DNA of 64,000 nt from Spirochaetota bacterium. GTDB taxonomy: Bacteria > Spirochaetota > UBA4802 > UB4802. Every line of letters begins with the position of its first letter. Position 1 is the first letter of the stretch. The stretch lies in the NCBI GenBank assembly GCA_040756435.1, contig JBFLZD010000009.1:1-64000 (forward strand). The letters run 5' to 3'. A model generated the notes under the pieces. That model did not search any database and was not told the origin of the DNA. It was given only the letters and a program-made list of their open reading frames with translations. A program made the position numbers and the translations under genes. Below, in pieces: positions 1 through 64,000 of this stretch.

Positions 1-382
1 TTTCAATTTCTTTGGTAAGTTTAAGTTCGGTTTCTTTAATTTCGTTGCGGACTGTTTCAATTTCTTTGGTAAGTTTAAGTTCGGTTTCTTTAATTTCGTT
101 GCGGACTGTTTCAATTTCTTTGGTTAGTTTGAGCTCCGTTTCTTTAATTTCGTTTCGCACTGTTTCAATTTCTTTGGTAAGTTTAAGCTCAACTTCTTTA
201 ATTTCCTTACGCGTTTGCTCAATCTCTTTCACCAATTTTAATTCGGTCAAGGTAATATCCTGCCGTGTTGCAACCTGATTGTTGCTAATAGCTTCCTCTA
301 CCATCTCAATGAATTCAGCCAATATCTTAGCCTTTTCCTGGTCATCTTTAAATGCTTCATAAATACGTATGGCATATCCCAT
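1..382 (-). CDS. coiled-coil repeat protein, C-terminus beyond window edge
   Basis: Reading leftwards, an ATG at 382-380 follows a good Shine-Dalgarno (AAGGAG) and opens a frame that runs off the window start, giving about 127 residues. The N-terminus (MGYAIRIYEAFKDDQEK) leads into a charged helical region. From about residue 58 there is a perfect to near-perfect 54-bp tandem repeat encoding the 18-residue unit LTKEIETVRNEIKETELK, repeated at least three times before the edge. The heptad-like pattern with Glu/Lys and Leu/Ile predicts a long coiled coil. It resembles the small coiled-coil proteins grouped as DUF1640/CCDC90-like, often ending in a transmembrane helix; that end is not visible here. 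The function is unknown. The gene at 37187-37783 has the same 18-residue period with a different unit sequence. Confidence 0.75.
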   Translation of the reverse strand, partial: MGYAIRIYEAFKDDQEKAKILAEFIEMVEEAISNNQVATRQDITLTELKLVKEIEQTRKEIKEVELKLTKEIETVRNEIKETELKLTKEIETVRNEIKETELKLTKEIETVRNEIKETELKLTKEIE

Positions 383-495
383 TAAAGTACTCCTTGTTTT
401 TTATTTTTTTAATAAGTATGATCATTCTTTATAGAGTATATCCCATGCACTTTCTATGTCAAACGATTTTATCAATAGGTTCAATACTCCCTTCA

Positions 496-1326
496 CTACC
501 AGCTACCTGAAGATCCGCCACCACCAAAGCTGCCACCGCCGCCGCTAAAGCCACCGCTTGATGAAAAACCGCCACCAGAAGAAAACCCACCGCTTGAAAA
601 ACCTCCACCGCCAGATTTCATTGATGAAAGGATTATGCCAGCAATAAACCCAATAATGGCCAGCAAGATAAGTGCAGATAAAGTGTATCCAAAAAAAGCT
701 CCAATTATAGGAAGCACTATAGCACCCAATATCCCACTCAAAAGGCGCCTGAAAGCACTGATAAACGACATAACAATAAAGGCAATCCACATAAATGCAG
801 CATAGTCAGGAGCTGATTTTTGCGGTTTTAAGCTGTTTGCATCAAACTTTCCCTTTACAATATCAATGATGGCATCAACGGCTTTTGTAATGCCGGCATC
901 ATAATCGCCGTTTTTAAATTCAGGGATGATGATATAATCAATGATTCTTCCGGCAAGCAGGTCTGTTAACGTTTCTTCCAGTCCTTTACCCACCTCAATG
1001 CGTACCTTTCGGTTATCGCGAGCAACTAACACAATGACACCATTGTCCAGCCCCTTTTGACCAATTTTCCATGTATCAGCTAATCGTATGGAGTAGGATT
1101 CAATATCCTCGTTGCCAATTGAAGGAACAGTTGCCACAACCACCTGCGTTGAATCTTCTTTTTCAAGTTGTGTTAATTTTGCCTCTAATTCAGCTTCGGT
1201 TGTGGATGAAAGTATATCCGCATAGTCATTGACATGTGCCCGTAAAGGCGGGATGGGCGCTAACTCCTGAGTAATAGCAGTAACGCTCACACACAACGCA
1301 CATAGTACTGTGAAAACCCATTTCAT
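496..1326 (-). CDS. TPM-domain (YgcG-like) membrane-anchored secreted protein
   Basis: This 276-residue protein has a signal peptide (about residues 1-20, ending near AITQ) and then a TPM domain (about 25-155). That domain carries the family sequences VNDYADILS, LADTWKIGQKGLDNGVIVLV and VGKGLEETLTDLLAGRI. One or two hydrophobic segments (about 178-235) follow, and the tail is a low-complexity Gly/Ser stretch. This is the usual plan of TPM_phosphatase proteins: an extracytoplasmic TPM domain, a membrane anchor and a GS-rich tail. The molecular role is poorly defined; related proteins have been linked to photosystem II repair in plants. Its ATG overlaps the stop of the upstream TPM gene (ATGA), so the two are translationally coupled and follow LemA in one operon. 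Confidence 0.88.
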   Translation of the reverse strand: MKWVFTVLCALCVSVTAITQELAPIPPLRAHVNDYADILSSTTEAELEAKLTQLEKEDSTQVVVATVPSIGNEDIESYSIRLADTWKIGQKGLDNGVIVLVARDNRKVRIEVGKGLEETLTDLLAGRIIDYIIIPEFKNGDYDAGITKAVDAIIDIVKGKFDANSLKPQKSAPDYAAFMWIAFIVMSFISAFRRLLSGILGAIVLPIIGAFFGYTLSALILLAIIGFIAGIILSSMKSGGGGFSSGGFSSGGGFSSSGGFSGGGGSFGGGGSSGSW

Positions 1327-1982
1327 TGATTGTCACCAACAATTATATTTTTAAGCTCGTCAACATCATCAGGTTTATAGGGATATTCTTTTGATAGTCT
1401 GTTGCCAATAGTTTCAATGGTTGCGCACAATGCAGGAATAAACTGCTTTTGTTTAATGCCGGTAATAATTTGCTTAATGCACATATCCCAAAATTGGGGT
1501 TCAATTTTTTTATGGGCATCTTCATCAGCAAGTATCCACACCTTTTTTTCAAGAAGTGTTATGTACACAAGCACGCCATTTTTATCAGCGGTTTTATACA
1601 AACCATTTTTATAAAATGCAGTGATGGCTGCTTCACGCACTTCGGCATCAACTTCGCGCGGGTTTAAAAAAAGGCGCGTTAAAAAGATGCTTTTAGCAAT
1701 AGTAACTTTGAAAACAAGAAACAGCAGACTAAAAAACACTATGAATATCCACAGATTGTCTTTGTGAAAATAAAACAATGGTGCAATATAGTGGGTCAGT
1801 GCTATGGCAAGTGGCAGCGAAATGACTGCCGAAGTATACACGCGTGCAAGCGGATAATGATAGCTTGCAGTGACAATCATGGGGACAATTTCTGCGCTCG
1901 TCAGTTTCTCAGCTTTTTTCACAGCATCAATAATGCACTGCGCATCAGCCTGAGACAATATTTTTGCAACCAGGTCTTTCAT
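1323..1982 (-). CDS. second TPM-domain membrane protein
   Basis: This 219-residue protein is a TPM-domain relative without a cleavable signal. It starts with a short helical region, has the TPM entry sequence AEKLTSAEIVPMIV (about 25-38), then two transmembrane helices inserted in the domain (about 50-98), and resumes with the TPM half containing YKTADKNGVLVYITLLEKKVW. The split TPM fold with an inserted hairpin is known in DUF5130/TPM proteins beside LemA. It lies 13 bp downstream of the lemA stop codon, and the gap contains a copy of the genome-wide word GGCGATAGTT instead of a strong ribosome-binding site. It overlaps the next TPM gene by 4 bp. The role is presumably in the envelope, with LemA; this is inferred from context. 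Confidence 0.82.
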   Translation of the reverse strand: MKDLVAKILSQADAQCIIDAVKKAEKLTSAEIVPMIVTASYHYPLARVYTSAVISLPLAIALTHYIAPLFYFHKDNLWIFIVFFSLLFLVFKVTIAKSIFLTRLFLNPREVDAEVREAAITAFYKNGLYKTADKNGVLVYITLLEKKVWILADEDAHKKIEPQFWDMCIKQIITGIKQKQFIPALCATIETIGNRLSKEYPYKPDDVDELKNIIVGDNQ

Positions 1983-1995
1983 AGGTAACTATCGC

Positions 1996-2589
1996 CTATT
2001 CAAATGAAACTTTAGGAGCAGCTTTGGCGCCCTCTTCAGCCTTGAAGTACTCCTTGCGCTCTAAGTGAAGCAGAAAATTATTTGTCAGGTTATAGGGGAA
2101 AATTCGTATTGACGAGTTGAATTCTTTAACTGCTTCGTTATAGCGCTGTCGTGCCACATTGATGCGGTTTTCAGTTCCTTCAAGCTGGTGCATTAAATCG
2201 GTAAAGTGTGCGTCGGCTTTTAAATTGGGGTAGCGCTCTACAACCACCATAAGACGTGCCAGTGCACTTGATAGCTCGCCCTGCGCTGCCTGAAATTTTG
2301 CAATAGCTTCAGGGTTGCTTAAATCTTTTGGCGATAGTTGAACAGAAGTGGCCTTTGCCCGCGCTTCAATGACAGCCTGCAGTGTTTGCTTTTCGTGCGC
2401 GGCATATCCTTTCACCGTGGCAACTAAGTTTGGGATAAGGTCAGCCCTTCGCTGCAGCGCCGATTCTAAATCGCCGTATGCCTTGAACACCTCTTCTTCC
2501 TGCATCTGAAGTTTATTATATCCACATCCCAAAAAGGAAAACAGTGACAGTGCAATAATAACAGGTAAAAGATAGGAAATTTTTTTCAT
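1996..2589 (-). CDS. LemA family lipoprotein
   Basis: The 197-residue product has a lipoprotein signal with lipobox FLGC (Cys22). The LemA helical domain follows: [26 protein letters not shown]-type sequence, [16 protein letters not shown], and the C-terminal [15 protein letters not shown] and FPYNL. These are LemA family hallmarks, and the length is typical. LemA proteins are membrane-anchored helical bundles of uncertain function, very often encoded next to TPM proteins as here. A strong AGGAGG lies upstream of the start. It is the first gene of the lemA-TPM-TPM unit; the promoter should lie in 2590-2660. Confidence 0.93.
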
Positions 2590-2928
2590 AAGCCCTCCTG
2601 ATGGAAAAGATAAACCGCTTTTATGCGTAAGATGAAAATATACGCATAAAACAAAACGGTGTCAAGAATAAAAAATCATGCAGTGCTGGCAAAGTGGGGG
2701 TCAGAGCCACATCAAAAGGAAAAGTATATAATCCAAAAAAGGCTGAACTTTTTGTGTCCTGAGCATAAGGGAAAAAATATGCACCATGCAAAGAGAATTA
2801 GCTAAAGAAGTTAAGAACAAAAATTATACTTGCAAATAACATAATTTTATTTACTTTATAAAGCAAATATAGTATGCAATATATGAATGATGATAGATTC
2901 AAATTAAAAATGTTGGAATAAGCAACTA
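2590..2928. other. intergenic region between lemA and the MNT gene
   Basis: There is no convincing gene. It holds the lemA leader (2590-2660), the left 54-bp direct repeat (2664-2717) and an AT-rich stretch (2800-2928) that probably carries the promoter of the MNT/HEPN pair. Confidence 0.6.
2664..2717 (+). repeat. left 54-bp direct repeat flanking the MNT/HEPN pair
   Basis: This stretch matches 3688-3741 over 54 bp with a single C/T difference that I could find. It contains the word GGGGTCAGAGCCAC, which also recurs in reverse orientation (GGCTCTGACCCC) many times in 50.9-52.0 kb. Confidence 0.9.
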
Positions 2929-3288
2929 ATGAAACTGAGTAGTGTTGAAGAAAGAAAAATATTACTTGATGCTGAGTTGAAAAAAATTGTAGAAGTTCTT
3001 AAACAAAAATATGATCCTGAAAGGATAGTACTTTTTGGGTCTTTGTTAGATGGGAATATCCATGAATATAGTGATATTGATTTGTTAATAATAAAGAAAA
3101 CTTCTAAACGACCAATTGATAGGATTATAGAAGTAGCCAAAATTATTAATCCATCATTGGGGGTTGATTTGTTTGTCTATACTCCAGAAGAATTTGATAC
3201 ACTTGTAAATGAAAAATATAGTTTTTTTATCAATATTTTAAAAAATAGCAAAATTCTTTATGAAAAAAGAAACAGCAGAATGGATTAG
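2929..3288 (+). CDS. MNT-type nucleotidyltransferase (MntA-like antitoxin)
   Basis: The 119-residue protein is a minimal nucleotidyltransferase of the Pol-beta superfamily. The diagnostic motif LFGSLLDGNIHEYSDIDLLI (about 36-55) supplies the G-S pair and the D-x-D metal ligands. A C-terminal helical part (FVYTPEEFDTLV) is typical. In characterised HepT/MntA modules the MNT protein neutralises the HEPN RNase by adding AMP to it, and the paired gene downstream supports that role here. The stop codon lies inside the HEPN gene (29-bp overlap). The ribosome-binding site is weak. The module sits between 54-bp direct repeats, which suggests acquisition or mobilisation as a cassette. Confidence 0.9.
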   Translation: MKLSSVEERKILLDAELKKIVEVLKQKYDPERIVLFGSLLDGNIHEYSDIDLLIIKKTSKRPIDRIIEVAKIINPSLGVDLFVYTPEEFDTLVNEKYSFFINILKNSKILYEKRNSRMD

Positions 3289-3646
3289 TATAGCCAACGA
3301 GGAATTAATGGCTGCTAAATATCTGGAAAAACTTAATTTACCAAGAATGGTATGTTATCATTGCCAGCAATTTGTTGAAAAAGCTATGAAAGCATTCCTG
3401 GTTGAAAAAGATATAGAATTTCATAGAACACATAATATTCTTGATTTGAAAAATATAATTGTAGCATTAGGAGTTGATATTCCATTAAACAATGATGAAG
3501 CTATTTTTTTAAACAGTATTTATAGATCACGATACCCTGCTGGTTTGGGTTTACTCCCCTATGGCGAGCCCGATAAGAAAGATTGTGAAAAAGCATTGGA
3601 GTGTGCCACCAAAATGAGTGATTGGTTGGAAAAAAATATAAAATAA
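3260..3646 (+). CDS. HEPN-domain protein (toxin-like partner of MNT)
   Basis: The 128-residue protein matches the HEPN domain: the N-terminal helix ETAEWISIANEELMAAKYLE, YHCQQFVEKAMKAFLV, FHRTHNILDL, and the late SIYRSRYPAGLG. HEPN proteins paired with MNT proteins are RNases or substrate-binding partners in toxin-antitoxin-like modules. I do not see the R-x4-6-H RNase signature in its classical form, so nuclease activity is not assured. The chosen start overlaps the MNT gene by 29 bp because the whole first HEPN helix is needed. An internal ATG after GAGGAATTA would remove that helix. Confidence 0.87.
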   Translation: MKKETAEWISIANEELMAAKYLEKLNLPRMVCYHCQQFVEKAMKAFLVEKDIEFHRTHNILDLKNIIVALGVDIPLNNDEAIFLNSIYRSRYPAGLGLLPYGEPDKKDCEKALECATKMSDWLEKNIK

Positions 3647-3687
3647 CGAATATTTTTAGCTCTTTGTGTTTTCCTCGTCCTTAGTGT

Positions 3688-3741
3688 AAGAATAAAAAAT
3701 CATGCAGTGTTGGCAAAGTGGGGGTCAGAGCCACATCAAAA
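3688..3741 (+). repeat. right 54-bp direct repeat flanking the MNT/HEPN pair
   Basis: This is the same orientation and sequence as 2664-2717 with one difference. The two copies are 1024 bp apart and bracket the MNT/HEPN genes. Confidence 0.9.
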
Positions 3742-4061
3742 AAACCGTACAGTCATACTGAACTTTTTATTAAAATATATAAAAAAGTGTTGCTATATAA
3801 TTGTTTTTTTGCACTTTTATTGTTATATTGCTGTAATTAATACATATATAATGTTCCTACTGTTATATGTGTACCAGTTCTTTTTTATAATTGCAATGAT
3901 GTGTACTTGCCCCTGCCTATTGTATATCATGAGCTATAGTAACAAAGCTGTTGTTATATTCTTATAAGGATTAAGGATATAACAATGTAGGCACTTGCTT
4001 ATGATGTGTATGAACACGCAGTGAGCAAAGCCTTAATACTTCTACTAATTGGAGGAAAATT
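3742..4061. other. AT-rich intergenic region upstream of lipoprotein gene
   Basis: I see no supported gene. A hydrophobic frame at 3707-3967 starts inside the repeat, lacks a ribosome-binding site and has poor composition for a protein. The promoter for the downstream lipoprotein gene is probably here. Confidence 0.5.
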
Positions 4062-4784
4062 ATGAAACGCCACACAGTATTAATAATAGCAATCATGGTA
4101 ATTGCAACAATAGTATCCTGTAGCTATGAAAACACTGCCACAGTTACTATTGACACTGGCATACGCCAGCAGGCGCACCTTAACTGGTTTGGCCGTGTTC
4201 TTGCGTTACTTAGCTTTTCACAGCCACTGCAGGCCGATCCAGTGCCTGGGCTTCCATATTCCATTACTCAGATAAAGTTATTTATAAAAGCTTCTGATAT
4301 GGAAACTATTGAAGAGAGTATACCACTTGATACCGGCAAAATAACACTGGAAGTCCCCGCAGGCAGCCAGCGTACATTTGAGGTGGTAGGATATGATGAA
4401 AGTGGTTATAGATATTATGGAGGTATAACCACAGTAGACCTTTCTCCAGGACAAGAGGTTAATCTAAATATTGAGATGGGGGAGCTGTTTGATTTTACAC
4501 GGTATGATGGAAGTGCTTCATATTATCAAAGTCAAAATCAAATAATTATAACAGCTTATACACAAATAAATCCAAATGTCATTGCATTTAAATTATATAG
4601 AAAACCTGTGGGGAGCAACTTTGCAGAAGAATACTATACAACATTAACCAATATACAATTTACAATGGATCAATATTCCATTACATATACTATTCCTGCG
4701 ACATTAGATTTGAATTATAACTATTTGATTTTATCAGTTACAAGATATGGTGAAAGTGATAGAAGACAACTAAACATTTATTGA
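4062..4784 (+). CDS. putative lipoprotein of unknown function
   Basis: This 240-residue protein has a lipoprotein signal ending at the lipobox IVSC (Cys about 20), so it is predicted to be lipidated and envelope-bound. After it, two beta-rich regions are visible: residues about 65-145 with alternating hydrophobic strands (KITLEVPAGSQRTFEVVGYD, a carboxypeptidase-regulatory or PEGA-like look), and residues about 150-240, which resemble an immunoglobulin/FnIII-like fold. I do not recognise a named family. A good GGAGG precedes the ATG. It stands 53 bp upstream of a FecR-domain gene in the same orientation and may be co-transcribed with it. Confidence 0.72.
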   Translation: MKRHTVLIIAIMVIATIVSCSYENTATVTIDTGIRQQAHLNWFGRVLALLSFSQPLQADPVPGLPYSITQIKLFIKASDMETIEESIPLDTGKITLEVPAGSQRTFEVVGYDESGYRYYGGITTVDLSPGQEVNLNIEMGELFDFTRYDGSASYYQSQNQIIITAYTQINPNVIAFKLYRKPVGSNFAEEYYTTLTNIQFTMDQYSITYTIPATLDLNYNYLILSVTRYGESDRRQLNIY

Positions 4785-4837
4785 TTATTAATGAAGAGTA
4801 TCCAAGATAAGAAAATTTTACAAAAGGAGGAAACCCA

Positions 4838-5572
4838 ATGAAAAAAATCCATACACTGCTTATCATCACTGTGGCGCTGCTTTTTGTAGCAGGTCCGCTT
4901 TTTGCTGCCATTACCGTGGTAAGCGTAAAGGGTGAGGCGCTGTACAGTGACGGTGGTGCTTTCAAGCCCTTGCAAAAAGGCATGCAGCTAAAAGAAGGGA
5001 CAAAAATCCAGACTGGTGCAAAATCACAGGCTGTGCTTGATATAGATGGGCACATTGTAACCATAAAATCACTTACCCTTATCAAGGTGTATAAAAACAT
5101 TGCCAAAAAGGATGAGTCCACCAACAGCCTGGGCTTAAAATATGGAAGCATCAATGCAAAGGTTAAAAAGCTGCCACAGGTAAAAACAAGCTTTTTAATT
5201 ACCACACCGGTGGCAACATCATCGGTGCGGGGCACCGAGCAGAATACAAGCTTTGGGCCTGGGTTTGGTATGCAGGTAACAGTCCCTGAAGGTGAGCTTA
5301 ATGTACAGTCAAATGGAGAAAATAAAAAGGTTGGAGGCAACTTAGAATACAGCAAGGGAGGGGATGATCCGCGCAGTGGTGACCTTACCGGGAATATGCA
5401 AAATAACTACATAGGCAAGACCGCACCGGATAATCTCACTGATGAGGAAAAGGACATGATGGGCAAATACGGCGACCAGCTAGTAGATTCAACCCAAACC
5501 CCGGCAGATGTGCTGGACAATGTAGGTGGAGCATCATCGATCAATGTCAATTTGATATGGAATGTACAATAA
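4838..5572 (+). CDS. secreted FecR-domain protein
   Basis: The 244-residue protein has a signal peptide (to about residue 24, GPLFAA). The FecR domain that follows includes VVSVKGEALYSDGGAF, LKEGTKIQTGAKSQAVLDI, a long beta section, and TTPVATSSVRGTEQNTSF, the typical 'ATA-VRGTEF'-like region. The C-terminal third is acidic and probably disordered. FecR domains sense or organise envelope components; without an adjacent sigma/anti-sigma pair this is more like the structural FecR proteins common in spirochaetes. A strong AAGGAGG precedes the start. The downstream sequence immediately becomes a palindromic repeat island. Confidence 0.85.
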   Translation: MKKIHTLLIITVALLFVAGPLFAAITVVSVKGEALYSDGGAFKPLQKGMQLKEGTKIQTGAKSQAVLDIDGHIVTIKSLTLIKVYKNIAKKDESTNSLGLKYGSINAKVKKLPQVKTSFLITTPVATSSVRGTEQNTSFGPGFGMQVTVPEGELNVQSNGENKKVGGNLEYSKGGDDPRSGDLTGNMQNNYIGKTAPDNLTDEEKDMMGKYGDQLVDSTQTPADVLDNVGGASSINVNLIWNVQ

Positions 5573-5674
5573 GTCATACTGAACCATGTCCTGAATTTAT
5601 TTCAGGAGTGATTCAGTGCAGTCATCCTGAACTTGATTCAGGATCTCAAATAGCAATGTGGGATAGTTTGTGCA
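5573..5674. repeat. palindromic interspersed repeats, second family
   Basis: Two hairpin units of the type 'TCCTGAA...TTCAGGA' occur here. The family recurs inside the 6.0-6.5 kb array, at 46.89 kb and through 51.0-52.0 kb. Confidence 0.75.
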
Positions 5675-5971
5675 ATGGGGAAAAGGGGATTTGTTTATAT
5701 AATGACAAACAGAAAAGATGGAACATTGTATATAGGTGTAACATCAAATTTAATAAAGAGGGTTTATCAACATAAGACTAATTTGGTAGAAGGGTTCACA
5801 TATAAATATAATCTTAAAAGATTAGTATATTATGAAATTTTTGAAACAATAGAGGAGGCTATTAAAAGGGAAAAACAGCTTAAAAACTGGAAAAGAGAGT
5901 GTAAGATTACATTAATTGAATCTATCAATCCTCAATGGTTAGATTTATATGATGATATTGCAGCTATATGA
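5675..5971 (+). CDS. stand-alone GIY-YIG endonuclease-domain protein
   Basis: The 98-residue protein is a single-domain GIY-YIG protein of the UPF0213/YhbQ-like type. VYIMTNRKDGTLYIGVTS (about 7-24) supplies the GIY-YIG core in its variant VYI...YIG form. LIKRVYQHK carries the conserved Arg, and the later AIKREKQLKNWKRECK carries the conserved Glu and Lys-rich helix. Such small proteins are widespread; most have no demonstrated function, and some cut branched DNA. It lies between a short palindromic stretch and a large palindromic array, so it is physically embedded in a repeat island. The ribosome-binding site is weak. Confidence 0.85.
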   Translation: MGKRGFVYIMTNRKDGTLYIGVTSNLIKRVYQHKTNLVEGFTYKYNLKRLVYYEIFETIEEAIKREKQLKNWKRECKITLIESINPQWLDLYDDIAAI

Positions 5972-5976
5972 TAAGA

Positions 5977-6545
5977 GATTCCGGATCGAGTCCGGAATGA
6001 CGGATGGCATAAAGATTCCGGGTCAAGCCCGGAATGACGAATGGCGTAAAGATTCCGGATCAAGTCCGGAATGACGAATGTGCAATAAGTCATCCATAAT
6101 CATGTCCTGAATTTATTTCAGGAGTGATTCAGGATCTTTATGGTGAGAACAAAAGATTCCGGATCAAGTCCGGAATGACGAATGTGCAATAAGTCATCCA
6201 TAATCATGTCCTGAATTTATTTCAGGAGTGATTCAGGATCTTTATGGTGAGAACAAAAGATTCCGGATCAAGTCCAGAATGGCGGATGACGAAAAGATTC
6301 CGGATCAAGCCCGGAATGACGGATGGCATAAAGATTCCGGGTCAAGCCCGGAATGACGGATGACGAAAAGATTCCGGGTCAAGTCCGGAATGACGGATGA
6401 CGAAAAGATTCCGGGTCAGGCTCGGAATGACGGATGACGAAAAGATTCCGGATCAAGTCCAGAATGACGGATGGCGTAAAGATTCCGGATCAAGTCCAGA
6501 ATGACAGATGACGAAAAGATTCCGGATCAAGCCCGGAATGATGGC
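5977..6545. repeat. 37-bp palindromic repeat array (12 units)
   Basis: Twelve copies of an imperfect palindrome of the form ATTCCGGRTCAAGYCCGGAAT begin at 5977, 6014, 6051, 6155, 6259, 6296, 6333, 6370, 6407, 6444, 6481 and 6518. The period is exactly 37 bp except for two 104-bp steps (6051-6154 and 6155-6258), where a 67-bp segment containing the second palindrome family is inserted. The linkers are near-identical (GACGGATGACGAAAA or GGCATAAA), so this is not CRISPR. Each unit would fold as a hairpin in RNA or single-stranded DNA. Confidence 0.93.
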
Positions 6546-6606
6546 TATGAAGTGGGTGCATAATACAATAATTAGATGTAGAAATTCCGTACCATAAGGA
6601 GGTTTC

Positions 6607-7035
6607 ATGCGCACAATTATACTATTAATAATGACACTGTGTATGGCAACAGCTGTTTTTGCGCAAAGTGCCATGCTTGCAGTAAAGCTTGCCGAAAAGC
6701 CGGTGGCAACGGTTGAAGATGCAGTGGTGCTTTTTATGATGTCAACCGATGGCACCAGTCAGGGGTATGCAAAGGATGCGGAAGCACTTGCTGCAAAAGG
6801 AATATTGCCAAAGGTATATGATCCAAAAACGCCTGCCACCATGGGTATTGTTGCCTACATGATGGCAAAACAGGCAAATATAAAACATTCCCTTATGTTT
6901 AATATTTTCAAAAGCCAGCGCTATGCGGTGTTTGCGTGCATAGCAGCGGGGTACCTGCCAGCCAATGCAGGGGAAAGCGTTGCATTAAGCGGTGTGGAGC
7001 TTATGGAAATTATGGGCAGGTTTGGAGGTGAATAA
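6607..7035 (+). CDS. small secreted protein of unknown function
   Basis: This 142-residue protein has a signal peptide (MRTIILLIMTLCMATAVFAQ). The mature part is Ala/Met-rich and helical, with no family I recognise. A strong AAGGAGG stands 6 bp before the ATG and just beyond the repeat array. Its TAA overlaps the ATG of the following outer-membrane protein gene by one base (TAATG), so the two are translationally coupled. It may be a periplasmic partner of that barrel; this is inferred from the coupling. Confidence 0.78.
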   Translation: MRTIILLIMTLCMATAVFAQSAMLAVKLAEKPVATVEDAVVLFMMSTDGTSQGYAKDAEALAAKGILPKVYDPKTPATMGIVAYMMAKQANIKHSLMFNIFKSQRYAVFACIAAGYLPANAGESVALSGVELMEIMGRFGGE

Positions 7036-8390
7036 TGAAAAAAATAATAATATTATTTTTGGCGATAGTTACTGTTAATACATCCCCCCTTCTGTATGCA
7101 CAGGAGGAATACATACCTTTACCCGATGTTGCCGCTGACCCGGATTTAGCGGTTGCCACAAAGCCAGTGCAACCGTTTACACTGCGGTATGGTGGATGGA
7201 TTACACCGGTAGTTATAGATCAGCGTACAACTGACACCGATTTGATGACATCCGTAACCACTGCTCGTGTATGGCTTACGAGCACACTATGGGCAAATGC
7301 ATCATTGTATGTGCGTATCAAAGATAGCTTTTTGGCAGTAATCCGCGAGCAGGATGTGAATATTGATAATACCAGCAACGTATTTGATTTAGATATAGCT
7401 CAGGTTACCATTCCAGTGATGAAAAATAAGCTGCGTGTGGTGTTAGGGCGCAAGTATTATGTAACCGGTGCAGGGCTTGTGCTCAACGGCCGCGGTGATG
7501 GCGGTGAAGTACAATATTATTCACGCTACGGCGACCTGAAAGCTTTTGGCATGTATTCAGGATTGCTTAATAAAGATGATAACCCGTATGGGTTAAGTTC
7601 GCGCGATATAGCCGATGGCGCAAAGCGCATCTTTACCGGTGCACAGTATTCAAAGGATTTTCTGTTCAATAATACCGTTTACCTGTATGGCCTGATGGAG
7701 ATAGACAAACAGGATGAGGATGCAAATAATAAATCAGCCTACGATGCACAGTACATTGGTGCAGGTGTTAAAGGAGTGGTAAGCGACTCACTGTCATACT
7801 ATGTAGAATACGTATACCAGATGGGTACATCGTATGCAACCATTATGCCAGGCATACAGGAAGAAAGTGATATCAAAGCTATGGCAGTACTGGCAGGATT
7901 GCGATATTTCTGGAAAGCAGCCTACCGTCCATTAATTAATCTGCAGTATGCTTATGGTACTGGAGATAAGGATGCTACAAGCTACAGCAATGCAACCGGC
8001 AATACCCTTGATGATGATACGCGCTTCATGTACTTTGGAACATTTTTGGGTGGTTTTGCACTGCGGCCACAATTAGGCAATTTGCATGTTATACGCCCGG
8101 GAATTGGATTTTCACCATTCTATAATGGCGGTGACCGCATAAAGGCAATGAACCTTGTTGTATATTATTCATATTACATGAAGGATAAAAAAGAATCGCC
8201 CATTAGCGGTGGTGAGGCAGAATTGCCAAAATCATTTGTGGGGCAGGGTGTTGATGTGATGCTACGCTGGCCGGTGTATTATGATTTTTCATTCTTTGCC
8301 AATTATGGGCTGTTTTTACCAGGTGATGCGTATCCATCCGGCACATCAGAGCGCCATTTCATCATGGCTGGCGTAAATATTGTATTTTAA
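7035..8390 (+). CDS. putative outer-membrane beta-barrel (porin-like) protein
   Basis: The 451-residue protein has a signal peptide ending near LLYAQ. Alternating amphipathic strands rich in Tyr, Gly and aromatic residues follow (for example LRYGGWITPVVIDQ and VYLYGLMEID), and the protein ends in ...GVNIVF with a terminal Phe. These features indicate a beta-barrel inserted by BAM. A copy of the word GGCGATAGTT (7061-7070) falls in the signal-peptide codons. The gene is coupled to the small secreted protein upstream. The substrate, if any, is unknown. Confidence 0.8.
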   Translation: MKKIIILFLAIVTVNTSPLLYAQEEYIPLPDVAADPDLAVATKPVQPFTLRYGGWITPVVIDQRTTDTDLMTSVTTARVWLTSTLWANASLYVRIKDSFLAVIREQDVNIDNTSNVFDLDIAQVTIPVMKNKLRVVLGRKYYVTGAGLVLNGRGDGGEVQYYSRYGDLKAFGMYSGLLNKDDNPYGLSSRDIADGAKRIFTGAQYSKDFLFNNTVYLYGLMEIDKQDEDANNKSAYDAQYIGAGVKGVVSDSLSYYVEYVYQMGTSYATIMPGIQEESDIKAMAVLAGLRYFWKAAYRPLINLQYAYGTGDKDATSYSNATGNTLDDDTRFMYFGTFLGGFALRPQLGNLHVIRPGIGFSPFYNGGDRIKAMNLVVYYSYYMKDKKESPISGGEAELPKSFVGQGVDVMLRWPVYYDFSFFANYGLFLPGDAYPSGTSERHFIMAGVNIVF

Positions 8391-8610
8391 ACATTCAGTC
8401 ACGCAGAGAACGCAGAGTACACAGAGAAAAGGAGGTGTAGTGTAGAAGCTCTTCCAAATCTCTAAAGTTCTGGGTACTTGGCGAACTCTATGTGAGTTTA
8501 AAGATATAGCACGCAGGGAACGCAGAGAAAAGAAATGGATGTTAAACTATACAAAATACTTCTATGACTCTGCGTTCTTAATGCTATCAGAGAAGGGTAA
8601 AAAAAGTATA
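8391..8610. repeat. 'cacgcagagaacgcagag' interspersed repeat region
   Basis: Copies of the CACGCAGAG-type word lie near 8400-8437 and 8510-8535. The same family recurs at 51.40-51.46, 51.70-51.76 and 52.04-52.10 kb. No gene is seen. Confidence 0.7.
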
Positions 8611-9000
8611 TCACCCATTATCTTCATATTTATTTACTATTCTTTTTAGTCCTTCTTTTAAGGTAGGAGCTCCAAAATTAATTAATAATCCAACAGGACG
8701 ATTCATTAATCGAAGATAGGTTAATAATTGCTTATGATGATATGGCAATAACTTTTCAACTGATTTCAATTCAATTATAATTATATCATTAACTAATAAA
8801 TCAATTCTGAAACCATCATCAAAACGGAAACCTTTAAATGCAAAACTTACTGATTTTTGTCTTTCAACATTTAAACCACGTTCTATCAACATTTTATGTA
8901 AAATGGTTTCATAAACTGATTCAAGGAGTCCAGGACCTAATTCGGTATGTATTTCAATTGCACAATTAATTATTAATTTTGTAATTTCATTTATTTCCAT
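8611..9000 (-). CDS. GxxExxY family protein
   Basis: From the ATG at 9000 the product is 129 residues and matches the GxxExxY family: INCAIEIHTELGPGLLESVYE holds the eponymous G-x2-E-x2-Y, and FRIDLLVNDIIIIELKSVE holds the PD-(D/E)xK-like D...ELK. The end, YLRLMNRPVGLLINFG, is a family hallmark. The frame extends upstream to a TTG at 9045, but homologues start at the MEINEITK position. These proteins are solitary and appear in many environmental genomes with no known function; the ELK motif suggests a nuclease fold. The gene is isolated and next to interspersed repeats. Confidence 0.9.
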   Translation of the reverse strand: MEINEITKLIINCAIEIHTELGPGLLESVYETILHKMLIERGLNVERQKSVSFAFKGFRFDDGFRIDLLVNDIIIIELKSVEKLLPYHHKQLLTYLRLMNRPVGLLINFGAPTLKEGLKRIVNKYEDNG

Positions 9001-9210
9001 ATATATTATCCAAAGTATTCCTGATTTTTTAGAATTATTTAGCAATGGTTGTAGTAAAAGTCAATATTTGTGTAACAATAATTTAATATATTTTCTCTGA
9101 AGGCAATCTGCGATCTCAGCATAATATAATTAAATATTTTTTTATTGATTGATAGTAAAAACATTAATGTAAATGTTACATCATATTATTATGAAGGAGA
9201 ATCCTTGACT

Positions 9211-10704
9211 ATGAATGTAAACCAGCGGCTGTTAATTATAATATTTCTTCTTATCATTACACTCTTTATCATAAACTATCGCCCAATTAATGCAAATCCT
9301 TTGCTGGATAATGTGGCTGTGGAGCAATATACGCTTCCCAATGGCATTACCTGTTTGCTGGTAAACAGTGGCTATACGCCAACGCTGGCATTGATAATTT
9401 CGTTTAAGGTGGGTTCGGTTGATGAAAATTATCAAACTGCCGGTGCAGCGCATCTTTTGGAGCATATGATGTTCAAAGGCACAAAGACAGTGGGCACTAC
9501 AAACTTTGAAGAAGAACAAAAATTATTGCAACAGATTGAAGCAGTGGGTGAAACAATTGACTGTATATCATTAACAAATCCTGATAATGTACAGTTGCCT
9601 CTATTAAAAGAGCGATTGCAAACATTGCAGCAAAAGGCAAATGCGTATGTGGTAAACTCAGCGTATGATGCCATCTACACGCAGGCAGGTGGCATAAACT
9701 TTAATGCAAGCACATCACGCGACATGACACAGTATTACATAGAGCTTCCCAATGATGCGCTGGAACTGTGGGCAAAATTAGAGTCAGAACGTATTAAAGA
9801 ACCGGTCTTCAGACAATTTTATACCGAGCGTAACACTGTGTACGAGGAGCGCCTGATGCGCTATGAATCCGACCCGCAAAGTAAATTATTTGAGGATTTT
9901 TTGGGTATTGCATTCCTGGCACATCCTTATCGGCATCCCACCATTGGTTATACATCAAATATTCCATTTTTGTCATTGAGCCTGGTGCGCAAATTTTATT
10001 TTGACCATTATGTTCCACAAAAGATGACCATTACCGTTGTGGGTAAACAGGATACATCACAAACGCTGAAAATCCTGAAACGGTATTTTGGGACAATACC
10101 ACAGGCACCATCGCAGGATTTTATTGCCATAAAAGAAGATAGTAAAAACAATAGAAGGCTTGTAACATATGCAGATGCAACACCGTATCTTTTAATTGGC
10201 TGGCATAAGCCCACCATGCAGCATTTTGATGATTATGTATTTGATGTTATTGCTGAAATACTTGCAGGTGGCAAAAGCTCACGGTTGTATAAAACGTTAG
10301 TACTGGATAAAAAGCTTGTTTCTCAGGTTGAAGCTTATAACGGGTATCCGGGTTCACGGTATGATAATCTTTTTATACTTGAGGCAACTCCAAAAGATTC
10401 TTCACAGTGCGAAGCGGTGGAGGAGCTTTTGTACAGGCAACTTGAAGCACTTGGTACCACATGCACACAGCAGGAAATTGATGCTGCCATACGCCGTTTA
10501 GAGTCTTCACTCATTTTTGATATTGATACTAATTTAGGAGTGGCGCGTATGCTTAGCTACTATCAAACAATTACCGGTAATTGGCGTTATATAGCAACGT
10601 ACAGTGAAATGTTGAAAAAAGTAACACGTGAAGATATCAAACGTGTAATAGATATGTACTGTAAAAAGGAATGGACTACCGTTGCAATTTTGAAAAAACG
10701 GTGA
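9211..10704 (+). CDS. M16 family zinc peptidase, catalytic subunit
   Basis: The chosen ATG lies 10 bp after AAGGAGA (9194-9200) and gives 497 residues; a longer TTG frame lacks a ribosome-binding site. A signal anchor (about 7-22) precedes an M16 N-domain with the inverted zinc motif HLLEH (81-85) and a downstream RNTVYEERL region that supplies the third ligand. The C-domain has the R/Y pair region typical of the family. About 65 residues are inserted after the zinc motif (KLLQQIEAVG onwards) compared with minimal members. The protein is predicted to be periplasmic. The next gene encodes an M16 relative lacking HxxEH, so the pair should form a heterodimeric protease, as in other bacterial M16B pairs. 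Confidence 0.92.
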   Translation: MNVNQRLLIIIFLLIITLFIINYRPINANPLLDNVAVEQYTLPNGITCLLVNSGYTPTLALIISFKVGSVDENYQTAGAAHLLEHMMFKGTKTVGTTNFEEEQKLLQQIEAVGETIDCISLTNPDNVQLPLLKERLQTLQQKANAYVVNSAYDAIYTQAGGINFNASTSRDMTQYYIELPNDALELWAKLESERIKEPVFRQFYTERNTVYEERLMRYESDPQSKLFEDFLGIAFLAHPYRHPTIGYTSNIPFLSLSLVRKFYFDHYVPQKMTITVVGKQDTSQTLKILKRYFGTIPQAPSQDFIAIKEDSKNNRRLVTYADATPYLLIGWHKPTMQHFDDYVFDVIAEILAGGKSSRLYKTLVLDKKLVSQVEAYNGYPGSRYDNLFILEATPKDSSQCEAVEELLYRQLEALGTTCTQQEIDAAIRRLESSLIFDIDTNLGVARMLSYYQTITGNWRYIATYSEMLKKVTREDIKRVIDMYCKKEWTTVAILKKR

Positions 10705-10826
10705 GGGTGAAAATGATATGTCATTCAAGATACAACAGGGAACGTATCAAGGCCTCTTGGTCCTGGTTGGGGCGGGACTTTAAAGGACATTGTGTGATAC
10801 ATAACATTTTCAATGGAGAATACATA

Positions 10827-12185
10827 ATGCTAAAGACCATAAAAGCAATAATCATACTGGCTATACTTTTCATACCACTGTTTGTTCCAGCAAATAGTCT
10901 TATAACACTTCCACATATTGAAACCATTGATAGCAATGGTGTTCCTGTATTTTATGCGCAGGATACATTACCCCAGTGTACAGTGTATGTTTCTATTGGA
11001 GTTGGCTCGTTATATGAACATGCAACTAATGCCGGCATAAGCCAGCTGGCAGCGCTGGTACTGTCACTAGGTGGTTCAAAGAATTACCCCAATATAAATG
11101 AATACATTGATGCAATAGGTGGACGTTATTTGGTCAGTGCCTCGTTTGAAACGGTAACTATCAGCATGCGAGTGCATCAGGATGAGGCTGCTAAGGCATT
11201 TACAATCCTTGCTGACATCATTGCAAATCCGCTTTTTGATAGGCAGTTAACACAAACAGCACGCTTCATGCTAAAACAGCAAATACAGCAAAAGCAGGAT
11301 GACCCAATGACTATTGCCATGGAAAAAGCACGGCACTATGTATTTGGCGATAGTGGCTATGGAGCAGTCATGACCCAACAGTCACTGGATGGAATAACCG
11401 ATGCTGATTTGGAACAACTGTGGAAGCAATACGTTGTTAAGGAAAATGTGCGCATTGGAATTGTAACATCGCTGAATAAAGAAAACGTAATACAATATGT
11501 AGCACAAATGACCAACGCTCTGCCTCATGGGTATGCAATCGATTACACAGTCGATATAGAAAAAGCAAAGAACAATATCAGCACTAAAAAGATATATTTT
11601 ATTGAAAAGGATATACCGCAGTCAACGATTGTCATTGCAACAGTTGCTCCGTCAATTAAAAGCAACAATCGTTATGCGCTGGAAGCTGGTAATTACATAC
11701 TGGGTGGTGGGTCGTTTAATTCATGGCTTATGGATGAAATACGGGTAAAACGGGGATATGCGTACTCCACAGGTTCAATAGTACGCATGCGGAAAAATAC
11801 TGGTTTATTTTTAGCTTACGCCCAGACATCAGCAGCAACGACATTGGCAACTATCGCAATTATGGAAAACGTTTTAACTAATTTTGCAAAAACAGGGCCA
11901 TCTCAGCAGCAGTTACAATGGGCAAAGGAATCACTATTAAAAAGTTATATATTTGAATTTAACTCATTGCGTGATATTATACAGTACTACATGTGGATTG
12001 ATTATAATAGGCTACCTGAATCGTATATTCAGGAATATCCTGACGGCATTACATCCGTAAAAAACAATGATATTACTATGTCCTTTAAAAGTATTGTCAG
12101 TGGCTATGTCATTGTGGTTGTTGGTAATAAAGATGTTAAACAGCAATTGGATGCTGGTAAAATAAACTATACTATTGCTAAATAA
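10827..12185 (+). CDS. M16 family peptidase-like, non-catalytic subunit
   Basis: Starting at the ATG at 10827 (after TGGAGA) the product is 452 residues with a signal peptide (to about VPANS). The M16 fold is recognisable (GVGSLYEHATNAGISQLAALVLSLGG is avoided here in full; the zinc-site position reads AGISQLAALVL). It therefore lacks HxxEH and cannot bind zinc. It retains the C-domain sequence GGGSFNSWLMDEIRVKRGYA, with the Arg/Tyr substrate-binding pair. It is the expected partner of the upstream catalytic subunit. A nonamer AACTATCGC lies at 11849 and a near match at 11346. Confidence 0.9.
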   Translation: MLKTIKAIIILAILFIPLFVPANSLITLPHIETIDSNGVPVFYAQDTLPQCTVYVSIGVGSLYEHATNAGISQLAALVLSLGGSKNYPNINEYIDAIGGRYLVSASFETVTISMRVHQDEAAKAFTILADIIANPLFDRQLTQTARFMLKQQIQQKQDDPMTIAMEKARHYVFGDSGYGAVMTQQSLDGITDADLEQLWKQYVVKENVRIGIVTSLNKENVIQYVAQMTNALPHGYAIDYTVDIEKAKNNISTKKIYFIEKDIPQSTIVIATVAPSIKSNNRYALEAGNYILGGGSFNSWLMDEIRVKRGYAYSTGSIVRMRKNTGLFLAYAQTSAATTLATIAIMENVLTNFAKTGPSQQQLQWAKESLLKSYIFEFNSLRDIIQYYMWIDYNRLPESYIQEYPDGITSVKNNDITMSFKSIVSGYVIVVVGNKDVKQQLDAGKINYTIAK

Positions 12186-12194
12186 TAATAAGTT

Positions 12195-13022
12195 TTACCC
12201 AACAAATGATTTACTTGTACTTATCATGTCTTCAATCAGGGCACAGTCAGAAAGGATTTTATTTGCTTCAGCAAGTGTATTGTCTATGGATAGTATTGCA
12301 TCAGAGTATGTTTGCTTTTGAAACGGCGTCATATTCCTTTTTTCTTCAATGTGCTGCTGTTCCAGCAAAAACCGTATATCAGATAATATTTTTATGATGG
12401 TTTTGTATGCAGTCTTCACCTGATACCACATCTCATAATACCTGACATAGCGTAATTTTGATGATTCAGAAGGTATTTCATCAAGAATTTTCCGGTGCTT
12501 TGTATCTAATTTTGATTGATAGTAAATTATTGATCGCGGATAGTTGTTGAATTCGTTGTACAATTCAACAATCTTTTCAAGTGCCTGTATGCCATCCATG
12601 TCTAAATTTCTGAAATAGTCATTCATGGTATTCCATGTCATCTTGTCAGTATCCGAAATGATATTTGCGTTTGCTATACTGGCAATAATTCCATTAAGAC
12701 GGTCTTTATGTGTCCTGGTAATTTCCACAATATGATTGATGCACATTTCGGGGTCAAATTCCATAACCTCGCCTAAATAGTCATCCTGATGCATACTTTC
12801 AACTTTTTCAGCTTTGCGTTGCAACTTCTGTGAAAAATATGAAGCATGCTTTCGGGGTGTGCGCATGATTTTTACTATTTCTATTTTTCTTTCGGCTCTA
12901 TTATATCGTAACCCATACATATTGCCGTATTTATCAATATACCGGTTAGCTAAATCAAAAGTACTGATTTTGGATGTATCTATTTCTGATATATCGTCTA
13001 TGCGGATAAATTTAGTCTTCAT
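12195..13022 (-). CDS. conserved-looking hypothetical protein, helical
   Basis: This 275-residue protein has no signal peptide. It has a short beta-rich N-terminus (residues 1-55, ending near EIVKIMRTPRK) and a long, mostly helical C-terminal part with many Lys/Glu/Ile residues. I do not recognise the family. Its start is 6 bp from the stop of the PilZ gene upstream, so the two form an operon and may act together, for example in c-di-GMP-linked output; that link rests on adjacency alone. It is convergent with the M16 gene, with a gap of 9 bp. Confidence 0.7.
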   Translation of the reverse strand: MKTKFIRIDDISEIDTSKISTFDLANRYIDKYGNMYGLRYNRAERKIEIVKIMRTPRKHASYFSQKLQRKAEKVESMHQDDYLGEVMEFDPEMCINHIVEITRTHKDRLNGIIASIANANIISDTDKMTWNTMNDYFRNLDMDGIQALEKIVELYNEFNNYPRSIIYYQSKLDTKHRKILDEIPSESSKLRYVRYYEMWYQVKTAYKTIIKILSDIRFLLEQQHIEEKRNMTPFQKQTYSDAILSIDNTLAEANKILSDCALIEDMISTSKSFVG

Positions 13023-13028
13023 CAGTGT

Positions 13029-13406
13029 TTAAACCTGTGTCAGTATTTCCTCAGGTAATAGTTCATTAAAGCGTATAGCAACGTAACTATCGCCCTTAAC
13101 TTTCTTTGCTGCATACCGCTGTGCAACTTCGGAAGGGTTATTTTGAATCATTCCTGTGCGTACAATTTCACCTGTTAATTCCAGTTTAGTTCTATTGATT
13201 TTGAAATACAGTTTCATTGGCATCTGAACACTGACTCGGCAGTTACATACCATAAATGCGCCGGATGAGCTGATGTTTAGAATATATCCTTTTGATCTTA
13301 TTGTTGGTTTCTGACTTGTTGTAACTTTTTCAGGATCACCTTCAAAATAATCAAATTTGACCTTGATGTTGCATTCCTTGCGTGGATGTTTACGTTTTTC
13401 TGTCAT
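13029..13406 (-). CDS. PilZ-domain protein (c-di-GMP receptor candidate)
   Basis: The 125-residue protein is a single PilZ domain. The N-terminal RKHPRKEC-like segment supplies the R-x3-R element, and the beta-barrel contains GYILNISSSGAFMVC, which fits the (D/N)-x-S-x2-G signature. The C-terminal strand YVAIRFNELLPEE is typical. PilZ domains bind c-di-GMP and change partner activity. The gene precedes the unknown 275-residue protein and is divergent from pyrG across a 200-bp region holding a perfect palindrome. Confidence 0.88.
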   Translation of the reverse strand: MTEKRKHPRKECNIKVKFDYFEGDPEKVTTSQKPTIRSKGYILNISSSGAFMVCNCRVSVQMPMKLYFKINRTKLELTGEIVRTGMIQNNPSEVAQRYAAKKVKGDSYVAIRFNELLPEEILTQV

Positions 13407-13462
13407 GGCATTTTCCTGTATAATAAAAATTTTTTTATTTTTTCTTTACAGAACACAAAACT

Positions 13463-13476
13463 GTTACTATAGTAAC
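13463..13476. promoter_or_regulatory. 14-bp perfect palindrome between PilZ and pyrG genes
   Basis: GTTACTATAGTAAC is a perfect inverted repeat in the divergent intergenic region (13407-13605). It is the right size for a dimeric regulator's operator, but no binding protein can be named. Confidence 0.4.
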
Positions 13477-13605
13477 TTCTATGTTTTGTCAAGAATTGTT
13501 TTTTTTGATGTCAATTTTGATTACATTGTTACAAATTCTTGACAGGTATTAGTAATTGCTGTTTATGGCTTACGATATAATGGATACTATCTGTTTAGAG
13601 GATAT

Positions 13606-15234
13606 ATGAAAGACAAAAAAACCAAATTTATTTTTGTTACCGGTGGCGTATGTTCTTCATTGGGCAAAGGTATATCTACAGCTTCATTGGGGCTGTTACT
13701 TGAAGGACATGGGTATAAGCTTTCTATCATAAAGATGGATCCGTATATTAACATTGATCCCGGTACTATGAGTCCGTTCCAGCATGGTGAAGTATATGTT
13801 ACTGAGGATGGTGCTGAAACAGATTTAGACTTAGGATATTATGAGCGCCTGACTAACGCTAAGCTTACCCGCAAAAATTCTGTATCCACCGGCCAGATAT
13901 ACTATGAGGTGATCATGCGTGAACGCCGTGGGGACTATTTGGGCAGGACAGTACAGGTTATTCCCCATATCACCAACGAAATTAAAAAGCGAATTTATGA
14001 TGTTGCAAATGAAGATGACCTTGATTTTTTGCTTGTTGAGATTGGTGGAACGGTTGGTGATATTGAATCAATTCCTTTTTTAGAAGCAATACGGCAAATA
14101 CGACAGGAATTAGGCAAAACAAGAGTGCTCAATGTTCATCTGACGCTGGTGCCAACAATAACAGTGGCTGGTGAGCAAAAGACAAAGCCAACCCAGCATT
14201 CAGTAAAAGAACTTATGGAATTAGGTATATTGCCAGATATACTTCTATGCCGTTCATCACGGCCGCTTACTGATGATTTGAAAGGCAAAATAGCATTATT
14301 CTGTAATGTGTCGGAACGAAATGTTATCTCGGCTGTTGATATAAGTCATTCCATTTATGAAATTCCTTATATGTTGCATGACAATAAATATGACGAGGTG
14401 GTGCTGGAGCATTTTGGTCTTCCGGTAAAACCACTGCATCTTCCCGAATGGGATACATTTATTAAATCCCTGATGAATCCAAAGAAAAAAGTCACGATTG
14501 CTGTTGTAGGGAAATATATTTCACTGCAGGATTCCTACCGCTCAATCTATGAAGCGCTTACTCATGGTGCTGTTGCCAATAATGCAGAACTTGAAATTGT
14601 ACGGGTAGAATCTGAAGAGATTGAACGCAAATTCATGGGCAAACTGGATGAACTTTTTAAAGGGGTTAACGGCATATTAATACCTGGTGGTTTTGGGAAT
14701 AGAGGTATTGAAGGCAAGATAGCAACTATTGAATATGCACGTGTTAATAAGATTCCGCTGTTTGGCATTTGCCTGGGATTACAATGCGCTGTTATTGAGT
14801 TTGCCCGCCATGTATGTGGTATGGAAAACGCAAATTCCACCGAATTTGACCCCACAACACCATATCCTGTTATTTCACTTCTGGAAGAGCAGGAACTTGT
14901 GGATAAATTAGGAGGAACCATGCGGTTGGGGGCATATGTATGTGTATTTAAGGATGGTTCAAAAATTAAATCAATTTACAATGCCAATTCTGCAATGGAA
15001 CGCCACAGACACCGATTTGAGTTTACCCTTAAATATAAGCAGGTATTTGAGGATAATGGTATGGTGCTGTCGGGCTTCCATCCTGAAAATAATCTGGTTG
15101 AAACCATTGAATACCGGGATCATCCATGGTTCATCTGTACTCAATTTCATCCTGAATTCAAGTCAAAGCCTGTAAAGCCACATCCTTTATTTAAGGATTT
15201 TATTAGGGCTTCGCTGGAAAATATCAGGCAATAA
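13606..15234 (+). CDS. pyrG: CTP synthase
   Basis: The 542-residue length is standard for CTP synthase, which makes CTP from UTP, glutamine and ATP. The N-terminal synthetase domain starts FVTGGVCSSLGKGISTASL (P-loop) and contains KMDPYINIDPGTMSPFQHGE. The C-terminal class I glutamine amidotransferase domain has the oxyanion region LIPGGFG and the nucleophile elbow GICLGLQCA (Cys about 389), with the His/Glu pair in QFHPEFKS. It leads the core cluster, with rpoN 103 bp downstream. The long upstream region suggests its own promoter. Confidence 0.98.
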   Translation: MKDKKTKFIFVTGGVCSSLGKGISTASLGLLLEGHGYKLSIIKMDPYINIDPGTMSPFQHGEVYVTEDGAETDLDLGYYERLTNAKLTRKNSVSTGQIYYEVIMRERRGDYLGRTVQVIPHITNEIKKRIYDVANEDDLDFLLVEIGGTVGDIESIPFLEAIRQIRQELGKTRVLNVHLTLVPTITVAGEQKTKPTQHSVKELMELGILPDILLCRSSRPLTDDLKGKIALFCNVSERNVISAVDISHSIYEIPYMLHDNKYDEVVLEHFGLPVKPLHLPEWDTFIKSLMNPKKKVTIAVVGKYISLQDSYRSIYEALTHGAVANNAELEIVRVESEEIERKFMGKLDELFKGVNGILIPGGFGNRGIEGKIATIEYARVNKIPLFGICLGLQCAVIEFARHVCGMENANSTEFDPTTPYPVISLLEEQELVDKLGGTMRLGAYVCVFKDGSKIKSIYNANSAMERHRHRFEFTLKYKQVFEDNGMVLSGFHPENNLVETIEYRDHPWFICTQFHPEFKSKPVKPHPLFKDFIRASLENIRQ

Positions 15235-15337
15235 TGCAATTTAAATGGACAATTGGGTTGAAATTTTTGTATATTTATGTAAGAATGTGGTGTAGTCAGG
15301 AACATCTGAATTGAGGAAGATTGTTGCGAGGGAGTGA

Positions 15338-16771
15338 ATGGCTTTCTTAAAGCTTGATGTGGTACAAACCCAGCGTTTACGCCTTACCCAGAGTCTTAGA
15401 CAATCCTTAGACTTATTACAAATACCTACACTTGAACTAGAGGAAATATTATTACAGGAACTGGAAGAAAATCCTGTTCTGGAGTGTGACGATACACTTA
15501 ATGATGGATTTGAATCCCTGGATACTGTCGCTAAAAAGGAAATAGAAGGAACGGTTTCCCCAAAAGAAGATTTTACTCCCGAATATGAAAGCGAAGATAC
15601 TCCCACTTTAGATTATGACAAAAAGAATGTAATGGAAATTGTTTCGCAGGCTGAAACATTGCAGGAGCATTTATTGGCTCAGGCAAGGATGTTGCAACTT
15701 GCACCTGATGAAATGACCATGCTTGAGGAGCTTATTACCAGCCTTGATGATAATGGTTTTTTGCCTGTTTCTATAAAGGATTTGCAAAAAGAATTAGGTG
15801 GCGATAGTTCAAAAATAGAAAAACTTCTCAATATAATACACTCACTGGATCCCGTTGGGTGTGGTGCTTCCACTGTTACTGATTCATTGTATATTCAGGC
15901 ACAATACTTTTATCCTGATGATGTATTGTTGCAACAGATAATAAAGGATTATCTCCCATATATTCAGCGATATGAGTATGATAAAGTGGCTAAACAACTG
16001 AATATAAGCACGAAAGAAGTAAAAGAAAAAGCTATACTCCTTACCAGTTTGACACCATATCCGGGTGCACATTTTTTTACCCGTAAGCCATTGTATGTAC
16101 GTCCTGATATTGAGGTTCATCTGATTGATGATGAAGTTGTTATCAACCTTCTTGATGAATGGATGCCCAAATTATATATTAATGCTCGTTACATTGAGAT
16201 GCTGAAACAAAAAAAAGTTGATGAAAAAACAAGGGAATTTATACATGATAAAGTTACTGCAGCAAGGAATCTTATAAACAATATCAGCAGGCGGAATGAA
16301 ACACTTCTTCTTGTTGCGTATGCAATAATGAACAGGCAGAAAGAGTTTTTACAAAAAGGACCTGGCTATTTAAAACCTTTAATTTATGCTGATTTAGAGT
16401 CCGATTTGGGATTTCATGAATCTACCATTGCCCGTGCTGTGGCCAATAAATATGCCCAGACCAGATGGGGTGTTTTTGAGTTTAAATATTTTTTTGTTAA
16501 AAAAATTCAATCCGTACATAATGAGGATACATCCTCTGATACTATTATGAAACGGATGAAAGAACTTATTAATAGTGAATCAAAACAAAATCCGTTAAGT
16601 GATGAGGAAATACTTGACATATTGAAGGCAGAGGGTATCCGTATTGCGCGCAGGACTATTGCAAAATACAGGGATATGTTATCTATCCCTGCATCACATA
16701 TTCGTAAAAAATTATATTTAATGAAACATGAGGGTGACCATGAATCTAACAATTACAGGCAGAAATTTTGA
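15338..16771 (+). CDS. rpoN: RNA polymerase sigma-54 factor
   Basis: This 477-residue protein has all three regions of sigma-54. Region I is Gln/Leu-rich (QSLRQSLDLLQIPTLELEE) and binds activators. An acidic region II follows, then the core-binding and DNA-binding region III. The RpoN box ARRTIAKYRDMLSIPAS lies near the C-terminus and contacts the -24 element. It is served by an AAA+ activator in this window (22430-23785). The start overlaps nothing and follows GAGGGAG. Its end overlaps hpf by 32 bp, so the two are coupled. The rpoN-hpf order is widely conserved. Confidence 0.97.
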   Translation: MAFLKLDVVQTQRLRLTQSLRQSLDLLQIPTLELEEILLQELEENPVLECDDTLNDGFESLDTVAKKEIEGTVSPKEDFTPEYESEDTPTLDYDKKNVMEIVSQAETLQEHLLAQARMLQLAPDEMTMLEELITSLDDNGFLPVSIKDLQKELGGDSSKIEKLLNIIHSLDPVGCGASTVTDSLYIQAQYFYPDDVLLQQIIKDYLPYIQRYEYDKVAKQLNISTKEVKEKAILLTSLTPYPGAHFFTRKPLYVRPDIEVHLIDDEVVINLLDEWMPKLYINARYIEMLKQKKVDEKTREFIHDKVTAARNLINNISRRNETLLLVAYAIMNRQKEFLQKGPGYLKPLIYADLESDLGFHESTIARAVANKYAQTRWGVFEFKYFFVKKIQSVHNEDTSSDTIMKRMKELINSESKQNPLSDEEILDILKAEGIRIARRTIAKYRDMLSIPASHIRKKLYLMKHEGDHESNNYRQKF

Positions 16772-17549
16772 AGTAAGCGATAGCATTCGTGAATATGCTG
16801 AAAAAAAGTTATCAAAGTTAACCAAGTATTTTCATCAGTTGATTGATATGCATGTATGGTTGCTGATAGAACGTCAGGACCATATAGCTGAAATTACTAT
16901 TAATGGCGATGGCGTGCAGTTTTATGCTAAAGAAAAAGCTGGTGATATGTATTCTTCTATAGACCTCTTGCTTGACAAGATTGAACAGCAAATAGTACGA
17001 TATAAAGAACGGCATTCAGGACATAAGGTTACGCCGTTAAGTGAGCTTGAAGATATAGCTACATTTACTGTCAAAGGTGAGCAGAGTTCCATAACAATAC
17101 GGCAGGTGAGCAATAAACCGGTAGATGAAAAGGAAGCATATCTGCAAATGAAACTGGATGGCAGTGATTTTACTTTGTTTAAGAAGGGCGAGAAATCAAT
17201 TAAAGATTCAGTTGACTATATGAATAAAAATTATGCTGCAATTTATAAAGATGGCAATGAGTACACAATGATTGAAATACCGTTTGAAATGATACAGGAA
17301 AATTCATTTAACCCGTCAAAGTTTAATGAATATACTCTTGAAATCAAGAATGATTCATCAGTAAATCCAGATATTAAATTTAAAAAGAAAAAATCATGTA
17401 ATATTAAAATGATGGCAATCAATGATGCGGTTATCGAAATAACAAAAAATAACACTCCATTCATTGTATTTTTTAATACTGAAACTAACTATCTCAATAT
17501 AATTTACAAACACGGCAAAAATTTAGAACTTCTGGTGCCGGCATTTTAA
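16740..17549 (+). CDS. hpf: long ribosome hibernation promoting factor with duplicated C-terminal domain
   Basis: I place the start at the ATG after GAGGGTG, giving 269 residues; an ATG 12 bp upstream is also in frame. Residues 1-100 form the ribosome-binding HPF/RaiA domain (MNLTITGRNFEVSDSIREYA). The dimerisation domain of long HPF appears at about 116-182 (SNKPVDEKEAYLQMKLDGSD ... YTMIEI). A second, weaker copy appears at about 219-267 (MAINDAVIEITKNN ... NIIYKHGKNLELLVP). Normal long HPFs are about 180-190 residues with one copy, so this protein is extended by about 80 residues. Predicted role: 100S ribosome formation in stationary phase. It is coupled to rpoN upstream and followed by hprK. 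Confidence 0.88.
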   Translation: MNLTITGRNFEVSDSIREYAEKKLSKLTKYFHQLIDMHVWLLIERQDHIAEITINGDGVQFYAKEKAGDMYSSIDLLLDKIEQQIVRYKERHSGHKVTPLSELEDIATFTVKGEQSSITIRQVSNKPVDEKEAYLQMKLDGSDFTLFKKGEKSIKDSVDYMNKNYAAIYKDGNEYTMIEIPFEMIQENSFNPSKFNEYTLEIKNDSSVNPDIKFKKKKSCNIKMMAINDAVIEITKNNTPFIVFFNTETNYLNIIYKHGKNLELLVPAF

Positions 17550-17556
17550 TGGAACA

Positions 17557-18507
17557 ATGAAAAAACAACTGCGCATCCGTGATATTTTAGAAAATACACA
17601 AAAGATTGACCTGCAGCTTACACTGATCACTGGCAGGGAAGGAATTGATAAGGCTATCACCGCTATTGAAATTAACCGGCCGGGTCTTACCCTGGCTGGT
17701 TTTTTTGATTATTTTGCCTATGACCGTATTCAGATTTTTGGATTAGGTGAAACAGCATATATCAAGCAGTTATCTCGTGAAAGGCGAGAGGAAATTTACA
17801 GTAAATTTTTTTCTTATAATATAGTTTGCTGTGTATATACCCATAATGAATATCCGGATGAGGTGTTTATTGAGTACGCTAAAAAGCACAGGGTTCCAAC
17901 CTTTGTTACTCAACATCCAACAACCCGGTTTATAAGCTTGTTAAGCCATATCGTTGAGGCTGCATTTGCAGAGTCGGTAACTATACATGGTACATTAATT
18001 GATGTATTTGGCATAGGAATATTGCTTATAGGTAAAAGTGGGGTTGGGAAAAGTGAAACTGCCTTAGAGTTAATAGAAAGAGGGCACCGGTTGATTGCTG
18101 ATGATCTGGTTGAGATAAAAAAAATTGATGAGTCCTTGTTAATGGGAAGCGGCTCTGAACTTATACGCCATCATATGGAGATACGGGGAATTGGAATATT
18201 GAATGTTCGTGATATATTTGGTATCAGATCAGTAAGGAACAGAAAGCGTATTGAGCTTGTGGCTGAATTACAGGAGTGGGATGCAAATACCCACTATGAC
18301 AGGCTTGGTATAGAAGAACAGGTGTATACCATACTTGATATTGAAGTTCCCTATATTATTGTTCCAGTAAGGCCTGGAAGGAATATCCCGATAATTATAG
18401 AAACTGCAGCACTTAATCAACGGTTAAAAAAAATGGGCGTATTTTCCGCGCTGGAACTTGATAAAAAGATTCAGGAATGGATTGCAAGGGAGAATAACAA
18501 CAAATGA
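17557..18507 (+). CDS. hprK: HPr kinase/phosphorylase
   Basis: The 316-residue length is normal. The N-terminal domain is HprK-N (about 1-125). The kinase domain carries the P-loop GKSGVGKS (159-166), the ADDLVEI region, the signature MEIRGIGILNVRDIFG and RPGRNIP near the end. HprK phosphorylates HPr on Ser46 and reverses this with phosphate, tying metabolism to regulation. It overlaps ptsH by 4 bp (ATGA). No PTS permease or enzyme I gene is in the window, so the pair looks regulatory here. Confidence 0.97.
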   Translation: MKKQLRIRDILENTQKIDLQLTLITGREGIDKAITAIEINRPGLTLAGFFDYFAYDRIQIFGLGETAYIKQLSRERREEIYSKFFSYNIVCCVYTHNEYPDEVFIEYAKKHRVPTFVTQHPTTRFISLLSHIVEAAFAESVTIHGTLIDVFGIGILLIGKSGVGKSETALELIERGHRLIADDLVEIKKIDESLLMGSGSELIRHHMEIRGIGILNVRDIFGIRSVRNRKRIELVAELQEWDANTHYDRLGIEEQVYTILDIEVPYIIVPVRPGRNIPIIIETAALNQRLKKMGVFSALELDKKIQEWIARENNNK

Positions 18508-18779
18508 AAGAAAAGAAGGTAAAGGTAAAAAGTGATGCTGGTGTCCATGCGCGTCCTGCATCAATACTGGTACGAGAAGCAATGAAATTCCCATGTGATA
18601 TCTATATCATTAAAGGACAGATGGAAGCAAACGGAAAATCCATCATGTCCGTGCTGGGATTAGCTATAACCAAGGGAAGTTCTCTGATAATACGGGCTAA
18701 TGGCGAAAAGGAAGAAGAAGCTGTGGATCGATTGTCAGCTCTTATTGAAAATGATTTTGCGGAGTTAGCCTCAAAATGA
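18504..18779 (+). CDS. ptsH: HPr phosphocarrier protein
   Basis: The 91-residue HPr has the active-site His15 in GVHARPAS and the regulatory Ser46 in NGKSIMSVLGL, the target of HprK encoded just upstream with a 4-bp overlap. Both phosphorylation sites are intact. It may work in a PTS-Ntr-like relay with sigma-54, given its linkage to rpoN; this is an inference. Its stop overlaps the next gene's ATG by 4 bp. Confidence 0.97.
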   Translation: MKEKKVKVKSDAGVHARPASILVREAMKFPCDIYIIKGQMEANGKSIMSVLGLAITKGSSLIIRANGEKEEEAVDRLSALIENDFAELASK

Positions 18780-19357
18780 AAACCCATGGTATACATTGCA
18801 TACTATGGCTATTGATTGCAGTTATACTGATATTGCAAAGCCCTCTTCACGCGCAAACAAAGAAAAAAGAAGTTCCTCCCCAGGAACTATCGCTTACTGA
18901 TGATGAAATCAAGGTGCTTTTTGAAAAAAAGAAGGATCCACTTTTTGCTGGTATTCTTTCTTTTTATATGCCAGGTCTTGGGCAGTTTTATAGTGATGAA
19001 AAATTAAAAGGTGCTCTTTTCCTGGTAACAGAATATACCATAGTGATAGGATCACTTTTTTATTTTCTTGATTTTAATTTTAAAGCTGGAAGTGATTCTG
19101 GTTTTAATTTAGGAATTGATGCAAAGCGTACTGATTTAGGTGTTATCAGCACTCAGCGAAAGTATCTTTTTTATGCTACAGTTGCCACACTATCACTAAT
19201 TCATATTTATAATATTATTGATGCAGTTCAAAGCGCTGGTTCCTTTAATAATTCATTACAGCAAAAGCGCCAGGAATTGATAAAAAAGTACCCACAAATA
19301 AACTTAGGATATAATAGTGATGGAGGTATGTATTTTGGGTTATCGTCTGGTTTCTAA
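18776..19357 (+). CDS. DUF5683-like secreted/membrane protein A
   Basis: The 193-residue protein has an N-terminal signal (to about LHAQT). A segment with DPLFAGILSFYMPGLGQFYS follows, then KGALFLVTEYTIVIGSLFYFL and a later hydrophobic segment (YATVATLSLIHIYNIIDAV). The 'P-G-L-G-Q-x-Y' motif followed by membrane segments is typical of DUF5683/TM2-like proteins of unknown function in spirochaetes and Bacteroidota. It overlaps ptsH by 4 bp. The next gene is a paralogue with the same motif order. Confidence 0.75.
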   Translation: MKTHGIHCILWLLIAVILILQSPLHAQTKKKEVPPQELSLTDDEIKVLFEKKKDPLFAGILSFYMPGLGQFYSDEKLKGALFLVTEYTIVIGSLFYFLDFNFKAGSDSGFNLGIDAKRTDLGVISTQRKYLFYATVATLSLIHIYNIIDAVQSAGSFNNSLQQKRQELIKKYPQINLGYNSDGGMYFGLSSGF

Positions 19358-19901
19358 GATAAGTTTAGTTGCAATTATCATACTATCCTTGTTTTCAATT
19401 GCATTTGCCCAGAAGGATAAACAAATACAACAAAACAAGCTATCTGCTGTACCGGGGAATGTTCCTCCTCCTATTCTTTTTGAAGAGCCTGAACGAAAAG
19501 ACCCATTTATTGCGGGTGTGCTGTCCTGGTCATGGAGCGGATTGGGACAATTCTACACTCAAAATTATAAAAAGGGCTCAGCATTTTTGCTAGCTGATCT
19601 GGCTGAAAAAGGGTTGCTTGTATACATGTTATTTTATATTTCTGATAAGTATTCCAGTAGTGAGCAGGATGTAAACTGGCAGGATATCAGTAAGAAGGAC
19701 CGGACTATTGTGGTGGGGCTACTCTTTTCAATCTTTTTTACCAGGGTGTTCTCGGTGATTGATGCTGTTGATTCAGCTCATGACTATAATAGATTGATTT
19801 ATTATCCATACTGGAAAAGCAAACAGGGATTTAAAACTTCGTTTGAACCTGAAAACAAATCACTACATATAAGTGTATCGTATCCAGTGAATTTTAAATG
19901 A
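19335..19901 (+). CDS. DUF5683-like secreted/membrane protein B (paralogue)
   Basis: A GGAGGT at 19322-19327 sits 7 bp before a TTG at 19335, which I favour as start (188 residues). GTG/ATG codons at 19317/19320 lie before that site. A signal peptide ends near IAFAQ. The motif SGLGQFY and the flanking membrane segments repeat those of the preceding gene (DPFIAGVLSWSWSGLGQFYT against DPLFAGILSFYMPGLGQFYS), so the two arose by tandem duplication. It overlaps both neighbours by a few bases. The function is unknown. Confidence 0.7.
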   Translation: MGYRLVSKISLVAIIILSLFSIAFAQKDKQIQQNKLSAVPGNVPPPILFEEPERKDPFIAGVLSWSWSGLGQFYTQNYKKGSAFLLADLAEKGLLVYMLFYISDKYSSSEQDVNWQDISKKDRTIVVGLLFSIFFTRVFSVIDAVDSAHDYNRLIYYPYWKSKQGFKTSFEPENKSLHISVSYPVNFK

Positions 19902-20455
19902 AAAAATTAATTATAACTATATTGTTGTTATTATATTCTATAACTATTTTTGCACAGGATATTACTTTTGGGAATGTTAATTTTAATTCCAATAATCTCA
20001 ATGTATTTTTTTCGGTTACTGACGTTAAATCAAATGATATTGTTGAGGCATTAAAACGCGGGCTTGAAGGCCAGGTAGAATATACAGTCCAGATTGTTGA
20101 AGACCCTTTACTACCGCTGATGCCAAAGGAAATTATTAAATCTATTACAGTGAAGAAAAAAGTAAAATTTGATTTTTTTAATAAGTCCTATATAGTGACA
20201 CAGGCAAAAGTTCCAATCTCCTTTTATAGTGATGAATCGCTTATCGATGAGCTATTTTTTAACAGACAGATAGTTATTGAAGATGGCTTCAAATACAGGA
20301 AATCAAATTATTTAGTACGTGTCCGTGTTACTTTCACTTCAGTTAAGTTATATTTTCCATTGAATATTATATTTAATTATGTTGTTGGCTTCTGGGATTT
20401 TGATACTGGATGGCAATATGGGCCAAAATTGGTTGGAATACCTTACTCTGAATAA
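19898..20455 (+). CDS. DUF4390-like secreted protein
   Basis: The 185-residue protein has a signal peptide (to about TIFAQ). The beta-rich mature part has FFSVTDVKSNDIVEALKRGL and VEYTVQIVED, then KKVKFDFFNKSYIVT, which fits the DUF4390 pattern. DUF4390 genes often stand directly upstream of NtrY-like sensor kinases, as here, so a role in that signalling system is plausible. It overlaps the previous gene by 4 bp (ATGA). Confidence 0.72.
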   Translation: MKKLIITILLLLYSITIFAQDITFGNVNFNSNNLNVFFSVTDVKSNDIVEALKRGLEGQVEYTVQIVEDPLLPLMPKEIIKSITVKKKVKFDFFNKSYIVTQAKVPISFYSDESLIDELFFNRQIVIEDGFKYRKSNYLVRVRVTFTSVKLYFPLNIIFNYVVGFWDFDTGWQYGPKLVGIPYSE

Positions 20456-20588
20456 TATTCTATGATAGCAATTATTCCTGAAAACTATGGTATGAATAAA
20501 AAGCAATATTCCTGCACTGCCTCAGGTGGTCATAGTGTGCGTTAATATTTTGTTTGTAATTTATATTTAAGGAATAATTTGTGATACT

Positions 20589-22364
20589 ATGATGTTATTG
20601 TCCATAAAAGATTATTTAAAAGAATATGTATCAAAGAAAAATATTAAAAATTCACTGATTTTTATTGGCACATTTTTTATATTTGCCACTATCATTGCTT
20701 TTCTTTTGCCTCCTCAAAGTGAAAATACTTCAGTTGGTGAAGGTTTTTTTGTCAATCTTGTCATGATTATACCACTGGCTGCTGCTGTATTTTTTATTTT
20801 AATATCATTTCGTTTACGGGTTCATCCTGAAGTTATTTACAGCAGCAGTATAAGGACTAAAATAGCATTAGCATTAATAGTTATTGCTACCGTTCCAACT
20901 ATACCCATTATTGTCATTACCAATAATATAGTAAATTCAACTATTAATCAATTTTTTACTGAAAAAACTATTTCTGCGCTGGAAAAGTCTGTTGACCTTG
21001 CCAATCAAATGGTTCTTGAAACAGAAGAAAATCTGGTCAAGCAGTTGAATCAACTGAGATATGATTTAAACAATCATTATGTAAGTACAGAATATCTATT
21101 ACATCCAGCTTTCATTCAGCGTTATATGTATACAAATACTTCGTTATTTGTAACACTTGTTGGATCAAAAGGCGTACTACAAAATAATGTTACATTACTG
21201 TATGCTGGTAACAATAATCCTGATATTGTATCCAATATTGTTACCTTTCTTCAACTTGCACATATTACGAGCCTGGTTCATTGCAGCAGATTATCTATAT
21301 TCAATAACATATACTCAGTTGCTTACACACAATATGGCCCATACTGTATTGTAATGTACAGATTAATACCAAAAGATATGTTTGCAACTGCTGATTTTTT
21401 AAATACAGCATACAGTGAATATAAAAAGCAGGAATTTCTTAAGCCATATTTTCAGACAGGTATTGGCATAGCGTTGATTTTACTTTCACTGGGTATTATT
21501 TTGCTTGCTATCATCCTGAGCATCATGATATCGCAAAGTATAACACGACCGGTGCTTGAACTGGTTGAAGCTTCTGAAAAGATTGCAAAAGGTGATTTCC
21601 TGATAAATCTTACCAGAAAAGAACAGGATGAGATAGCTGTTTTATATGAATCATTTAATCAAATGGCCAAACAGCTTGATCATGGCAGGAAAATGATGTA
21701 TCAGACACAGAAGTTACAGGCGTGGAGTGACATAGCAAGAAAACTAATACATGAGATAAAAAACCCTTTAACGCCAATTCGACTGTCAGCAGAAAGGCTT
21801 TACCGAAGGTATGAGGAAAATCACCCGGAATTTCCTATTATTGTAAAAGATGCAACCAATACTATTATTGAAGAAGTAAATATTTTGATGAACATGCTTT
21901 CTGAATTTTCAAAATTTGCCAGGTTACCGGAAATTAATCTGGTTAAAGAAAATATTAATACTATTCTTGAAGATTGTATTGCTATGTATGGAAACGATGC
22001 AATTTCATTTATTACTAATCTGGATACTAATCTTCCGCCTGTGATGTGTGATAAGGCATTATTACGCCAGGCTTTTCTAAATATTATTCAGAATTCAATT
22101 GAAGCAAAAGCAACCAAAATTACTATCACAAGTATGTATGATAAAGAAAAACAAGTACTATATATTCAGTTTAACGATAATGGTATAGGAATACCTGAAG
22201 AAAATCTATCTAAAGTTTTTGAACCAACATTTTCAACCAAAGAAAGCGGCATGGGTCTGGGGCTGGCTATAGTTGAAAAAATTATTATTGACCATAAATG
22301 GAATATAACCTGTGATTCAAAAGGTAAGGGTACACAATTTACGATTACCATACCCTTACAGTAA
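20589..22364 (+). CDS. NtrY-like sensor histidine kinase
   Basis: The 591-residue protein has three N-terminal transmembrane helices (about 20-110), an extracytoplasmic region (about 120-290), a fourth membrane helix (about 292-318) and a HAMP linker. The HisKA domain holds the phospho-acceptor His388 in HEIKNPLTPIRLSAERLYR, and the ATPase domain has NIIQNSIEAKA (N box) and GMGLGLAIVEK (G2). The order and the phosphate-acceptor sequence match NtrY-type kinases. It is followed 65 bp later by its NtrX-type regulator. No PAS domain is evident. Confidence 0.92.
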   Translation: MMLLSIKDYLKEYVSKKNIKNSLIFIGTFFIFATIIAFLLPPQSENTSVGEGFFVNLVMIIPLAAAVFFILISFRLRVHPEVIYSSSIRTKIALALIVIATVPTIPIIVITNNIVNSTINQFFTEKTISALEKSVDLANQMVLETEENLVKQLNQLRYDLNNHYVSTEYLLHPAFIQRYMYTNTSLFVTLVGSKGVLQNNVTLLYAGNNNPDIVSNIVTFLQLAHITSLVHCSRLSIFNNIYSVAYTQYGPYCIVMYRLIPKDMFATADFLNTAYSEYKKQEFLKPYFQTGIGIALILLSLGIILLAIILSIMISQSITRPVLELVEASEKIAKGDFLINLTRKEQDEIAVLYESFNQMAKQLDHGRKMMYQTQKLQAWSDIARKLIHEIKNPLTPIRLSAERLYRRYEENHPEFPIIVKDATNTIIEEVNILMNMLSEFSKFARLPEINLVKENINTILEDCIAMYGNDAISFITNLDTNLPPVMCDKALLRQAFLNIIQNSIEAKATKITITSMYDKEKQVLYIQFNDNGIGIPEENLSKVFEPTFSTKESGMGLGLAIVEKIIIDHKWNITCDSKGKGTQFTITIPLQ

Positions 22365-22429
22365 GATATTGTTCCCAAAGAAGCTTCTGTATTGTAGCGC
22401 AATCTATGTTTATTCTATTTTGAGGGATT

Positions 22430-23785
22430 ATGGCAAAAATACTTGTTGTTGATGATGAAAAAAACATATTGAACACTATGAAAGCCATATTGCAGGATGA
22501 GGGCCATACGGTGTATGCTGTTGAAAATGGCAATGATGCGGTTCAATTTATCAAATCAAATGAGTGTGATGTCGTATTTCTTGATGTATGGCTTCCTGAC
22601 ATTGATGGATTGGAGGTACTCCAACGTATCAAGCAAACAAAGCCGGATGTAGCTGTTATCATGATTTCAGGACACGGGTCAATTGATATAGCAGTGAAGT
22701 CAACACGGTATGGTGCCTATGATTTTCTGGAAAAGCCACCTTCAATGGAGCGTGTCATAACCTCATTAAAGAATGCGCTGGAACAGATTGAATTAAAAAG
22801 AGAGAATATTCTATTAAAGAAAAATATTACATTAGAAGATGAGATGATTGGCAACTCACCTCCAATGCAGGAGGTTAAGCGGATCATTGATACAGCTGCG
22901 TCAACCAATGCCAGGGTTTTTATTACCGGTGAAAATGGCACAGGTAAGGAACTGGTTGCCCGTGCTATATACCGTAAATCAAAACGCAGCGATAAGCCTT
23001 TTATTAAAGTCAACTGCGCAGCAATACCCGATGAGCTTATTGAAAGTGAGCTGTTTGGACATGAAAAAGGCTCATTTACCGGAGCTGTTGCCCGCCGCTT
23101 GGGAAAATTTGAATTGGCTGATAAAGGAACAATATTCCTGGATGAAATATGTGATATGAGCCCCAGCGCGCAGGCCAAGGTGCTGCGTGTATTACAGGAA
23201 CAACAGTTTGAGCGAGTGGGTGGTAATGATGTCATTACGGTTGATGTTCGTGTTATTGCCGCAACCAATGTGGATGTTAAAGAGGCCATTGAGCAGGGGC
23301 GCTTTCGTGAAGATCTGTACTATCGTCTTAATGTTATCCCCATCTTTGTACCGCCTCTTTCAGAACGCCGTGAAGATATTCCGTTGCTGGTTGATTACTT
23401 TCTGGAAAAATTTGCGCGCGAGCATGGTCTTGGCATCAAACAGATGAGCGATAGTGCCATGGAATTTTTAGTCAATTATTCATGGCCAGGTAATGTCAGA
23501 GAACTGAAGAATGTCATTGAACGGCTTACCATTATGGTGCCTTCTGAAGTTATACAGGCACAGGATGTTACCAAACATATTGAGTCCTATGATTATGAGG
23601 ATACTATTGCCAAAGAAACATCCAGTTTGAAAAAAGCACGTGAACAATTTGAAAAAGAGTATATTATTAAAATGCTAAAGCAATATGATAAAAATATATC
23701 AGCCACAGCCAAAGCGTTGGGAATTGAGCGCACTAATCTCCACAGGAAAATTAGGCAGTATCATATTAATATTGACAGGTTATAG
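22430..23785 (+). CDS. NtrX/NtrC-type sigma-54-dependent response regulator
   Basis: The 451-residue protein has a receiver domain (Asp52 in VVFLDVWLPDIDG), a sigma-54 AAA+ domain and a Fis-type helix-turn-helix (NISATAKALGIERTNLHRK). The AAA+ domain has Walker A GENGTGKE and the sigma-54 contact loop as GSFTGA instead of the usual GAFTGA. Walker B is GTIFLDEICDM. The Phe and Thr that touch sigma-54 are kept, so activation should be possible. It is paired with the upstream kinase and should drive the sigma-54 encoded at 15338-16771. The targets are not evident from the window. Confidence 0.94.
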   Translation: MAKILVVDDEKNILNTMKAILQDEGHTVYAVENGNDAVQFIKSNECDVVFLDVWLPDIDGLEVLQRIKQTKPDVAVIMISGHGSIDIAVKSTRYGAYDFLEKPPSMERVITSLKNALEQIELKRENILLKKNITLEDEMIGNSPPMQEVKRIIDTAASTNARVFITGENGTGKELVARAIYRKSKRSDKPFIKVNCAAIPDELIESELFGHEKGSFTGAVARRLGKFELADKGTIFLDEICDMSPSAQAKVLRVLQEQQFERVGGNDVITVDVRVIAATNVDVKEAIEQGRFREDLYYRLNVIPIFVPPLSERREDIPLLVDYFLEKFAREHGLGIKQMSDSAMEFLVNYSWPGNVRELKNVIERLTIMVPSEVIQAQDVTKHIESYDYEDTIAKETSSLKKAREQFEKEYIIKMLKQYDKNISATAKALGIERTNLHRKIRQYHINIDRL

Positions 23786-23836
23786 CACGCCAGTGTGTAT
23801 TTTACTTTATTCTAAAACTTATCTACAGGCACTATC

Positions 23837-24469
23837 ATGTACCATTTACTTAAAGAAGCAATCATGACTCATATACAGTATGACAGGCGAATCCCACTGG
23901 TACTGGCCTATACTGATGAAATTAGCTATTTTTCAAACAGGAAAAATGTTGTTGCACCTGTTGTATTGAGTACGCTTCAGGAAAAAGTACAGCAAATGGT
24001 AGCGCAATGCAATAAATGCAAGACCACAGAAAAGAATACAATCCATGGTGGTGATGCTTCGTCAGGAATCATGATACTATTGAATCCGCCATCCATGCTT
24101 TCGTCTGTTGAAAAGAAGGTGTTGCAGCCTGATGTTGATATAATGCTTGATAAGATGATGAAAGCTATTGGTGTTCATGTTCAATCCTGCTATATCACAC
24201 ACATGATTAAATGTGAAAGTCAAAGTCAACTTCCCGGTACCATGTTTTCACACTGCCAGAATCTTCTTGCAAAAGAAATAGAACTTGTAAAACCACAGAT
24301 AATTATTGTTATGGGTGAAATGCGCCCCTTACAGAAGATTGTTAAGAACAGCAGTGGTATCCAGTGGTTTAACATTGAACACCCTATTACCCTGTTAAAA
24401 AACCCTGAATTAAAAAAGCCAGCATGGAATACATTGAAGCTTGTTAAAGCTGTGCTGGATGGGAAATAG
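23837..24469 (+). CDS. divergent uracil-DNA glycosylase-superfamily protein
   Basis: The 210-residue protein resembles family 4 UDGs. It has the iron-sulfur type cysteines Cys58-x2-Cys61, Cys126 (in THMIKCESQ) and Cys140, the KPQIIIVMGEM strand and the late EHPITLL motif. The catalytic motif I, normally GEAPG, reads LLNPPSM at 81-87, so ordinary uracil excision is doubtful. It may have another substrate or a structural role. An alternative start is ATG at 23864. Its stop is 2 bp before priA, so it is probably co-expressed with a replication-restart helicase. Confidence 0.75.
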   Translation: MYHLLKEAIMTHIQYDRRIPLVLAYTDEISYFSNRKNVVAPVVLSTLQEKVQQMVAQCNKCKTTEKNTIHGGDASSGIMILLNPPSMLSSVEKKVLQPDVDIMLDKMMKAIGVHVQSCYITHMIKCESQSQLPGTMFSHCQNLLAKEIELVKPQIIIVMGEMRPLQKIVKNSSGIQWFNIEHPITLLKNPELKKPAWNTLKLVKAVLDGK

Positions 24470-24471
24470 AT

Positions 24472-26409
24472 ATGTTTGTAGATGTTGCTGTAGGATTCCC
24501 CATTGATGGTTTTTTTACATACAGCACCGATGATACCACCATAGCAAAAGGGATGCGAGTTGTAGTTCATTTTAAAAACCGTAAAACTACCGCGTATGTT
24601 GTTAATGTCCATGACAATCCCCCGGGTTTTGATGTGAAGCCCATCATCAAGGTGCTTGATACACAGCCCATCTTTGATGATCGCTTGCTTACGCTGGCAC
24701 ATTTTATTTCAAACCATTATGTGTGCTATTTTGGTGAGGCACTGGGTACTGCATTGCCTTCAGGAAAATCATATACTACACGCACAAAGCCGTTTACTTT
24801 TGGCGATAGTTCTAAAGAGGTAATACTTACTGAAGAGCAGGAACAAATATATAAAGCCATTCTTAACCAACCGCAGAAGGTACATTGCATTTATGGTATA
24901 ACTGGCAGCGGTAAAACCGAAGTGTACATTGCCCTTGCAAAAAAGATGATACAGCAGGGGAGAGCTGTTTTGTATTTAGTGCCTGAGATTTCTATTTCCT
25001 CACAGATGTTTGACCGCCTTAAAGCAGTATTTGGAGACACACTGGTAATGTATCATAGCGGCATGAATCCAAACCAGCGGCTTGTCAGCTGGAAGCGCTT
25101 TTATACGGGTCAGGCAATGATTGCGGTGGGTACGCGTTCAGCAATTTTTATGCAGGCACCAACATTAGGTCTTATCATCATTGATGAAGAGCATGACAGC
25201 TCTTATAAAGAAAACAGCACGCCGCGCTACCATGCACGCACCGTCGCCTGGTACAGACACCGCCAGGAAGGTGCAATGCTGGTGTTGGGTTCAGCAACAC
25301 CGTCACTTGAAACACTGTATGCAATACAGCGTAATAGTATAGTTCAGCACCAATTGCACAAGCGTTTTGGAACTGCCAGACTTCCTGAACTACAGATAGT
25401 TACCGTAAAGGCATCAAATGCACGCACTATATTTTCAAATACATTACTGTTTTCAATTAAAAAGGCAATTGAAGCAAAGCAGCAGGTAATACTGCTTTTG
25501 AACAGACGAGGTTTTGCTCCGGTGATGTTGTGTCAGGATTGCGGCACATCTGTCCAGTGCCCGCATTGCAGCATTAGTCTTACCCATCATAAACAAAAAT
25601 TACTATGTCATTACTGCCACTATGAAACTGTTGTACCGGAACACTGTAATAACTGCGGTTCAAAAAATCTGGTTATGGTTGGCAGTGGTACCCAGCGTGT
25701 TGAAGAAGTTTTGCAAAAAATGTTTCCTGGAGCAACGTTAGTACGCCTTGATCAGGATTCAGCACGAAAGAAAAACTTTCTTCCCACTGTGGTCAATGAT
25801 ATGATGAATGGGAAAATTGACATTTTGCTGGGAACGCAGATGGTGGCAAAGGGATTTGATTTTCCCAATGTATCGCTGGTTGGTGTTATTCTGGCTGACA
25901 TTGGGCTTTTACTTCCTGATTTCAGGGCGGTGGAGCGCACATTTGCATTGCTGGTACAGGTAGCAGGTCGTTCAGGACGTGGTGATATTCCCGGCAAAGT
26001 AATAGTACAGACATTTAATCCTGAAAATCCTTTATTTCACTATTTGAAGAACCACGATTATATTGGTTTTTGTCACAGGGAGCTTTCATTACGCAAAGCT
26101 TTACAGTACCCGCCATATGTTCGCTTAGCACGGCTTGTGGTCAGAGGTGCAAAAGAGGATATTGTGGCAAATGTTGCTGGTCAGTGCAGGGATATATTAC
26201 AGGAACTATCGCCACAATTTCCTGACATAACAATACTTGGACCATCCCGGGCACCACTGTATAAAATAGCATCACAGTACCGGTATCATATTGTGTTGAA
26301 ATCAAACAATGTTGAAAGGTTGAGTGGCATACTGGCTCAGTGTAAAAAGAAGATGAACCCGCAGGGAACATATTTGGAGATAGATATTGACCCATTGGAT
26401 CTTTTGTGA
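24472..26409 (+). CDS. priA: primosomal protein N' (replication restart helicase PriA)
   Basis: The 645-residue protein is a full PriA. The N-terminal DNA-binding domain is followed by the helicase core with GITGSGKTEVY (P-loop 145-149) and IIIDEEHD. The zinc-binding insertion has paired Cys residues (CQDCG, CPHC, CHYC, CNNC). The C-terminal helicase motifs GTQMVAKGFDFPNV and VAGRSGRGD are intact. PriA reloads DnaB at collapsed forks. It lies directly after the UDG-like gene and is convergent with the next minus-strand gene. Confidence 0.97.
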   Translation: MFVDVAVGFPIDGFFTYSTDDTTIAKGMRVVVHFKNRKTTAYVVNVHDNPPGFDVKPIIKVLDTQPIFDDRLLTLAHFISNHYVCYFGEALGTALPSGKSYTTRTKPFTFGDSSKEVILTEEQEQIYKAILNQPQKVHCIYGITGSGKTEVYIALAKKMIQQGRAVLYLVPEISISSQMFDRLKAVFGDTLVMYHSGMNPNQRLVSWKRFYTGQAMIAVGTRSAIFMQAPTLGLIIIDEEHDSSYKENSTPRYHARTVAWYRHRQEGAMLVLGSATPSLETLYAIQRNSIVQHQLHKRFGTARLPELQIVTVKASNARTIFSNTLLFSIKKAIEAKQQVILLLNRRGFAPVMLCQDCGTSVQCPHCSISLTHHKQKLLCHYCHYETVVPEHCNNCGSKNLVMVGSGTQRVEEVLQKMFPGATLVRLDQDSARKKNFLPTVVNDMMNGKIDILLGTQMVAKGFDFPNVSLVGVILADIGLLLPDFRAVERTFALLVQVAGRSGRGDIPGKVIVQTFNPENPLFHYLKNHDYIGFCHRELSLRKALQYPPYVRLARLVVRGAKEDIVANVAGQCRDILQELSPQFPDITILGPSRAPLYKIASQYRYHIVLKSNNVERLSGILAQCKKKMNPQGTYLEIDIDPLDLL

Positions 26410-26459
26410 AAAATAGAAGTGTTATGACATCACTGATGTCTAAAATTGGTACAATTAGA

Positions 26460-26960
26460 TTATGACAATTTTTCTTCCAGAACAATTTTCTTGCCTGCAA
26501 TAGTCAGATAAAAAATATCATCAGTTTCTTCAAGGCGGTCAAGAATAGTAAATGATGCGGAACGTTTGAATTTTGCAAGCATTGTGTTATTGCGTACATA
26601 GCAATACAGCTCTTTCCCTTTGCGAACATGTAGTGTGGAAACATCAAGCTCTTCTTCCTGACCGGTGCTAAGAGTCAGGATTACTGTTTCAAAATCAGCA
26701 AAACCTTTGAAACGGGCGCCGGTTACAAATATCGGAGCATCCTCAACCACTATGGGGTAGGTGAATTGTGCATAGTGTATTACATATGTCCCGTCTTTTG
26801 TAATGTTGATTGATTTATTGAAAAAATCTATAATACGCTGATTGGTGAAAGGTTGTCCATTGTGAAACCAGTTACCTTCTGCATCCAGCCTGATTTCGTC
26901 AATCTTTTCACCCTGCGCTAAAAGCTTTTTAATTTCTTCAGGAATTTCGGGGTATTGCAT
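26460..26960 (-). CDS. DUF1285 family protein
   Basis: The 166-residue protein shows the DUF1285 pattern: IRLDAEGNWFHNGQPFTNQR near the start (residues about 22-41), then FPIVVEDAP-like 'YPIVVEDAPIFV' and a beta-rich C-terminal half. DUF1285 proteins are small cytoplasmic proteins of unknown function. It is separated from the upstream TPR gene by a repeat-containing 366-bp gap. The tail of that gap holds a degenerate copy of the TPR gene's 3' end just before this gene. Confidence 0.78.
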   Translation of the reverse strand: MQYPEIPEEIKKLLAQGEKIDEIRLDAEGNWFHNGQPFTNQRIIDFFNKSINITKDGTYVIHYAQFTYPIVVEDAPIFVTGARFKGFADFETVILTLSTGQEEELDVSTLHVRKGKELYCYVRNNTMLAKFKRSASFTILDRLEETDDIFYLTIAGKKIVLEEKLS

Positions 26961-27326
26961 AGATACTATACCTTTATTCTATTTCAATGAAAGTTGCTTT
27001 TTGCATGCTTCCTTTGCATAACCATGGGCTGTCTCAAAACAAACCGTATGGCTTGCAATAACCACAGTGTACGGCACTGCAAGGGCAGCGCTTGTGCTGA
27101 GTGCTTCGACAAGCTCAGAAACCGCTTGTCGAAGGGAAGCAATCCTGATGCTGTAGAAGACAAGATTGCTTCGTCACTTCGTTCCTCGCAATGACAGAAG
27201 GGTAAAAGTCTTTGCAAAGAGGTGTCTTTTGGGACACCCCAAAAACAAAAAAATATTTCAATGAAAGTTCTTTTTCATATGCTTCCACTGCATACTTGTT
27301 GCTGGATGACAATCCAGCAAAAAAAA
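26961..27326. repeat. repeat-filled gap with two extra copies of the TPR gene 3' end
   Basis: Read on the minus strand, the last codons of the TPR gene (EAYEKELSLK-stop) recur at 27253-27293 (near-identical) and at 26980-27020 (diverged, ending in TAG). Between the two extra copies lies an interspersed repeat (about 27030-27240) with hairpins, including GGTGTC/GACACC arms at 27221-27238. Its translation gives the database-familiar nonsense string CHCEERSDEAI. No real gene is seen. Confidence 0.85.
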
Positions 27327-29381
27327 TTATTTTAATGAAAGTTCTTTTTCATATGCTTCTACTGCTACTTTTCGGTTTAGCCGTATTTCTTCGTTGGTTG
27401 GGTCAAGCTCAGAAGCTTTTGTTAAATATTGCAGCGATTTTTTGTATTCACGTTTAGCATAGTAGCAGCGACCTATATTATGATATGCCTGTGCAGTGAT
27501 GGCATCATCACTGGAAGTTTCAAGTACCTGATAAAAAATCTCCAATGCCTTATCATATTTATGCTGATTATATGCAATAGTACCCATTGCAAGTAGCGCT
27601 TCGGGTTCATTGGGTGAAATAAGTAATGCTTTCTGGAGTGATTGCACAGCCTGTGCCTGCTGTTTTTCATCTTTTGCACTGGATAAAATAATACCAATAT
27701 TTACATAGGCTTTTTTTGCATACTCATTGTTGCCATTTATTGCAATTACTCTGTTGAATGCTTCCAGTGCATAGTCATTTCTTCCTTTGTTGTAATAGAG
27801 CATGCCAAGGTTAAATTGGGCTTCCTGCAGATTGGGCCACAGACGTACCACTTTTATATATTCATCCAGCGCTAAGTCTAAATAACCTTTTTCATAATAC
27901 AGGTCGGCAATGGCAAGCCGTGGTTTGGGATTGTCAGGATTATATTGTGCAGCGTCGTTAAATGCTGCAATGGCAAGCTCGGGTTTCCCGGCATGTTTAT
28001 AGGTAATGCCCAGATTATACAGGGTGGAGCTGTCTTTAGGATCTATTGCCAGTGCCTTTTTATAGAAGCCTATTGCATCATCATAACGGTGCTGGTCATC
28101 ACGGATATTGCCCATATTGGCATAAGCCACCCGGGCATTTTCTGAAACAGGCTCATATATGGTAATCTGCTTGTAATAATCAAAAGCAGTGTCTAAATCG
28201 CCTTTGCGGTAATATAATTCTGCTAATCGGGCAATGATGGCAACATTCCTATTTTGCACTGGCTGCAGGCGTTCAAGCACTGCAATACTTTCATCATAGC
28301 GTTCAAGTGATGCGTATGCTTCTGAAAGGCCTTCTAAAAGCTTTTCTTCATATACGCCAGATGATTCAGCTGCCTTAAATTCAGCTAACGCCTTTTCATA
28401 CTGCTGGCGCTGTATATACACTATACCTAAGTTGTAGTGATTAACTGGCTCACTGGGGTCAAGCTGTATAGCCATGGTCAGATATTTTTCAGCCATTGCG
28501 TAGTCGCGCCTGGCGGTATAAAATGCTCCTAGACGGCCATAGGCTAATTTTGCAATATTTCCTGATGAATCAGCAGTTGCAGCCTTTTTAAAGTATTCCA
28601 CTGCTGATAATTCATCACCGGTTTTCAGGAATGTTAGTGCTGTGTTATAGAGGGCTTGCGGATTATTGGGTGCAATGTCCAGTGCTTTTGTATAGCTTTT
28701 AACTGCATCAGGAAATCTGCCCATATCAAAAAGTATATTTCCTTTGAGTATCAATAAATCAGGATTGTTTTCATCAATGTCAATGGCTTTTTCCATAGTG
28801 GCCAGTGCATTGGGGTAATCTTTTTTGTGTCTGTAGGCAAGTGCTAAATTTTTTAAAATAGTGCTGTCTTTGGGTTTATATTTTAACGCTCGCAGGAATG
28901 TTTCAATGGCTTTATTGTAGTCGCCCCTGTCATCATGGATCATGCCAATATAGGTGAGGGCAATAGCCTTATCGCTATCAGGTGCATCGGATGCAACCAC
29001 TTCATTGAATTCGTCTATGGCACTGGTGTAATTCTTTTTAAAATAATATGTTTTACCACGAAGTATGTGAGGGTTTTGCGATAGATCCTCGGGAATTAGC
29101 TTCTGGTCGCTTATGCCAGGTAGTAGTGTATTGTCCTGTGCAATGGTTTGTTTTTGATCAAGGAATGATGATGGTTTTTTTATAACAGTTACTATCGCCA
29201 CAACCAATATGACAAAAAGAATGAGAGACAAAGCTGCAATTAATGGGTGATATTTTTTTGGTATTGATATGCTAAAACCTTTTTTTATGGATTTTTCATT
29301 TTCTATAGAAAAGATGCGCATGCCTTCCGGCTGATTTTCTTCAGGAATGATGGTAAATCGGTGTTTTTTTATAGGAGGCAT
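27327..29381 (-). CDS. membrane-anchored TPR protein
   Basis: The 684-residue protein has a cytoplasmic N-terminus, one transmembrane helix (about 45-68) and then some 15 tetratricopeptide repeats filling the rest, with repeats such as AYRHKKDYPNALATMEKAI and NLGITYKHAGKPELAIAAF. TPR arrays bind partner proteins; the anchor places them at the membrane, probably on the outer face. Its ATG is 3 bp from the stop of nusB, so it is in one operon with ribH and nusB. Spirochaetes encode many such proteins. The partner is unknown. Confidence 0.88.
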   Translation of the reverse strand: MPPIKKHRFTIIPEENQPEGMRIFSIENEKSIKKGFSISIPKKYHPLIAALSLILFVILVVAIVTVIKKPSSFLDQKQTIAQDNTLLPGISDQKLIPEDLSQNPHILRGKTYYFKKNYTSAIDEFNEVVASDAPDSDKAIALTYIGMIHDDRGDYNKAIETFLRALKYKPKDSTILKNLALAYRHKKDYPNALATMEKAIDIDENNPDLLILKGNILFDMGRFPDAVKSYTKALDIAPNNPQALYNTALTFLKTGDELSAVEYFKKAATADSSGNIAKLAYGRLGAFYTARRDYAMAEKYLTMAIQLDPSEPVNHYNLGIVYIQRQQYEKALAEFKAAESSGVYEEKLLEGLSEAYASLERYDESIAVLERLQPVQNRNVAIIARLAELYYRKGDLDTAFDYYKQITIYEPVSENARVAYANMGNIRDDQHRYDDAIGFYKKALAIDPKDSSTLYNLGITYKHAGKPELAIAAFNDAAQYNPDNPKPRLAIADLYYEKGYLDLALDEYIKVVRLWPNLQEAQFNLGMLYYNKGRNDYALEAFNRVIAINGNNEYAKKAYVNIGIILSSAKDEKQQAQAVQSLQKALLISPNEPEALLAMGTIAYNQHKYDKALEIFYQVLETSSDDAITAQAYHNIGRCYYAKREYKKSLQYLTKASELDPTNEEIRLNRKVAVEAYEKELSLK

Positions 29382-29384
29382 GTT

Positions 29385-29798
29385 TCACCTCGTCTGAAGT
29401 TCATGTACCCGTATTGCATCAAGAATCCCGTTTATAAACTGGCCCGAGTTTTCACTTCCATAAATTTTCCCCAATTCAATCCCTTCATCAATAGTGACTG
29501 CATGGGGTATGGAATCTAAATATAACAGGGCATAGATTGAAATTCTCAATATGGACTTGTCAACAGGGTTTATGCGTTCAAATTTCCAGTTTTTTGAATA
29601 TCGTTTTATCAGGTCATCAATAAAATCTAAATGATCTATAGTACCTTCAATTAAAGTTATGGCAAAGTCCCTGATATCTTCCGGGATTTCCTTATCTACC
29701 CATTGCAGGGAAATTAGCTCCTGTAATGGAGTACGAACTGTTTCGTACATGTACAGGGCCTGCATGGCATATTCACGGGCTTTTCTTCTATGACCCAT
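29385..29798 (-). CDS. nusB: transcription antitermination factor NusB
   Basis: The 137-residue all-helical protein has the family sequences REYAMQALYMYE, LIKRYSKNWKFERINPVDKSILRISIYAL (given in part here) and the ending FINGILDAI. NusB binds boxA RNA with NusE in rRNA antitermination. It directly abuts ribH, sharing one base, which is a common ribH-nusB order. Confidence 0.96.
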   Translation of the reverse strand: MGHRRKAREYAMQALYMYETVRTPLQELISLQWVDKEIPEDIRDFAITLIEGTIDHLDFIDDLIKRYSKNWKFERINPVDKSILRISIYALLYLDSIPHAVTIDEGIELGKIYGSENSGQFINGILDAIRVHELQTR

Positions 29799-30262
29799 TA
29801 GCTTATCTTTTTATACAGTTGTGCCATCTCAATGGCTGCCATTGCAGCGTCAAAGCCTTTGTTGCCTGACTTGGTTCCTGCTCGCTCAACAGCCTGCTCA
29901 ATGGTATCGGTTGTAAGAACCCCATAGATAACCGGCACCTGCGATTGCAGCGATACAAGCGCAACACCCTTTGACACTTCTGCTGCCACATAGTCAAAAT
30001 GTGGAGTAGCACCTCGTATAACTGCACCCAAGCAAATGACTGCATCATAACTGCCTTTGGTGGCTACTTTCATTGCCACAGGAGGAATTTCAAACGCACC
30101 GGGCACCCATATAACGGTTATGTTTTTTTCATCGGCATTGTGCCGTTGCAGGCAATCTAAAGCCCCGGATAAAAGCTTGTTGGTAATAAATTCATTGAAA
30201 CGTGATACTATTAACGCAACCTTTAAACCGGATGCATCTAATTTTCCTTCAATTGTGTTCAT
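29798..30262 (-). CDS. ribH: 6,7-dimethyl-8-ribityllumazine synthase
   Basis: The 154-residue protein matches lumazine synthase, which joins the ribityl-diaminouracil and butanone-phosphate precursors of riboflavin. Motifs include [34 protein letters not shown] with the catalytic His, and the late [12 protein letters not shown]. No other rib gene is in the window and no FMN riboswitch is seen upstream; the upstream gap has a copy of GGCGATAGTT at 30296-30305. Confidence 0.97.
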
Positions 30263-30370
30263 AGTTAACCTGCTTGTATGTTAAATTTTAATTTAGGCGA
30301 TAGTTCATACTAGTAAATCTAATACATGAAAAAGTTTGTTTCAATATATTCTATTCCGTCAAGTTATTTT

Positions 30371-31648
30371 TTAAAAACCAGCAGCGGTCATTATCATAAC
30401 GACCTGACTCACATTGTCATCACTTGAGAAAATTTTGCTGATACCATGCGTCAGCCAGATAGGAAGTCCCCCGGGTCCCAGTATTCTGAATCCATAGCCG
30501 CTACCTGCAATTTTTTGTGATATAGGATTTATAATATAGGCATAATCGGCGTAAAGATTCATCCGTAAACGTTTAGCTATATTGAATCCGTACTGCATAT
30601 TGCACAGGGCAAAAGACTCTACTCTGAACTGATCCACTGTAGTGCCATGTACCACATCTAACTTAGCATTGTCAATGGTTCCGCCAAAGCGTGGCTGGGA
30701 TAAAAAGTCATTATCAATGCCACCTTTAATACGCATGCGTACAATGACATTTTGGCTGTTACCAAAAACTTTGCCAAAGGTTACTGTTGATGAATAAATA
30801 ACAAAGGTTTTAGCTTCTTTGCCCATCTGAAGCTTGCCAGGTTCACCCCACGTGTCCCACTGACTTCGTATTCCATATCCAACCCAGTTCTGAAATGCAA
30901 TGCCATTAAATAATTGATCAATTCCCTGTTCAGTATAGTGCTCAATATTCCAGTCAATGCGCGGGAAAAGATTATAGTGATTTTTTGGCATAATAAAATC
31001 AGGTGGTGTATCTCGCTCTACAAAGAAGTATTGCCGGGAATCAATTGTTAAGCCCAGTATGTTATAGAACGGCAAAGAAATTTTTACGGTAACTATCTCC
31101 GATGTGTAGTTTGTATAAAACAGGAGGTCTTCATTAAAGCGCTCCCCAAAAAATCCAAAGTTTGTGCCACTGGCATATAAAAATGATCCAATGAATGTTT
31201 CCTGCAAGGAAACATTATCCCATATAAATTTTTTCTGGGTGAATTTTGCAGTAGCTTTGAATCCAACCCAGGTAAAAGCAAAATCCGTATTTGAGTTAAA
31301 AATATTGTTTTTGTTATAAAGGATAGCAGGAGCAAAAATACTATTTTTGGATTCCAGTGGTATCTCACCCAGTAAAACTATAATAGTTGAGATATCTTCA
31401 TGGGTAGCATCTTTCAGTTTATCAAAATCAGCTTGCTGGTATGTTTGTATTTGTTTTTTGTCTGTTATATCCTGTTCTGCCTCTTTTTTTTCTTTGTATA
31501 ATGTTTGTTTGTCAATTGTCTCAATTGTTTTCTTTATAGTTTTGCCAACAGAGGATTTTTTTTCCTGGGGTTTGTCCTGCGCAAATAGAGTCATTGAAAT
31601 ACAAATGACTGAAGCTAACAGAATATATCGTATAGATTTTTCCACCAT
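30371..31648 (-). CDS. putative outer-membrane beta-barrel protein
   Basis: The 425-residue protein has a signal peptide (to about TLFAQ) and a Lys/Glu-rich helical linker (about 25-90). The long beta-rich remainder has alternating patterns such as WVGYGIRSQWDTWGEPG and LRMNLYADYAYIINP, ending ...VVMIMTAAGF with a terminal Phe. This suggests a coiled-coil periplasmic segment followed by a beta-barrel. No named family is recognised. It stands between the ribH operon and the 989-residue membrane protein, all on the minus strand. Confidence 0.72.
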   Translation of the reverse strand: MVEKSIRYILLASVICISMTLFAQDKPQEKKSSVGKTIKKTIETIDKQTLYKEKKEAEQDITDKKQIQTYQQADFDKLKDATHEDISTIIVLLGEIPLESKNSIFAPAILYNKNNIFNSNTDFAFTWVGFKATAKFTQKKFIWDNVSLQETFIGSFLYASGTNFGFFGERFNEDLLFYTNYTSEIVTVKISLPFYNILGLTIDSRQYFFVERDTPPDFIMPKNHYNLFPRIDWNIEHYTEQGIDQLFNGIAFQNWVGYGIRSQWDTWGEPGKLQMGKEAKTFVIYSSTVTFGKVFGNSQNVIVRMRIKGGIDNDFLSQPRFGGTIDNAKLDVVHGTTVDQFRVESFALCNMQYGFNIAKRLRMNLYADYAYIINPISQKIAGSGYGFRILGPGGLPIWLTHGISKIFSSDDNVSQVVMIMTAAGF

Positions 31649-31751
31649 GAGTTCCTTAAATTTGTAATAATGTTATTGTATACAATACCTACGTTAGTTG
31701 TTCTTTCCATTTTGTATAAAAATTGTATACGCAATTCATACCGCAGTAAGT

Positions 31752-34721
31752 TTATATAGTATATTGTGATAATGTTGATCTAAGGCGATCAGCAATAACT
31801 TTCATCACATTTATAGCTATTGCAGGATTTGATTTCAAGGTTAATAAAAAATCATTGCGTTGTAAGGAAAGCAAAAGAGATTGTGTGGTGGTTTTCACAG
31901 TAGCGCTTCGGGGCTCCTTATCTATAATGGATAACTCACCAATACAATCTCCCATTCTGAGACGGGCTATCTCTTTCCCTTTTCTGGTAACACTGACTTC
32001 ACCTTCCATAATAATGAAAAGTTCATCACCCGTTTGACCTTCTTTGATGAATTCAGTATTTTCAGGAAGCTTTTGTATGCGGGCAATCTGCATCAGATGG
32101 ACAAGCTGGTCAACAGGTGTTTCTTTGAAAAGGGCATTTTGTTTTAGGAAGGTAAGTATTTGAATTGTCTGTGCCACGGAATCCTCCTTACTACTGTTGG
32201 GATTATTAATCAGGGAAATACAATAGTCAAGCTGTTTTGACAGTACTGGTATACATGAACGCAGATATTTGCAATTTTTAATAAAAAGAGGCAATGGAGC
32301 AGGTGCAACTTCCCTGGCAGAATACGTTTCAAGTAACGCTACCTTTTTGCCTTTTTGCGTTAGAGTCAAAAATTCAATAATATAATTTTCAATTTCTATA
32401 TCTTTAAGAAGAAGATTTGATTCGTATGCAATATCAATATGTACTCCAGTAGACAGTGCCAGCGCTTTTATAAGCAAATTCTTTTCATAGAGTATTGCAT
32501 CATTAAATATAATTGTAAGAAAGTCTTTAAATAATTTATCAATAGGTGTTGCTTTAATGGTGGCACAGCACTGATATAGCTGGTGAATGCGTGCAATGGA
32601 AGCATTAATAAAAAGTGGTAGATTTTCCTCTGGTACCACATTCAATGCAATAAATACATTCAGATAGTTTGCCTTGTTATGGTAGGGCCGTTTCTGAATG
32701 ATTCGGTTTTCCAGAATTGAATAGTTGGTTTCAGGACTGAATAGTGAAGAAAGCATTTCAACAGGTAGATCAAAGCGATAATCACAAAGCAAAAACCTTA
32801 TCTCAGGATGTATCCGTGCTTTGGTCAGGAAATGCTGCAGGTTATGCAGAGGTGCATGTTTAAAGCGATACAGTATTCGTATAACCTGAGATTGAGTAAG
32901 CATGTTAGCATGAAGGATAATAAATTGAAATAGGCAAAGATTACCGCTGGCCAGTGCTAAACGATAGAGCATGCTGATGTATAATTGGGGTTTGCTAACA
33001 GAACAAAGCATGAGAAACTCCATGTCAGATTTTTCTTTGCCCTGCATAATGCATTGTTCAAGCTCATGGAATCTGTTGGTGATGAATGCTTCATTGTATG
33101 CACTGTCATTTGTCAGCAAAGAGTAAATCAAAGGTTCAATTGGAAGCAGCGGTTTAGATTGCAGCAAAATTTCCTTACGGGTAACTATCGCACATTGTGA
33201 CAGGAAACGATAGGCATATACGCGTACCAGTGGGTTTTCATCATTTACTGCTTTTTTACTTATTTCAATGGCACGTTCTTCAGGTGCTTCGTATATAATA
33301 GATAGCAAATGTATCTTGGTGTTTTCAGATAGCAAATCATAATACTGGATAATCATGGGAAACAGTTCTGCTGACATACCTTGCTGCAGCAGAGTATCAA
33401 TAAATTCAGATTTATTTTCTATATTTGGGTTTTTTGCAATCTCAATGATATCGCTGCCGGTTATATGTAAGGTTTTTGGTAGCTGTGGTTGCAATTTGAA
33501 ATAGATTGCTTCTTTATACAGGGCATTCTGTTTTATGGTGATAGCTACAAATAATAATCCCACTGCAAATGCTATGATGAATACAATTTGTAATGAAAGC
33601 GTTGCGTATAATGAAAGCAAAAATCCACCTGCTATCATGCCAAGGGGGCTGACGATGCTGTTAATGATTGATCGTGCCTGATTTACTCTGTCGGGAGGTT
33701 GTATGGATAGCATTATGTTGCTCACAGGCTGGCGAATAAAGAAGCTCATATTTTTTCTGAAAAAACGCAATGCTACAGCAGCAAGTAATGTGGGTGATAA
33801 TACTGCATACATGATAATCAAGCAGTATGATGATGGATAGAGCAGATTGGCAGTTGGAATACTCAATTTTTTAATGATGCGTGATGTAACAAAAAGTTGC
33901 ATGGCTACCGTTATGAAATCGGTTATAAATGTATATCTGCTTATAAAAACAGCCAGTTGTCCCTGTGAAGGATATATGTGTGTGGCGATACGTGCAAAAA
34001 AATACTCTGTGTGCTGGTTGGCAATTGCCATAGTAAATACTGCAACAGCGCTTACAATAAACATGCGGCTTGAAAATAGAGTAGAAAGTTTGTCCATAAA
34101 TGTGTGTTTGTAATAACTGCGCGTGCTTGTATTGATTTTTGTAGTTGCAAAAAATGGGATAAGTATCATAATTCCGGCAGCAAGCCATATATATGCAGCA
34201 TAGTGAATGAAAAGTGTACTGTACAGGGAAATTATAATGGTGATAATTATTCCACCTAATTTGGAACCAGCCATTAAAAACGGGAATATCCGTTTGGAAC
34301 TTTGCAGGGTAAGGAACTGAAATGAAAAATTAATGAAATGAGCATCTAAATAAAATGTTGCAATATAATTTCCAATAAAAAGATACAGAGGGTCATGGAG
34401 TGCCCAGCTTGAAGGAAGCAAAGTGCTTCCGGGTATACAGCAAAATAGCATAATGAGCAGAACATATGCCCGCTTTAAAGAAAATAATTCAAGGAAATAG
34501 GTGTAGATAAATCCAGAAAGAAATAATACAATACCATTGATTGCAAAAAATTTGGATAGCCCTGCTGCTCCGTATGTTTGTAAAAATAGTGATTCGGTAT
34601 ACACCTGACCGGTTGCAAAGAAGATTCCTGAGAACAGGTAAAGAAAGAAAAGCGGGATGGTGAATGATACTTCCTCACTGCGCAGTGAAAATATTTTCCA
34701 TCCCGCTTCTTTTATATTCAT
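31752..34721 (-). CDS. ADP/ATP-translocase-like membrane protein with HEAT-like and cNMP-binding domains
   Basis: The 989-residue protein has about twelve transmembrane helices in residues 15-400, with an MFS/nucleotide-translocase-like layout. A helical, HEAT-repeat-like region follows (about 420-860, for example NPLVRVYAYRFLSQCA). A cyclic-nucleotide-binding domain ends the protein (about 885-985). The phosphate-binding cassette reads GELSIIDKEPRSATV and keeps the Gly-Glu and Arg-Ser-Ala core, so cNMP binding is plausible. This suggests transport or signalling gated by cAMP or cGMP. It has no close operon partner. The substrate cannot be told from the sequence. Confidence 0.82.
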   Translation of the reverse strand: MNIKEAGWKIFSLRSEEVSFTIPLFFLYLFSGIFFATGQVYTESLFLQTYGAAGLSKFFAINGIVLFLSGFIYTYFLELFSLKRAYVLLIMLFCCIPGSTLLPSSWALHDPLYLFIGNYIATFYLDAHFINFSFQFLTLQSSKRIFPFLMAGSKLGGIIITIIISLYSTLFIHYAAYIWLAAGIMILIPFFATTKINTSTRSYYKHTFMDKLSTLFSSRMFIVSAVAVFTMAIANQHTEYFFARIATHIYPSQGQLAVFISRYTFITDFITVAMQLFVTSRIIKKLSIPTANLLYPSSYCLIIMYAVLSPTLLAAVALRFFRKNMSFFIRQPVSNIMLSIQPPDRVNQARSIINSIVSPLGMIAGGFLLSLYATLSLQIVFIIAFAVGLLFVAITIKQNALYKEAIYFKLQPQLPKTLHITGSDIIEIAKNPNIENKSEFIDTLLQQGMSAELFPMIIQYYDLLSENTKIHLLSIIYEAPEERAIEISKKAVNDENPLVRVYAYRFLSQCAIVTRKEILLQSKPLLPIEPLIYSLLTNDSAYNEAFITNRFHELEQCIMQGKEKSDMEFLMLCSVSKPQLYISMLYRLALASGNLCLFQFIILHANMLTQSQVIRILYRFKHAPLHNLQHFLTKARIHPEIRFLLCDYRFDLPVEMLSSLFSPETNYSILENRIIQKRPYHNKANYLNVFIALNVVPEENLPLFINASIARIHQLYQCCATIKATPIDKLFKDFLTIIFNDAILYEKNLLIKALALSTGVHIDIAYESNLLLKDIEIENYIIEFLTLTQKGKKVALLETYSAREVAPAPLPLFIKNCKYLRSCIPVLSKQLDYCISLINNPNSSKEDSVAQTIQILTFLKQNALFKETPVDQLVHLMQIARIQKLPENTEFIKEGQTGDELFIIMEGEVSVTRKGKEIARLRMGDCIGELSIIDKEPRSATVKTTTQSLLLSLQRNDFLLTLKSNPAIAINVMKVIADRLRSTLSQYTI

Positions 34722-34781
34722 AATAAAGATGAAGTCCCATAGCTCCTTTGATTGTATTATCGGAACTATCGAACATAAAAA

Positions 34782-35546
34782 TTACTTGCTCATTGCTGCC
34801 TGAACAAACTCTAATGTTTTGCGTACATTATCATCAAAGAAACATTGCAATCCTTTTGTCCAGCTTCCGTCTTTAAGGTCTTTGCGTATTCTGTCAGCAG
34901 TTTCCTGGCGTATGCATAATTTAAGTGGTGTAAATGCATTGCCGGGATTGTTTTTCCATAGATTAATAAGTTCCTTTGCCCTGCTTATCAGCTTATCCTC
35001 TTCAACAAGTTCGTCAATAAGGCCTAATTGTAACGCCTGTTCAGGACCAAACATATTACCAAAATACATGATGTCTCTAAACTTTTTGTCACTGTCGAGG
35101 CCAAAGCGTACCACATTCCACTGAGCAACAGAAAGAGGCAGGCCAATCTTGATTTCGCTCATGCCCATCTTGATTTTTGGATGGTTTTTCATAATACGAT
35201 AATCACAGGCCATTGCAAAAATCATGCCGCCGGCAACAGTGTGACCATTTAATGCTGCAATAACCGGCTTTTCAAACATAAAGAGTTCCAGTAAAATTTC
35301 TTCTTCAACTTCAAAAAATTTAACCACTTCATTGACATCCTTAAAGCTCAAAAACATTGGCAGGCTGAAACCGGATGAAAATGTTTTCCCTTCACCGGTT
35401 AAAATAACACCTTTGATTGAAGTATCAGCTGCTGCTTCTTTAAGATAATTGCGAAGGTCATTTAGCACTGTGTCGGTGAGTGCGTTCATTTTGCCATCAT
35501 TCAATGTAAGAATGTAGACATTATCTTCTACTCTTTTTTGCAACAT
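34782..35546 (-). CDS. enoyl-CoA hydratase/isomerase family protein
   Basis: The 254-residue crotonase-fold protein has the oxyanion-hole segments KTFSSGFSLPMFL and NGHTVAGGMIFAMACDYRI, and the substrate region KIKMGMSEIKIGLP. One of the two hydratase glutamates is replaced (GGMIFAM region), while a Glu remains in MSEIKIGL. It may therefore be an isomerase or have another crotonase activity. It is a single gene on the minus strand with no operon partner, distant from the beta-oxidation operon at 41.6-48 kb. Confidence 0.85.
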   Translation of the reverse strand: MLQKRVEDNVYILTLNDGKMNALTDTVLNDLRNYLKEAAADTSIKGVILTGEGKTFSSGFSLPMFLSFKDVNEVVKFFEVEEEILLELFMFEKPVIAALNGHTVAGGMIFAMACDYRIMKNHPKIKMGMSEIKIGLPLSVAQWNVVRFGLDSDKKFRDIMYFGNMFGPEQALQLGLIDELVEEDKLISRAKELINLWKNNPGNAFTPLKLCIRQETADRIRKDLKDGSWTKGLQCFFDDNVRKTLEFVQAAMSK

Positions 35547-35849
35547 ACCATGCCCCCATTACGTGTAAAAAAATTTAACTATATATGTACACAATATTGT
35601 ACAAGCGTAAAAGTTGTAAAGAAGAAATTTTTAGAAAAATACTCTTGACCTTTTTATAGTGCCTGTACGTGCTATTGTCATTGTTAGGTATAATAGTTAG
35701 GGATTGAAAAAAGCAGATGCCTTAACACGAAAATAATAGAATTTGTTTTTCTCCATACTATACTGGTGTGGATAGCATCATATGATTAATGCAAATTCTG
35801 GATCAAGCTTGGGATATATTAATAAGAACTATGTATTTTGGAGGACATA
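35547..35849. other. divergent intergenic region
   Basis: AT-rich, with no gene seen. A degraded copy of the 37-bp array palindrome (TCTGGATCAAGCTTGGGAT) lies near 35797-35815. Promoters for both flanking genes should be here. Confidence 0.5.
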
Positions 35850-36962
35850 ATGCAAGACATTACCTGGATACCATTTGATATTGCCACGCAATATATGATT
35901 GATGTGTTTACCAGCATAGGTGTACCAGAAGAAGATGCTGCAATCTGTGCTGATGTGCTGATTACCGCCGATAAGTTTGGCATTGATTCGCATGGGGTAA
36001 ATCGATTAAAACCAATATATTATGATCGTATTAAAATAGGCATTCAGAAACCGGTTACACACTTTGAAATCATTAAGGAAGGCCCAACCACGGCAGTAGT
36101 GGATGGACATGATGGCATGGGACAGGTTATAGCCTATAGGTCAATGCAAATGGCTATCGACAAGGCAAAAAAGTATGGCTTAGGGATGGTTGCTGTGCGC
36201 AATTCCACACATTATGGCATTGCTGGCTACTATGCAAAGATGGCGGCTGATAATAATATGATAGGAATAACCGGAACCAATGCCAGACCGTCGGTTGCGC
36301 CAACCTTTGGAGTGGAAAATATGCTGGGTACAAATCCATTGACCTTTGGCATACCCACTGATGAAGAGTTCCCGTTTTTGCTTGATTGCGCTACCAGTTT
36401 GAGCCAGCGGGGCAAGGTTGAAGTGTATGCACGGCTTGGGAAATCCCTTCCTCCGGGATGGGTTATTGACCACGAGGGAAATACCTGTACGGACCCACAC
36501 CAGGTGCTGGATGGCCTTATCAAGGGTACTATGGCTCTGACCCCACTTGGAGGCATTGGCGAAGAGGGTGCTGGTTACAAAGGGTATGGATACTGTACGG
36601 TGGTGGAAATTTTATCAGCTGCATTACAGGCAGGCAGCTATTTAAAGATGCTCTCTGGCTTTGATACTGCGGGGAGGAAGGTGCCGTATCATTTGGGCCA
36701 CTTTTTTATAGCCATTGATATTGAAGCTTTTACAGATATTAATTCGTTTAAAGCAGTTACCGGAGATATATTGCGCCAGCTACGCAATTCGCGCAAGATG
36801 CCCGGGCAGGATAGAATTTATACTGCCGGTGAAAAGGAATATCTTGTGTATTTAGAGCGCAGAGATAAGGGGGTACCGGTTAACAGGGAAGTAATGAGGG
36901 AGCTTATTACGATGCGCGATGAGCAGGGTATTACAGGATATGAAATTCTGAAGTTGGTATGA
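35850..36962 (+). CDS. Ldh family (malate/L-lactate) NAD(P)-dependent dehydrogenase
   Basis: I choose the ATG at 35850, which follows GGAGGACATA; a TTG at 35838 overlaps that site. The 370-residue product belongs to the LDH2/MDH2 (YlgE-like) family, a fold distinct from classical malate dehydrogenases. Motifs: DKFGIDSHGVNRL near the start, VAVRNSTHYGIAGYYA with the catalytic His, and GTNPLTFGIP. The family acts on malate, lactate, ureidoglycolate or similar 2-hydroxyacids, so the substrate is uncertain. It is monocistronic. Confidence 0.92.
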   Translation: MQDITWIPFDIATQYMIDVFTSIGVPEEDAAICADVLITADKFGIDSHGVNRLKPIYYDRIKIGIQKPVTHFEIIKEGPTTAVVDGHDGMGQVIAYRSMQMAIDKAKKYGLGMVAVRNSTHYGIAGYYAKMAADNNMIGITGTNARPSVAPTFGVENMLGTNPLTFGIPTDEEFPFLLDCATSLSQRGKVEVYARLGKSLPPGWVIDHEGNTCTDPHQVLDGLIKGTMALTPLGGIGEEGAGYKGYGYCTVVEILSAALQAGSYLKMLSGFDTAGRKVPYHLGHFFIAIDIEAFTDINSFKAVTGDILRQLRNSRKMPGQDRIYTAGEKEYLVYLERRDKGVPVNREVMRELITMRDEQGITGYEILKLV

Positions 36963-37186
36963 TTTCTGCACGACAAATGGAATATAGTTTATGAACAAAA
37001 TACAGGGTAATGTGCACTTAAAGTTACGAGTATGACAGGGAACGCAAAGTTTGAAAAAATAAAAAATTTTTTAAATTTTTTTATCATAAAGCGTTTTATA
37101 TAGATAGCAAAATAGTGGAATGCTCAATATATGATTGACTTTTCATTATTGATGTGTTACAATTTTAAAATGGAAGGAGATAAAAA
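36963..37186. other. intergenic region, AT-rich
   Basis: No gene is seen. A good AAGGAGA ribosome-binding site for the following gene lies at its right end, and the upstream AT-rich stretch probably holds its promoter. Confidence 0.4.
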
Positions 37187-37783
37187 ATGGGAATGCATCT
37201 TTCGGCTGATCTATACGACATTTTTGAAGATGTTTTTAAGGGTAAGGAAAAGGCAAAAAAAGTAATGAATGGCCTTGAAGAGGTGATTGTGACTACAGTG
37301 CATGACAGCTGGTATAGAACAAAAGAAGAGCTTAAAATGGAAGTATTCAGTCATTTTGCCACAAAAGAGAATCTGGAAAGCCTTCGTATTGAGTTACTTG
37401 GAAAGATGGAGAAAGACAAGGCCGAGCTATTGGGGATCATCAATCAGAATAAAGAAGAGCTTTTGGGCATAATGAAGCAAGACAAGGCTGAACTTACAGG
37501 GAAAATTGATGCGTTATATCAAAAGACTGAGAGAGATAAAGCTGAACTTACAGGGAAAATTGATGCGTTATTTGAAAAGACTGAGAGAGATAAAGCTGAA
37601 CTTACAGGGAAAATTGATGCGTTATATCAAAAGACTGAAAAGGACAAGGCTGAGTTTATATTAAGGATAGAAAGGCTGGATAAAAAGTTCAGTATATATT
37701 TTGCAGTGCTATTATTTGCCATTATATTCCTGAATCAGAGTGCATTAGAATTCATTGCCAAAATGATAGGAATAGTGCGGTGA
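37187..37783 (+). CDS. coiled-coil 54-bp repeat protein with C-terminal membrane helix
   Basis: The 198-residue protein has an N-terminal helical region (1-70) and then tandem 18-residue units (DKAELTGKIDALYQKTER). The units start at nucleotides 37481, 37535, 37589 and 37643, an exact 54-bp period. A single transmembrane helix (about 169-187, IYFAVLLFAIIFLNQ) closes it. This is a tail-anchored coiled coil resembling DUF1640/CCDC90-like proteins. It shares the period, but not the unit sequence, with the gene at 1-382. The function is unknown. Confidence 0.82.
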   Translation: MGMHLSADLYDIFEDVFKGKEKAKKVMNGLEEVIVTTVHDSWYRTKEELKMEVFSHFATKENLESLRIELLGKMEKDKAELLGIINQNKEELLGIMKQDKAELTGKIDALYQKTERDKAELTGKIDALFEKTERDKAELTGKIDALYQKTEKDKAEFILRIERLDKKFSIYFAVLLFAIIFLNQSALEFIAKMIGIVR

Positions 37784-37837
37784 AAATGCTCTGAAATTAC
37801 TGAAGTATAAAAGTAAATATATTCAAAGGAATACCCC

Positions 37838-38086
37838 ATGGGCAATGAAAATGATTTTCCTCAGGAAATAACTTTTAAAGTTATATGCAAAAATTTTCCG
37901 TACATAAGGGATATCCTTTATAACACCTGTGGAGAACATGCTCAGGCCATATCTATAACCCAAAAAGAAAGCAGTCGCAATACGTTTATTTCCTATACAA
38001 TTACGGCAACATTCAGCACATCAGAACATATAGATAGATTGTGCAACGCTATTGCTCACATTGAAGGTTTTATCACAATGTTTTAG
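37838..38086 (+). CDS. DUF493 (YbeD-like) family protein
   Basis: The 82-residue protein has the DUF493 pattern: FPQEITFKVICKNFPYIRD, a short middle, then FISYTITATFSTSEHIDRL and a terminal GFITMF. DUF493 is a small ACT-like fold; E. coli YbeD has no settled function. Its stop overlaps that of the convergent flavoprotein gene by 4 bp. Confidence 0.8.
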   Translation: MGNENDFPQEITFKVICKNFPYIRDILYNTCGEHAQAISITQKESSRNTFISYTITATFSTSEHIDRLCNAIAHIEGFITMF

Positions 38087-39318
38087 GCATTTTTTCCAGC
38101 AATAGCTCCAGTACTCCATGCAAACTGAAGATTATATCCACCACTGTCACCATCTACATCTAATAGTTCTCCTGTAATAAAAAGTCCTTTGTGCAATGTT
38201 GATTCCATCGTTGCACAGTTAATCTCACTTACATTAATACCACCAGCAGCTACCACTGCCTCAGTAAATGGGCGCGGCTTTCCCGGATACAGTGTTGCAT
38301 GGGTAAATGCCTGAACGATTATATCAATATCGTTGAGTGATTCAATTGCAGGCCATTCATACGGAATACCTGCCATAGATAAAAACACACGGGGCATTTT
38401 ATTGTTCATTATCCCATACAGGGCAAATTCAAGTGATTTATTTGGTTGAGAAAGCAACATTTTAAAGTGATCACACAATGCAGAGTAATCATAATAGGGA
38501 AAGATGTTACACTGGATGGTTACATCCTTTCCCTGAAGCAGTGCCGCATTGACAGTGCGTGAGATTGCAAGCGCAGCAGGGCCAGATATGCCATACGCAG
38601 TAAATAGCACTTCATCGGTTACTTGCTGTACAATGATGGTGTCAATTACCACACTCAATGTGCAGTCCCAGCGTATTCCCTGTAACGTATGAAGCTGTTT
38701 GTTGACAATGTTTAGGGGCAGTATTGCCGGGAATGGCTCAATGATGGTATGCCCTAATGACCGAGCAAGTTCATAGCCATCTTTTGAAGCACCCAGTGAT
38801 CCGTAGGCGCAACTGCCGCAGGCAAGTATAACTTTATGGAAGAAATGTTCTTCTTTACCTGCAGTGGTTACCTTAAAACCGTGATGTACAGGCTGTATTG
38901 ATTCAATTTTTCGTGAAAGATGTATTTGAACATTATTGTGCGATAGTTCATGTTCAAAAACTTTCACCACCGTGGAAGCTTGCAGTGATGCAGGATACAC
39001 CTTGCCATTTTCCAGTGTGGTTGTTATAATGCCAATAGAATGAAAGAAATTAAGCGTGTCCTGTAATGAAAAGCTCTGCAGCACTGTGGTAACAAACTGA
39101 ATATCACCGGAGTGATAATGCTCTGACCCCATATTCATGTTAGTCAGGTTACATCTGCCGTTACCGGTTGCTGCTACCTTGCGGCCAATCTTATTCTGTT
39201 TTTCAAATATATGGACTTCGTTATGCTTATTGAGTGAAGCAAAATACGCAGCAATAAGCCCTGAAGCGCCTGCGCCAATAATTCCTACTTTTTGTTTCAT
39301 GTACGTGCTGTTCTGCAA
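38083..39318 (-). CDS. HI0933-family FAD-dependent oxidoreductase (YhiN-like)
   Basis: The 411-residue flavoprotein has the dinucleotide-binding VGIIGAGASGLIAAYFAS at the N-terminus and the family signature GRKVAATGNGRCNLTN. The C-terminal part has GGINVSEINCATMESTLHKG and ends GDSGGYNLQFAWSTGAIAG, all typical of HI0933/BaiN proteins. Characterised relatives reduce steroid-type double bonds; the natural substrate here is unknown. A nonamer GCGATAGTT falls at 38940. Confidence 0.92.
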   Translation of the reverse strand: MQNSTYMKQKVGIIGAGASGLIAAYFASLNKHNEVHIFEKQNKIGRKVAATGNGRCNLTNMNMGSEHYHSGDIQFVTTVLQSFSLQDTLNFFHSIGIITTTLENGKVYPASLQASTVVKVFEHELSHNNVQIHLSRKIESIQPVHHGFKVTTAGKEEHFFHKVILACGSCAYGSLGASKDGYELARSLGHTIIEPFPAILPLNIVNKQLHTLQGIRWDCTLSVVIDTIIVQQVTDEVLFTAYGISGPAALAISRTVNAALLQGKDVTIQCNIFPYYDYSALCDHFKMLLSQPNKSLEFALYGIMNNKMPRVFLSMAGIPYEWPAIESLNDIDIIVQAFTHATLYPGKPRPFTEAVVAAGGINVSEINCATMESTLHKGLFITGELLDVDGDSGGYNLQFAWSTGAIAGKNA

Positions 39319-39491
39319 CTCAATAGTATTGAGCCAACCATGCTAATAATATGTATAAACATAGACCTAAGTACAATGAGTGTATCAGGCAATAGTTTTT
39401 TCATAAATAACTATCTCCACGGAATAAGTGACACAGTTGTAATAGTGGATATAATAGCACTAAAAATCAATGTTTTTTATTCAATAAATAG

Positions 39492-41333
39492 TTAAACCAC
39501 CATGCCTGCATCAAGAACTCCGGTTGCTTTGCCTTTGTCCACTACTTTTTTACCATTTATGAACACATAGTCAATACCTGATGGCCGTTTGTTGGTCTGG
39601 GTTAAGGTGTTATTGTCTTTGACATTTTTCCAGTCAACTATGGTAATGTCGGCCATATATCCTTCTTTCAGGTAGCCGCGTTTTTTTAACATAAAACGGT
39701 CAGCAATAGCACCAGTCATTTTCCGGATTAAATCCTGGGGCTTAAGTAGCTTGTAATCACGTGCTATTTCAAAAAAGCGAGGATAGTTGCCAAACGCAGC
39801 CGGATTCTGTGCCCCCTGTGAATATGGTGTAGCATCGGTCATAAACAGTGATGCGCGATGCTTCATGAGATCCAGTATATTCTGAAAACTGGAATAACGG
39901 TGATTGAGTACCCGTGCACGGCCGTTGGATTTCTTTGCAAAATCAATGAAATTTTCATATTGACTCATGCCACGTTCTTTTGCAATGTCTTTTAAAAATT
40001 TACCATTGTATTTAGCAAGCTCAGGATTGTTGGCATTAATAATCTGAATATCGTTATAGCCAAAACCAAGCAATGCAACTATCAATTCTAACTGAGCGCG
40101 GAGTTTAAGAAGAGCCACCTTATCTTCATATATCTGTGGTGTTTGGGCCAAAAATGAACTTGGGAAAAATACATTAATGACCGATGTGCCACAATGGTAT
40201 GCATAGGTATCAAACATGACATCCATCCCTGAGTTTATTGCTTTGTCAATAATGGCAAGTGCATCAGGGCAGTTTTTCCATGTCTTGGTGCCTACAAAAA
40301 TGAGGTGCGATAGCTCTAAGCGAACATCTGTTTGCTTTGCAATGTCAAGCATCTCATTGATTGCAATGATATTATGTGGTGTACCAAAAGGCTTTAGCGG
40401 ATATGTTGCCGAAAGTGCTGAATACGCTTTCATGTGACAGGTAACTATTTTGTCTTTTTTCTTTACAAGTTTACAGATTTCTGCTATTTCATCGTTGGTT
40501 GCAAAAATTCCCGGTTCATATTGCAGTCCAAACGAAACGCCATATGCACCTTCATCCATTGCTTGTTCTAACAGATACAGCATTGTTTTCATCTCATCGT
40601 TTGATAAAGGCTTTGATTCATATCCTCTAAGTGACATGCGTGTTGTTCCGTGTCCAGCAAGGTTTACCATATTCATGGGAATGCCGTGACTTTTGCAATA
40701 GTCAAAGTACTTTTGCATTGAGGTAAGCGATATTGCGACCTGTTTTACAAAGTTGTCATTTTGCGTTGAACTATCGCCTCCAAAAAATCCTTTACCAATA
40801 TTTTTAATCATTGAAAGGTATGTGCTTTTTGGTTTGAAGCCGGCAACACCATACCCGCAATTTCCAGTAACCGTTGTGGTGATCCCCTGTTCCATAAATG
40901 GATTTTTAAGCTCAGGATGTCCATCTAGCGGCAAAACCCAGTCTAAGTGTGAATGGCAGTCGATAAAGCCGGGTGATATGATTTTATCAGTGCAATCAAT
41001 TGTTGTGCCTGTGAATTGGATATCTTTTGGTGTTACTATTTCGATAGTGTCATGGTGTATCATGACATCGCCGGTGTAAGGTGGGTTGCCACTTCCATCT
41101 ATGATAAGGCCGTTTTTAAGCAAAATACGTGAAGGTGAGTAAGCAACTCCCATAACAGGTCGTTTTTCAGGTTTGTACGAAATCCAGTTAAGGTTCTTTG
41201 ATGGTTGCTGTGGCACTTCATCAGAGCAGTGAAGCAGAGAGAGTGCAGAAAGTGATATGAGCAATGAAGATGTAGTGTATAGAAATTCTTTACGTGTTTG
41301 TTCATTTTCAAATATTGATTGGTCAAATTTCAT
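39492..41333 (-). CDS. N-acyl-D-amino-acid deacylase family (amidohydrolase) lipoprotein
   Basis: The ATG at 41333 follows GGAGGAAGCC and gives 613 residues. The N-terminus TRKEFLYTTSSLLISLSAL ends at a lipobox-like LLHC, with a Tat-like RKEFL, so it may be exported as a lipoprotein. The amidohydrolase fold has the metal motif GFIDCHSHLDW, a mid CHMKAYS His and ELSHL, and the C-terminal FMLKKRGYLKEGYMADITIVD. The family includes D-aminoacylases and dihydroorotase-like enzymes. It hydrolyses N-acyl-D-amino acids or related amides, perhaps from peptidoglycan or peptides; the exact substrate is unknown. Confidence 0.87.
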   Translation of the reverse strand: MKFDQSIFENEQTRKEFLYTTSSLLISLSALSLLHCSDEVPQQPSKNLNWISYKPEKRPVMGVAYSPSRILLKNGLIIDGSGNPPYTGDVMIHHDTIEIVTPKDIQFTGTTIDCTDKIISPGFIDCHSHLDWVLPLDGHPELKNPFMEQGITTTVTGNCGYGVAGFKPKSTYLSMIKNIGKGFFGGDSSTQNDNFVKQVAISLTSMQKYFDYCKSHGIPMNMVNLAGHGTTRMSLRGYESKPLSNDEMKTMLYLLEQAMDEGAYGVSFGLQYEPGIFATNDEIAEICKLVKKKDKIVTCHMKAYSALSATYPLKPFGTPHNIIAINEMLDIAKQTDVRLELSHLIFVGTKTWKNCPDALAIIDKAINSGMDVMFDTYAYHCGTSVINVFFPSSFLAQTPQIYEDKVALLKLRAQLELIVALLGFGYNDIQIINANNPELAKYNGKFLKDIAKERGMSQYENFIDFAKKSNGRARVLNHRYSSFQNILDLMKHRASLFMTDATPYSQGAQNPAAFGNYPRFFEIARDYKLLKPQDLIRKMTGAIADRFMLKKRGYLKEGYMADITIVDWKNVKDNNTLTQTNKRPSGIDYVFINGKKVVDKGKATGVLDAGMVV

Positions 41334-41606
41334 GGCTTCCTCCAAACTGATGGGATAAAAGACTTTATTATAAATTAACGTAATAACTAAAGGTAATTAT
41401 TTCAACACAATAATTTAAAAATCTAAATTTTCAACATATTTTAATATTTGTTCACAATTATACTACACAAAAAATTTTTTATAAACTACAGAAAATTTGG
41501 TTGACCGTTCAGTAGGTATGTATTACTGTATTACTGTAATACATAATAAATATGCATTATTAATTAAATGCATATATAAATTAATATTTAATATATGGAG
41601 GATTGA
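41334..41606. promoter_or_regulatory. divergent control region of the beta-oxidation operon
   Basis: It is AT-rich. At 41519-41543 there are two direct copies of TGTATTAC, the second forming a perfect inverted repeat with GTAATACA (8-bp arms, 1-bp centre). At 41550-41575 there is a second inverted repeat with 9-bp arms ATATGCATT/AATGCATAT. Both lie just upstream of the GGAGG of the thiolase gene. They look like operator sites; the regulator is not in the window. Confidence 0.55.
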
Positions 41607-42902
41607 ATGGCAAGGGGTGACAGAGTTGCAATTATTGATGGATGCCGTACGCCCTTTTTGCGTTCCGGCACCGAATATCGAGAAATGATGGCGTATGAAA
41701 TCTGTCGTCATGCGGTTAAGGGTTTAATAGCAAAAACAGGTATTCCCAATGACCTGGTGGACCATGTTATTATGGGTGGTGTTGCAAATGATATTGCTAC
41801 CACAAATGTTGCACGTGAGATTATGCTGGCTGCTGGGCTTCCCTACACAATACCTGCATATACCTGTACTGTGGCGTGTATATCTGCTAATGCTGCTATT
41901 ATCAGTGGAGCCAATTTAATTGTGAACGGCAATGCGGAGTGTATTGTTGCGGGAGGTGTTGAGACTTTTTCAGATCCTGATATAAAAATATCTAAAAACT
42001 ATCGCCGATTTATTTTGGACCTCACCATGTTCAAGCGCCCAAAAAGTATCATTGGCAAATTGAAATTATTAAAAGGCATGAGCTTTAAGGATTTTATTGT
42101 GCCTGAGCAGCCTGCAATTGGTGAGTTTTCTACAAAAATGCGCATGGGGGATACTGCAGACAGGCTGGCAAAGCGATTAGGTATAAGTCAGCGTGAACAG
42201 GATGAATTTGCAGCACTATCGCATAACCGTGCAGCAGCTGCATGGGAAAAGGGGGTCTTAAAAAAAGAAGTAATACCGGTTGTGACCCCTCAGGGCAAAC
42301 TTGTGGAAAAAGACAATGGTTTCCGTAAGGATACAACCCCGGAAAAATTAGCAAAATTAAAACCTGCCTTTGACAGGCGATATGGCACGGTAACCGCAGG
42401 CAATTCATCATTTTTGACTGATGGTGGGGCAGCGGTTCTTCTTATGAGTGAAACAATGGCAAAAAAGATGGGGATAAAACCCCTGGCATATATCAAGTCA
42501 TATGCTTTCACTGCACAAGACCTGTGGGAGGAGCTTCTGCTAGGTCCTTCTTTTGCGATACCAAAAGCGTTAGCAATGGGTAAACTTAAGTTTAAAGATA
42601 TTGGCGTATGGGAAATTCATGAAGCTTTTGGCGCACAGATGATTGGTGTTATTAAAACACTTGCATCATCTTCTTTTTGCAGAGATAGGCTGGGATTGCC
42701 CGGCAAATTGGGTGAAATCCCCATTGATGCACTCAATGTATATGGCGGTTCGCTTTCATTGGGACATCCATTTGGTGCTACCGGGGCACGTCTTGTTACA
42801 ACATGTGCCAACAGGTTGCGTGAAACCGGCAAACGATATGGTGTGGTTGCCGGGTGTGCAGCCGGTGCAGTGGGCAATGCCATCATATTAGAGCGTGCAT
42901 AA
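41607..42902 (+). CDS. acetyl-CoA acyltransferase (thiolase)
   Basis: The 431-residue thiolase has the N-terminal nucleophile region YTCTVACISANAAI with the active Cys. The C-terminal motifs are EIHEAFGAQ, YGGSLSLGHPFGATGARL with the catalytic His, and GVVAGCAAGAVGNAIILE with the second Cys. It resembles the FadI/trifunctional-protein beta type more than acetoacetyl-CoA thiolases. It ends the beta-oxidation spiral and precedes a FadB-like gene, with the GGAGG of that gene lying 1 bp after its TAA. Confidence 0.94.
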   Translation: MARGDRVAIIDGCRTPFLRSGTEYREMMAYEICRHAVKGLIAKTGIPNDLVDHVIMGGVANDIATTNVAREIMLAAGLPYTIPAYTCTVACISANAAIISGANLIVNGNAECIVAGGVETFSDPDIKISKNYRRFILDLTMFKRPKSIIGKLKLLKGMSFKDFIVPEQPAIGEFSTKMRMGDTADRLAKRLGISQREQDEFAALSHNRAAAAWEKGVLKKEVIPVVTPQGKLVEKDNGFRKDTTPEKLAKLKPAFDRRYGTVTAGNSSFLTDGGAAVLLMSETMAKKMGIKPLAYIKSYAFTAQDLWEELLLGPSFAIPKALAMGKLKFKDIGVWEIHEAFGAQMIGVIKTLASSSFCRDRLGLPGKLGEIPIDALNVYGGSLSLGHPFGATGARLVTTCANRLRETGKRYGVVAGCAAGAVGNAIILERA

Positions 42903-42915
42903 AGGAGGAATGACC

Positions 42916-45039
42916 ATGAACAATTTGCAGTTTTTAAAAACTGAAGTTATCAATGATGTGCTGGTGGTAAGCATTAATTGCCCCGGCAAGGTAAATAAAG
43001 TTTCCAGTGATCTTTTAAGTGAAATAGAAACAATAATTAACCAGACTCAAGGGAAACACTATAAAGGGATGGTAATACTCAGTGAAAAGCCGGACAACTT
43101 TGTTGTTGGTGCCGATATTGATGAATTAAAAGCAATGAAAACCGACGAAGAGATTAAACAATATATTTCTAAAGCAAATGATATTCTGTTTAAGTTAGAA
43201 AAACTTCCATTTCCTACTGTATCAATGATTAATGGCAACTGCCTGGGTGGTGGTGTGGAGCTTACGCTTGTCACTGATTACCGCATTGGTACTGATTCCC
43301 CTGAGACGGTGATGGGTTTGCCTGAAATTAAGTTAGGCCTTATTCCTGCAGCAGGTGGTACGCAGCGCCTTCCCCGCCTTATTGGCATACAAAATGCACT
43401 GCCACTCATTTTGCAGGGGGGTAATGTGCGGCCACGGCGGGCAAAGCGCCTGGGGCTTATTGATGAGATAGTTATACCATATGGTTTAAAAGAGATAGGA
43501 GTTAAAAAGGTATTACAGTTAAAAGGCAAGCGTAAAATAAAAAGAAAAAGGAAATTTATTGAATGGTTGCTTGAATCAAATCCGTTAGGCCGAAAGATTA
43601 TATTTTCACAAGCGCGAAAGATGGTGATGAAGCAGACGCGGGGATTATATCCTGCAGCGCTTGCAGCTATAGATTCGGTTGAGTATGGCTACAAAACCAA
43701 TGTTACCAAAGGTATAGCAAAAGATATAGAGCGTTTTGTGACTTTGGTGAAAAGTTATCAATCAAAATCACTGATGAATCTTTTCTTTGCAATGACCGAT
43801 CTCAAGAAAAATCCTCTGGAGAAAAAAGCAAAGAATATTTCAAAATTAGCAGTGATAGGCACCGGCCTCATGGGTACAGGAATTGCTCAGGTCTCACTGC
43901 CGTTATGTGACACAGTGCTTGTCAAGGACACCGCACTTGATGCAGTTTCGCGGAGTATGGCGCAGATACGGAAGAGTTTAGAAAAACGAGCTCGCTCTGG
44001 AGCCATACGGGACTTTGATAAAGAAATATTGTGGGGCAAAATAGTGCCATGTGATGATTATGTGAATTTTAAGAATACCGACCTTGTCATTGAGGCAATA
44101 TTTGAAGACCTGCAACTGAAACAGAACCTGGTAAAAGAGGTTGAATCAGTTACCAGTGAAAAAACAATTTTTGCATCAAATACATCAGCTATTCCTATTA
44201 GCCTTATTGCTAAAGCTTCAAAGCGGCCACAGAACATGATAGGCATGCATTATTTTTCGCCGGTTCCTGCAATGCCGCTTTTGGAAATCATTAAAACACC
44301 AAAGACAGCTGACTGGGTTGTGGCGACAGCTCTAAAATTTGGCATTGAGCAGGGGAAAACATGCATAGTGGTCAGAGATGGTCCTGGATTTTACACAACC
44401 AGGATACTTGCACCATATCTTAATGAAGCGGTGTTCCTGATTGAAGAAGGTGTCCCAATGAACGATATTGACCGTGCACTGCTACAGTTTGGCTATCCAA
44501 TTGGCCCTGTTGCACTCATTGATGAGGTTGGTATTGATGTTGGTGCACATGTAGCAATTGAGCTGGGGCAGGAATTCAAGGCACGGGGTGCTGCACCGTC
44601 CAATGTATTGCCACTTTTATTCAGTAAGGGATTTAAAGGCAAAAAGAATAAGAAAGGGTTTTACGACTATAGCAAACCCAAAAAGAAAGGTATGCGTTTG
44701 CCTAACGAAGAAATCTACAAGGTTATAGGGAAGGTAACATGGCAGCATTTACCTGTGCAAGAAATTCAGGAGCGTGTAAGCCTCATGATGATTAATGAGG
44801 CAGCTTTATGTCTACAAGAGGGTATTATATCATCACCACGTGACGGTGATGTTGGTTCCATTTTAGGATTGGGTTTCCCGCCATTCAGAGGAGGGGTGTT
44901 CCGTCATATAGACCGGGAAGGTGTCAAGTCCATTGTTGATACCATGATGAAATATTATGATAAAGGAATGAAACGTTTTAGCCCGGCGCAGATACTTGTA
45001 GATATGGCAAAGAGTGGCAAACGCTTTTATAAAGATTAA
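42916..45039 (+). CDS. FadB/FadJ-like enoyl-CoA hydratase / 3-hydroxyacyl-CoA dehydrogenase
   Basis: The ATG at 42916 follows AAAGGAGG and gives 707 residues. The N-terminal crotonase domain has GNCLGGGVELTLVTDYRIG and GLPEIKLGLIPAAGGTQRLP with both catalytic Glu. The dehydrogenase domain starts at about 312 with AVIGTGLMGTGIAQVS (NAD site), has MHYFSPVPAMPLLEI with the catalytic His, and a second HAD-C domain. It carries out the two middle steps of beta-oxidation and pairs with the upstream thiolase. The linker is Lys/Arg-rich (about 190-230). Confidence 0.95.
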   Translation: MNNLQFLKTEVINDVLVVSINCPGKVNKVSSDLLSEIETIINQTQGKHYKGMVILSEKPDNFVVGADIDELKAMKTDEEIKQYISKANDILFKLEKLPFPTVSMINGNCLGGGVELTLVTDYRIGTDSPETVMGLPEIKLGLIPAAGGTQRLPRLIGIQNALPLILQGGNVRPRRAKRLGLIDEIVIPYGLKEIGVKKVLQLKGKRKIKRKRKFIEWLLESNPLGRKIIFSQARKMVMKQTRGLYPAALAAIDSVEYGYKTNVTKGIAKDIERFVTLVKSYQSKSLMNLFFAMTDLKKNPLEKKAKNISKLAVIGTGLMGTGIAQVSLPLCDTVLVKDTALDAVSRSMAQIRKSLEKRARSGAIRDFDKEILWGKIVPCDDYVNFKNTDLVIEAIFEDLQLKQNLVKEVESVTSEKTIFASNTSAIPISLIAKASKRPQNMIGMHYFSPVPAMPLLEIIKTPKTADWVVATALKFGIEQGKTCIVVRDGPGFYTTRILAPYLNEAVFLIEEGVPMNDIDRALLQFGYPIGPVALIDEVGIDVGAHVAIELGQEFKARGAAPSNVLPLLFSKGFKGKKNKKGFYDYSKPKKKGMRLPNEEIYKVIGKVTWQHLPVQEIQERVSLMMINEAALCLQEGIISSPRDGDVGSILGLGFPPFRGGVFRHIDREGVKSIVDTMMKYYDKGMKRFSPAQILVDMAKSGKRFYKD

Positions 45040-45060
45040 TTTAAGAGATGGGGGTTGGCT

Positions 45061-46851
45061 ATGTATCCCGGACTAATGCAGGTATTTGCAGATCATGTGT
45101 CACAACAGCCTGAGATGGTAGTTTTCAGATATAAAGAACATGGAAAGTTTATTCCTATGAGCTATCGCCAGGCTTACGAAAAAGTTGAGGCGATAGCTTC
45201 TTGGCTTAAAGCTAAAGGTATTGGCAAAGGTGACAGGGTTGCAATATTATCAGAAAATTCAGTGTATTGGGCTCTAGTTGATTTAGCCATTATATCATTA
45301 GGTGCTATTTCAGTTGCTATCTATCCTACACTGACACCGCGCGATGTCCATTATATCATTCAGAATTCAGGCAGTTCCATTGTCTTTGTCCAGGATCTGA
45401 TGCAGTTGGAGAAGGTTCTCAGTTATCAAAATATTGATGACATTACCTCAATAGTTGTAATGAATAATCAGTACAAAGGAGATAGCAATGTTGTAAATCT
45501 GCAAGATGTCATCCATTATACTGAAACAAAAATAAACATTTATGATACTGTACAGACCATTACTTCAGAGGATCCTATCTGTATTATCTACACCAGTGGC
45601 ACCACCGGACCACCGAAAGGGGTGGTGCTTACACATGGAAACATAGCTTATGTTATCAATACTATTGCCGGCATGATTGGAGATGTGAGCGTTATTACGG
45701 AAAGTTTAAGTTTTCTGCCGCTGTCGCATGCACTGGAGCGTATTGCAGGATTGTTCTTTGGTGTGTATTTAGGAAAAACGGTGGCGTTTGCGGAATCACT
45801 CAATACTATACTAGTTGACATGCAGGAAGTCAAGCCCACTCATGCTATTGCAGTCCCGCGTGTATTTGAAAAAATATTTGAGCGTGTGGTTCAGATGGCT
45901 GAAAAAAGCCCCGTAAAAAGGAAGATATTCTGGTGGAGCGTTAAGGTTGGCAGAGAATGGAGTGAAATTGTATCTAATAAACAAAAGCTGACGATACTTT
46001 TGAAAGTAAAGTATGCTATTGCCAATCACCTTATTTTTAAAAAGATAACCAGAGCAACCGGTGGCAGACTGAAATATTTTGTTTCTGGTGGGGCGCCGCT
46101 TTCAAAACAGATAGCCGAATTTTTCCATGCTGCAAATATTCTGGTACTGGAAGGATGGGGCGCTACGGAAGTATCAGCACCTGCAACATGGAACAGCCCA
46201 CATGCATTTAAATTTGGATCAGTAGGCAAGCCACTACCTGGTGTTGAAGTGGTGGTGGCTGATGATGGGGAACTGCTGGTCCGCGGTCCCATTGTTTTTA
46301 AAGAATACTGGGGCAGACCTGAAGCTACTGCTGAAGCTAAAGACAGTGAAGGTTGGTATCATACCGGCGATATTGGATTTATTGATAAGGATGGATGGGT
46401 ATACATCACAGATAGGAAAAAAGAACTCATTATAAACGCTGCTGGAAAAAATATTTCACCGCTTAATATTGAAAGTGTTATAAAGCAGTCACCGTATATT
46501 TCCAATGTGATGGTATATGGCGATAGAAGGAAATATATAACGGCACTGGTTAACATTGACAGGGACAATGTATTGCAGTATTGCAGGGAAAAAGGTCTTG
46601 ATGTCAATGAAAAGACCGATTTACATACCCTGCCACTTGTCAATGAGCTTATTGGAAAGGAAATAGAGCGCTTGAATAAGGATTTAGCGCGCTTTGAGCA
46701 GGTGAAAAAGTTTACCATCATTCCTGAAGATTTTTCAGTTGAGAATGATATGCTGACCCCAACGCTGAAATTAAAGCGGAAAAACATAATATCACGGTAT
46801 AAGGATGCCATAGATGCCATGTATGAGGGAGAATTATTGCTGGTTGAATAA
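45061..46851 (+). CDS. long-chain acyl-CoA synthetase (AMP-forming)
   Basis: The ATG at 45061, after GGGGGTTGGCT, gives 596 residues. The adenylation motifs are complete: IIYTSGTTGPPKGVVLTH, LEGWGATEVSAP, WYHTGDIGFID and the lysine region near KLKRKN. It resembles the FACS/FadD15 group with a long linker (about 250-300). It activates fatty acids and so feeds the beta-oxidation enzymes encoded next to it. Two inverted copies of a degenerate genome word (AGCTATCGCC, 45160; GGCGATAGCT, 45189) lie inside the gene. Confidence 0.94.
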   Translation: MYPGLMQVFADHVSQQPEMVVFRYKEHGKFIPMSYRQAYEKVEAIASWLKAKGIGKGDRVAILSENSVYWALVDLAIISLGAISVAIYPTLTPRDVHYIIQNSGSSIVFVQDLMQLEKVLSYQNIDDITSIVVMNNQYKGDSNVVNLQDVIHYTETKINIYDTVQTITSEDPICIIYTSGTTGPPKGVVLTHGNIAYVINTIAGMIGDVSVITESLSFLPLSHALERIAGLFFGVYLGKTVAFAESLNTILVDMQEVKPTHAIAVPRVFEKIFERVVQMAEKSPVKRKIFWWSVKVGREWSEIVSNKQKLTILLKVKYAIANHLIFKKITRATGGRLKYFVSGGAPLSKQIAEFFHAANILVLEGWGATEVSAPATWNSPHAFKFGSVGKPLPGVEVVVADDGELLVRGPIVFKEYWGRPEATAEAKDSEGWYHTGDIGFIDKDGWVYITDRKKELIINAAGKNISPLNIESVIKQSPYISNVMVYGDRRKYITALVNIDRDNVLQYCREKGLDVNEKTDLHTLPLVNELIGKEIERLNKDLARFEQVKKFTIIPEDFSVENDMLTPTLKLKRKNIISRYKDAIDAMYEGELLLVE

Positions 46852-46891
46852 TTAAAGTAATATTGAGGTGCACATAAAGTTTACAAATCAT

Positions 46892-46908
46892 CCTGAACTT
46901 GTTTCAGG
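46892..46908. repeat. single palindromic repeat unit
   Basis: CCTGAA-N5-TTCAGG belongs to the second repeat family seen at 5.6, 6.1-6.2 and 51.0-51.9 kb. Confidence 0.6.
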
Positions 46909-46966
46909 ACCAAGTTTTAAGGTGATATAAGTAAATTCCTATTTTCTATTTTCAAAGGAGAGTACA

Positions 46967-48112
46967 ATGAAACGTTCCATACAATTTACTCAGGAACATG
47001 ATATATTCAGGCAAACAGTGCGAAAATTTTTTGAAACAGAAGTCATGCCGCATTACGACAAATGGGAAGAAGAAGGTATAGTGCCACGACAGATGTGGAA
47101 GCGATGTGGTGAGTTGGGGTTACTTCTTCCCTGGCTTGATGAAAAGTATGGTGGGCCCGGTGGAGATTTTTTGTATTCGGTGATAGTGAGTGAGGAATTA
47201 GCTTATAGTGGTGCCAGTTCATTCATGATACCGTTACATAACGACATAGTGGCACCATACATCTATTCGTTTGGCACAGAAGAACAGAAGATGAAATATC
47301 TTCCAGGGTGTGCGTCTGGTGATATAATTCTGGCAGTGGCCATGACCGAGCCTGAGGCAGGTTCAGATTTAGCAGCAATGAAAACCAGTGCAACCCTGGA
47401 TGGCGACAGCTGGGTACTCAATGGCCAGAAGACATTTATATCCAATGGCATATTAGCAGACCTTGTAGTAGTAGCAGCAAAATCGTCAAAAGAAGCACCA
47501 CCCCATCAAGCTGTAAGCCTTTTTCTTGTGGAAAACGGTTCACCTGGATTTACAAAGGGGAAAGCAATAAAAAAGATAGGCTTAAAAGCACAGGACACAG
47601 CAGAGCTATTTTTTGATAACTGTCGCATACCAAAAGAAAATCTTTTAGGCCAGGAGGGATTAGGGTTTATTTACCTTATGCAAAAATTACAGCAGGAACG
47701 ATTAGTATGTGCTTTAGCATCACAGGCAGCCATGGAAAAATGTTTAGCAATAACTATCGACTATGTAAAAGAACGCAAACTTTTTGGAAAACCATTGTCA
47801 AAATTCCAGAATACACAGTTTACTATAGCGGAAATGGCTTCGGAAATTGCTGTTGGCCGTAGTTTTATTGATGACCTGATACTGCATCACATTCAGGGTG
47901 AAGATGTTGTCAAAGAAACCTGCATGGCAAAGTACTGGATATGTGAAACAGCAAAGCGTGTTGCCGACCGTTGCTTGCAACTTTTTGGCGGTTATGGGTA
48001 CTGTACTGAATATCCTGTGTCACGATTTTATGTTGATGCACGGATTCAGACAATCTATGCAGGAACATCCGAAGTGATGAAAATGATTGTCTCAAAAATG
48101 ATGGGATTGTAA
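46967..48112 (+). CDS. acyl-CoA dehydrogenase (LCAD/IVD type)
   Basis: The 381-residue flavoenzyme has FAD- and substrate-binding AVAMTEPEAGSDLAAMKT and the C-terminal QLFGGYGYCTEYPVSRFYVD. The usual catalytic Glu at the IYxGTSE position is Ala (IYAGTSEVMK), as in long-chain and isovaleryl-CoA dehydrogenases. In that subgroup the base sits on helix G, here Glu244 in QQERLVCAL. The enzyme opens the beta-oxidation spiral, and the operon now covers all four steps plus activation. A hairpin repeat (46892-46908) separates it from the ligase gene. Confidence 0.93.
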   Translation: MKRSIQFTQEHDIFRQTVRKFFETEVMPHYDKWEEEGIVPRQMWKRCGELGLLLPWLDEKYGGPGGDFLYSVIVSEELAYSGASSFMIPLHNDIVAPYIYSFGTEEQKMKYLPGCASGDIILAVAMTEPEAGSDLAAMKTSATLDGDSWVLNGQKTFISNGILADLVVVAAKSSKEAPPHQAVSLFLVENGSPGFTKGKAIKKIGLKAQDTAELFFDNCRIPKENLLGQEGLGFIYLMQKLQQERLVCALASQAAMEKCLAITIDYVKERKLFGKPLSKFQNTQFTIAEMASEIAVGRSFIDDLILHHIQGEDVVKETCMAKYWICETAKRVADRCLQLFGGYGYCTEYPVSRFYVDARIQTIYAGTSEVMKMIVSKMMGL

Positions 48113-48207
48113 TTTAGTAGTTGACATTCGTGATAAATTGTAGTGTAATCCTTGCGTTTTTCACAATATGTTCACAATTTTAAAATTGTTGAATTATGGA
48201 GGCCGTT

Positions 48208-48954
48208 ATGAATCCAGTGATACGCAAGGGTTACACGTATATGGCGTGGCTTTTCATTGGTGTTGATACCGCTTTTTGGGGAACTATCTCCCTTTTTTCC
48301 TGGTTTGTAAGCCCAAAGGGTAACCTGGCGCACTTCTGCATGCAGAACTGGTCAAAAAATATACTCTGGTTTTGCGGCATTCGCTATCAGGTTGAAGGTC
48401 TTGAAAATATTTCTAAAGATAAAGTTCAGATATTTGCATCAAACCATCAGAGCTTTTTTGATGTATGGTTGCTCAGTGCTATTATACCAGTAAAGTTTGG
48501 CTGGACAGCAAAAAAGGAGCTTTTCAAGATCCCATTTATGGGATGGCACATGACGTTAAGTGGCTACATCCCTATTGACAGAAAAAACAGGGAGCGGGCA
48601 ATTGAAAGCATGAAATTGGCTGCCATTAAAATACGGAAAGGTAATCGCATCATGATATTTCCTGAAGGTACACGCAGCCGCACAGGAGTATTACAGCCGT
48701 TTAAAAAAGGCTTGTTTTATTTATGCATTGAAACAGGAGTGCCGATAGTTCCTATTTATATACACGGTACCTATCAGCGGCTTAAACCTGAGTCAGGTGA
48801 TATTAATCCCGGGAAGGTATATGTGCTTGTTGGCAAAGAGATGCCAACCAGTGATTATACCGTTGATACCATTGAGCAGGCAATGGAAGATTTACGCCAG
48901 AGAATTTTGGCTTTACAAAATGAGTGCTTGCAGCGATATGGTGAAGCGGTATAG
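48208..48954 (+). CDS. lysophospholipid acyltransferase (PlsC family)
   Basis: The ATG at 48208 follows GGAGG by 5 bp and gives 248 residues. The PlsC motifs are present: NHQSFFD (HX4D catalytic pair), FPEGTRSR, and VPIVPIYI. A membrane segment lies at about 5-30. The enzyme transfers acyl chains to lysophosphatidate; similar family members serve other acceptors. It follows the beta-oxidation genes, linking acyl-CoA metabolism to lipid synthesis. Confidence 0.93.
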   Translation: MNPVIRKGYTYMAWLFIGVDTAFWGTISLFSWFVSPKGNLAHFCMQNWSKNILWFCGIRYQVEGLENISKDKVQIFASNHQSFFDVWLLSAIIPVKFGWTAKKELFKIPFMGWHMTLSGYIPIDRKNRERAIESMKLAAIKIRKGNRIMIFPEGTRSRTGVLQPFKKGLFYLCIETGVPIVPIYIHGTYQRLKPESGDINPGKVYVLVGKEMPTSDYTVDTIEQAMEDLRQRILALQNECLQRYGEAV

Positions 48955-48986
48955 GTGTATATTCTATTTTTCAGGAGATGCAGTGT

Positions 48987-50273
48987 ATGGAAGATCTTAA
49001 AAAAGCATATCGTACCATCATGGATGACCATTTCCCTGATACCATGAGCATTACCTTTGGCAATCAAACACTTGTATATAGAAAGCGAACATGGAAGATT
49101 AATGATGAAGGGCAGCTCATTGAAAAGGGTTTACGCTACGGCGAAAATCCCGGGCAGGAAGCGGCATTATATGAGCTTGTCAATGGTAATCTTGTATTGG
49201 GCGATTGTGCGTTCATTACACCGGGGCATTCGCTGGTAAGCGGCATTGATGAATCAATGATGCTTCAGTTTGGAAAGCATCCTGGCAAGATTAATTTTAC
49301 TGATATTGACAATGCACTCAATATATTAAAATACCTGATGAAAAAACCTGCAGCAGTTATTGTAAAACATAACAATCCCTGTGGCGTTGCGTATGGCTTA
49401 ACAATTGCAGATGCATACAACAGGGCAAACAGGGCTGACCGCATAGCAGCATTTGGCGGCTGTGTTGCATTTAACAGAGCTGTCGACAAAGAGACTGCAC
49501 AGCTTATTTCAGCTAATTATTTGGAAGTACTGGTTGCTCCTGATTTTGAGCCAGGGGTTATGGATATCCTTTCAAAGAAAAAAGACCTGCGTATAGTGCA
49601 GATAAAACGAATAGACAGACTGGAAGAATATAAAACCATGCGGTTTGTTGATTTCAAGTCGCTCATTGATGGCGGAATTATTGTGCAGCAATCGCCCATA
49701 AATATTGTTAATAAAAAGGAAGACTTGAAGCCTGCACAGGCGGAATATAAGGGTCAGCTGTACAAAATTGACAGGCTACCAACTGAAAAAGAATATGAAG
49801 ATTTATTGTTTGGCTGGTTTGTGGAACAGGGTGTTACTTCTAATTCGGTATTATATGTCAAAGATGGTGTTACTGTAGGGATTGGTACTGGTGAACAGGA
49901 CAGGGTAGGTGTTGCTGAAATTGCTGTTCAAAAGGCGTATACTAAATATGCTGATATACTCTGTTTTGATAAATATGGTATTTCATACTATCAGTTAGCA
50001 CTTGAAGTTGAAAAAGGAATACGTAAAGAAGCTGATAAAATTGAGATAGATGAAGCAACAAAAGTAGCAAAAGGCGGGCTTATTGGTGCAAGTATGGTTT
50101 CGGATGCATTCTTTCCCTTCAGAGATGGTGTTGATGTGGGTATAAAACAGGGGATTACTGCAATTGTACAGCCTGGTGGCTCAATACGTGATTGGGAAAG
50201 CATTATGGCCTGTAATGAAGCAAATCCAAAAGTTGCAATGGTATTTACAGGGCAGAGAGCGTTTAAGCATTAA
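48987..50273 (+). CDS. stand-alone AICAR transformylase (PurH C-terminal domain)
   Basis: The ATG at 48987 follows AGGAG with 9-bp spacing and gives 428 residues. All AICARFT motifs are present: LRYGENPGQEAALYE, KHNNPCGVAYG, AAFGGCVAFNRAVD, SDAFFPFRDGVD, QPGGSIRDWE and FTGQRAFKH. It uses 10-formyl-THF to make FAICAR from AICAR. The N-terminal MGS/IMP cyclohydrolase domain of normal PurH (about 200 residues) is absent, and no separate cyclohydrolase gene is visible in the window. The ring-closing step must be encoded elsewhere. Confidence 0.94.
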   Translation: MEDLKKAYRTIMDDHFPDTMSITFGNQTLVYRKRTWKINDEGQLIEKGLRYGENPGQEAALYELVNGNLVLGDCAFITPGHSLVSGIDESMMLQFGKHPGKINFTDIDNALNILKYLMKKPAAVIVKHNNPCGVAYGLTIADAYNRANRADRIAAFGGCVAFNRAVDKETAQLISANYLEVLVAPDFEPGVMDILSKKKDLRIVQIKRIDRLEEYKTMRFVDFKSLIDGGIIVQQSPINIVNKKEDLKPAQAEYKGQLYKIDRLPTEKEYEDLLFGWFVEQGVTSNSVLYVKDGVTVGIGTGEQDRVGVAEIAVQKAYTKYADILCFDKYGISYYQLALEVEKGIRKEADKIEIDEATKVAKGGLIGASMVSDAFFPFRDGVDVGIKQGITAIVQPGGSIRDWESIMACNEANPKVAMVFTGQRAFKH

Positions 50274-50281
50274 CATAAAAA

Positions 50282-50310
50282 AGCAAAAGCGCATTATCTG
50301 CGCTTTTGCT
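50282..50310. terminator. bidirectional hairpin terminator
   Basis: Perfect 12-bp arms AGCAAAAGCGCA/TGCGCTTTTGCT with a 5-base loop lie between the convergent AICARFT and 190-residue genes. The hairpin overlaps the last five codons and stop of the latter. Confidence 0.8.
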
Positions 50311-50866
50311 CATATTCCTTCATATATTCTTCTATTAAACTGCCGGTTTTGTGCTGTTCTTCTTTCACAGGTTTCATGCGGCGAGCAGCAAAATCAGCTA
50401 TAGCTTTTACTGGTTTTTTAAACAGGTCAATGATAAATTCAACAAAATCGCGCAGTGCTGAAAGCATAGTTTTAATAATTGAAGTCTTGGTGCCTTTAGG
50501 GGCTGTTCGCATGGGGGTAATGCTGGTAGCAATTTCTGCCACATTTTTTACGCCATACATAGCAGGAATGGGGTTGTAGCTATCCTTAATATACGCTTTT
50601 TGTGGCTTAAAAGGTACGCGTTTGGGTAGGCGGCTTGTCAAAACTATGTTTGTTCCTGATTCGGTTGTTTTGTCAATGATGAAAAGAAAAATATAATATA
50701 TGTACAGAAACAGGTTTCCAAATATGGCAAAGAAGTGATACCAGATATCAAGAAATGCCCAGAATACATCAGCCCAGATTTTTATAAAGTCTACTATCTT
50801 ATAAAAGAAATTAAAAATATTGTCAACGGTATTTACCCAAAATTGTTTTACTACTCTATAGTTCAT
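50294..50866 (-). CDS. membrane-associated protein of unknown function
   Basis: The 190-residue protein has an aromatic-rich N-terminal half with two likely membrane segments (about 10-35 and 38-65, e.g. FAIFGNLFLYIYYIFLFII). A Pro/Lys-rich linker and two amphipathic helices (about 130-165) follow. The family is not recognised. Upstream lies a repeat island. It is convergent with the AICARFT gene, and the two share a terminator hairpin. Confidence 0.68.
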   Translation of the reverse strand: MNYRVVKQFWVNTVDNIFNFFYKIVDFIKIWADVFWAFLDIWYHFFAIFGNLFLYIYYIFLFIIDKTTESGTNIVLTSRLPKRVPFKPQKAYIKDSYNPIPAMYGVKNVAEIATSITPMRTAPKGTKTSIIKTMLSALRDFVEFIIDLFKKPVKAIADFAARRMKPVKEEQHKTGSLIEEYMKEYEQKRR

Positions 50867-52216
50867 AATTGTTTCCTCGTTTTAAATTAAATAATGTGAT
50901 AATAAACAATGGTTGTCGTATTGGTGCATAATCGTCAATAAAAATTTTTAAGGCTCTGACCCCTTACAATACTATCACCCCTTCGGGGTTTTATTGTGAA
51001 TAACAGATATAATCCCGAACCTTGTCTTGAATTAATTTCAGGATTGATTTAGTGCAGTAATCCTGAACGTGATCCATAATGTAATTACAATGAGTCATCC
51101 TGAACGTGATTCAGGATCTACAATGATGAGGATAAAGATTCCGGGTCAAGCCCGGAATGACACATTACTTTGTCATTTCGAAGGAACGAAGTGACTGAGA
51201 AATCTTAAAGTTGGAGGCAAAGATTTCTCGCTTCGCTCGAAATGACATAAAGGATTGCTCGGAATGATAAAAAGAGATGACCGGAATGACGTATAGGCAA
51301 CAAGTCATCCTGAAACCATGTCCTGAATTTATCTCAGGATTGATTCAGGATCTACTTATTAGGCTCTGACCCTCAAATTCCACTTTCTCTCTAATATCTC
51401 AGCGCATTCTGCGTACTCTGCGTGATGCATTACTTTATTTCACGCAGAGACCGCAGGGATGGGGAGAGTGTGGCTCTGACCCCTTACAATGATGTCACCC
51501 CTCCGGGGTTAGAGTGATGTTGTGATGGGGTTGTGAAGATAGTATGCTCTGACCCCATTACAATAATTTCACCCCTTCGGGGTTTTGTAGTGAATAACAC
51601 CGGGTCATCCTGAAACCATGTCCTGAATTTATCTCAGGATTGATTCAGGATCTACTTATTAGGCTCTGACCCTCAAATTCCACTTTCTCTCTAATATCTC
51701 AGCGCATTCTGCGTACTCTGCGTGATGCATTACTTTGTTTCACGCAGAGACCGCAGGGATGGGGAGAGTGTGGCTCTGACCCCTTACAATGATGTCACCC
51801 CTCCGGGGTTAGAGTGATGTTGTGATGGGGTTGTGAAGATAGTATGCTCTGACCCCTTACAATACTATCACCCCTTCGGGGTTTTATTGTGAATAACAGA
51901 TATAATCCTGAACCTTGTCTTGAATTCATTTCAGGATTGATTCAGGATCTACTTACAATGCTATGACCCCATTATGGCTTACGTATCATCCTATCCAATA
52001 AAGCTCTGCCCCTCAAATTCCACTTTCTCTCTAGTATCTCAGCGCATTCTGCGTACTCTGCGTGATGTATCAGTTGGTCTCACGCAGAGACCGCAGAGAT
52101 GGGGAGAGTAAGGATAAAAATAAATACTACACTTGTATTAATAAAGTCCTCCATTACATGTGTGGATAGTATTAAAATTCTTGATTATTGAATCAGGATA
52201 TTGTATACTTTTCATT
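50867..52216. repeat. composite repeat island
   Basis: No gene is seen in 1.35 kb. The island mixes several families: GGCTCTGACCCC words (50953, 51360, 51471, 51547, 51660, 51772, 51847), CACCCCTTCGGGGTTTT-type terminator-like hairpins, TCCTGAA/TTCAGGA palindromes, CACGCAGAG words and a GTCATTTCGA...TCGAAATGAC palindrome (51172-51246). Two copies of a roughly 255-bp block start at 51304 and 51604, exactly 300 bp apart, and a third partial copy runs to about 52110. The GGCTCTGACCCC word links this island to the repeats flanking the MNT/HEPN genes. Confidence 0.9.
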
Positions 52217-53470
52217 ATGGAATACTCAACAGCATTACGTCCGTTTATCATCAAACGGCTTGAACAAATAAAGAAAGCAGATATCCTTATTGGCATACCA
52301 TGCTTTAATAATGAAGCAACCATTGCCAATGTCATGACCATGGTAAGTGATGGGCTATTTACCTATTACAAAGACTTGCGGCCAGTAATCTTTGTATCTG
52401 ATGGTGGTTCCACTGATGATACACGGGATATTGCCCAATCAATTGAATTAAAACCGTGGCAGGAGCGCATTATTCAGATTTATCGGGGTATTGCAGGGAA
52501 GGGATCTGCGTTCAGAGCAATTTTTGAAGCGGCAAAAATTCTTAATGTGGAAGCATGTATGGTGGTTGATTCTGACCTGCGCAGTATTTCTCCGCAGTGG
52601 GTTCAGCGGTTACTATCGCCCGTACTTGAAAAAAAATATGAATTTGTAGCACCTGTATATACACGGTACAAATATGACGGTACTATCACCAATAATATTG
52701 TGTATAATATAATACGTGCGGTATTTGGCAAACGCATACGCCAGCCCATAGGTGGTGACTTTACGTTTTCAAATAGGCTGGCGCAGTTGTATTTAGATAA
52801 GCCGGTGTGGTCCACCGACATTGCGCGGTTTGGTATTGATATATTCATGACTGTCAATGCAATCGTAAGCCACGTAGAAGTGTGTCAGGCAAATTTAGGA
52901 GTAAAAATACATGATGCCAAAGATCCGGCGCAATCGTTGGGTCCAATGTTTGTACAGGTTATAGGGACACTCTTCAGGCTTATGGAGCACTATGAGCCAT
53001 ACTGGAAAAATATTGAAGGTAGCAAACCGGTGCACACCTTTGGTGATATTGATATGCTTGAACCTGAGGCAATCGAAGTTAATCTGCAGCGTCTTGTTGA
53101 TGAATATAAAACAGGCTTTATGCAGTTTAATGCTCTGTATAAAGAGATGTTCAGTAACCAGGTGTTTGCAGCACTTAACAATTCAGCTCAAATGGATGTA
53201 AAAAGTTTTAACATGCCCGTTGAAATATGGGTTAAGATTGTATATGAGCTTGCAGCAATTTACCATACCTGGCAAATTAATAAGGTACGGCTTATAAATC
53301 TTATGGTGCCGCTGTATTTTGGACGCATAGCGTCATTCATTAATGAAACGCTTTCTATGAATTCATTTGAAGCTGAAGAATTGGTGGAACAGCAGGCTGT
53401 AGTGTTTGAGCAGTATAAATCCTATTTAATGGAAAAGTGGCAGGCAACAGGGAAAAATATTGAAATATGA
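52217..53470 (+). CDS. GT2-like glycosyltransferase (GT78/GT81-related)
   Basis: The ATG at 52217 gives 417 residues. A GT-A domain has ILIGIPCFNNEATI and VSDGGSTDDT near the N-terminus and the D-x-D motif VVDSDLRS. Later, IGGDFTFSNRLAQLYL is the acceptor region, and a helical C-terminal half (about 270-417) follows. The layout resembles mannosylglycerate synthase or glucosyl-3-phosphoglycerate synthase, which make compatible solutes or glycolipid precursors. The acceptor is unknown. It is convergent with the rRNA methyltransferase gene, with a 1-bp gap. Confidence 0.8.
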   Translation: MEYSTALRPFIIKRLEQIKKADILIGIPCFNNEATIANVMTMVSDGLFTYYKDLRPVIFVSDGGSTDDTRDIAQSIELKPWQERIIQIYRGIAGKGSAFRAIFEAAKILNVEACMVVDSDLRSISPQWVQRLLSPVLEKKYEFVAPVYTRYKYDGTITNNIVYNIIRAVFGKRIRQPIGGDFTFSNRLAQLYLDKPVWSTDIARFGIDIFMTVNAIVSHVEVCQANLGVKIHDAKDPAQSLGPMFVQVIGTLFRLMEHYEPYWKNIEGSKPVHTFGDIDMLEPEAIEVNLQRLVDEYKTGFMQFNALYKEMFSNQVFAALNNSAQMDVKSFNMPVEIWVKIVYELAAIYHTWQINKVRLINLMVPLYFGRIASFINETLSMNSFEAEELVEQQAVVFEQYKSYLMEKWQATGKNIEI

Positions 53471-53471
53471 T

Positions 53472-54194
53472 TTATTCTTTTAATAGTTCCCACAACACAA
53501 TACCGCAAGCAACCGATGCGTTAAGTGATAATACTTTACCTTTCAGTGGAATGCATACAATGACATCGCACAAGCTTTGCGTTAGCTGACGCATGCCGCT
53601 TCCTTCGCTGCCAATGACTACAATTGCAGGTTTATAGGTAGCAATAGAACTGATTGGTTGAGTGCCCCTGTCGCTTGTTCCAATAACCCAGAATCCTGCC
53701 TTTTTAGCTTCATCTAAGAATCGTGCTAAGTTAGGTACCTGGTGGACCGGGATATGAGCCGTAGCCCCCGCTGATGCTTTGATGATGGTTGGTGTAATCT
53801 GGGGTGCATGTGCTTTTGTTACAACTACTGCACTGCCGCCAAGGGCCTCGGTTGTGCGGATGATGGAGCCAATATTGTGCGGATCGGTTATCTCATCACA
53901 GGCCACAATAACACCGTGACTGGAAGCAATTGTTTTTAACTCAAATTGTTTTTCTTCCTTTTTGGGGCAATAGTTCATGACAAGAGCAACACCCTGATGA
54001 TTGGTATCACAGTGCAAAGCAAACCAGCTTTTATTTACCTTCTGTACGGGAATATGTTTACTGTGGGCCGCAGAAATAATAACGTCGATGATTTTTCCGT
54101 GTGCGGATTCAGACACATACAGTGTTGCATCCCCCTCGAGGGTGGAAAGGTATTCAAGTACCACCTTGCGGCCTGCTACGATTTGAGTATCCAC
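53472..54194 (-). CDS. rlmB: TrmH/SpoU-family RNA 2'-O-methyltransferase (RlmB-like)
   Basis: The 240-residue protein starts at a GTG and has an N-terminal substrate-binding domain (about 1-75). The SPOUT knot follows, with motifs ACDEITDPHNIGSIIRTTEAL, VVIGSEGSGMRQLT and VLSLNASVACGIVLWE. In E. coli RlmB methylates G2251 of 23S rRNA; the exact target here is inferred. It overlaps the end of cysS by 19 bp, an order (cysS-rlmB) that is common. Confidence 0.93.
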   Translation of the reverse strand: MDTQIVAGRKVVLEYLSTLEGDATLYVSESAHGKIIDVIISAAHSKHIPVQKVNKSWFALHCDTNHQGVALVMNYCPKKEEKQFELKTIASSHGVIVACDEITDPHNIGSIIRTTEALGGSAVVVTKAHAPQITPTIIKASAGATAHIPVHQVPNLARFLDEAKKAGFWVIGTSDRGTQPISSIATYKPAIVVIGSEGSGMRQLTQSLCDVIVCIPLKGKVLSLNASVACGIVLWELLKE

Positions 54195-55600
54195 CGTGTA
54201 CCTTCTTTGGTATCCTGTACTATAATCCCTTTTTGCAGAAGCTCGTCACGGATGGCATCAGCTTTTGCAAAATTTTTTTCTTTACGAGCTTTGTTACGTT
54301 CTGCAATAAGGGCTTCAATTTCTTCTTTACTTATATTAATAATTTCAGGGAAGAAAATAAATCCAAATACTGTGTCTATTTTTTTTATTACGCTTATTAC
54401 ATGCGCTGCATCGGTTTTATGTATTGCGCCGGTATCGATCATTGTATTTATGTCATGGACAAAATCAAAGAACACACCAATACCTCCGGCAATATTCAGA
54501 TCATCATCAACGGTTTCGGTGAATGTGTGTAACAATGCATTGCATCTATCAATAACCTGTTGATTGATAGGCGCATCATGGTTAATGTCACCAAGTCGTG
54601 CAATGAGGTTATCAATTCTTAGCAATGCCTGAGTTGCTTGATTAAGCCCATCAAATGTAAAATTGAGCTGTTTACGGTAATGCGCGGTTAAAAGCAGGTA
54701 GCGGATTGCTCGTGGGCTATACCCTTTATCAAGCAAATCGCGCAGGGTATAAAAATTGCCCAGTGACTTTGACATCTTTGAGCCTTCTACAAGCAGGTGC
54801 TCAACATGAATCCAGTAGCGCACAAATGGCTCATCGTAAGCTGCTTCACTCTGAGCTATCTCATTTTCATGATGCGGGAAAATTAAATCAACGCCCCCTG
54901 TGTGAATGTCAATAGTGGTGCCAAAGATTTTGCGCACCATTGCTGAACATTCAATATGCCATCCAGGTCTTCCTTTGCCAAACGGGGTATCCCAGTATGG
55001 TTCATTGTCTTTTGGTGCTTTCCACAGTGCAAAGTCACGCACATCCTCTTTGCTGTATTCATCAGCATCATAGCGGGCACCAGCTTTAATATCCATATTG
55101 GTAACATTGCTTAAGCGCCCATACCGGTGGAATTTTGCAATACTGAAGTAGATGGAACCATCTTTTTCATAGATAAGCCCTTTTTTGTCCAGATGGGTTA
55201 TGATATCTATCATAGCATCAATGGATTCAGTAGCACGGGGATAATGCTCAACGGGTTCAATGTTAAGGGTTCTCAGGTCATCAAAGAATATATGGGTATA
55301 TTTGTCAGTATATTCCTTAAGTGTTATGCCATCTTTCAGTGCACCTGCTATTGTTTTGTCATCAACGTCTGTGATATTCATGGCGTGATTAACCTTAAAG
55401 CCTCTGAATTTAAGATAGCGCCGCAAAAAGTCGTTAAACACAAAAGTGCGGAAGTTGCCTATATGTGCATAGCTATACACAGTGGGGCCGCACGAATATA
55501 TGGTAACAGGCGGATAATCTTCTATGTTGTCTTTTGGTACACCACCAGGTATAAATGGTTCAAGACGTCGGGTAAGTGTATTGAATATTTTAAGTGCCAC
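54176..55600 (-). CDS. cysS: cysteinyl-tRNA synthetase
   Basis: The 474-residue class I synthetase has CGPTVYSYAHIGNFRTF (zinc Cys and HIGH motif), the zinc ligands CSAMV and HHENEIAQSE, and the KMSKS motif in GSKMSKSLGNFYT. The length is typical. It charges tRNA-Cys. A tight overlap with rlmB suggests one operon. The strong palindrome at about 55750 lies upstream. Confidence 0.98.
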   Translation of the reverse strand: MALKIFNTLTRRLEPFIPGGVPKDNIEDYPPVTIYSCGPTVYSYAHIGNFRTFVFNDFLRRYLKFRGFKVNHAMNITDVDDKTIAGALKDGITLKEYTDKYTHIFFDDLRTLNIEPVEHYPRATESIDAMIDIITHLDKKGLIYEKDGSIYFSIAKFHRYGRLSNVTNMDIKAGARYDADEYSKEDVRDFALWKAPKDNEPYWDTPFGKGRPGWHIECSAMVRKIFGTTIDIHTGGVDLIFPHHENEIAQSEAAYDEPFVRYWIHVEHLLVEGSKMSKSLGNFYTLRDLLDKGYSPRAIRYLLLTAHYRKQLNFTFDGLNQATQALLRIDNLIARLGDINHDAPINQQVIDRCNALLHTFTETVDDDLNIAGGIGVFFDFVHDINTMIDTGAIHKTDAAHVISVIKKIDTVFGFIFFPEIINISKEEIEALIAERNKARKEKNFAKADAIRDELLQKGIIVQDTKEGTRWILKS

Positions 55601-55853
55601 CGCTTTTCCTCCAAAAGTTTGGTGATAGTACTAACAAAGAAATTGCAGCTACTGTAAACAGTCAAGTAAAAGTAAATAGTACTTCAATTAAAATGGAGTA
55701 CATAATTTGATCAGTAATAATTCCTTAAAATAATTTCATAATGAATATACTGTACACCCCCGCCGCCTTCGGCGGCGGTGTACAGTATTTTATATTTTGT
55801 TCATATTTCTACATTTTAGGAATAATTAATCTAATTTGATGATAAAAAATATG
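55601..55853. other. intergenic region with a GC-rich palindrome
   Basis: It contains a near-perfect 16-bp-arm palindrome (ACTGTACACC-CCC-GCCGCC, TTC loop, GGCGGCGGTGTACAGT) at about 55749-55786, in an AT-rich setting. It lies after the 169-residue gene's stop and before cysS. Confidence 0.7.
55749..55786. terminator. GC-rich hairpin (terminator or repeat unit)
   Basis: The arms match over 16 bp with a 3-base bulge. TTTTATATTTTG follows on the plus strand. Both flanking genes read leftwards, so it would end the upstream coiled-coil transcript. Confidence 0.55.
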
Positions 55854-56363
55854 TCAATCCTGTAAAATTTCCTCTGTAACTGGTACATATTCAATGGTTT
55901 TTTCTTTTACCTCAATAGAAGGAGGAAGGGCAGGCATTTCCGGTGCCGGGGTATATGCTTTAGTAAAATCAATTTTATTAAAATCTTCAGGTGAGAGCTT
56001 ATAATAGGCCAAAAGAAGGTGCAGCTTTTTGATATATTCAATGAGTTCTTTCATTTTTTTGTTTTTGCGGTCTATGGTTTCACGTGATTCTTTAACAACG
56101 CGTTTTAGCAGTTCGGTTCTTTTTTTAAGTTTTTCTTCAAGTTCAACAATGCGTTCGTAATACTCTTTATTGACTTTCTTAAAATCAATGCGAGCTATAA
56201 CAATTTCACCTTCGTCTTTTTCCTTTTCTATTTCCTTAATGATGTCATTGAGTTCCTTTGATGACAAAAGGTCCTTTGTAGATGTCTGCAGCCATTTTTT
56301 GCCGTCATCATCAGTAAACTCATATACATCAGGAAGTGTTTTCTTTTTTCGTTTAAATAACAT
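55854..56363 (-). CDS. coiled-coil protein of unknown function
   Basis: This 169-residue protein has no signal peptide. Residues about 40-115 are strongly charged and helical (for example IVELEEKLKKRTELLKRVVK), a predicted coiled coil. The tail is Pro/Glu-rich. The N-terminus, KKKTLPDVYEFTDDDGKKW, is a short beta-like segment. I do not recognise the family. It is separated by 111 bp from the envelope protein upstream. Confidence 0.68.
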   Translation of the reverse strand: MLFKRKKKTLPDVYEFTDDDGKKWLQTSTKDLLSSKELNDIIKEIEKEKDEGEIVIARIDFKKVNKEYYERIVELEEKLKKRTELLKRVVKESRETIDRKNKKMKELIEYIKKLHLLLAYYKLSPEDFNKIDFTKAYTPAPEMPALPPSIEVKEKTIEYVPVTEEILQD

Positions 56364-56474
56364 ACTCGTTACTGTAATGTATATTCCTGTAGCCCCGGTT
56401 TATACGATACTATATTCTTTAGTATACTATCGACATTTTATCAACATCTGTTTATGTAAATATTTAAAGTTACA

Positions 56475-57758
56475 TCACTGATTGGAATACTCTTTCATCT
56501 TTGCCTTGATTTCCTTGTTTGATGTACTCCATAGAATGGTATTACCAGCCCAGTTTTTATATTCCTTGAAGTATGTTGTTGCAATCCCTATTGATTGATA
56601 TAGCGGAAGCTGTACAGTATATCCCTCATCATCAGTTACTTCAATGGTGCCATCCTGTGCCCCAAAAGCAATAGCATTGAGCAAAAGCTTTTGAATTAGC
56701 TCTATATCGTAGTTACTTGTTGTAAGCAGTTCAAACGGCTTTTTAGTTTCCAGTTTTACCACATAATTATTTTTTTTAATAAAGTACACAACGTTATTTT
56801 CAGTATCCATTACTATTGTATCAAAGTCCTTTAACACAGTAAGCTGCCCTTTAGAAATATATGATTTTACAACCTGCATGATGATTCTCAATTTAACTGA
56901 ATTCATGTACTGCGGTTTAATCATATCGATATGTGCCTTCATCAGGGCTTTCTGTTCTTCATCCTGAGGCTTTTCCTCAGGCTTTTTATATTGCGATAGA
57001 ACCTTATCAAGGTCAAGGTTTTCCTTGTTCTCCCGTGTAATATATGCTGATACAGGTGGTGAGCTGTCTATAACAAAACTTTCCTGTAAAGCCTGAACTT
57101 TGTACCAGTAAACAATTCCTGGCTGAACATCGGTATCAGTATAGGTGGTGGTGGAAATGGTGGCTATAGAATCATACGGTCCTTCTTTTAAAAGCGAACG
57201 CAGTATGGCATAGGAACTGCTATTGCCATAGACTTCAAAATTCACGGTAATCTGATTTAAGGAACTATCGCCCAGAGCTACTACATTGCTGATTTTTATT
57301 ATTTTTGTTTGCAGTATAAGCGATAGTTGCTTTTCAAGATTTTTTGCGGAAAGATGAATGCTGGTATACAAAGCCCAGTCAAACGATGTTGTGATGAAAT
57401 CATCATTTTCCCGTGAATACAATTTATATTCAATGTTTATCTGCCCCACTGAATGCGATAGCTCCGAAAAAAGGACATAGTCAGTTTTGTGTTTATTGGA
57501 AAATTTTTTAATTGTCAAGCGGGCACCGTCATCGTTTAATTCCAGAATGGAGTTATATGAGCTGACTTTTTGCATGCTATCTATTGAAACACCTTCAATA
57601 GTCATATTTTTAAGTGACTCAAATAATATGGAAGATTGTTGAGCCAGATCTTCCGGGCAAAACGGAAAGATAACCGTCAGGGTTTTTGCATTAAGCATGC
57701 TGATTGAAAAAAATAAACATATACATGTATACGTAATTTTTTTTAACAATGGTATCAT
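56475..57758 (-). CDS. secreted protein with FnIII-like domain
   Basis: I take the ATG at 57758 (after AAAAGGGAACAGT), giving 427 residues with a signal peptide (to about MLNAK). Residues about 22-150 form a TolB-N/CsgG-like region (LTVIFPFCPEDLAQQSSILF). Residues about 175-245 form a fibronectin type III-like unit (YTDTDVQPGIVYWYKVQALQ). The remaining C-terminal part is mixed alpha/beta. It is predicted periplasmic. Two copies of the genome word lie 57 bp apart in it (57263, 57319). No named family is recognised. Confidence 0.72.
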   Translation of the reverse strand: MIPLLKKITYTCICLFFSISMLNAKTLTVIFPFCPEDLAQQSSILFESLKNMTIEGVSIDSMQKVSSYNSILELNDDGARLTIKKFSNKHKTDYVLFSELSHSVGQINIEYKLYSRENDDFITTSFDWALYTSIHLSAKNLEKQLSLILQTKIIKISNVVALGDSSLNQITVNFEVYGNSSSYAILRSLLKEGPYDSIATISTTTYTDTDVQPGIVYWYKVQALQESFVIDSSPPVSAYITRENKENLDLDKVLSQYKKPEEKPQDEEQKALMKAHIDMIKPQYMNSVKLRIIMQVVKSYISKGQLTVLKDFDTIVMDTENNVVYFIKKNNYVVKLETKKPFELLTTSNYDIELIQKLLLNAIAFGAQDGTIEVTDDEGYTVQLPLYQSIGIATTYFKEYKNWAGNTILWSTSNKEIKAKMKEYSNQ

Positions 57759-58019
57759 ACTGTTCCCTTTTCTCTTGTATAGATATATCAAATAGTAAAC
57801 CTATAGTATTTATGGTGAACGAGAGTATAATTACTCACAAACACTATATTTTCAATTTGTTTTATAGTTTAGCAATTTGTGTTGTTTCATTCATCAGTAA
57901 AATGTTTGACATTATAATCAATAACCATCATAATAAATATACTAAAATAGTGTATGTAAATGCAACTATTTTGTTATGTATTTATCATGTAATAGTTTAT
58001 ACACGTAGAGGGATGATGT
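57759..58019. other. divergent intergenic region
   Basis: AT-rich, with no supported gene. Promoters for the FnIII-like protein (left) and the cupin (right) should be here. Confidence 0.45.
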
Positions 58020-58457
58020 ATGGGCAAGTACGAACACCTTATTGTGCAAAAAACAATAAATGTTAATGAACTTCCCAACCACGATTTCAGCCAGGTTATT
58101 CCATATCCTGTGCTAATGGGAAGAGAGCTTGTGCCAGAAGCCAATGCATGGGCACTGTATTTGTATATCAAAACAATTACGCAGGAGATGAAAGATATTG
58201 CCATAAAGATGGACAGGGCAACACCACATAAGCATGACTTTGATGAAATGTACTTGATGATTGGTGACGAAAAGGCAATTACCTTTGAGGTTATGCTTGG
58301 TGATGAAACGTATCAGGTTGCAACTCCTGCGGCAGTGTATATCCCAAAAGGCACTCCGCATGCAATACGTCCTGTGGATGCAACTGTTGGTGCCACTGGA
58401 GGACTCATACCAGTGTGTCTCAATGGTGAGTATATAACACTACCTGTAGATACGTGA
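58020..58457 (+). CDS. cupin-domain protein
   Basis: The 145-residue protein is a small single cupin. The metal region HKHDFDEMYLMIGDE (about 65-79) contains the H-x-H-x4-E pattern of motif 1, and IPKGTPHAIRP (about 109-119) contains the motif 2 His. The substrate is unknown. It ends 6 bp before the glycerate kinase gene, so the two are probably one operon and may act in the same pathway. Confidence 0.8.
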   Translation: MGKYEHLIVQKTINVNELPNHDFSQVIPYPVLMGRELVPEANAWALYLYIKTITQEMKDIAIKMDRATPHKHDFDEMYLMIGDEKAITFEVMLGDETYQVATPAAVYIPKGTPHAIRPVDATVGATGGLIPVCLNGEYITLPVDT

Positions 58458-58463
58458 TACACT

Positions 58464-59780
58464 ATGAATCCCCGTGAAGACATAAAGGCCATTTATTCAA
58501 AGGCTATTGAGGCAGTTGATCCCTATGGGGCTGTACGATCGTCATTGATGCGGGAAGGCAATACGTTACGGTTAAAGGATGGCAGTGAGTTTGATCTATC
58601 TGCCTTCAAGCATATTTATGTAGTAGGAGCGGGGAAAGCAACTGCACCCATGGCAAAGGCGGTTGAGGATATTTTGGGCGATAGTATAACGCAAGGGGTC
58701 ATTGTTGTAAAATATGGGTACCGTGAAAAGCTTTCCCATATTGCCCTTCGTGAAGCAGCTCATCCTGTGCCGGATGAAAATGGATTGAAAGCCTCTCAGG
58801 AGATCATTGATCTTTTAGGAAAAGCAGGTGAAAATGACCTTGTAATATCGTGCATTTCAGGTGGAGGATCGGCACTGTTGCCATATCCGGTGAAACCCAT
58901 TACACTTGCTGAAAAGCAGGATTTAACCCAAAGGCTATTAAAAAGCGGAGCTACAATTAAGGAATTAAATATTGTGCGCAAACACCTATCAAGAACAAAA
59001 GGTGGTAACTTAGCGCTGGCAGCATATCCCGCAACAGTGATAAACCTCATGATGTCAGATGTAGTGGGTGATGACATGGACATCATTGCATCAGGGCCAT
59101 TTGTTCCTGATGAAAGTACTTATGCAGAAGCCCTTTCCATTTTGCAGCGGTATAAGCTGGAAAAAGTGGTTGCCCCGTCAATAATTCATCATATTGAAAA
59201 AGGGGTAAATGGTGAAGTTCCTGAAACTCCCAAAGACAAACATATATTTGAAAAAGTTCACAATAGTATTATTGCTTCAAATATCATTGCATGCATGGCA
59301 GCATACAAAAAGGCATGTGATCTGGGATATAATTCACTCATTTTATCTTCAATGATAGAAGGAGATACTTGCCAGGTTGCAGGTTTACATAGTGCCATAG
59401 CTCATGAAATTATTAAAACCGGCAATCCACTTAAAAAACCTGCATGTATCATCAGTGGAGGTGAAACCACGGTAGTAGTAAAAGGTTCAGGACTGGGTGG
59501 TCGTAATATGGAATTTGCAATACAGATAGCACGGTTAATTGAAGATACATCAATTATTGCTGCAAGTGTGGGAACTGATGGTACTGATGGGCCAACCGAT
59601 GCAGCAGGTGCACTGGCTGATGGAACAACAGTGAAAAAAGCACAACACCTTGGATTGAATATAGATGATTATATCAATAATAGTGATTCATACCACTTTT
59701 TTGAAAAACTGGGTGATTTAATCAAAACAGGCCCAACTAATACCAATGTGATGGATGTAAGAATTATTATTGTAGTATAA
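58464..59780 (+). CDS. glycerate 2-kinase (MOFRL family)
   Basis: The 438-residue protein is a GckA-like glycerate kinase: YVVGAGKATAPMAKAVED, SCISGGGSALLPYP and the MOFRL-domain signature GGETTVVVKGSGLGGRNMEFA, with GTDGTDGPTDAAGALAD near the end. It phosphorylates D-glycerate to 2-phosphoglycerate. The Ldh-type dehydrogenase at 35.8 kb is not linked. It is preceded by the cupin gene. Confidence 0.93.
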   Translation: MNPREDIKAIYSKAIEAVDPYGAVRSSLMREGNTLRLKDGSEFDLSAFKHIYVVGAGKATAPMAKAVEDILGDSITQGVIVVKYGYREKLSHIALREAAHPVPDENGLKASQEIIDLLGKAGENDLVISCISGGGSALLPYPVKPITLAEKQDLTQRLLKSGATIKELNIVRKHLSRTKGGNLALAAYPATVINLMMSDVVGDDMDIIASGPFVPDESTYAEALSILQRYKLEKVVAPSIIHHIEKGVNGEVPETPKDKHIFEKVHNSIIASNIIACMAAYKKACDLGYNSLILSSMIEGDTCQVAGLHSAIAHEIIKTGNPLKKPACIISGGETTVVVKGSGLGGRNMEFAIQIARLIEDTSIIAASVGTDGTDGPTDAAGALADGTTVKKAQHLGLNIDDYINNSDSYHFFEKLGDLIKTGPTNTNVMDVRIIIVV

Positions 59781-59914
59781 AAAATTATTGATTAATAAAA
59801 AAAATACTTGCTAAACAACAGGCTGAGTAGTAGATTTATTTTCAATATAGCTAATTGTATACGCATGGATGCTAAAAAATATTATATGTTAATTTCAATT
59901 AAAGGAGTAATACA

Positions 59915-60640
59915 ATGAAAAAGAAAAGCATACTTTTTGTTTTGGCAATTGCTCTGGTTCTTTCACTGCAGTTTACACCTATGGTAAAAGCACAGCAGGC
60001 ACAACCGGCCGAAAAACAGCAGTTTACGGAAGCAACACGGCCTGAAGAAAATTATTTAGCACGTTTTCATGCACTGGAACGGGTTGAGTTTTTAAAGAAA
60101 TCAAATTTAGACAAAATATATATGTTAAAAGTTATCATAACCAACTACAAAGATCAGGGCTGGGATAAAGATTACCAGGCAATATATGAAGGGTATAAAA
60201 GAGGAATGGATTATTACTACAAGCGCGATATCATTTATGCCCAGGTAGAACTTGAAAAAAACCGAAAGGATATTTATGAGTTATACAAAAAAATAGCCGA
60301 AGTATATAAGCAGAGAACCCAGGCATTGCTCAATGAATGTGCTACTAAAATTCTTGACCTGGATCTGGATGAACGAAGCAGATCAAACCCTGACCGCAAT
60401 AAAGTTTTATTCAAAAATGTTGCGCGTCTGCGCATAGCCTATGGTCAGTTTGATGATGGACAGAATATGATGGATGACCATGTATATGATACCGCAGTAA
60501 AACATTTCAGAGTGGCCAAAACCTATGCTATTCAAATATTGGAAGATATTGATCCAGAAAATGCAAAAGGCAAATATGATCTGGATAAAGCTGACAATTT
60601 AAACAGAATTTTGAATCAACCACAACAGTCGGCCAAATAG
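59915..60640 (+). CDS. secreted helical protein of unknown function
   Basis: The 241-residue protein has a signal peptide (to about MVKAQQ). The helical mature part is rich in Lys, Tyr, Asp and Asn (for example ITNYKDQGWDKDYQAIYEGY). The family is not recognised; TPR-like helical hairpins are possible. GGAG precedes the ATG, and a terminator follows 30 bp after its stop. Confidence 0.7.
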   Translation: MKKKSILFVLAIALVLSLQFTPMVKAQQAQPAEKQQFTEATRPEENYLARFHALERVEFLKKSNLDKIYMLKVIITNYKDQGWDKDYQAIYEGYKRGMDYYYKRDIIYAQVELEKNRKDIYELYKKIAEVYKQRTQALLNECATKILDLDLDERSRSNPDRNKVLFKNVARLRIAYGQFDDGQNMMDDHVYDTAVKHFRVAKTYAIQILEDIDPENAKGKYDLDKADNLNRILNQPQQSAK

Positions 60641-60670
60641 GTATTGTTGTAAGAATTACTGTATAGTGCT

Positions 60671-60701
60671 AAAAGGCTGTCTTAAAAAAGGCAGCCTTTT
60701 T
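60671..60701 (+). terminator. rho-independent terminator
   Basis: Perfect 9-bp arms AAAAGGCTG/CAGCCTTTT are followed by T residues, 30 bp after the stop of the 241-residue gene. Confidence 0.8.
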
Positions 60702-60741
60702 CATGATACTATCTTTTTTTCAGAGAGCGGTGCACTATAGA

Positions 60742-62094
60742 ATGGCAAAAGTTGATTGCTTAAAAAAAATAATAGTATTTCTTGTGGTAATTATTATTAC
60801 TATCTTTTCATTCCAGATTTCCACACCCAGATTAGAATTTCCACTATACCGCGTAGTGCTTGATCCTGGCCATGGCGGCAAAGCAACCATACCAAAAGAT
60901 AAGTATGGGGACAGGTTTGATGTGCTTTCAATGAAATATCTGGATGTTTATCGTGAGGGGGCGTCGTATAAGGACTATCATGAGCATATCTATACGTATG
61001 AAATAGCTAAACGAGTTGAGGCACTTTTACAGTTACTATCGCCCAATGGGGATTTTGAAAAATTTTATACAATACTGCAAAAATATACTGATAAGCCTGT
61101 GAAAAGGGTATACATACAGGTATTCATGAGCAGGGGCCCATCATTAAATTCACATTTAATTCATAAAGAACCTAATGCGCCATACCGGCTGTTTGATTTT
61201 ATTGGCAATGACGGTACGCTTAAAGAAGGCAGGATAAGCTATATTAATAGCCTTAAGCCACATCTGGTGGTTTCAATACATTTTGCTTTGAATTCCTCAC
61301 CGTACTTTCGTGGTATGAATGCAGTCATTGCAGCACCATACAGTATTTTATATAAGGGGTTGCAGTACCTCCAGGGTGCAATTGCTGACAGGTCCTTTTT
61401 TTATCACAGTAAATATGCTGACTGGTTTACTGAGAATGAACGTAAATCAGAATTTTTTTGGTATTGCAATGATGTTGTTATGTATTTTACAGGCTACCGG
61501 ATAAAAAATGATTATAGCATTGATACTGAAGGCTTCAGAGGCTACAGGTATAATATGGTACAGTGGGCTTTTAATGATCCACCTGGCTGGGCACATATTG
61601 CAAAACAACATCCACCTAACACGCCGTATGCAAACGATATACAACAATTTATTCCTCAGAATGCCTTCTTTGCTCGAGAGCAAAGCAAATATGAACAGTA
61701 TCGCCGTGATTCAGGATTTGAAGGATATGGTGGTGACAATCTCTATGCTTCAAATGAGATCATACGATTTGTGCTGTACAATCTTTATTCAAAGGGGTTG
61801 CGACATAAAGACCAGCGGCTTGCGCCACCGTATATATCAATATGGTCAGTACCGCTACATATCAATGCAATTAATGCATTTATTGAGTTTGGGTATTTGG
61901 CGCGACCATATACACGAAATATTATCAATAATCATTTAGATAATGTTGCTGAGGGCATTGCTGTTGGGATATATTCACTTTTTGCCGGTGTAGAAGTTAC
62001 AAAAAAGTATCCCTATACACCGTATGGAAAAAAGATTGACCTTGAAAAATATACCATTGATAAAAATAATGACTATTTTACAGTAGTGCGATAG
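60742..62094 (+). CDS. N-acetylmuramoyl-L-alanine amidase (Amidase_3) with long insertion
   Basis: The ATG at 60742 avoids one (60703) that directly abuts the terminator, giving 450 residues with a membrane signal (about 9-25). The zinc motifs of Amidase_3 are visible: VVLDPGHGG (His44), TYE (Glu87), VSIHFALNS and the late NAFIEFGYL with the catalytic Glu. About 170 residues lie between the third and fourth motifs, whereas usual amidases are about 180 residues in all. It should hydrolyse peptidoglycan in the periplasm. It ends at a TGCGATAGCT copy that includes its TAG stop. Confidence 0.88.
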   Translation: MAKVDCLKKIIVFLVVIIITIFSFQISTPRLEFPLYRVVLDPGHGGKATIPKDKYGDRFDVLSMKYLDVYREGASYKDYHEHIYTYEIAKRVEALLQLLSPNGDFEKFYTILQKYTDKPVKRVYIQVFMSRGPSLNSHLIHKEPNAPYRLFDFIGNDGTLKEGRISYINSLKPHLVVSIHFALNSSPYFRGMNAVIAAPYSILYKGLQYLQGAIADRSFFYHSKYADWFTENERKSEFFWYCNDVVMYFTGYRIKNDYSIDTEGFRGYRYNMVQWAFNDPPGWAHIAKQHPPNTPYANDIQQFIPQNAFFAREQSKYEQYRRDSGFEGYGGDNLYASNEIIRFVLYNLYSKGLRHKDQRLAPPYISIWSVPLHINAINAFIEFGYLARPYTRNIINNHLDNVAEGIAVGIYSLFAGVEVTKKYPYTPYGKKIDLEKYTIDKNNDYFTVVR

Positions 62095-62127
62095 CTCATG
62101 GTATTATTTTTTTTCTGGAGTGATGGT

Positions 62128-63396
62128 GTGACAAAACTATATGCAATTATCGTAATAATTTTTTCTTTATCACCTGCTTATGCACAGGACGCAGTCAGTG
62201 AAAAATTCATTGCTGCTGCACAAAAAGCAAGCCCATCAGTGGTGAGTATACAGGTATTTGTTGTTGAAAAAGGGCATTATAGAAAAGTTGGTTATGCATC
62301 GGGCACTATACTTTCATCAAAAGGGTATGTTGTTACCAACTATCATGTTGTTTCCAAGGGTACTGTATATCAGATTAATTTAGCAGATGGCACTGAATGT
62401 GAAATTGAATCATTTTCTGACGGAAGTATCTATAGGGTGGATGAAAAAACGGATATTGCACTGTTAAAGGTACGGCATCCCACCGCAAATCAATTACAGG
62501 CAATAGAGTTTGAAGATGAAAAGGTATATCCCGGCCAATGGGTGCTGGCAATAGGTAATCCTTTTGGGTTGCAACAGTCGGTAACAGGTGGTATTGTATC
62601 ATCGGTTGGACGCAGTGACATTGGCTTTGCTGATATAGAAGACTATATCCAGACTGATGTACCTATTAATCCGGGTAATTCGGGTGGGCCCCTTGTGTCA
62701 CTTAACGGAAAGCTTGTTGGCATCAATACTGCAATACGAACGCAGACAGGCGGATATCAGGGAATAAGTTTTGCCATTCCTGCTTCCATTGTTAAACAGG
62801 TTGTTGGTGAACTCATACAATATGGCAGAGTACGCCGTGGCTGGCTTGGATTTTTAGTTCAGGAAAAATTCATAAAAGATGGCACACAAACGCAGGTTGA
62901 AATTATATCGGTTGTTGAAGGTTCACCCGCTTCCCGTGCAGGTATAGAAGTTGGTGATATTGTACGCAGGGTTGATGGTGTACCGATAAAAAAAATTTCA
63001 GACCTGGTGAAATCAATTCATGCTAAACAGGTGGGCTCACCCGTTGAATTAGTTATTGCACGGGATGGGCAGTTGATAACATATAATTTTGTGTTACAGG
63101 AAAAAACGACTGCTAAAAAAAGTAACCAATGGCTTACTGCATTGCAGTCCAGTTATGGAATAACCGTGGATGATTCCCGCAATGGTGTGGTTATTGTAGA
63201 AGTTCTTCAGTTTGGGCTTGCTTACAATGTATTAAAAAAAGGTGATATCATACAGTCAATTGATGGTGTACGTATTGCATCGTTACAGGACGTGATTGCA
63301 CTATTGAAAAAAAATAATGGAGTAATCCAAAATTGTATTGTACTGCGAGGCGGCAGGGTTATACGATGTTCCTTTAATTCACAGGAAGTTGATTAA
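62128..63396 (+). CDS. HtrA/DegP-family serine protease with two PDZ domains
   Basis: I take the GTG at 62128, 7 bp after GGAG (62117-62120), giving 422 residues with a signal peptide ending AYAQ. A trypsin-like domain has the triad His73 (TNYHVV), Asp109 (KTDIALLKV) and Ser185 (NPGNSGGPLV). Two PDZ domains follow (about 225-320 and 335-415). It is a periplasmic protease for damaged envelope proteins. An ATG at 62098 is also in frame but has no ribosome-binding site. Confidence 0.94.
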   Translation: MTKLYAIIVIIFSLSPAYAQDAVSEKFIAAAQKASPSVVSIQVFVVEKGHYRKVGYASGTILSSKGYVVTNYHVVSKGTVYQINLADGTECEIESFSDGSIYRVDEKTDIALLKVRHPTANQLQAIEFEDEKVYPGQWVLAIGNPFGLQQSVTGGIVSSVGRSDIGFADIEDYIQTDVPINPGNSGGPLVSLNGKLVGINTAIRTQTGGYQGISFAIPASIVKQVVGELIQYGRVRRGWLGFLVQEKFIKDGTQTQVEIISVVEGSPASRAGIEVGDIVRRVDGVPIKKISDLVKSIHAKQVGSPVELVIARDGQLITYNFVLQEKTTAKKSNQWLTALQSSYGITVDDSRNGVVIVEVLQFGLAYNVLKKGDIIQSIDGVRIASLQDVIALLKKNNGVIQNCIVLRGGRVIRCSFNSQEVD

Positions 63397-63398
63397 TC

Positions 63399-63833
63399 AT
63401 GAAGTGGATATATAGTACCATTTTATTTTTATTATATGCGATAGTAACTGTACATGTAACTGCTGATGAAGCAAAAGAAGTAATACTTGATAATCAATGG
63501 TATGCTTCTTTGCAAAACAGTGATGCAATCAAACGATTACAGATGCTTGACGCATTGAAAGATAGAGTGGTTAAAGCTCAGGGACAGGTTGTCAAAGTAG
63601 AAGAATCTAATCTTTTAAAAAAGAAATATAGGATTATCCTATCTGTAAATCTTCCCAGGATAAAGATTCTGTATTATTGCTATACTGACAAAGAAGATTA
63701 TTCAGACCTTTTGCAGCCAGAGGATACCTTTGAATTCAGTGGCCAGTTTGTTGTTGCAACACCGCTCAACACAAAAGTGGATACTATTGTATGTGATATT
63801 ATTCTAGAAGATGGTGCTGTTCTGGTAAAATAG
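63399..63833 (+). CDS. small secreted protein of unknown function
   Basis: The 144-residue protein has a signal peptide (to about HVTAD). A helix is followed by a beta-rich region (GQVVKVEESNLLKKKYRIIL ... FEFSGQFVVATPL), perhaps an OB-like fold; that is only a resemblance. It starts 2 bp after the HtrA stop, so it is likely co-transcribed. Confidence 0.7.
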   Translation: MKWIYSTILFLLYAIVTVHVTADEAKEVILDNQWYASLQNSDAIKRLQMLDALKDRVVKAQGQVVKVEESNLLKKKYRIILSVNLPRIKILYYCYTDKEDYSDLLQPEDTFEFSGQFVVATPLNTKVDTIVCDIILEDGAVLVK

Positions 63834-63837
63834 TGGA

Positions 63838-64000
63838 TTATTCCCGGTAAACGGTGAAGATATAATCCAGTATTGCAATCCTGTCTGCGTCGTCCAGCCC
63901 TACAAAAGAAATGTCATACTGTGTGCTGTTGATACCTGTTACTTTGCCGGTTATATCAATATCTTTGGTGTCTAAATGAAGGTGGCCCTTTACAAAATGT
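63838..64000 (-). CDS. PilZ-domain protein, 3' end only
   Basis: On the minus strand, an open frame enters from the window edge and ends at TAA (63840-63838). The last 53 or so residues include TQYDISFVGLDDADRIAI and DYIFTVYRE, which match the final strand and helix of a PilZ domain. The N-terminal motif lies outside the window. It is convergent with the small secreted-protein gene. Confidence 0.6.
   Translation of the reverse strand, partial: HFVKGHLHLDTKDIDITGKVTGINSTQYDISFVGLDDADRIAILDYIFTVYRE

Follow-up and report, generated by a model that had tools for sequence, protein, structure and literature searches.

A tandem array of gene-end copies and an IS1182-type MITE in the apparent place of a hairpin, downstream of a TPR-repeat gene in an uncultured Spirochaetota bacterium

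The last ~40 bp of a TPR-repeat gene were found three times at its 3' end, and the arrangement is best explained, at a probability of roughly 0.86, as two unconnected and ordinary events superposed on one another: a local tandem duplication and the arrival of a hairpin-targeting MITE. The window analyzed here covers the initial 64 kb of contig 9 in a 3.6-Mb genome (G000), and it was compared with four other genomes of the same genus (G001 to G004), all of these relatives being Spirochaetota MAGs. In the proposed sequence of events, a unit of ~75 to 80 bp, comprising the final ~40 bp of this gene and a hairpin of the form GCTGGAT-N4-ATCCAGC, would have been duplicated in tandem in the ancestor shared by G000 and G001, by an ordinary local event that was perhaps favored by the hairpin. 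Copy number would later have changed to three gene ends in G000 and four in G001; turnover or gene conversion may have kept the copies alike within each species, and the outermost copy, being no longer coding, would have decayed. In G000, a nonautonomous MITE of the IS1182 family would have inserted at the outer hairpin and taken its exact place, leaving gene-end copies A and B on either side. What looks like an attachment site would thus resolve into two simple processes.

The TPR-repeat gene (27327 to 29381, minus strand; 684 amino acids; Pfam TPR_1, 8.3e-78) has orthologues in all four of the other genomes, and a search of genome contigs with it returned three records from the same genus (JARYLT01, G001-like; CALEUQ01, G003-like; and UBA2205, G002-like) together with two distant TPR matches; no relatives were found by the search in viral contigs. 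Its true 3' end, at 27327, belongs to copy C (27321 to 27365, minus strand), which carries EAYEKELSLK, the TAA stop, and a T-run. Moving away from the gene, the order is copy C, T8, a 22-nt hairpin (TTGCTGGAT-GACA-ATCCAGCAA; 27299 to 27320), copy B (27247 to 27291, minus strand), T7-G-T5, an element of ~215 bp, copy A (26973 to 27017, minus strand), and the next gene. The original prediction of three gene ends, each with its stop codon, was borne out by a repeat search as to the number of copies and the in-frame TAG of copy A, but not for copy B, which is noncoding, has TAT in place of TAA, and runs on in frame as EAYEKELSLKYFF.... Relative to the middle copy B, identity was 93% for C and 71% for A, so that the most diverged copy is indeed the one farthest from the gene, as had been noted. 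Copy A adjoins the downstream gene (26460 to 26960, minus strand; 166 amino acids, with a weak match to DUF1285_N below the cut-off), which starts at 26960 and serves as the distal landmark for comparing the locus with the relatives; this junction is probably the ancestral one. The CEERSDEAI-containing insert of ~0.2 kb that had been proposed is also real (ORF at 26984 to 27217), but the insert (~215 bp, 27026 to 27240; ends GGGCTGTCTCAAAACAAAC ... GTCTTTTGGGACACCCC), which was recognized as a MITE from its genome-wide copies and a comparison of ends, is confined to the A-B spacer; the B-C spacer is only ~29 bp long and contains the hairpin instead.

The same locus in the relatives gives the array a history. 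In G004 (L024), the gene has a single 3' end with only a few bases before the following gene; this is the empty site that the original prediction had proposed to look for. G001 has four end copies: three near-identical ones, including the true end, follow each other at periods of 80 and 81 bp with only the hairpin TTGCTGGATGAAAATCCAGCAA between them, and beyond these lie an insert of ~65 bp and a diverged copy that adjoins the following gene. Other DNA occupies the locus in G003 and G002 (about 370 and 715 bp, respectively, between conserved flanks), and the TPR proteins of the relatives finish at the same codons. Within the genus, the hairpin is found at the TPR locus only, with one occurrence in G000, two in G001, and none in G002 to G004, so an array that included the hairpin most simply predates the split between G000 and G001. 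Similarity among the end copies was higher within each species than across these two (the between-species identity matrix was out of register, and only the within-species values and the sequences themselves were used), and all copies in G000 share one base that is absent in G001, which makes an independent duplication in each species possible; the gene-end copies have probably turned over since the split or else arose twice. The G001 spacer equivalent to A-B is occupied by a different, MITE-like family (G001:C33, 9456 to 9565, corresponding to L022, 1236 to 1345, and others, at ~20 places), which is absent from the other four genomes.

The window element matched 57 places in G000, where at least 47 two-ended MITE copies were present, most with a core length of ~160 to 260 bp; the MITE elements here are mostly nonautonomous and span ~160 to 340 bp. 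Their ends read GGGG(C/T)(C/T)GTCTCAAAACAAAC and GTCTTTTGGGACACCCC, with variation. Core lengths among the 47 copies clustered at 161 to 164, 184 to 186, 207, and 230 to 231 bp, that is, in steps of 23 bp, apparently through the addition of CTGAGCTTGTCGAAG-type modules inside the MITE. Terminal inverted repeats are common to the MITE and its parent insertion sequence (IS), and the same two ends flank pieces of IS1182-family transposase at contig edges: an N-terminal piece (54 model positions) lies inside the GGGGTGTCCCAAAAGACACC end on contig 36, and a C-terminal piece (~40 model positions) lies inside the GGGGCCGTCTCAAAACAAAC end on contigs 31 and 40. Against NF033551, these pieces aligned to positions 2 to 54 (E 1e-10) and 446 to 485 (E 4e-11), and, because they are short, both partial matches fall far below the NCBIfam whole-protein cut-off. 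No full-length autonomous IS1182 copy was present in the G000 assembly, only these pieces at contig edges; complete copies of the parent IS were presumably lost at assembly breaks. Since the same ends adjoin IS1182-family transposase pieces, the MITE is, as judged from its sequence, a nonautonomous derivative of an IS1182-type IS, and the window copy was presumably moved by an IS1182 transposase. The center of another palindromic repeat, also dispersed and with arms ...ATAGTGTACACC / GGTGTACACTAT..., was a preferred nested target for many copies (L018, L048, L049, L055, L056, L057, L064, L067, L068, L074, L078, L079, and L086). Other repeat families in G000 included arrays of a ATTCCGGATCAAGTCCGGAATGACG-type palindromic unit and a 300-bp tandem repeat (window positions 5971 to 6541 and 51235 to 51969).

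Within the window, the B-C spacer reads ...GCATACTTG-hairpin-AAAAAATTATTTT... and the A-B spacer ...GCATAACCAT-MITE-AAAAACAAAAAAATATTTC..., and in this internal comparison the MITE lies at about the same distances from the copies as does the hairpin, which indicates that the MITE takes the hairpin's place. Empty sites were surveyed in G001, G003, and G004 at the positions of 19 other insertions; these were hand-picked from the 47 two-ended copies, with copies inside the dispersed palindromic repeat left out. Three sites (L012, L052, and L076) were without a usable relative, and the remaining 16 were scorable in one or more of the three genomes; pairs with more than 110 bp between the flanks were left unscored (nine from the 19 sites and two from the window's own site), one of which, L077 in G004, contains the MITE itself. 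Relatives lacking the MITE had a stem scoring at least 11 at the junction for 13/16 sites and 26/31 site-by-relative pairs, compared with 1/1141 windows drawn at random from these loci, a control that includes coding DNA, and 19/117 3' flanks of G001 genes, which is the fairer background. No strong hairpin was observed at L008, L011, or L084 in the relatives scored. The junction hairpins were mostly within about 8 bases of the center and often flanked by A/T tracts, like an intrinsic terminator. At L016, the relative reads AATCAGGAAGGC...GCCTTCCTGATT and G000 reads AATCAG-element-CTGATT, such that the outer stem was kept and the inner stem is gone; the stem-loop was also wholly or partly deleted on insertion at L054 and L050. 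Flanks of the MITE copies were inverted repeats (score of at least 7) in 17/47 cases against 13% of re-paired controls, a moderate enrichment, and direct flank 8-mers were found in 5/47 against 2.8% of controls, with many flanks lying in the palindromic repeat so that neither flank test is clean. Taken at the level of sequence, the insertion in the window is best described as stem-loop-replacing transposition, as published for IS1272 and TnSha1. The element would pick hairpins by their structure, often terminator-like ones downstream of genes, and would remove part or all of the stem-loop.

The comparison further indicates that the MITE insertion did not make the gene-end copies, because the G001 copies have nothing between them and because long direct repeats lie across the element in only two of the 47 two-ended copies, namely, the window copy and L059. 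The latter (G000:C7:81800-83200) consists of ~116-bp units arrayed in tandem in the intergenic DNA downstream of a gene; a copy of the MITE breaks into this array, which goes on in units that lack it. These observations bear on the possibility that A and B are an exceptionally long target-site duplication produced by transposition of the MITE. Copies A and B do directly flank the MITE, and the published IS1272 model allows a stem-loop-duplicating pathway (PMC5678879); however, B is closer to C (93%) than to A (71%), the G001 end copies stand without a MITE between them, and comparable flanking copies are absent at 45/47 insertions, the one other case being the L059 array, so that such a duplication is improbable. 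Somewhat less probable again is the original prediction itself, by which one or more site-specific integrating elements used the gene's 3' end as an attachment site and restored it each time, the inserts shrinking afterward. The position of the copies where a gene terminates, the continuity of the true end with the gene in every case, and the position of the oldest copy farthest away are all as such an element would leave them. Against this stand adjacent G001 copies with nothing inserted, an insert that is a dispersed MITE (45/47 two-ended copies lacked a direct repeat scoring above 14 across them, so the restored-end pattern expected at other copies of the repeat was largely missing), two unrelated MITE families in the same spacer, and hairpins at the MITE-free sites of relatives, which show that the element replaces a hairpin; no integrase was encoded in the four flanking genes, and an insert of ~215 bp has no room for one. 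A mobile element did, then, insert at the gene end, but the uninterrupted copies of G001 argue that it neither created nor restored those ends. We therefore retain the superposition of a tandem duplication and a hairpin-targeting MITE.

That the gene-end copies are rare was evident from a scan of 370 genes (from the window and from 20 stretches of G000, each 20 kb long) for a downstream copy of each gene's own 3' end. The TPR gene scored 33 and the best of 370 re-paired controls 13.5, placing the copies far beyond chance; only one other gene exceeded 13.5, and in G001 (238 genes) an end duplication was found at the TPR locus alone. The other scoring gene in G000 (L140, G000:C1:60001-80000, 11076 to 14203) reads as part of a diversity-generating retroelement: the last ~50 bp of a 501-amino-acid gene recur 438 nt past its stop codon, where most of the differences fall on adenines of this second copy, and next comes a 112-amino-acid ORF that is putatively accessory-protein-like, by position only. 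A 334-amino-acid ORF there has a YMDD motif, from which we take it to be a putative reverse transcriptase. Such machinery may therefore exist in the strain, yet it is very improbable that the TPR gene end is a variable region and its copies the template repeat of a retroelement: no reverse transcriptase was found among the four neighbors tested, the copies lie within 80 bp of each other with a hairpin between, substitutions in G001 were not specific to template adenines, and mutation would have struck the noncoding copies instead of the gene. The three differences between B and C in G000 all fall at adenines of C, three being too few to weigh. Nor, although the protein is built of TPR repeats, are the copies at all likely to be ancestral TPR units of one longer reading frame, the finding that the original prediction had named as decisive against itself, for the spacings of 74 and 274 bp in G000 and 80 bp in G001 are not multiples of 3 (the 81 bp of G001 is), stops lie between the copies, the gene and its end copies are in different frames, with no in-frame read-through from the gene's stop to B, and the proteins of the relatives end at the same codons.

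The hairpin at the locus has no T-tract after it in the direction of the gene and is thus not itself a typical terminator; none was called at the window locus by a terminator scan. At the parent IS, both ends, read inward, fold into a GC-rich hairpin and then T8 or more: the left end was found to be terminator-like by the scan, and the right end, at which the scan (loop limit of 8) called no terminator, has a hairpin and T9 by folding. These inward-facing ends suggest a testable reason for the persistence of the element downstream of genes. The family might, tentatively and against the odds, swap terminator for terminator, in which case a replaced host terminator would be followed by the installation of another and insertion after genes would cost the host little; abortive transposition at hairpins could also create tandem units of gene end plus hairpin. 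The T-tract of the window MITE is mostly lost and no terminator was called there, so we put forward the terminator swap as a hypothesis only.

The closest known systems are IS1272 and TnSha1, IS1182-family elements of staphylococci that reportedly insert into hairpins (several of them confirmed terminators), the stem-loop being lost partly or entirely and one hairpin being hit repeatedly and independently (PMC4923244, PMC5678879). The MITE here has in common with them structure-targeted insertion into hairpins, often terminators downstream of genes, stem-loop deletion, and independent hits on the same hairpin. For the staphylococcal elements no clear target duplication is described; here, short direct matches in the flanks slightly exceeded the control, a signal confounded by palindromic targets. 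The MITE here differs in that the elements are mostly nonautonomous and reside in uncultured Spirochaetota, with the parent IS known only as contig-edge pieces, and the terminal sequences, compared by reading, differ from those of IS1272. For the IS1182 family as a whole (NF033551, PF13751), the likeness lies in the N- and C-terminal transposase pieces that match its model and adjoin MITE-type ends. Like the bacterial MITEs described in the excerpted text of a review (PMC10969869), the elements are short, noncoding, and intergenic, with terminal inverted repeats and tens of copies; unlike these generally, the element here would replace a target hairpin rather than duplicate its target site. 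Hairpin replacement by MITEs received no mention in that excerpted text, and no stem-loop-replacing MITE was found in a full-text literature search as represented by titles and abstract openings, with most subscription journals outside its reach. The empty sites in three sister species provide a comparative genomic demonstration of stem-loop-replacing transposition well outside the staphylococci, and what is new here is the lineage, the MITE form, and the parent-IS ends that resemble inward-facing intrinsic terminators.
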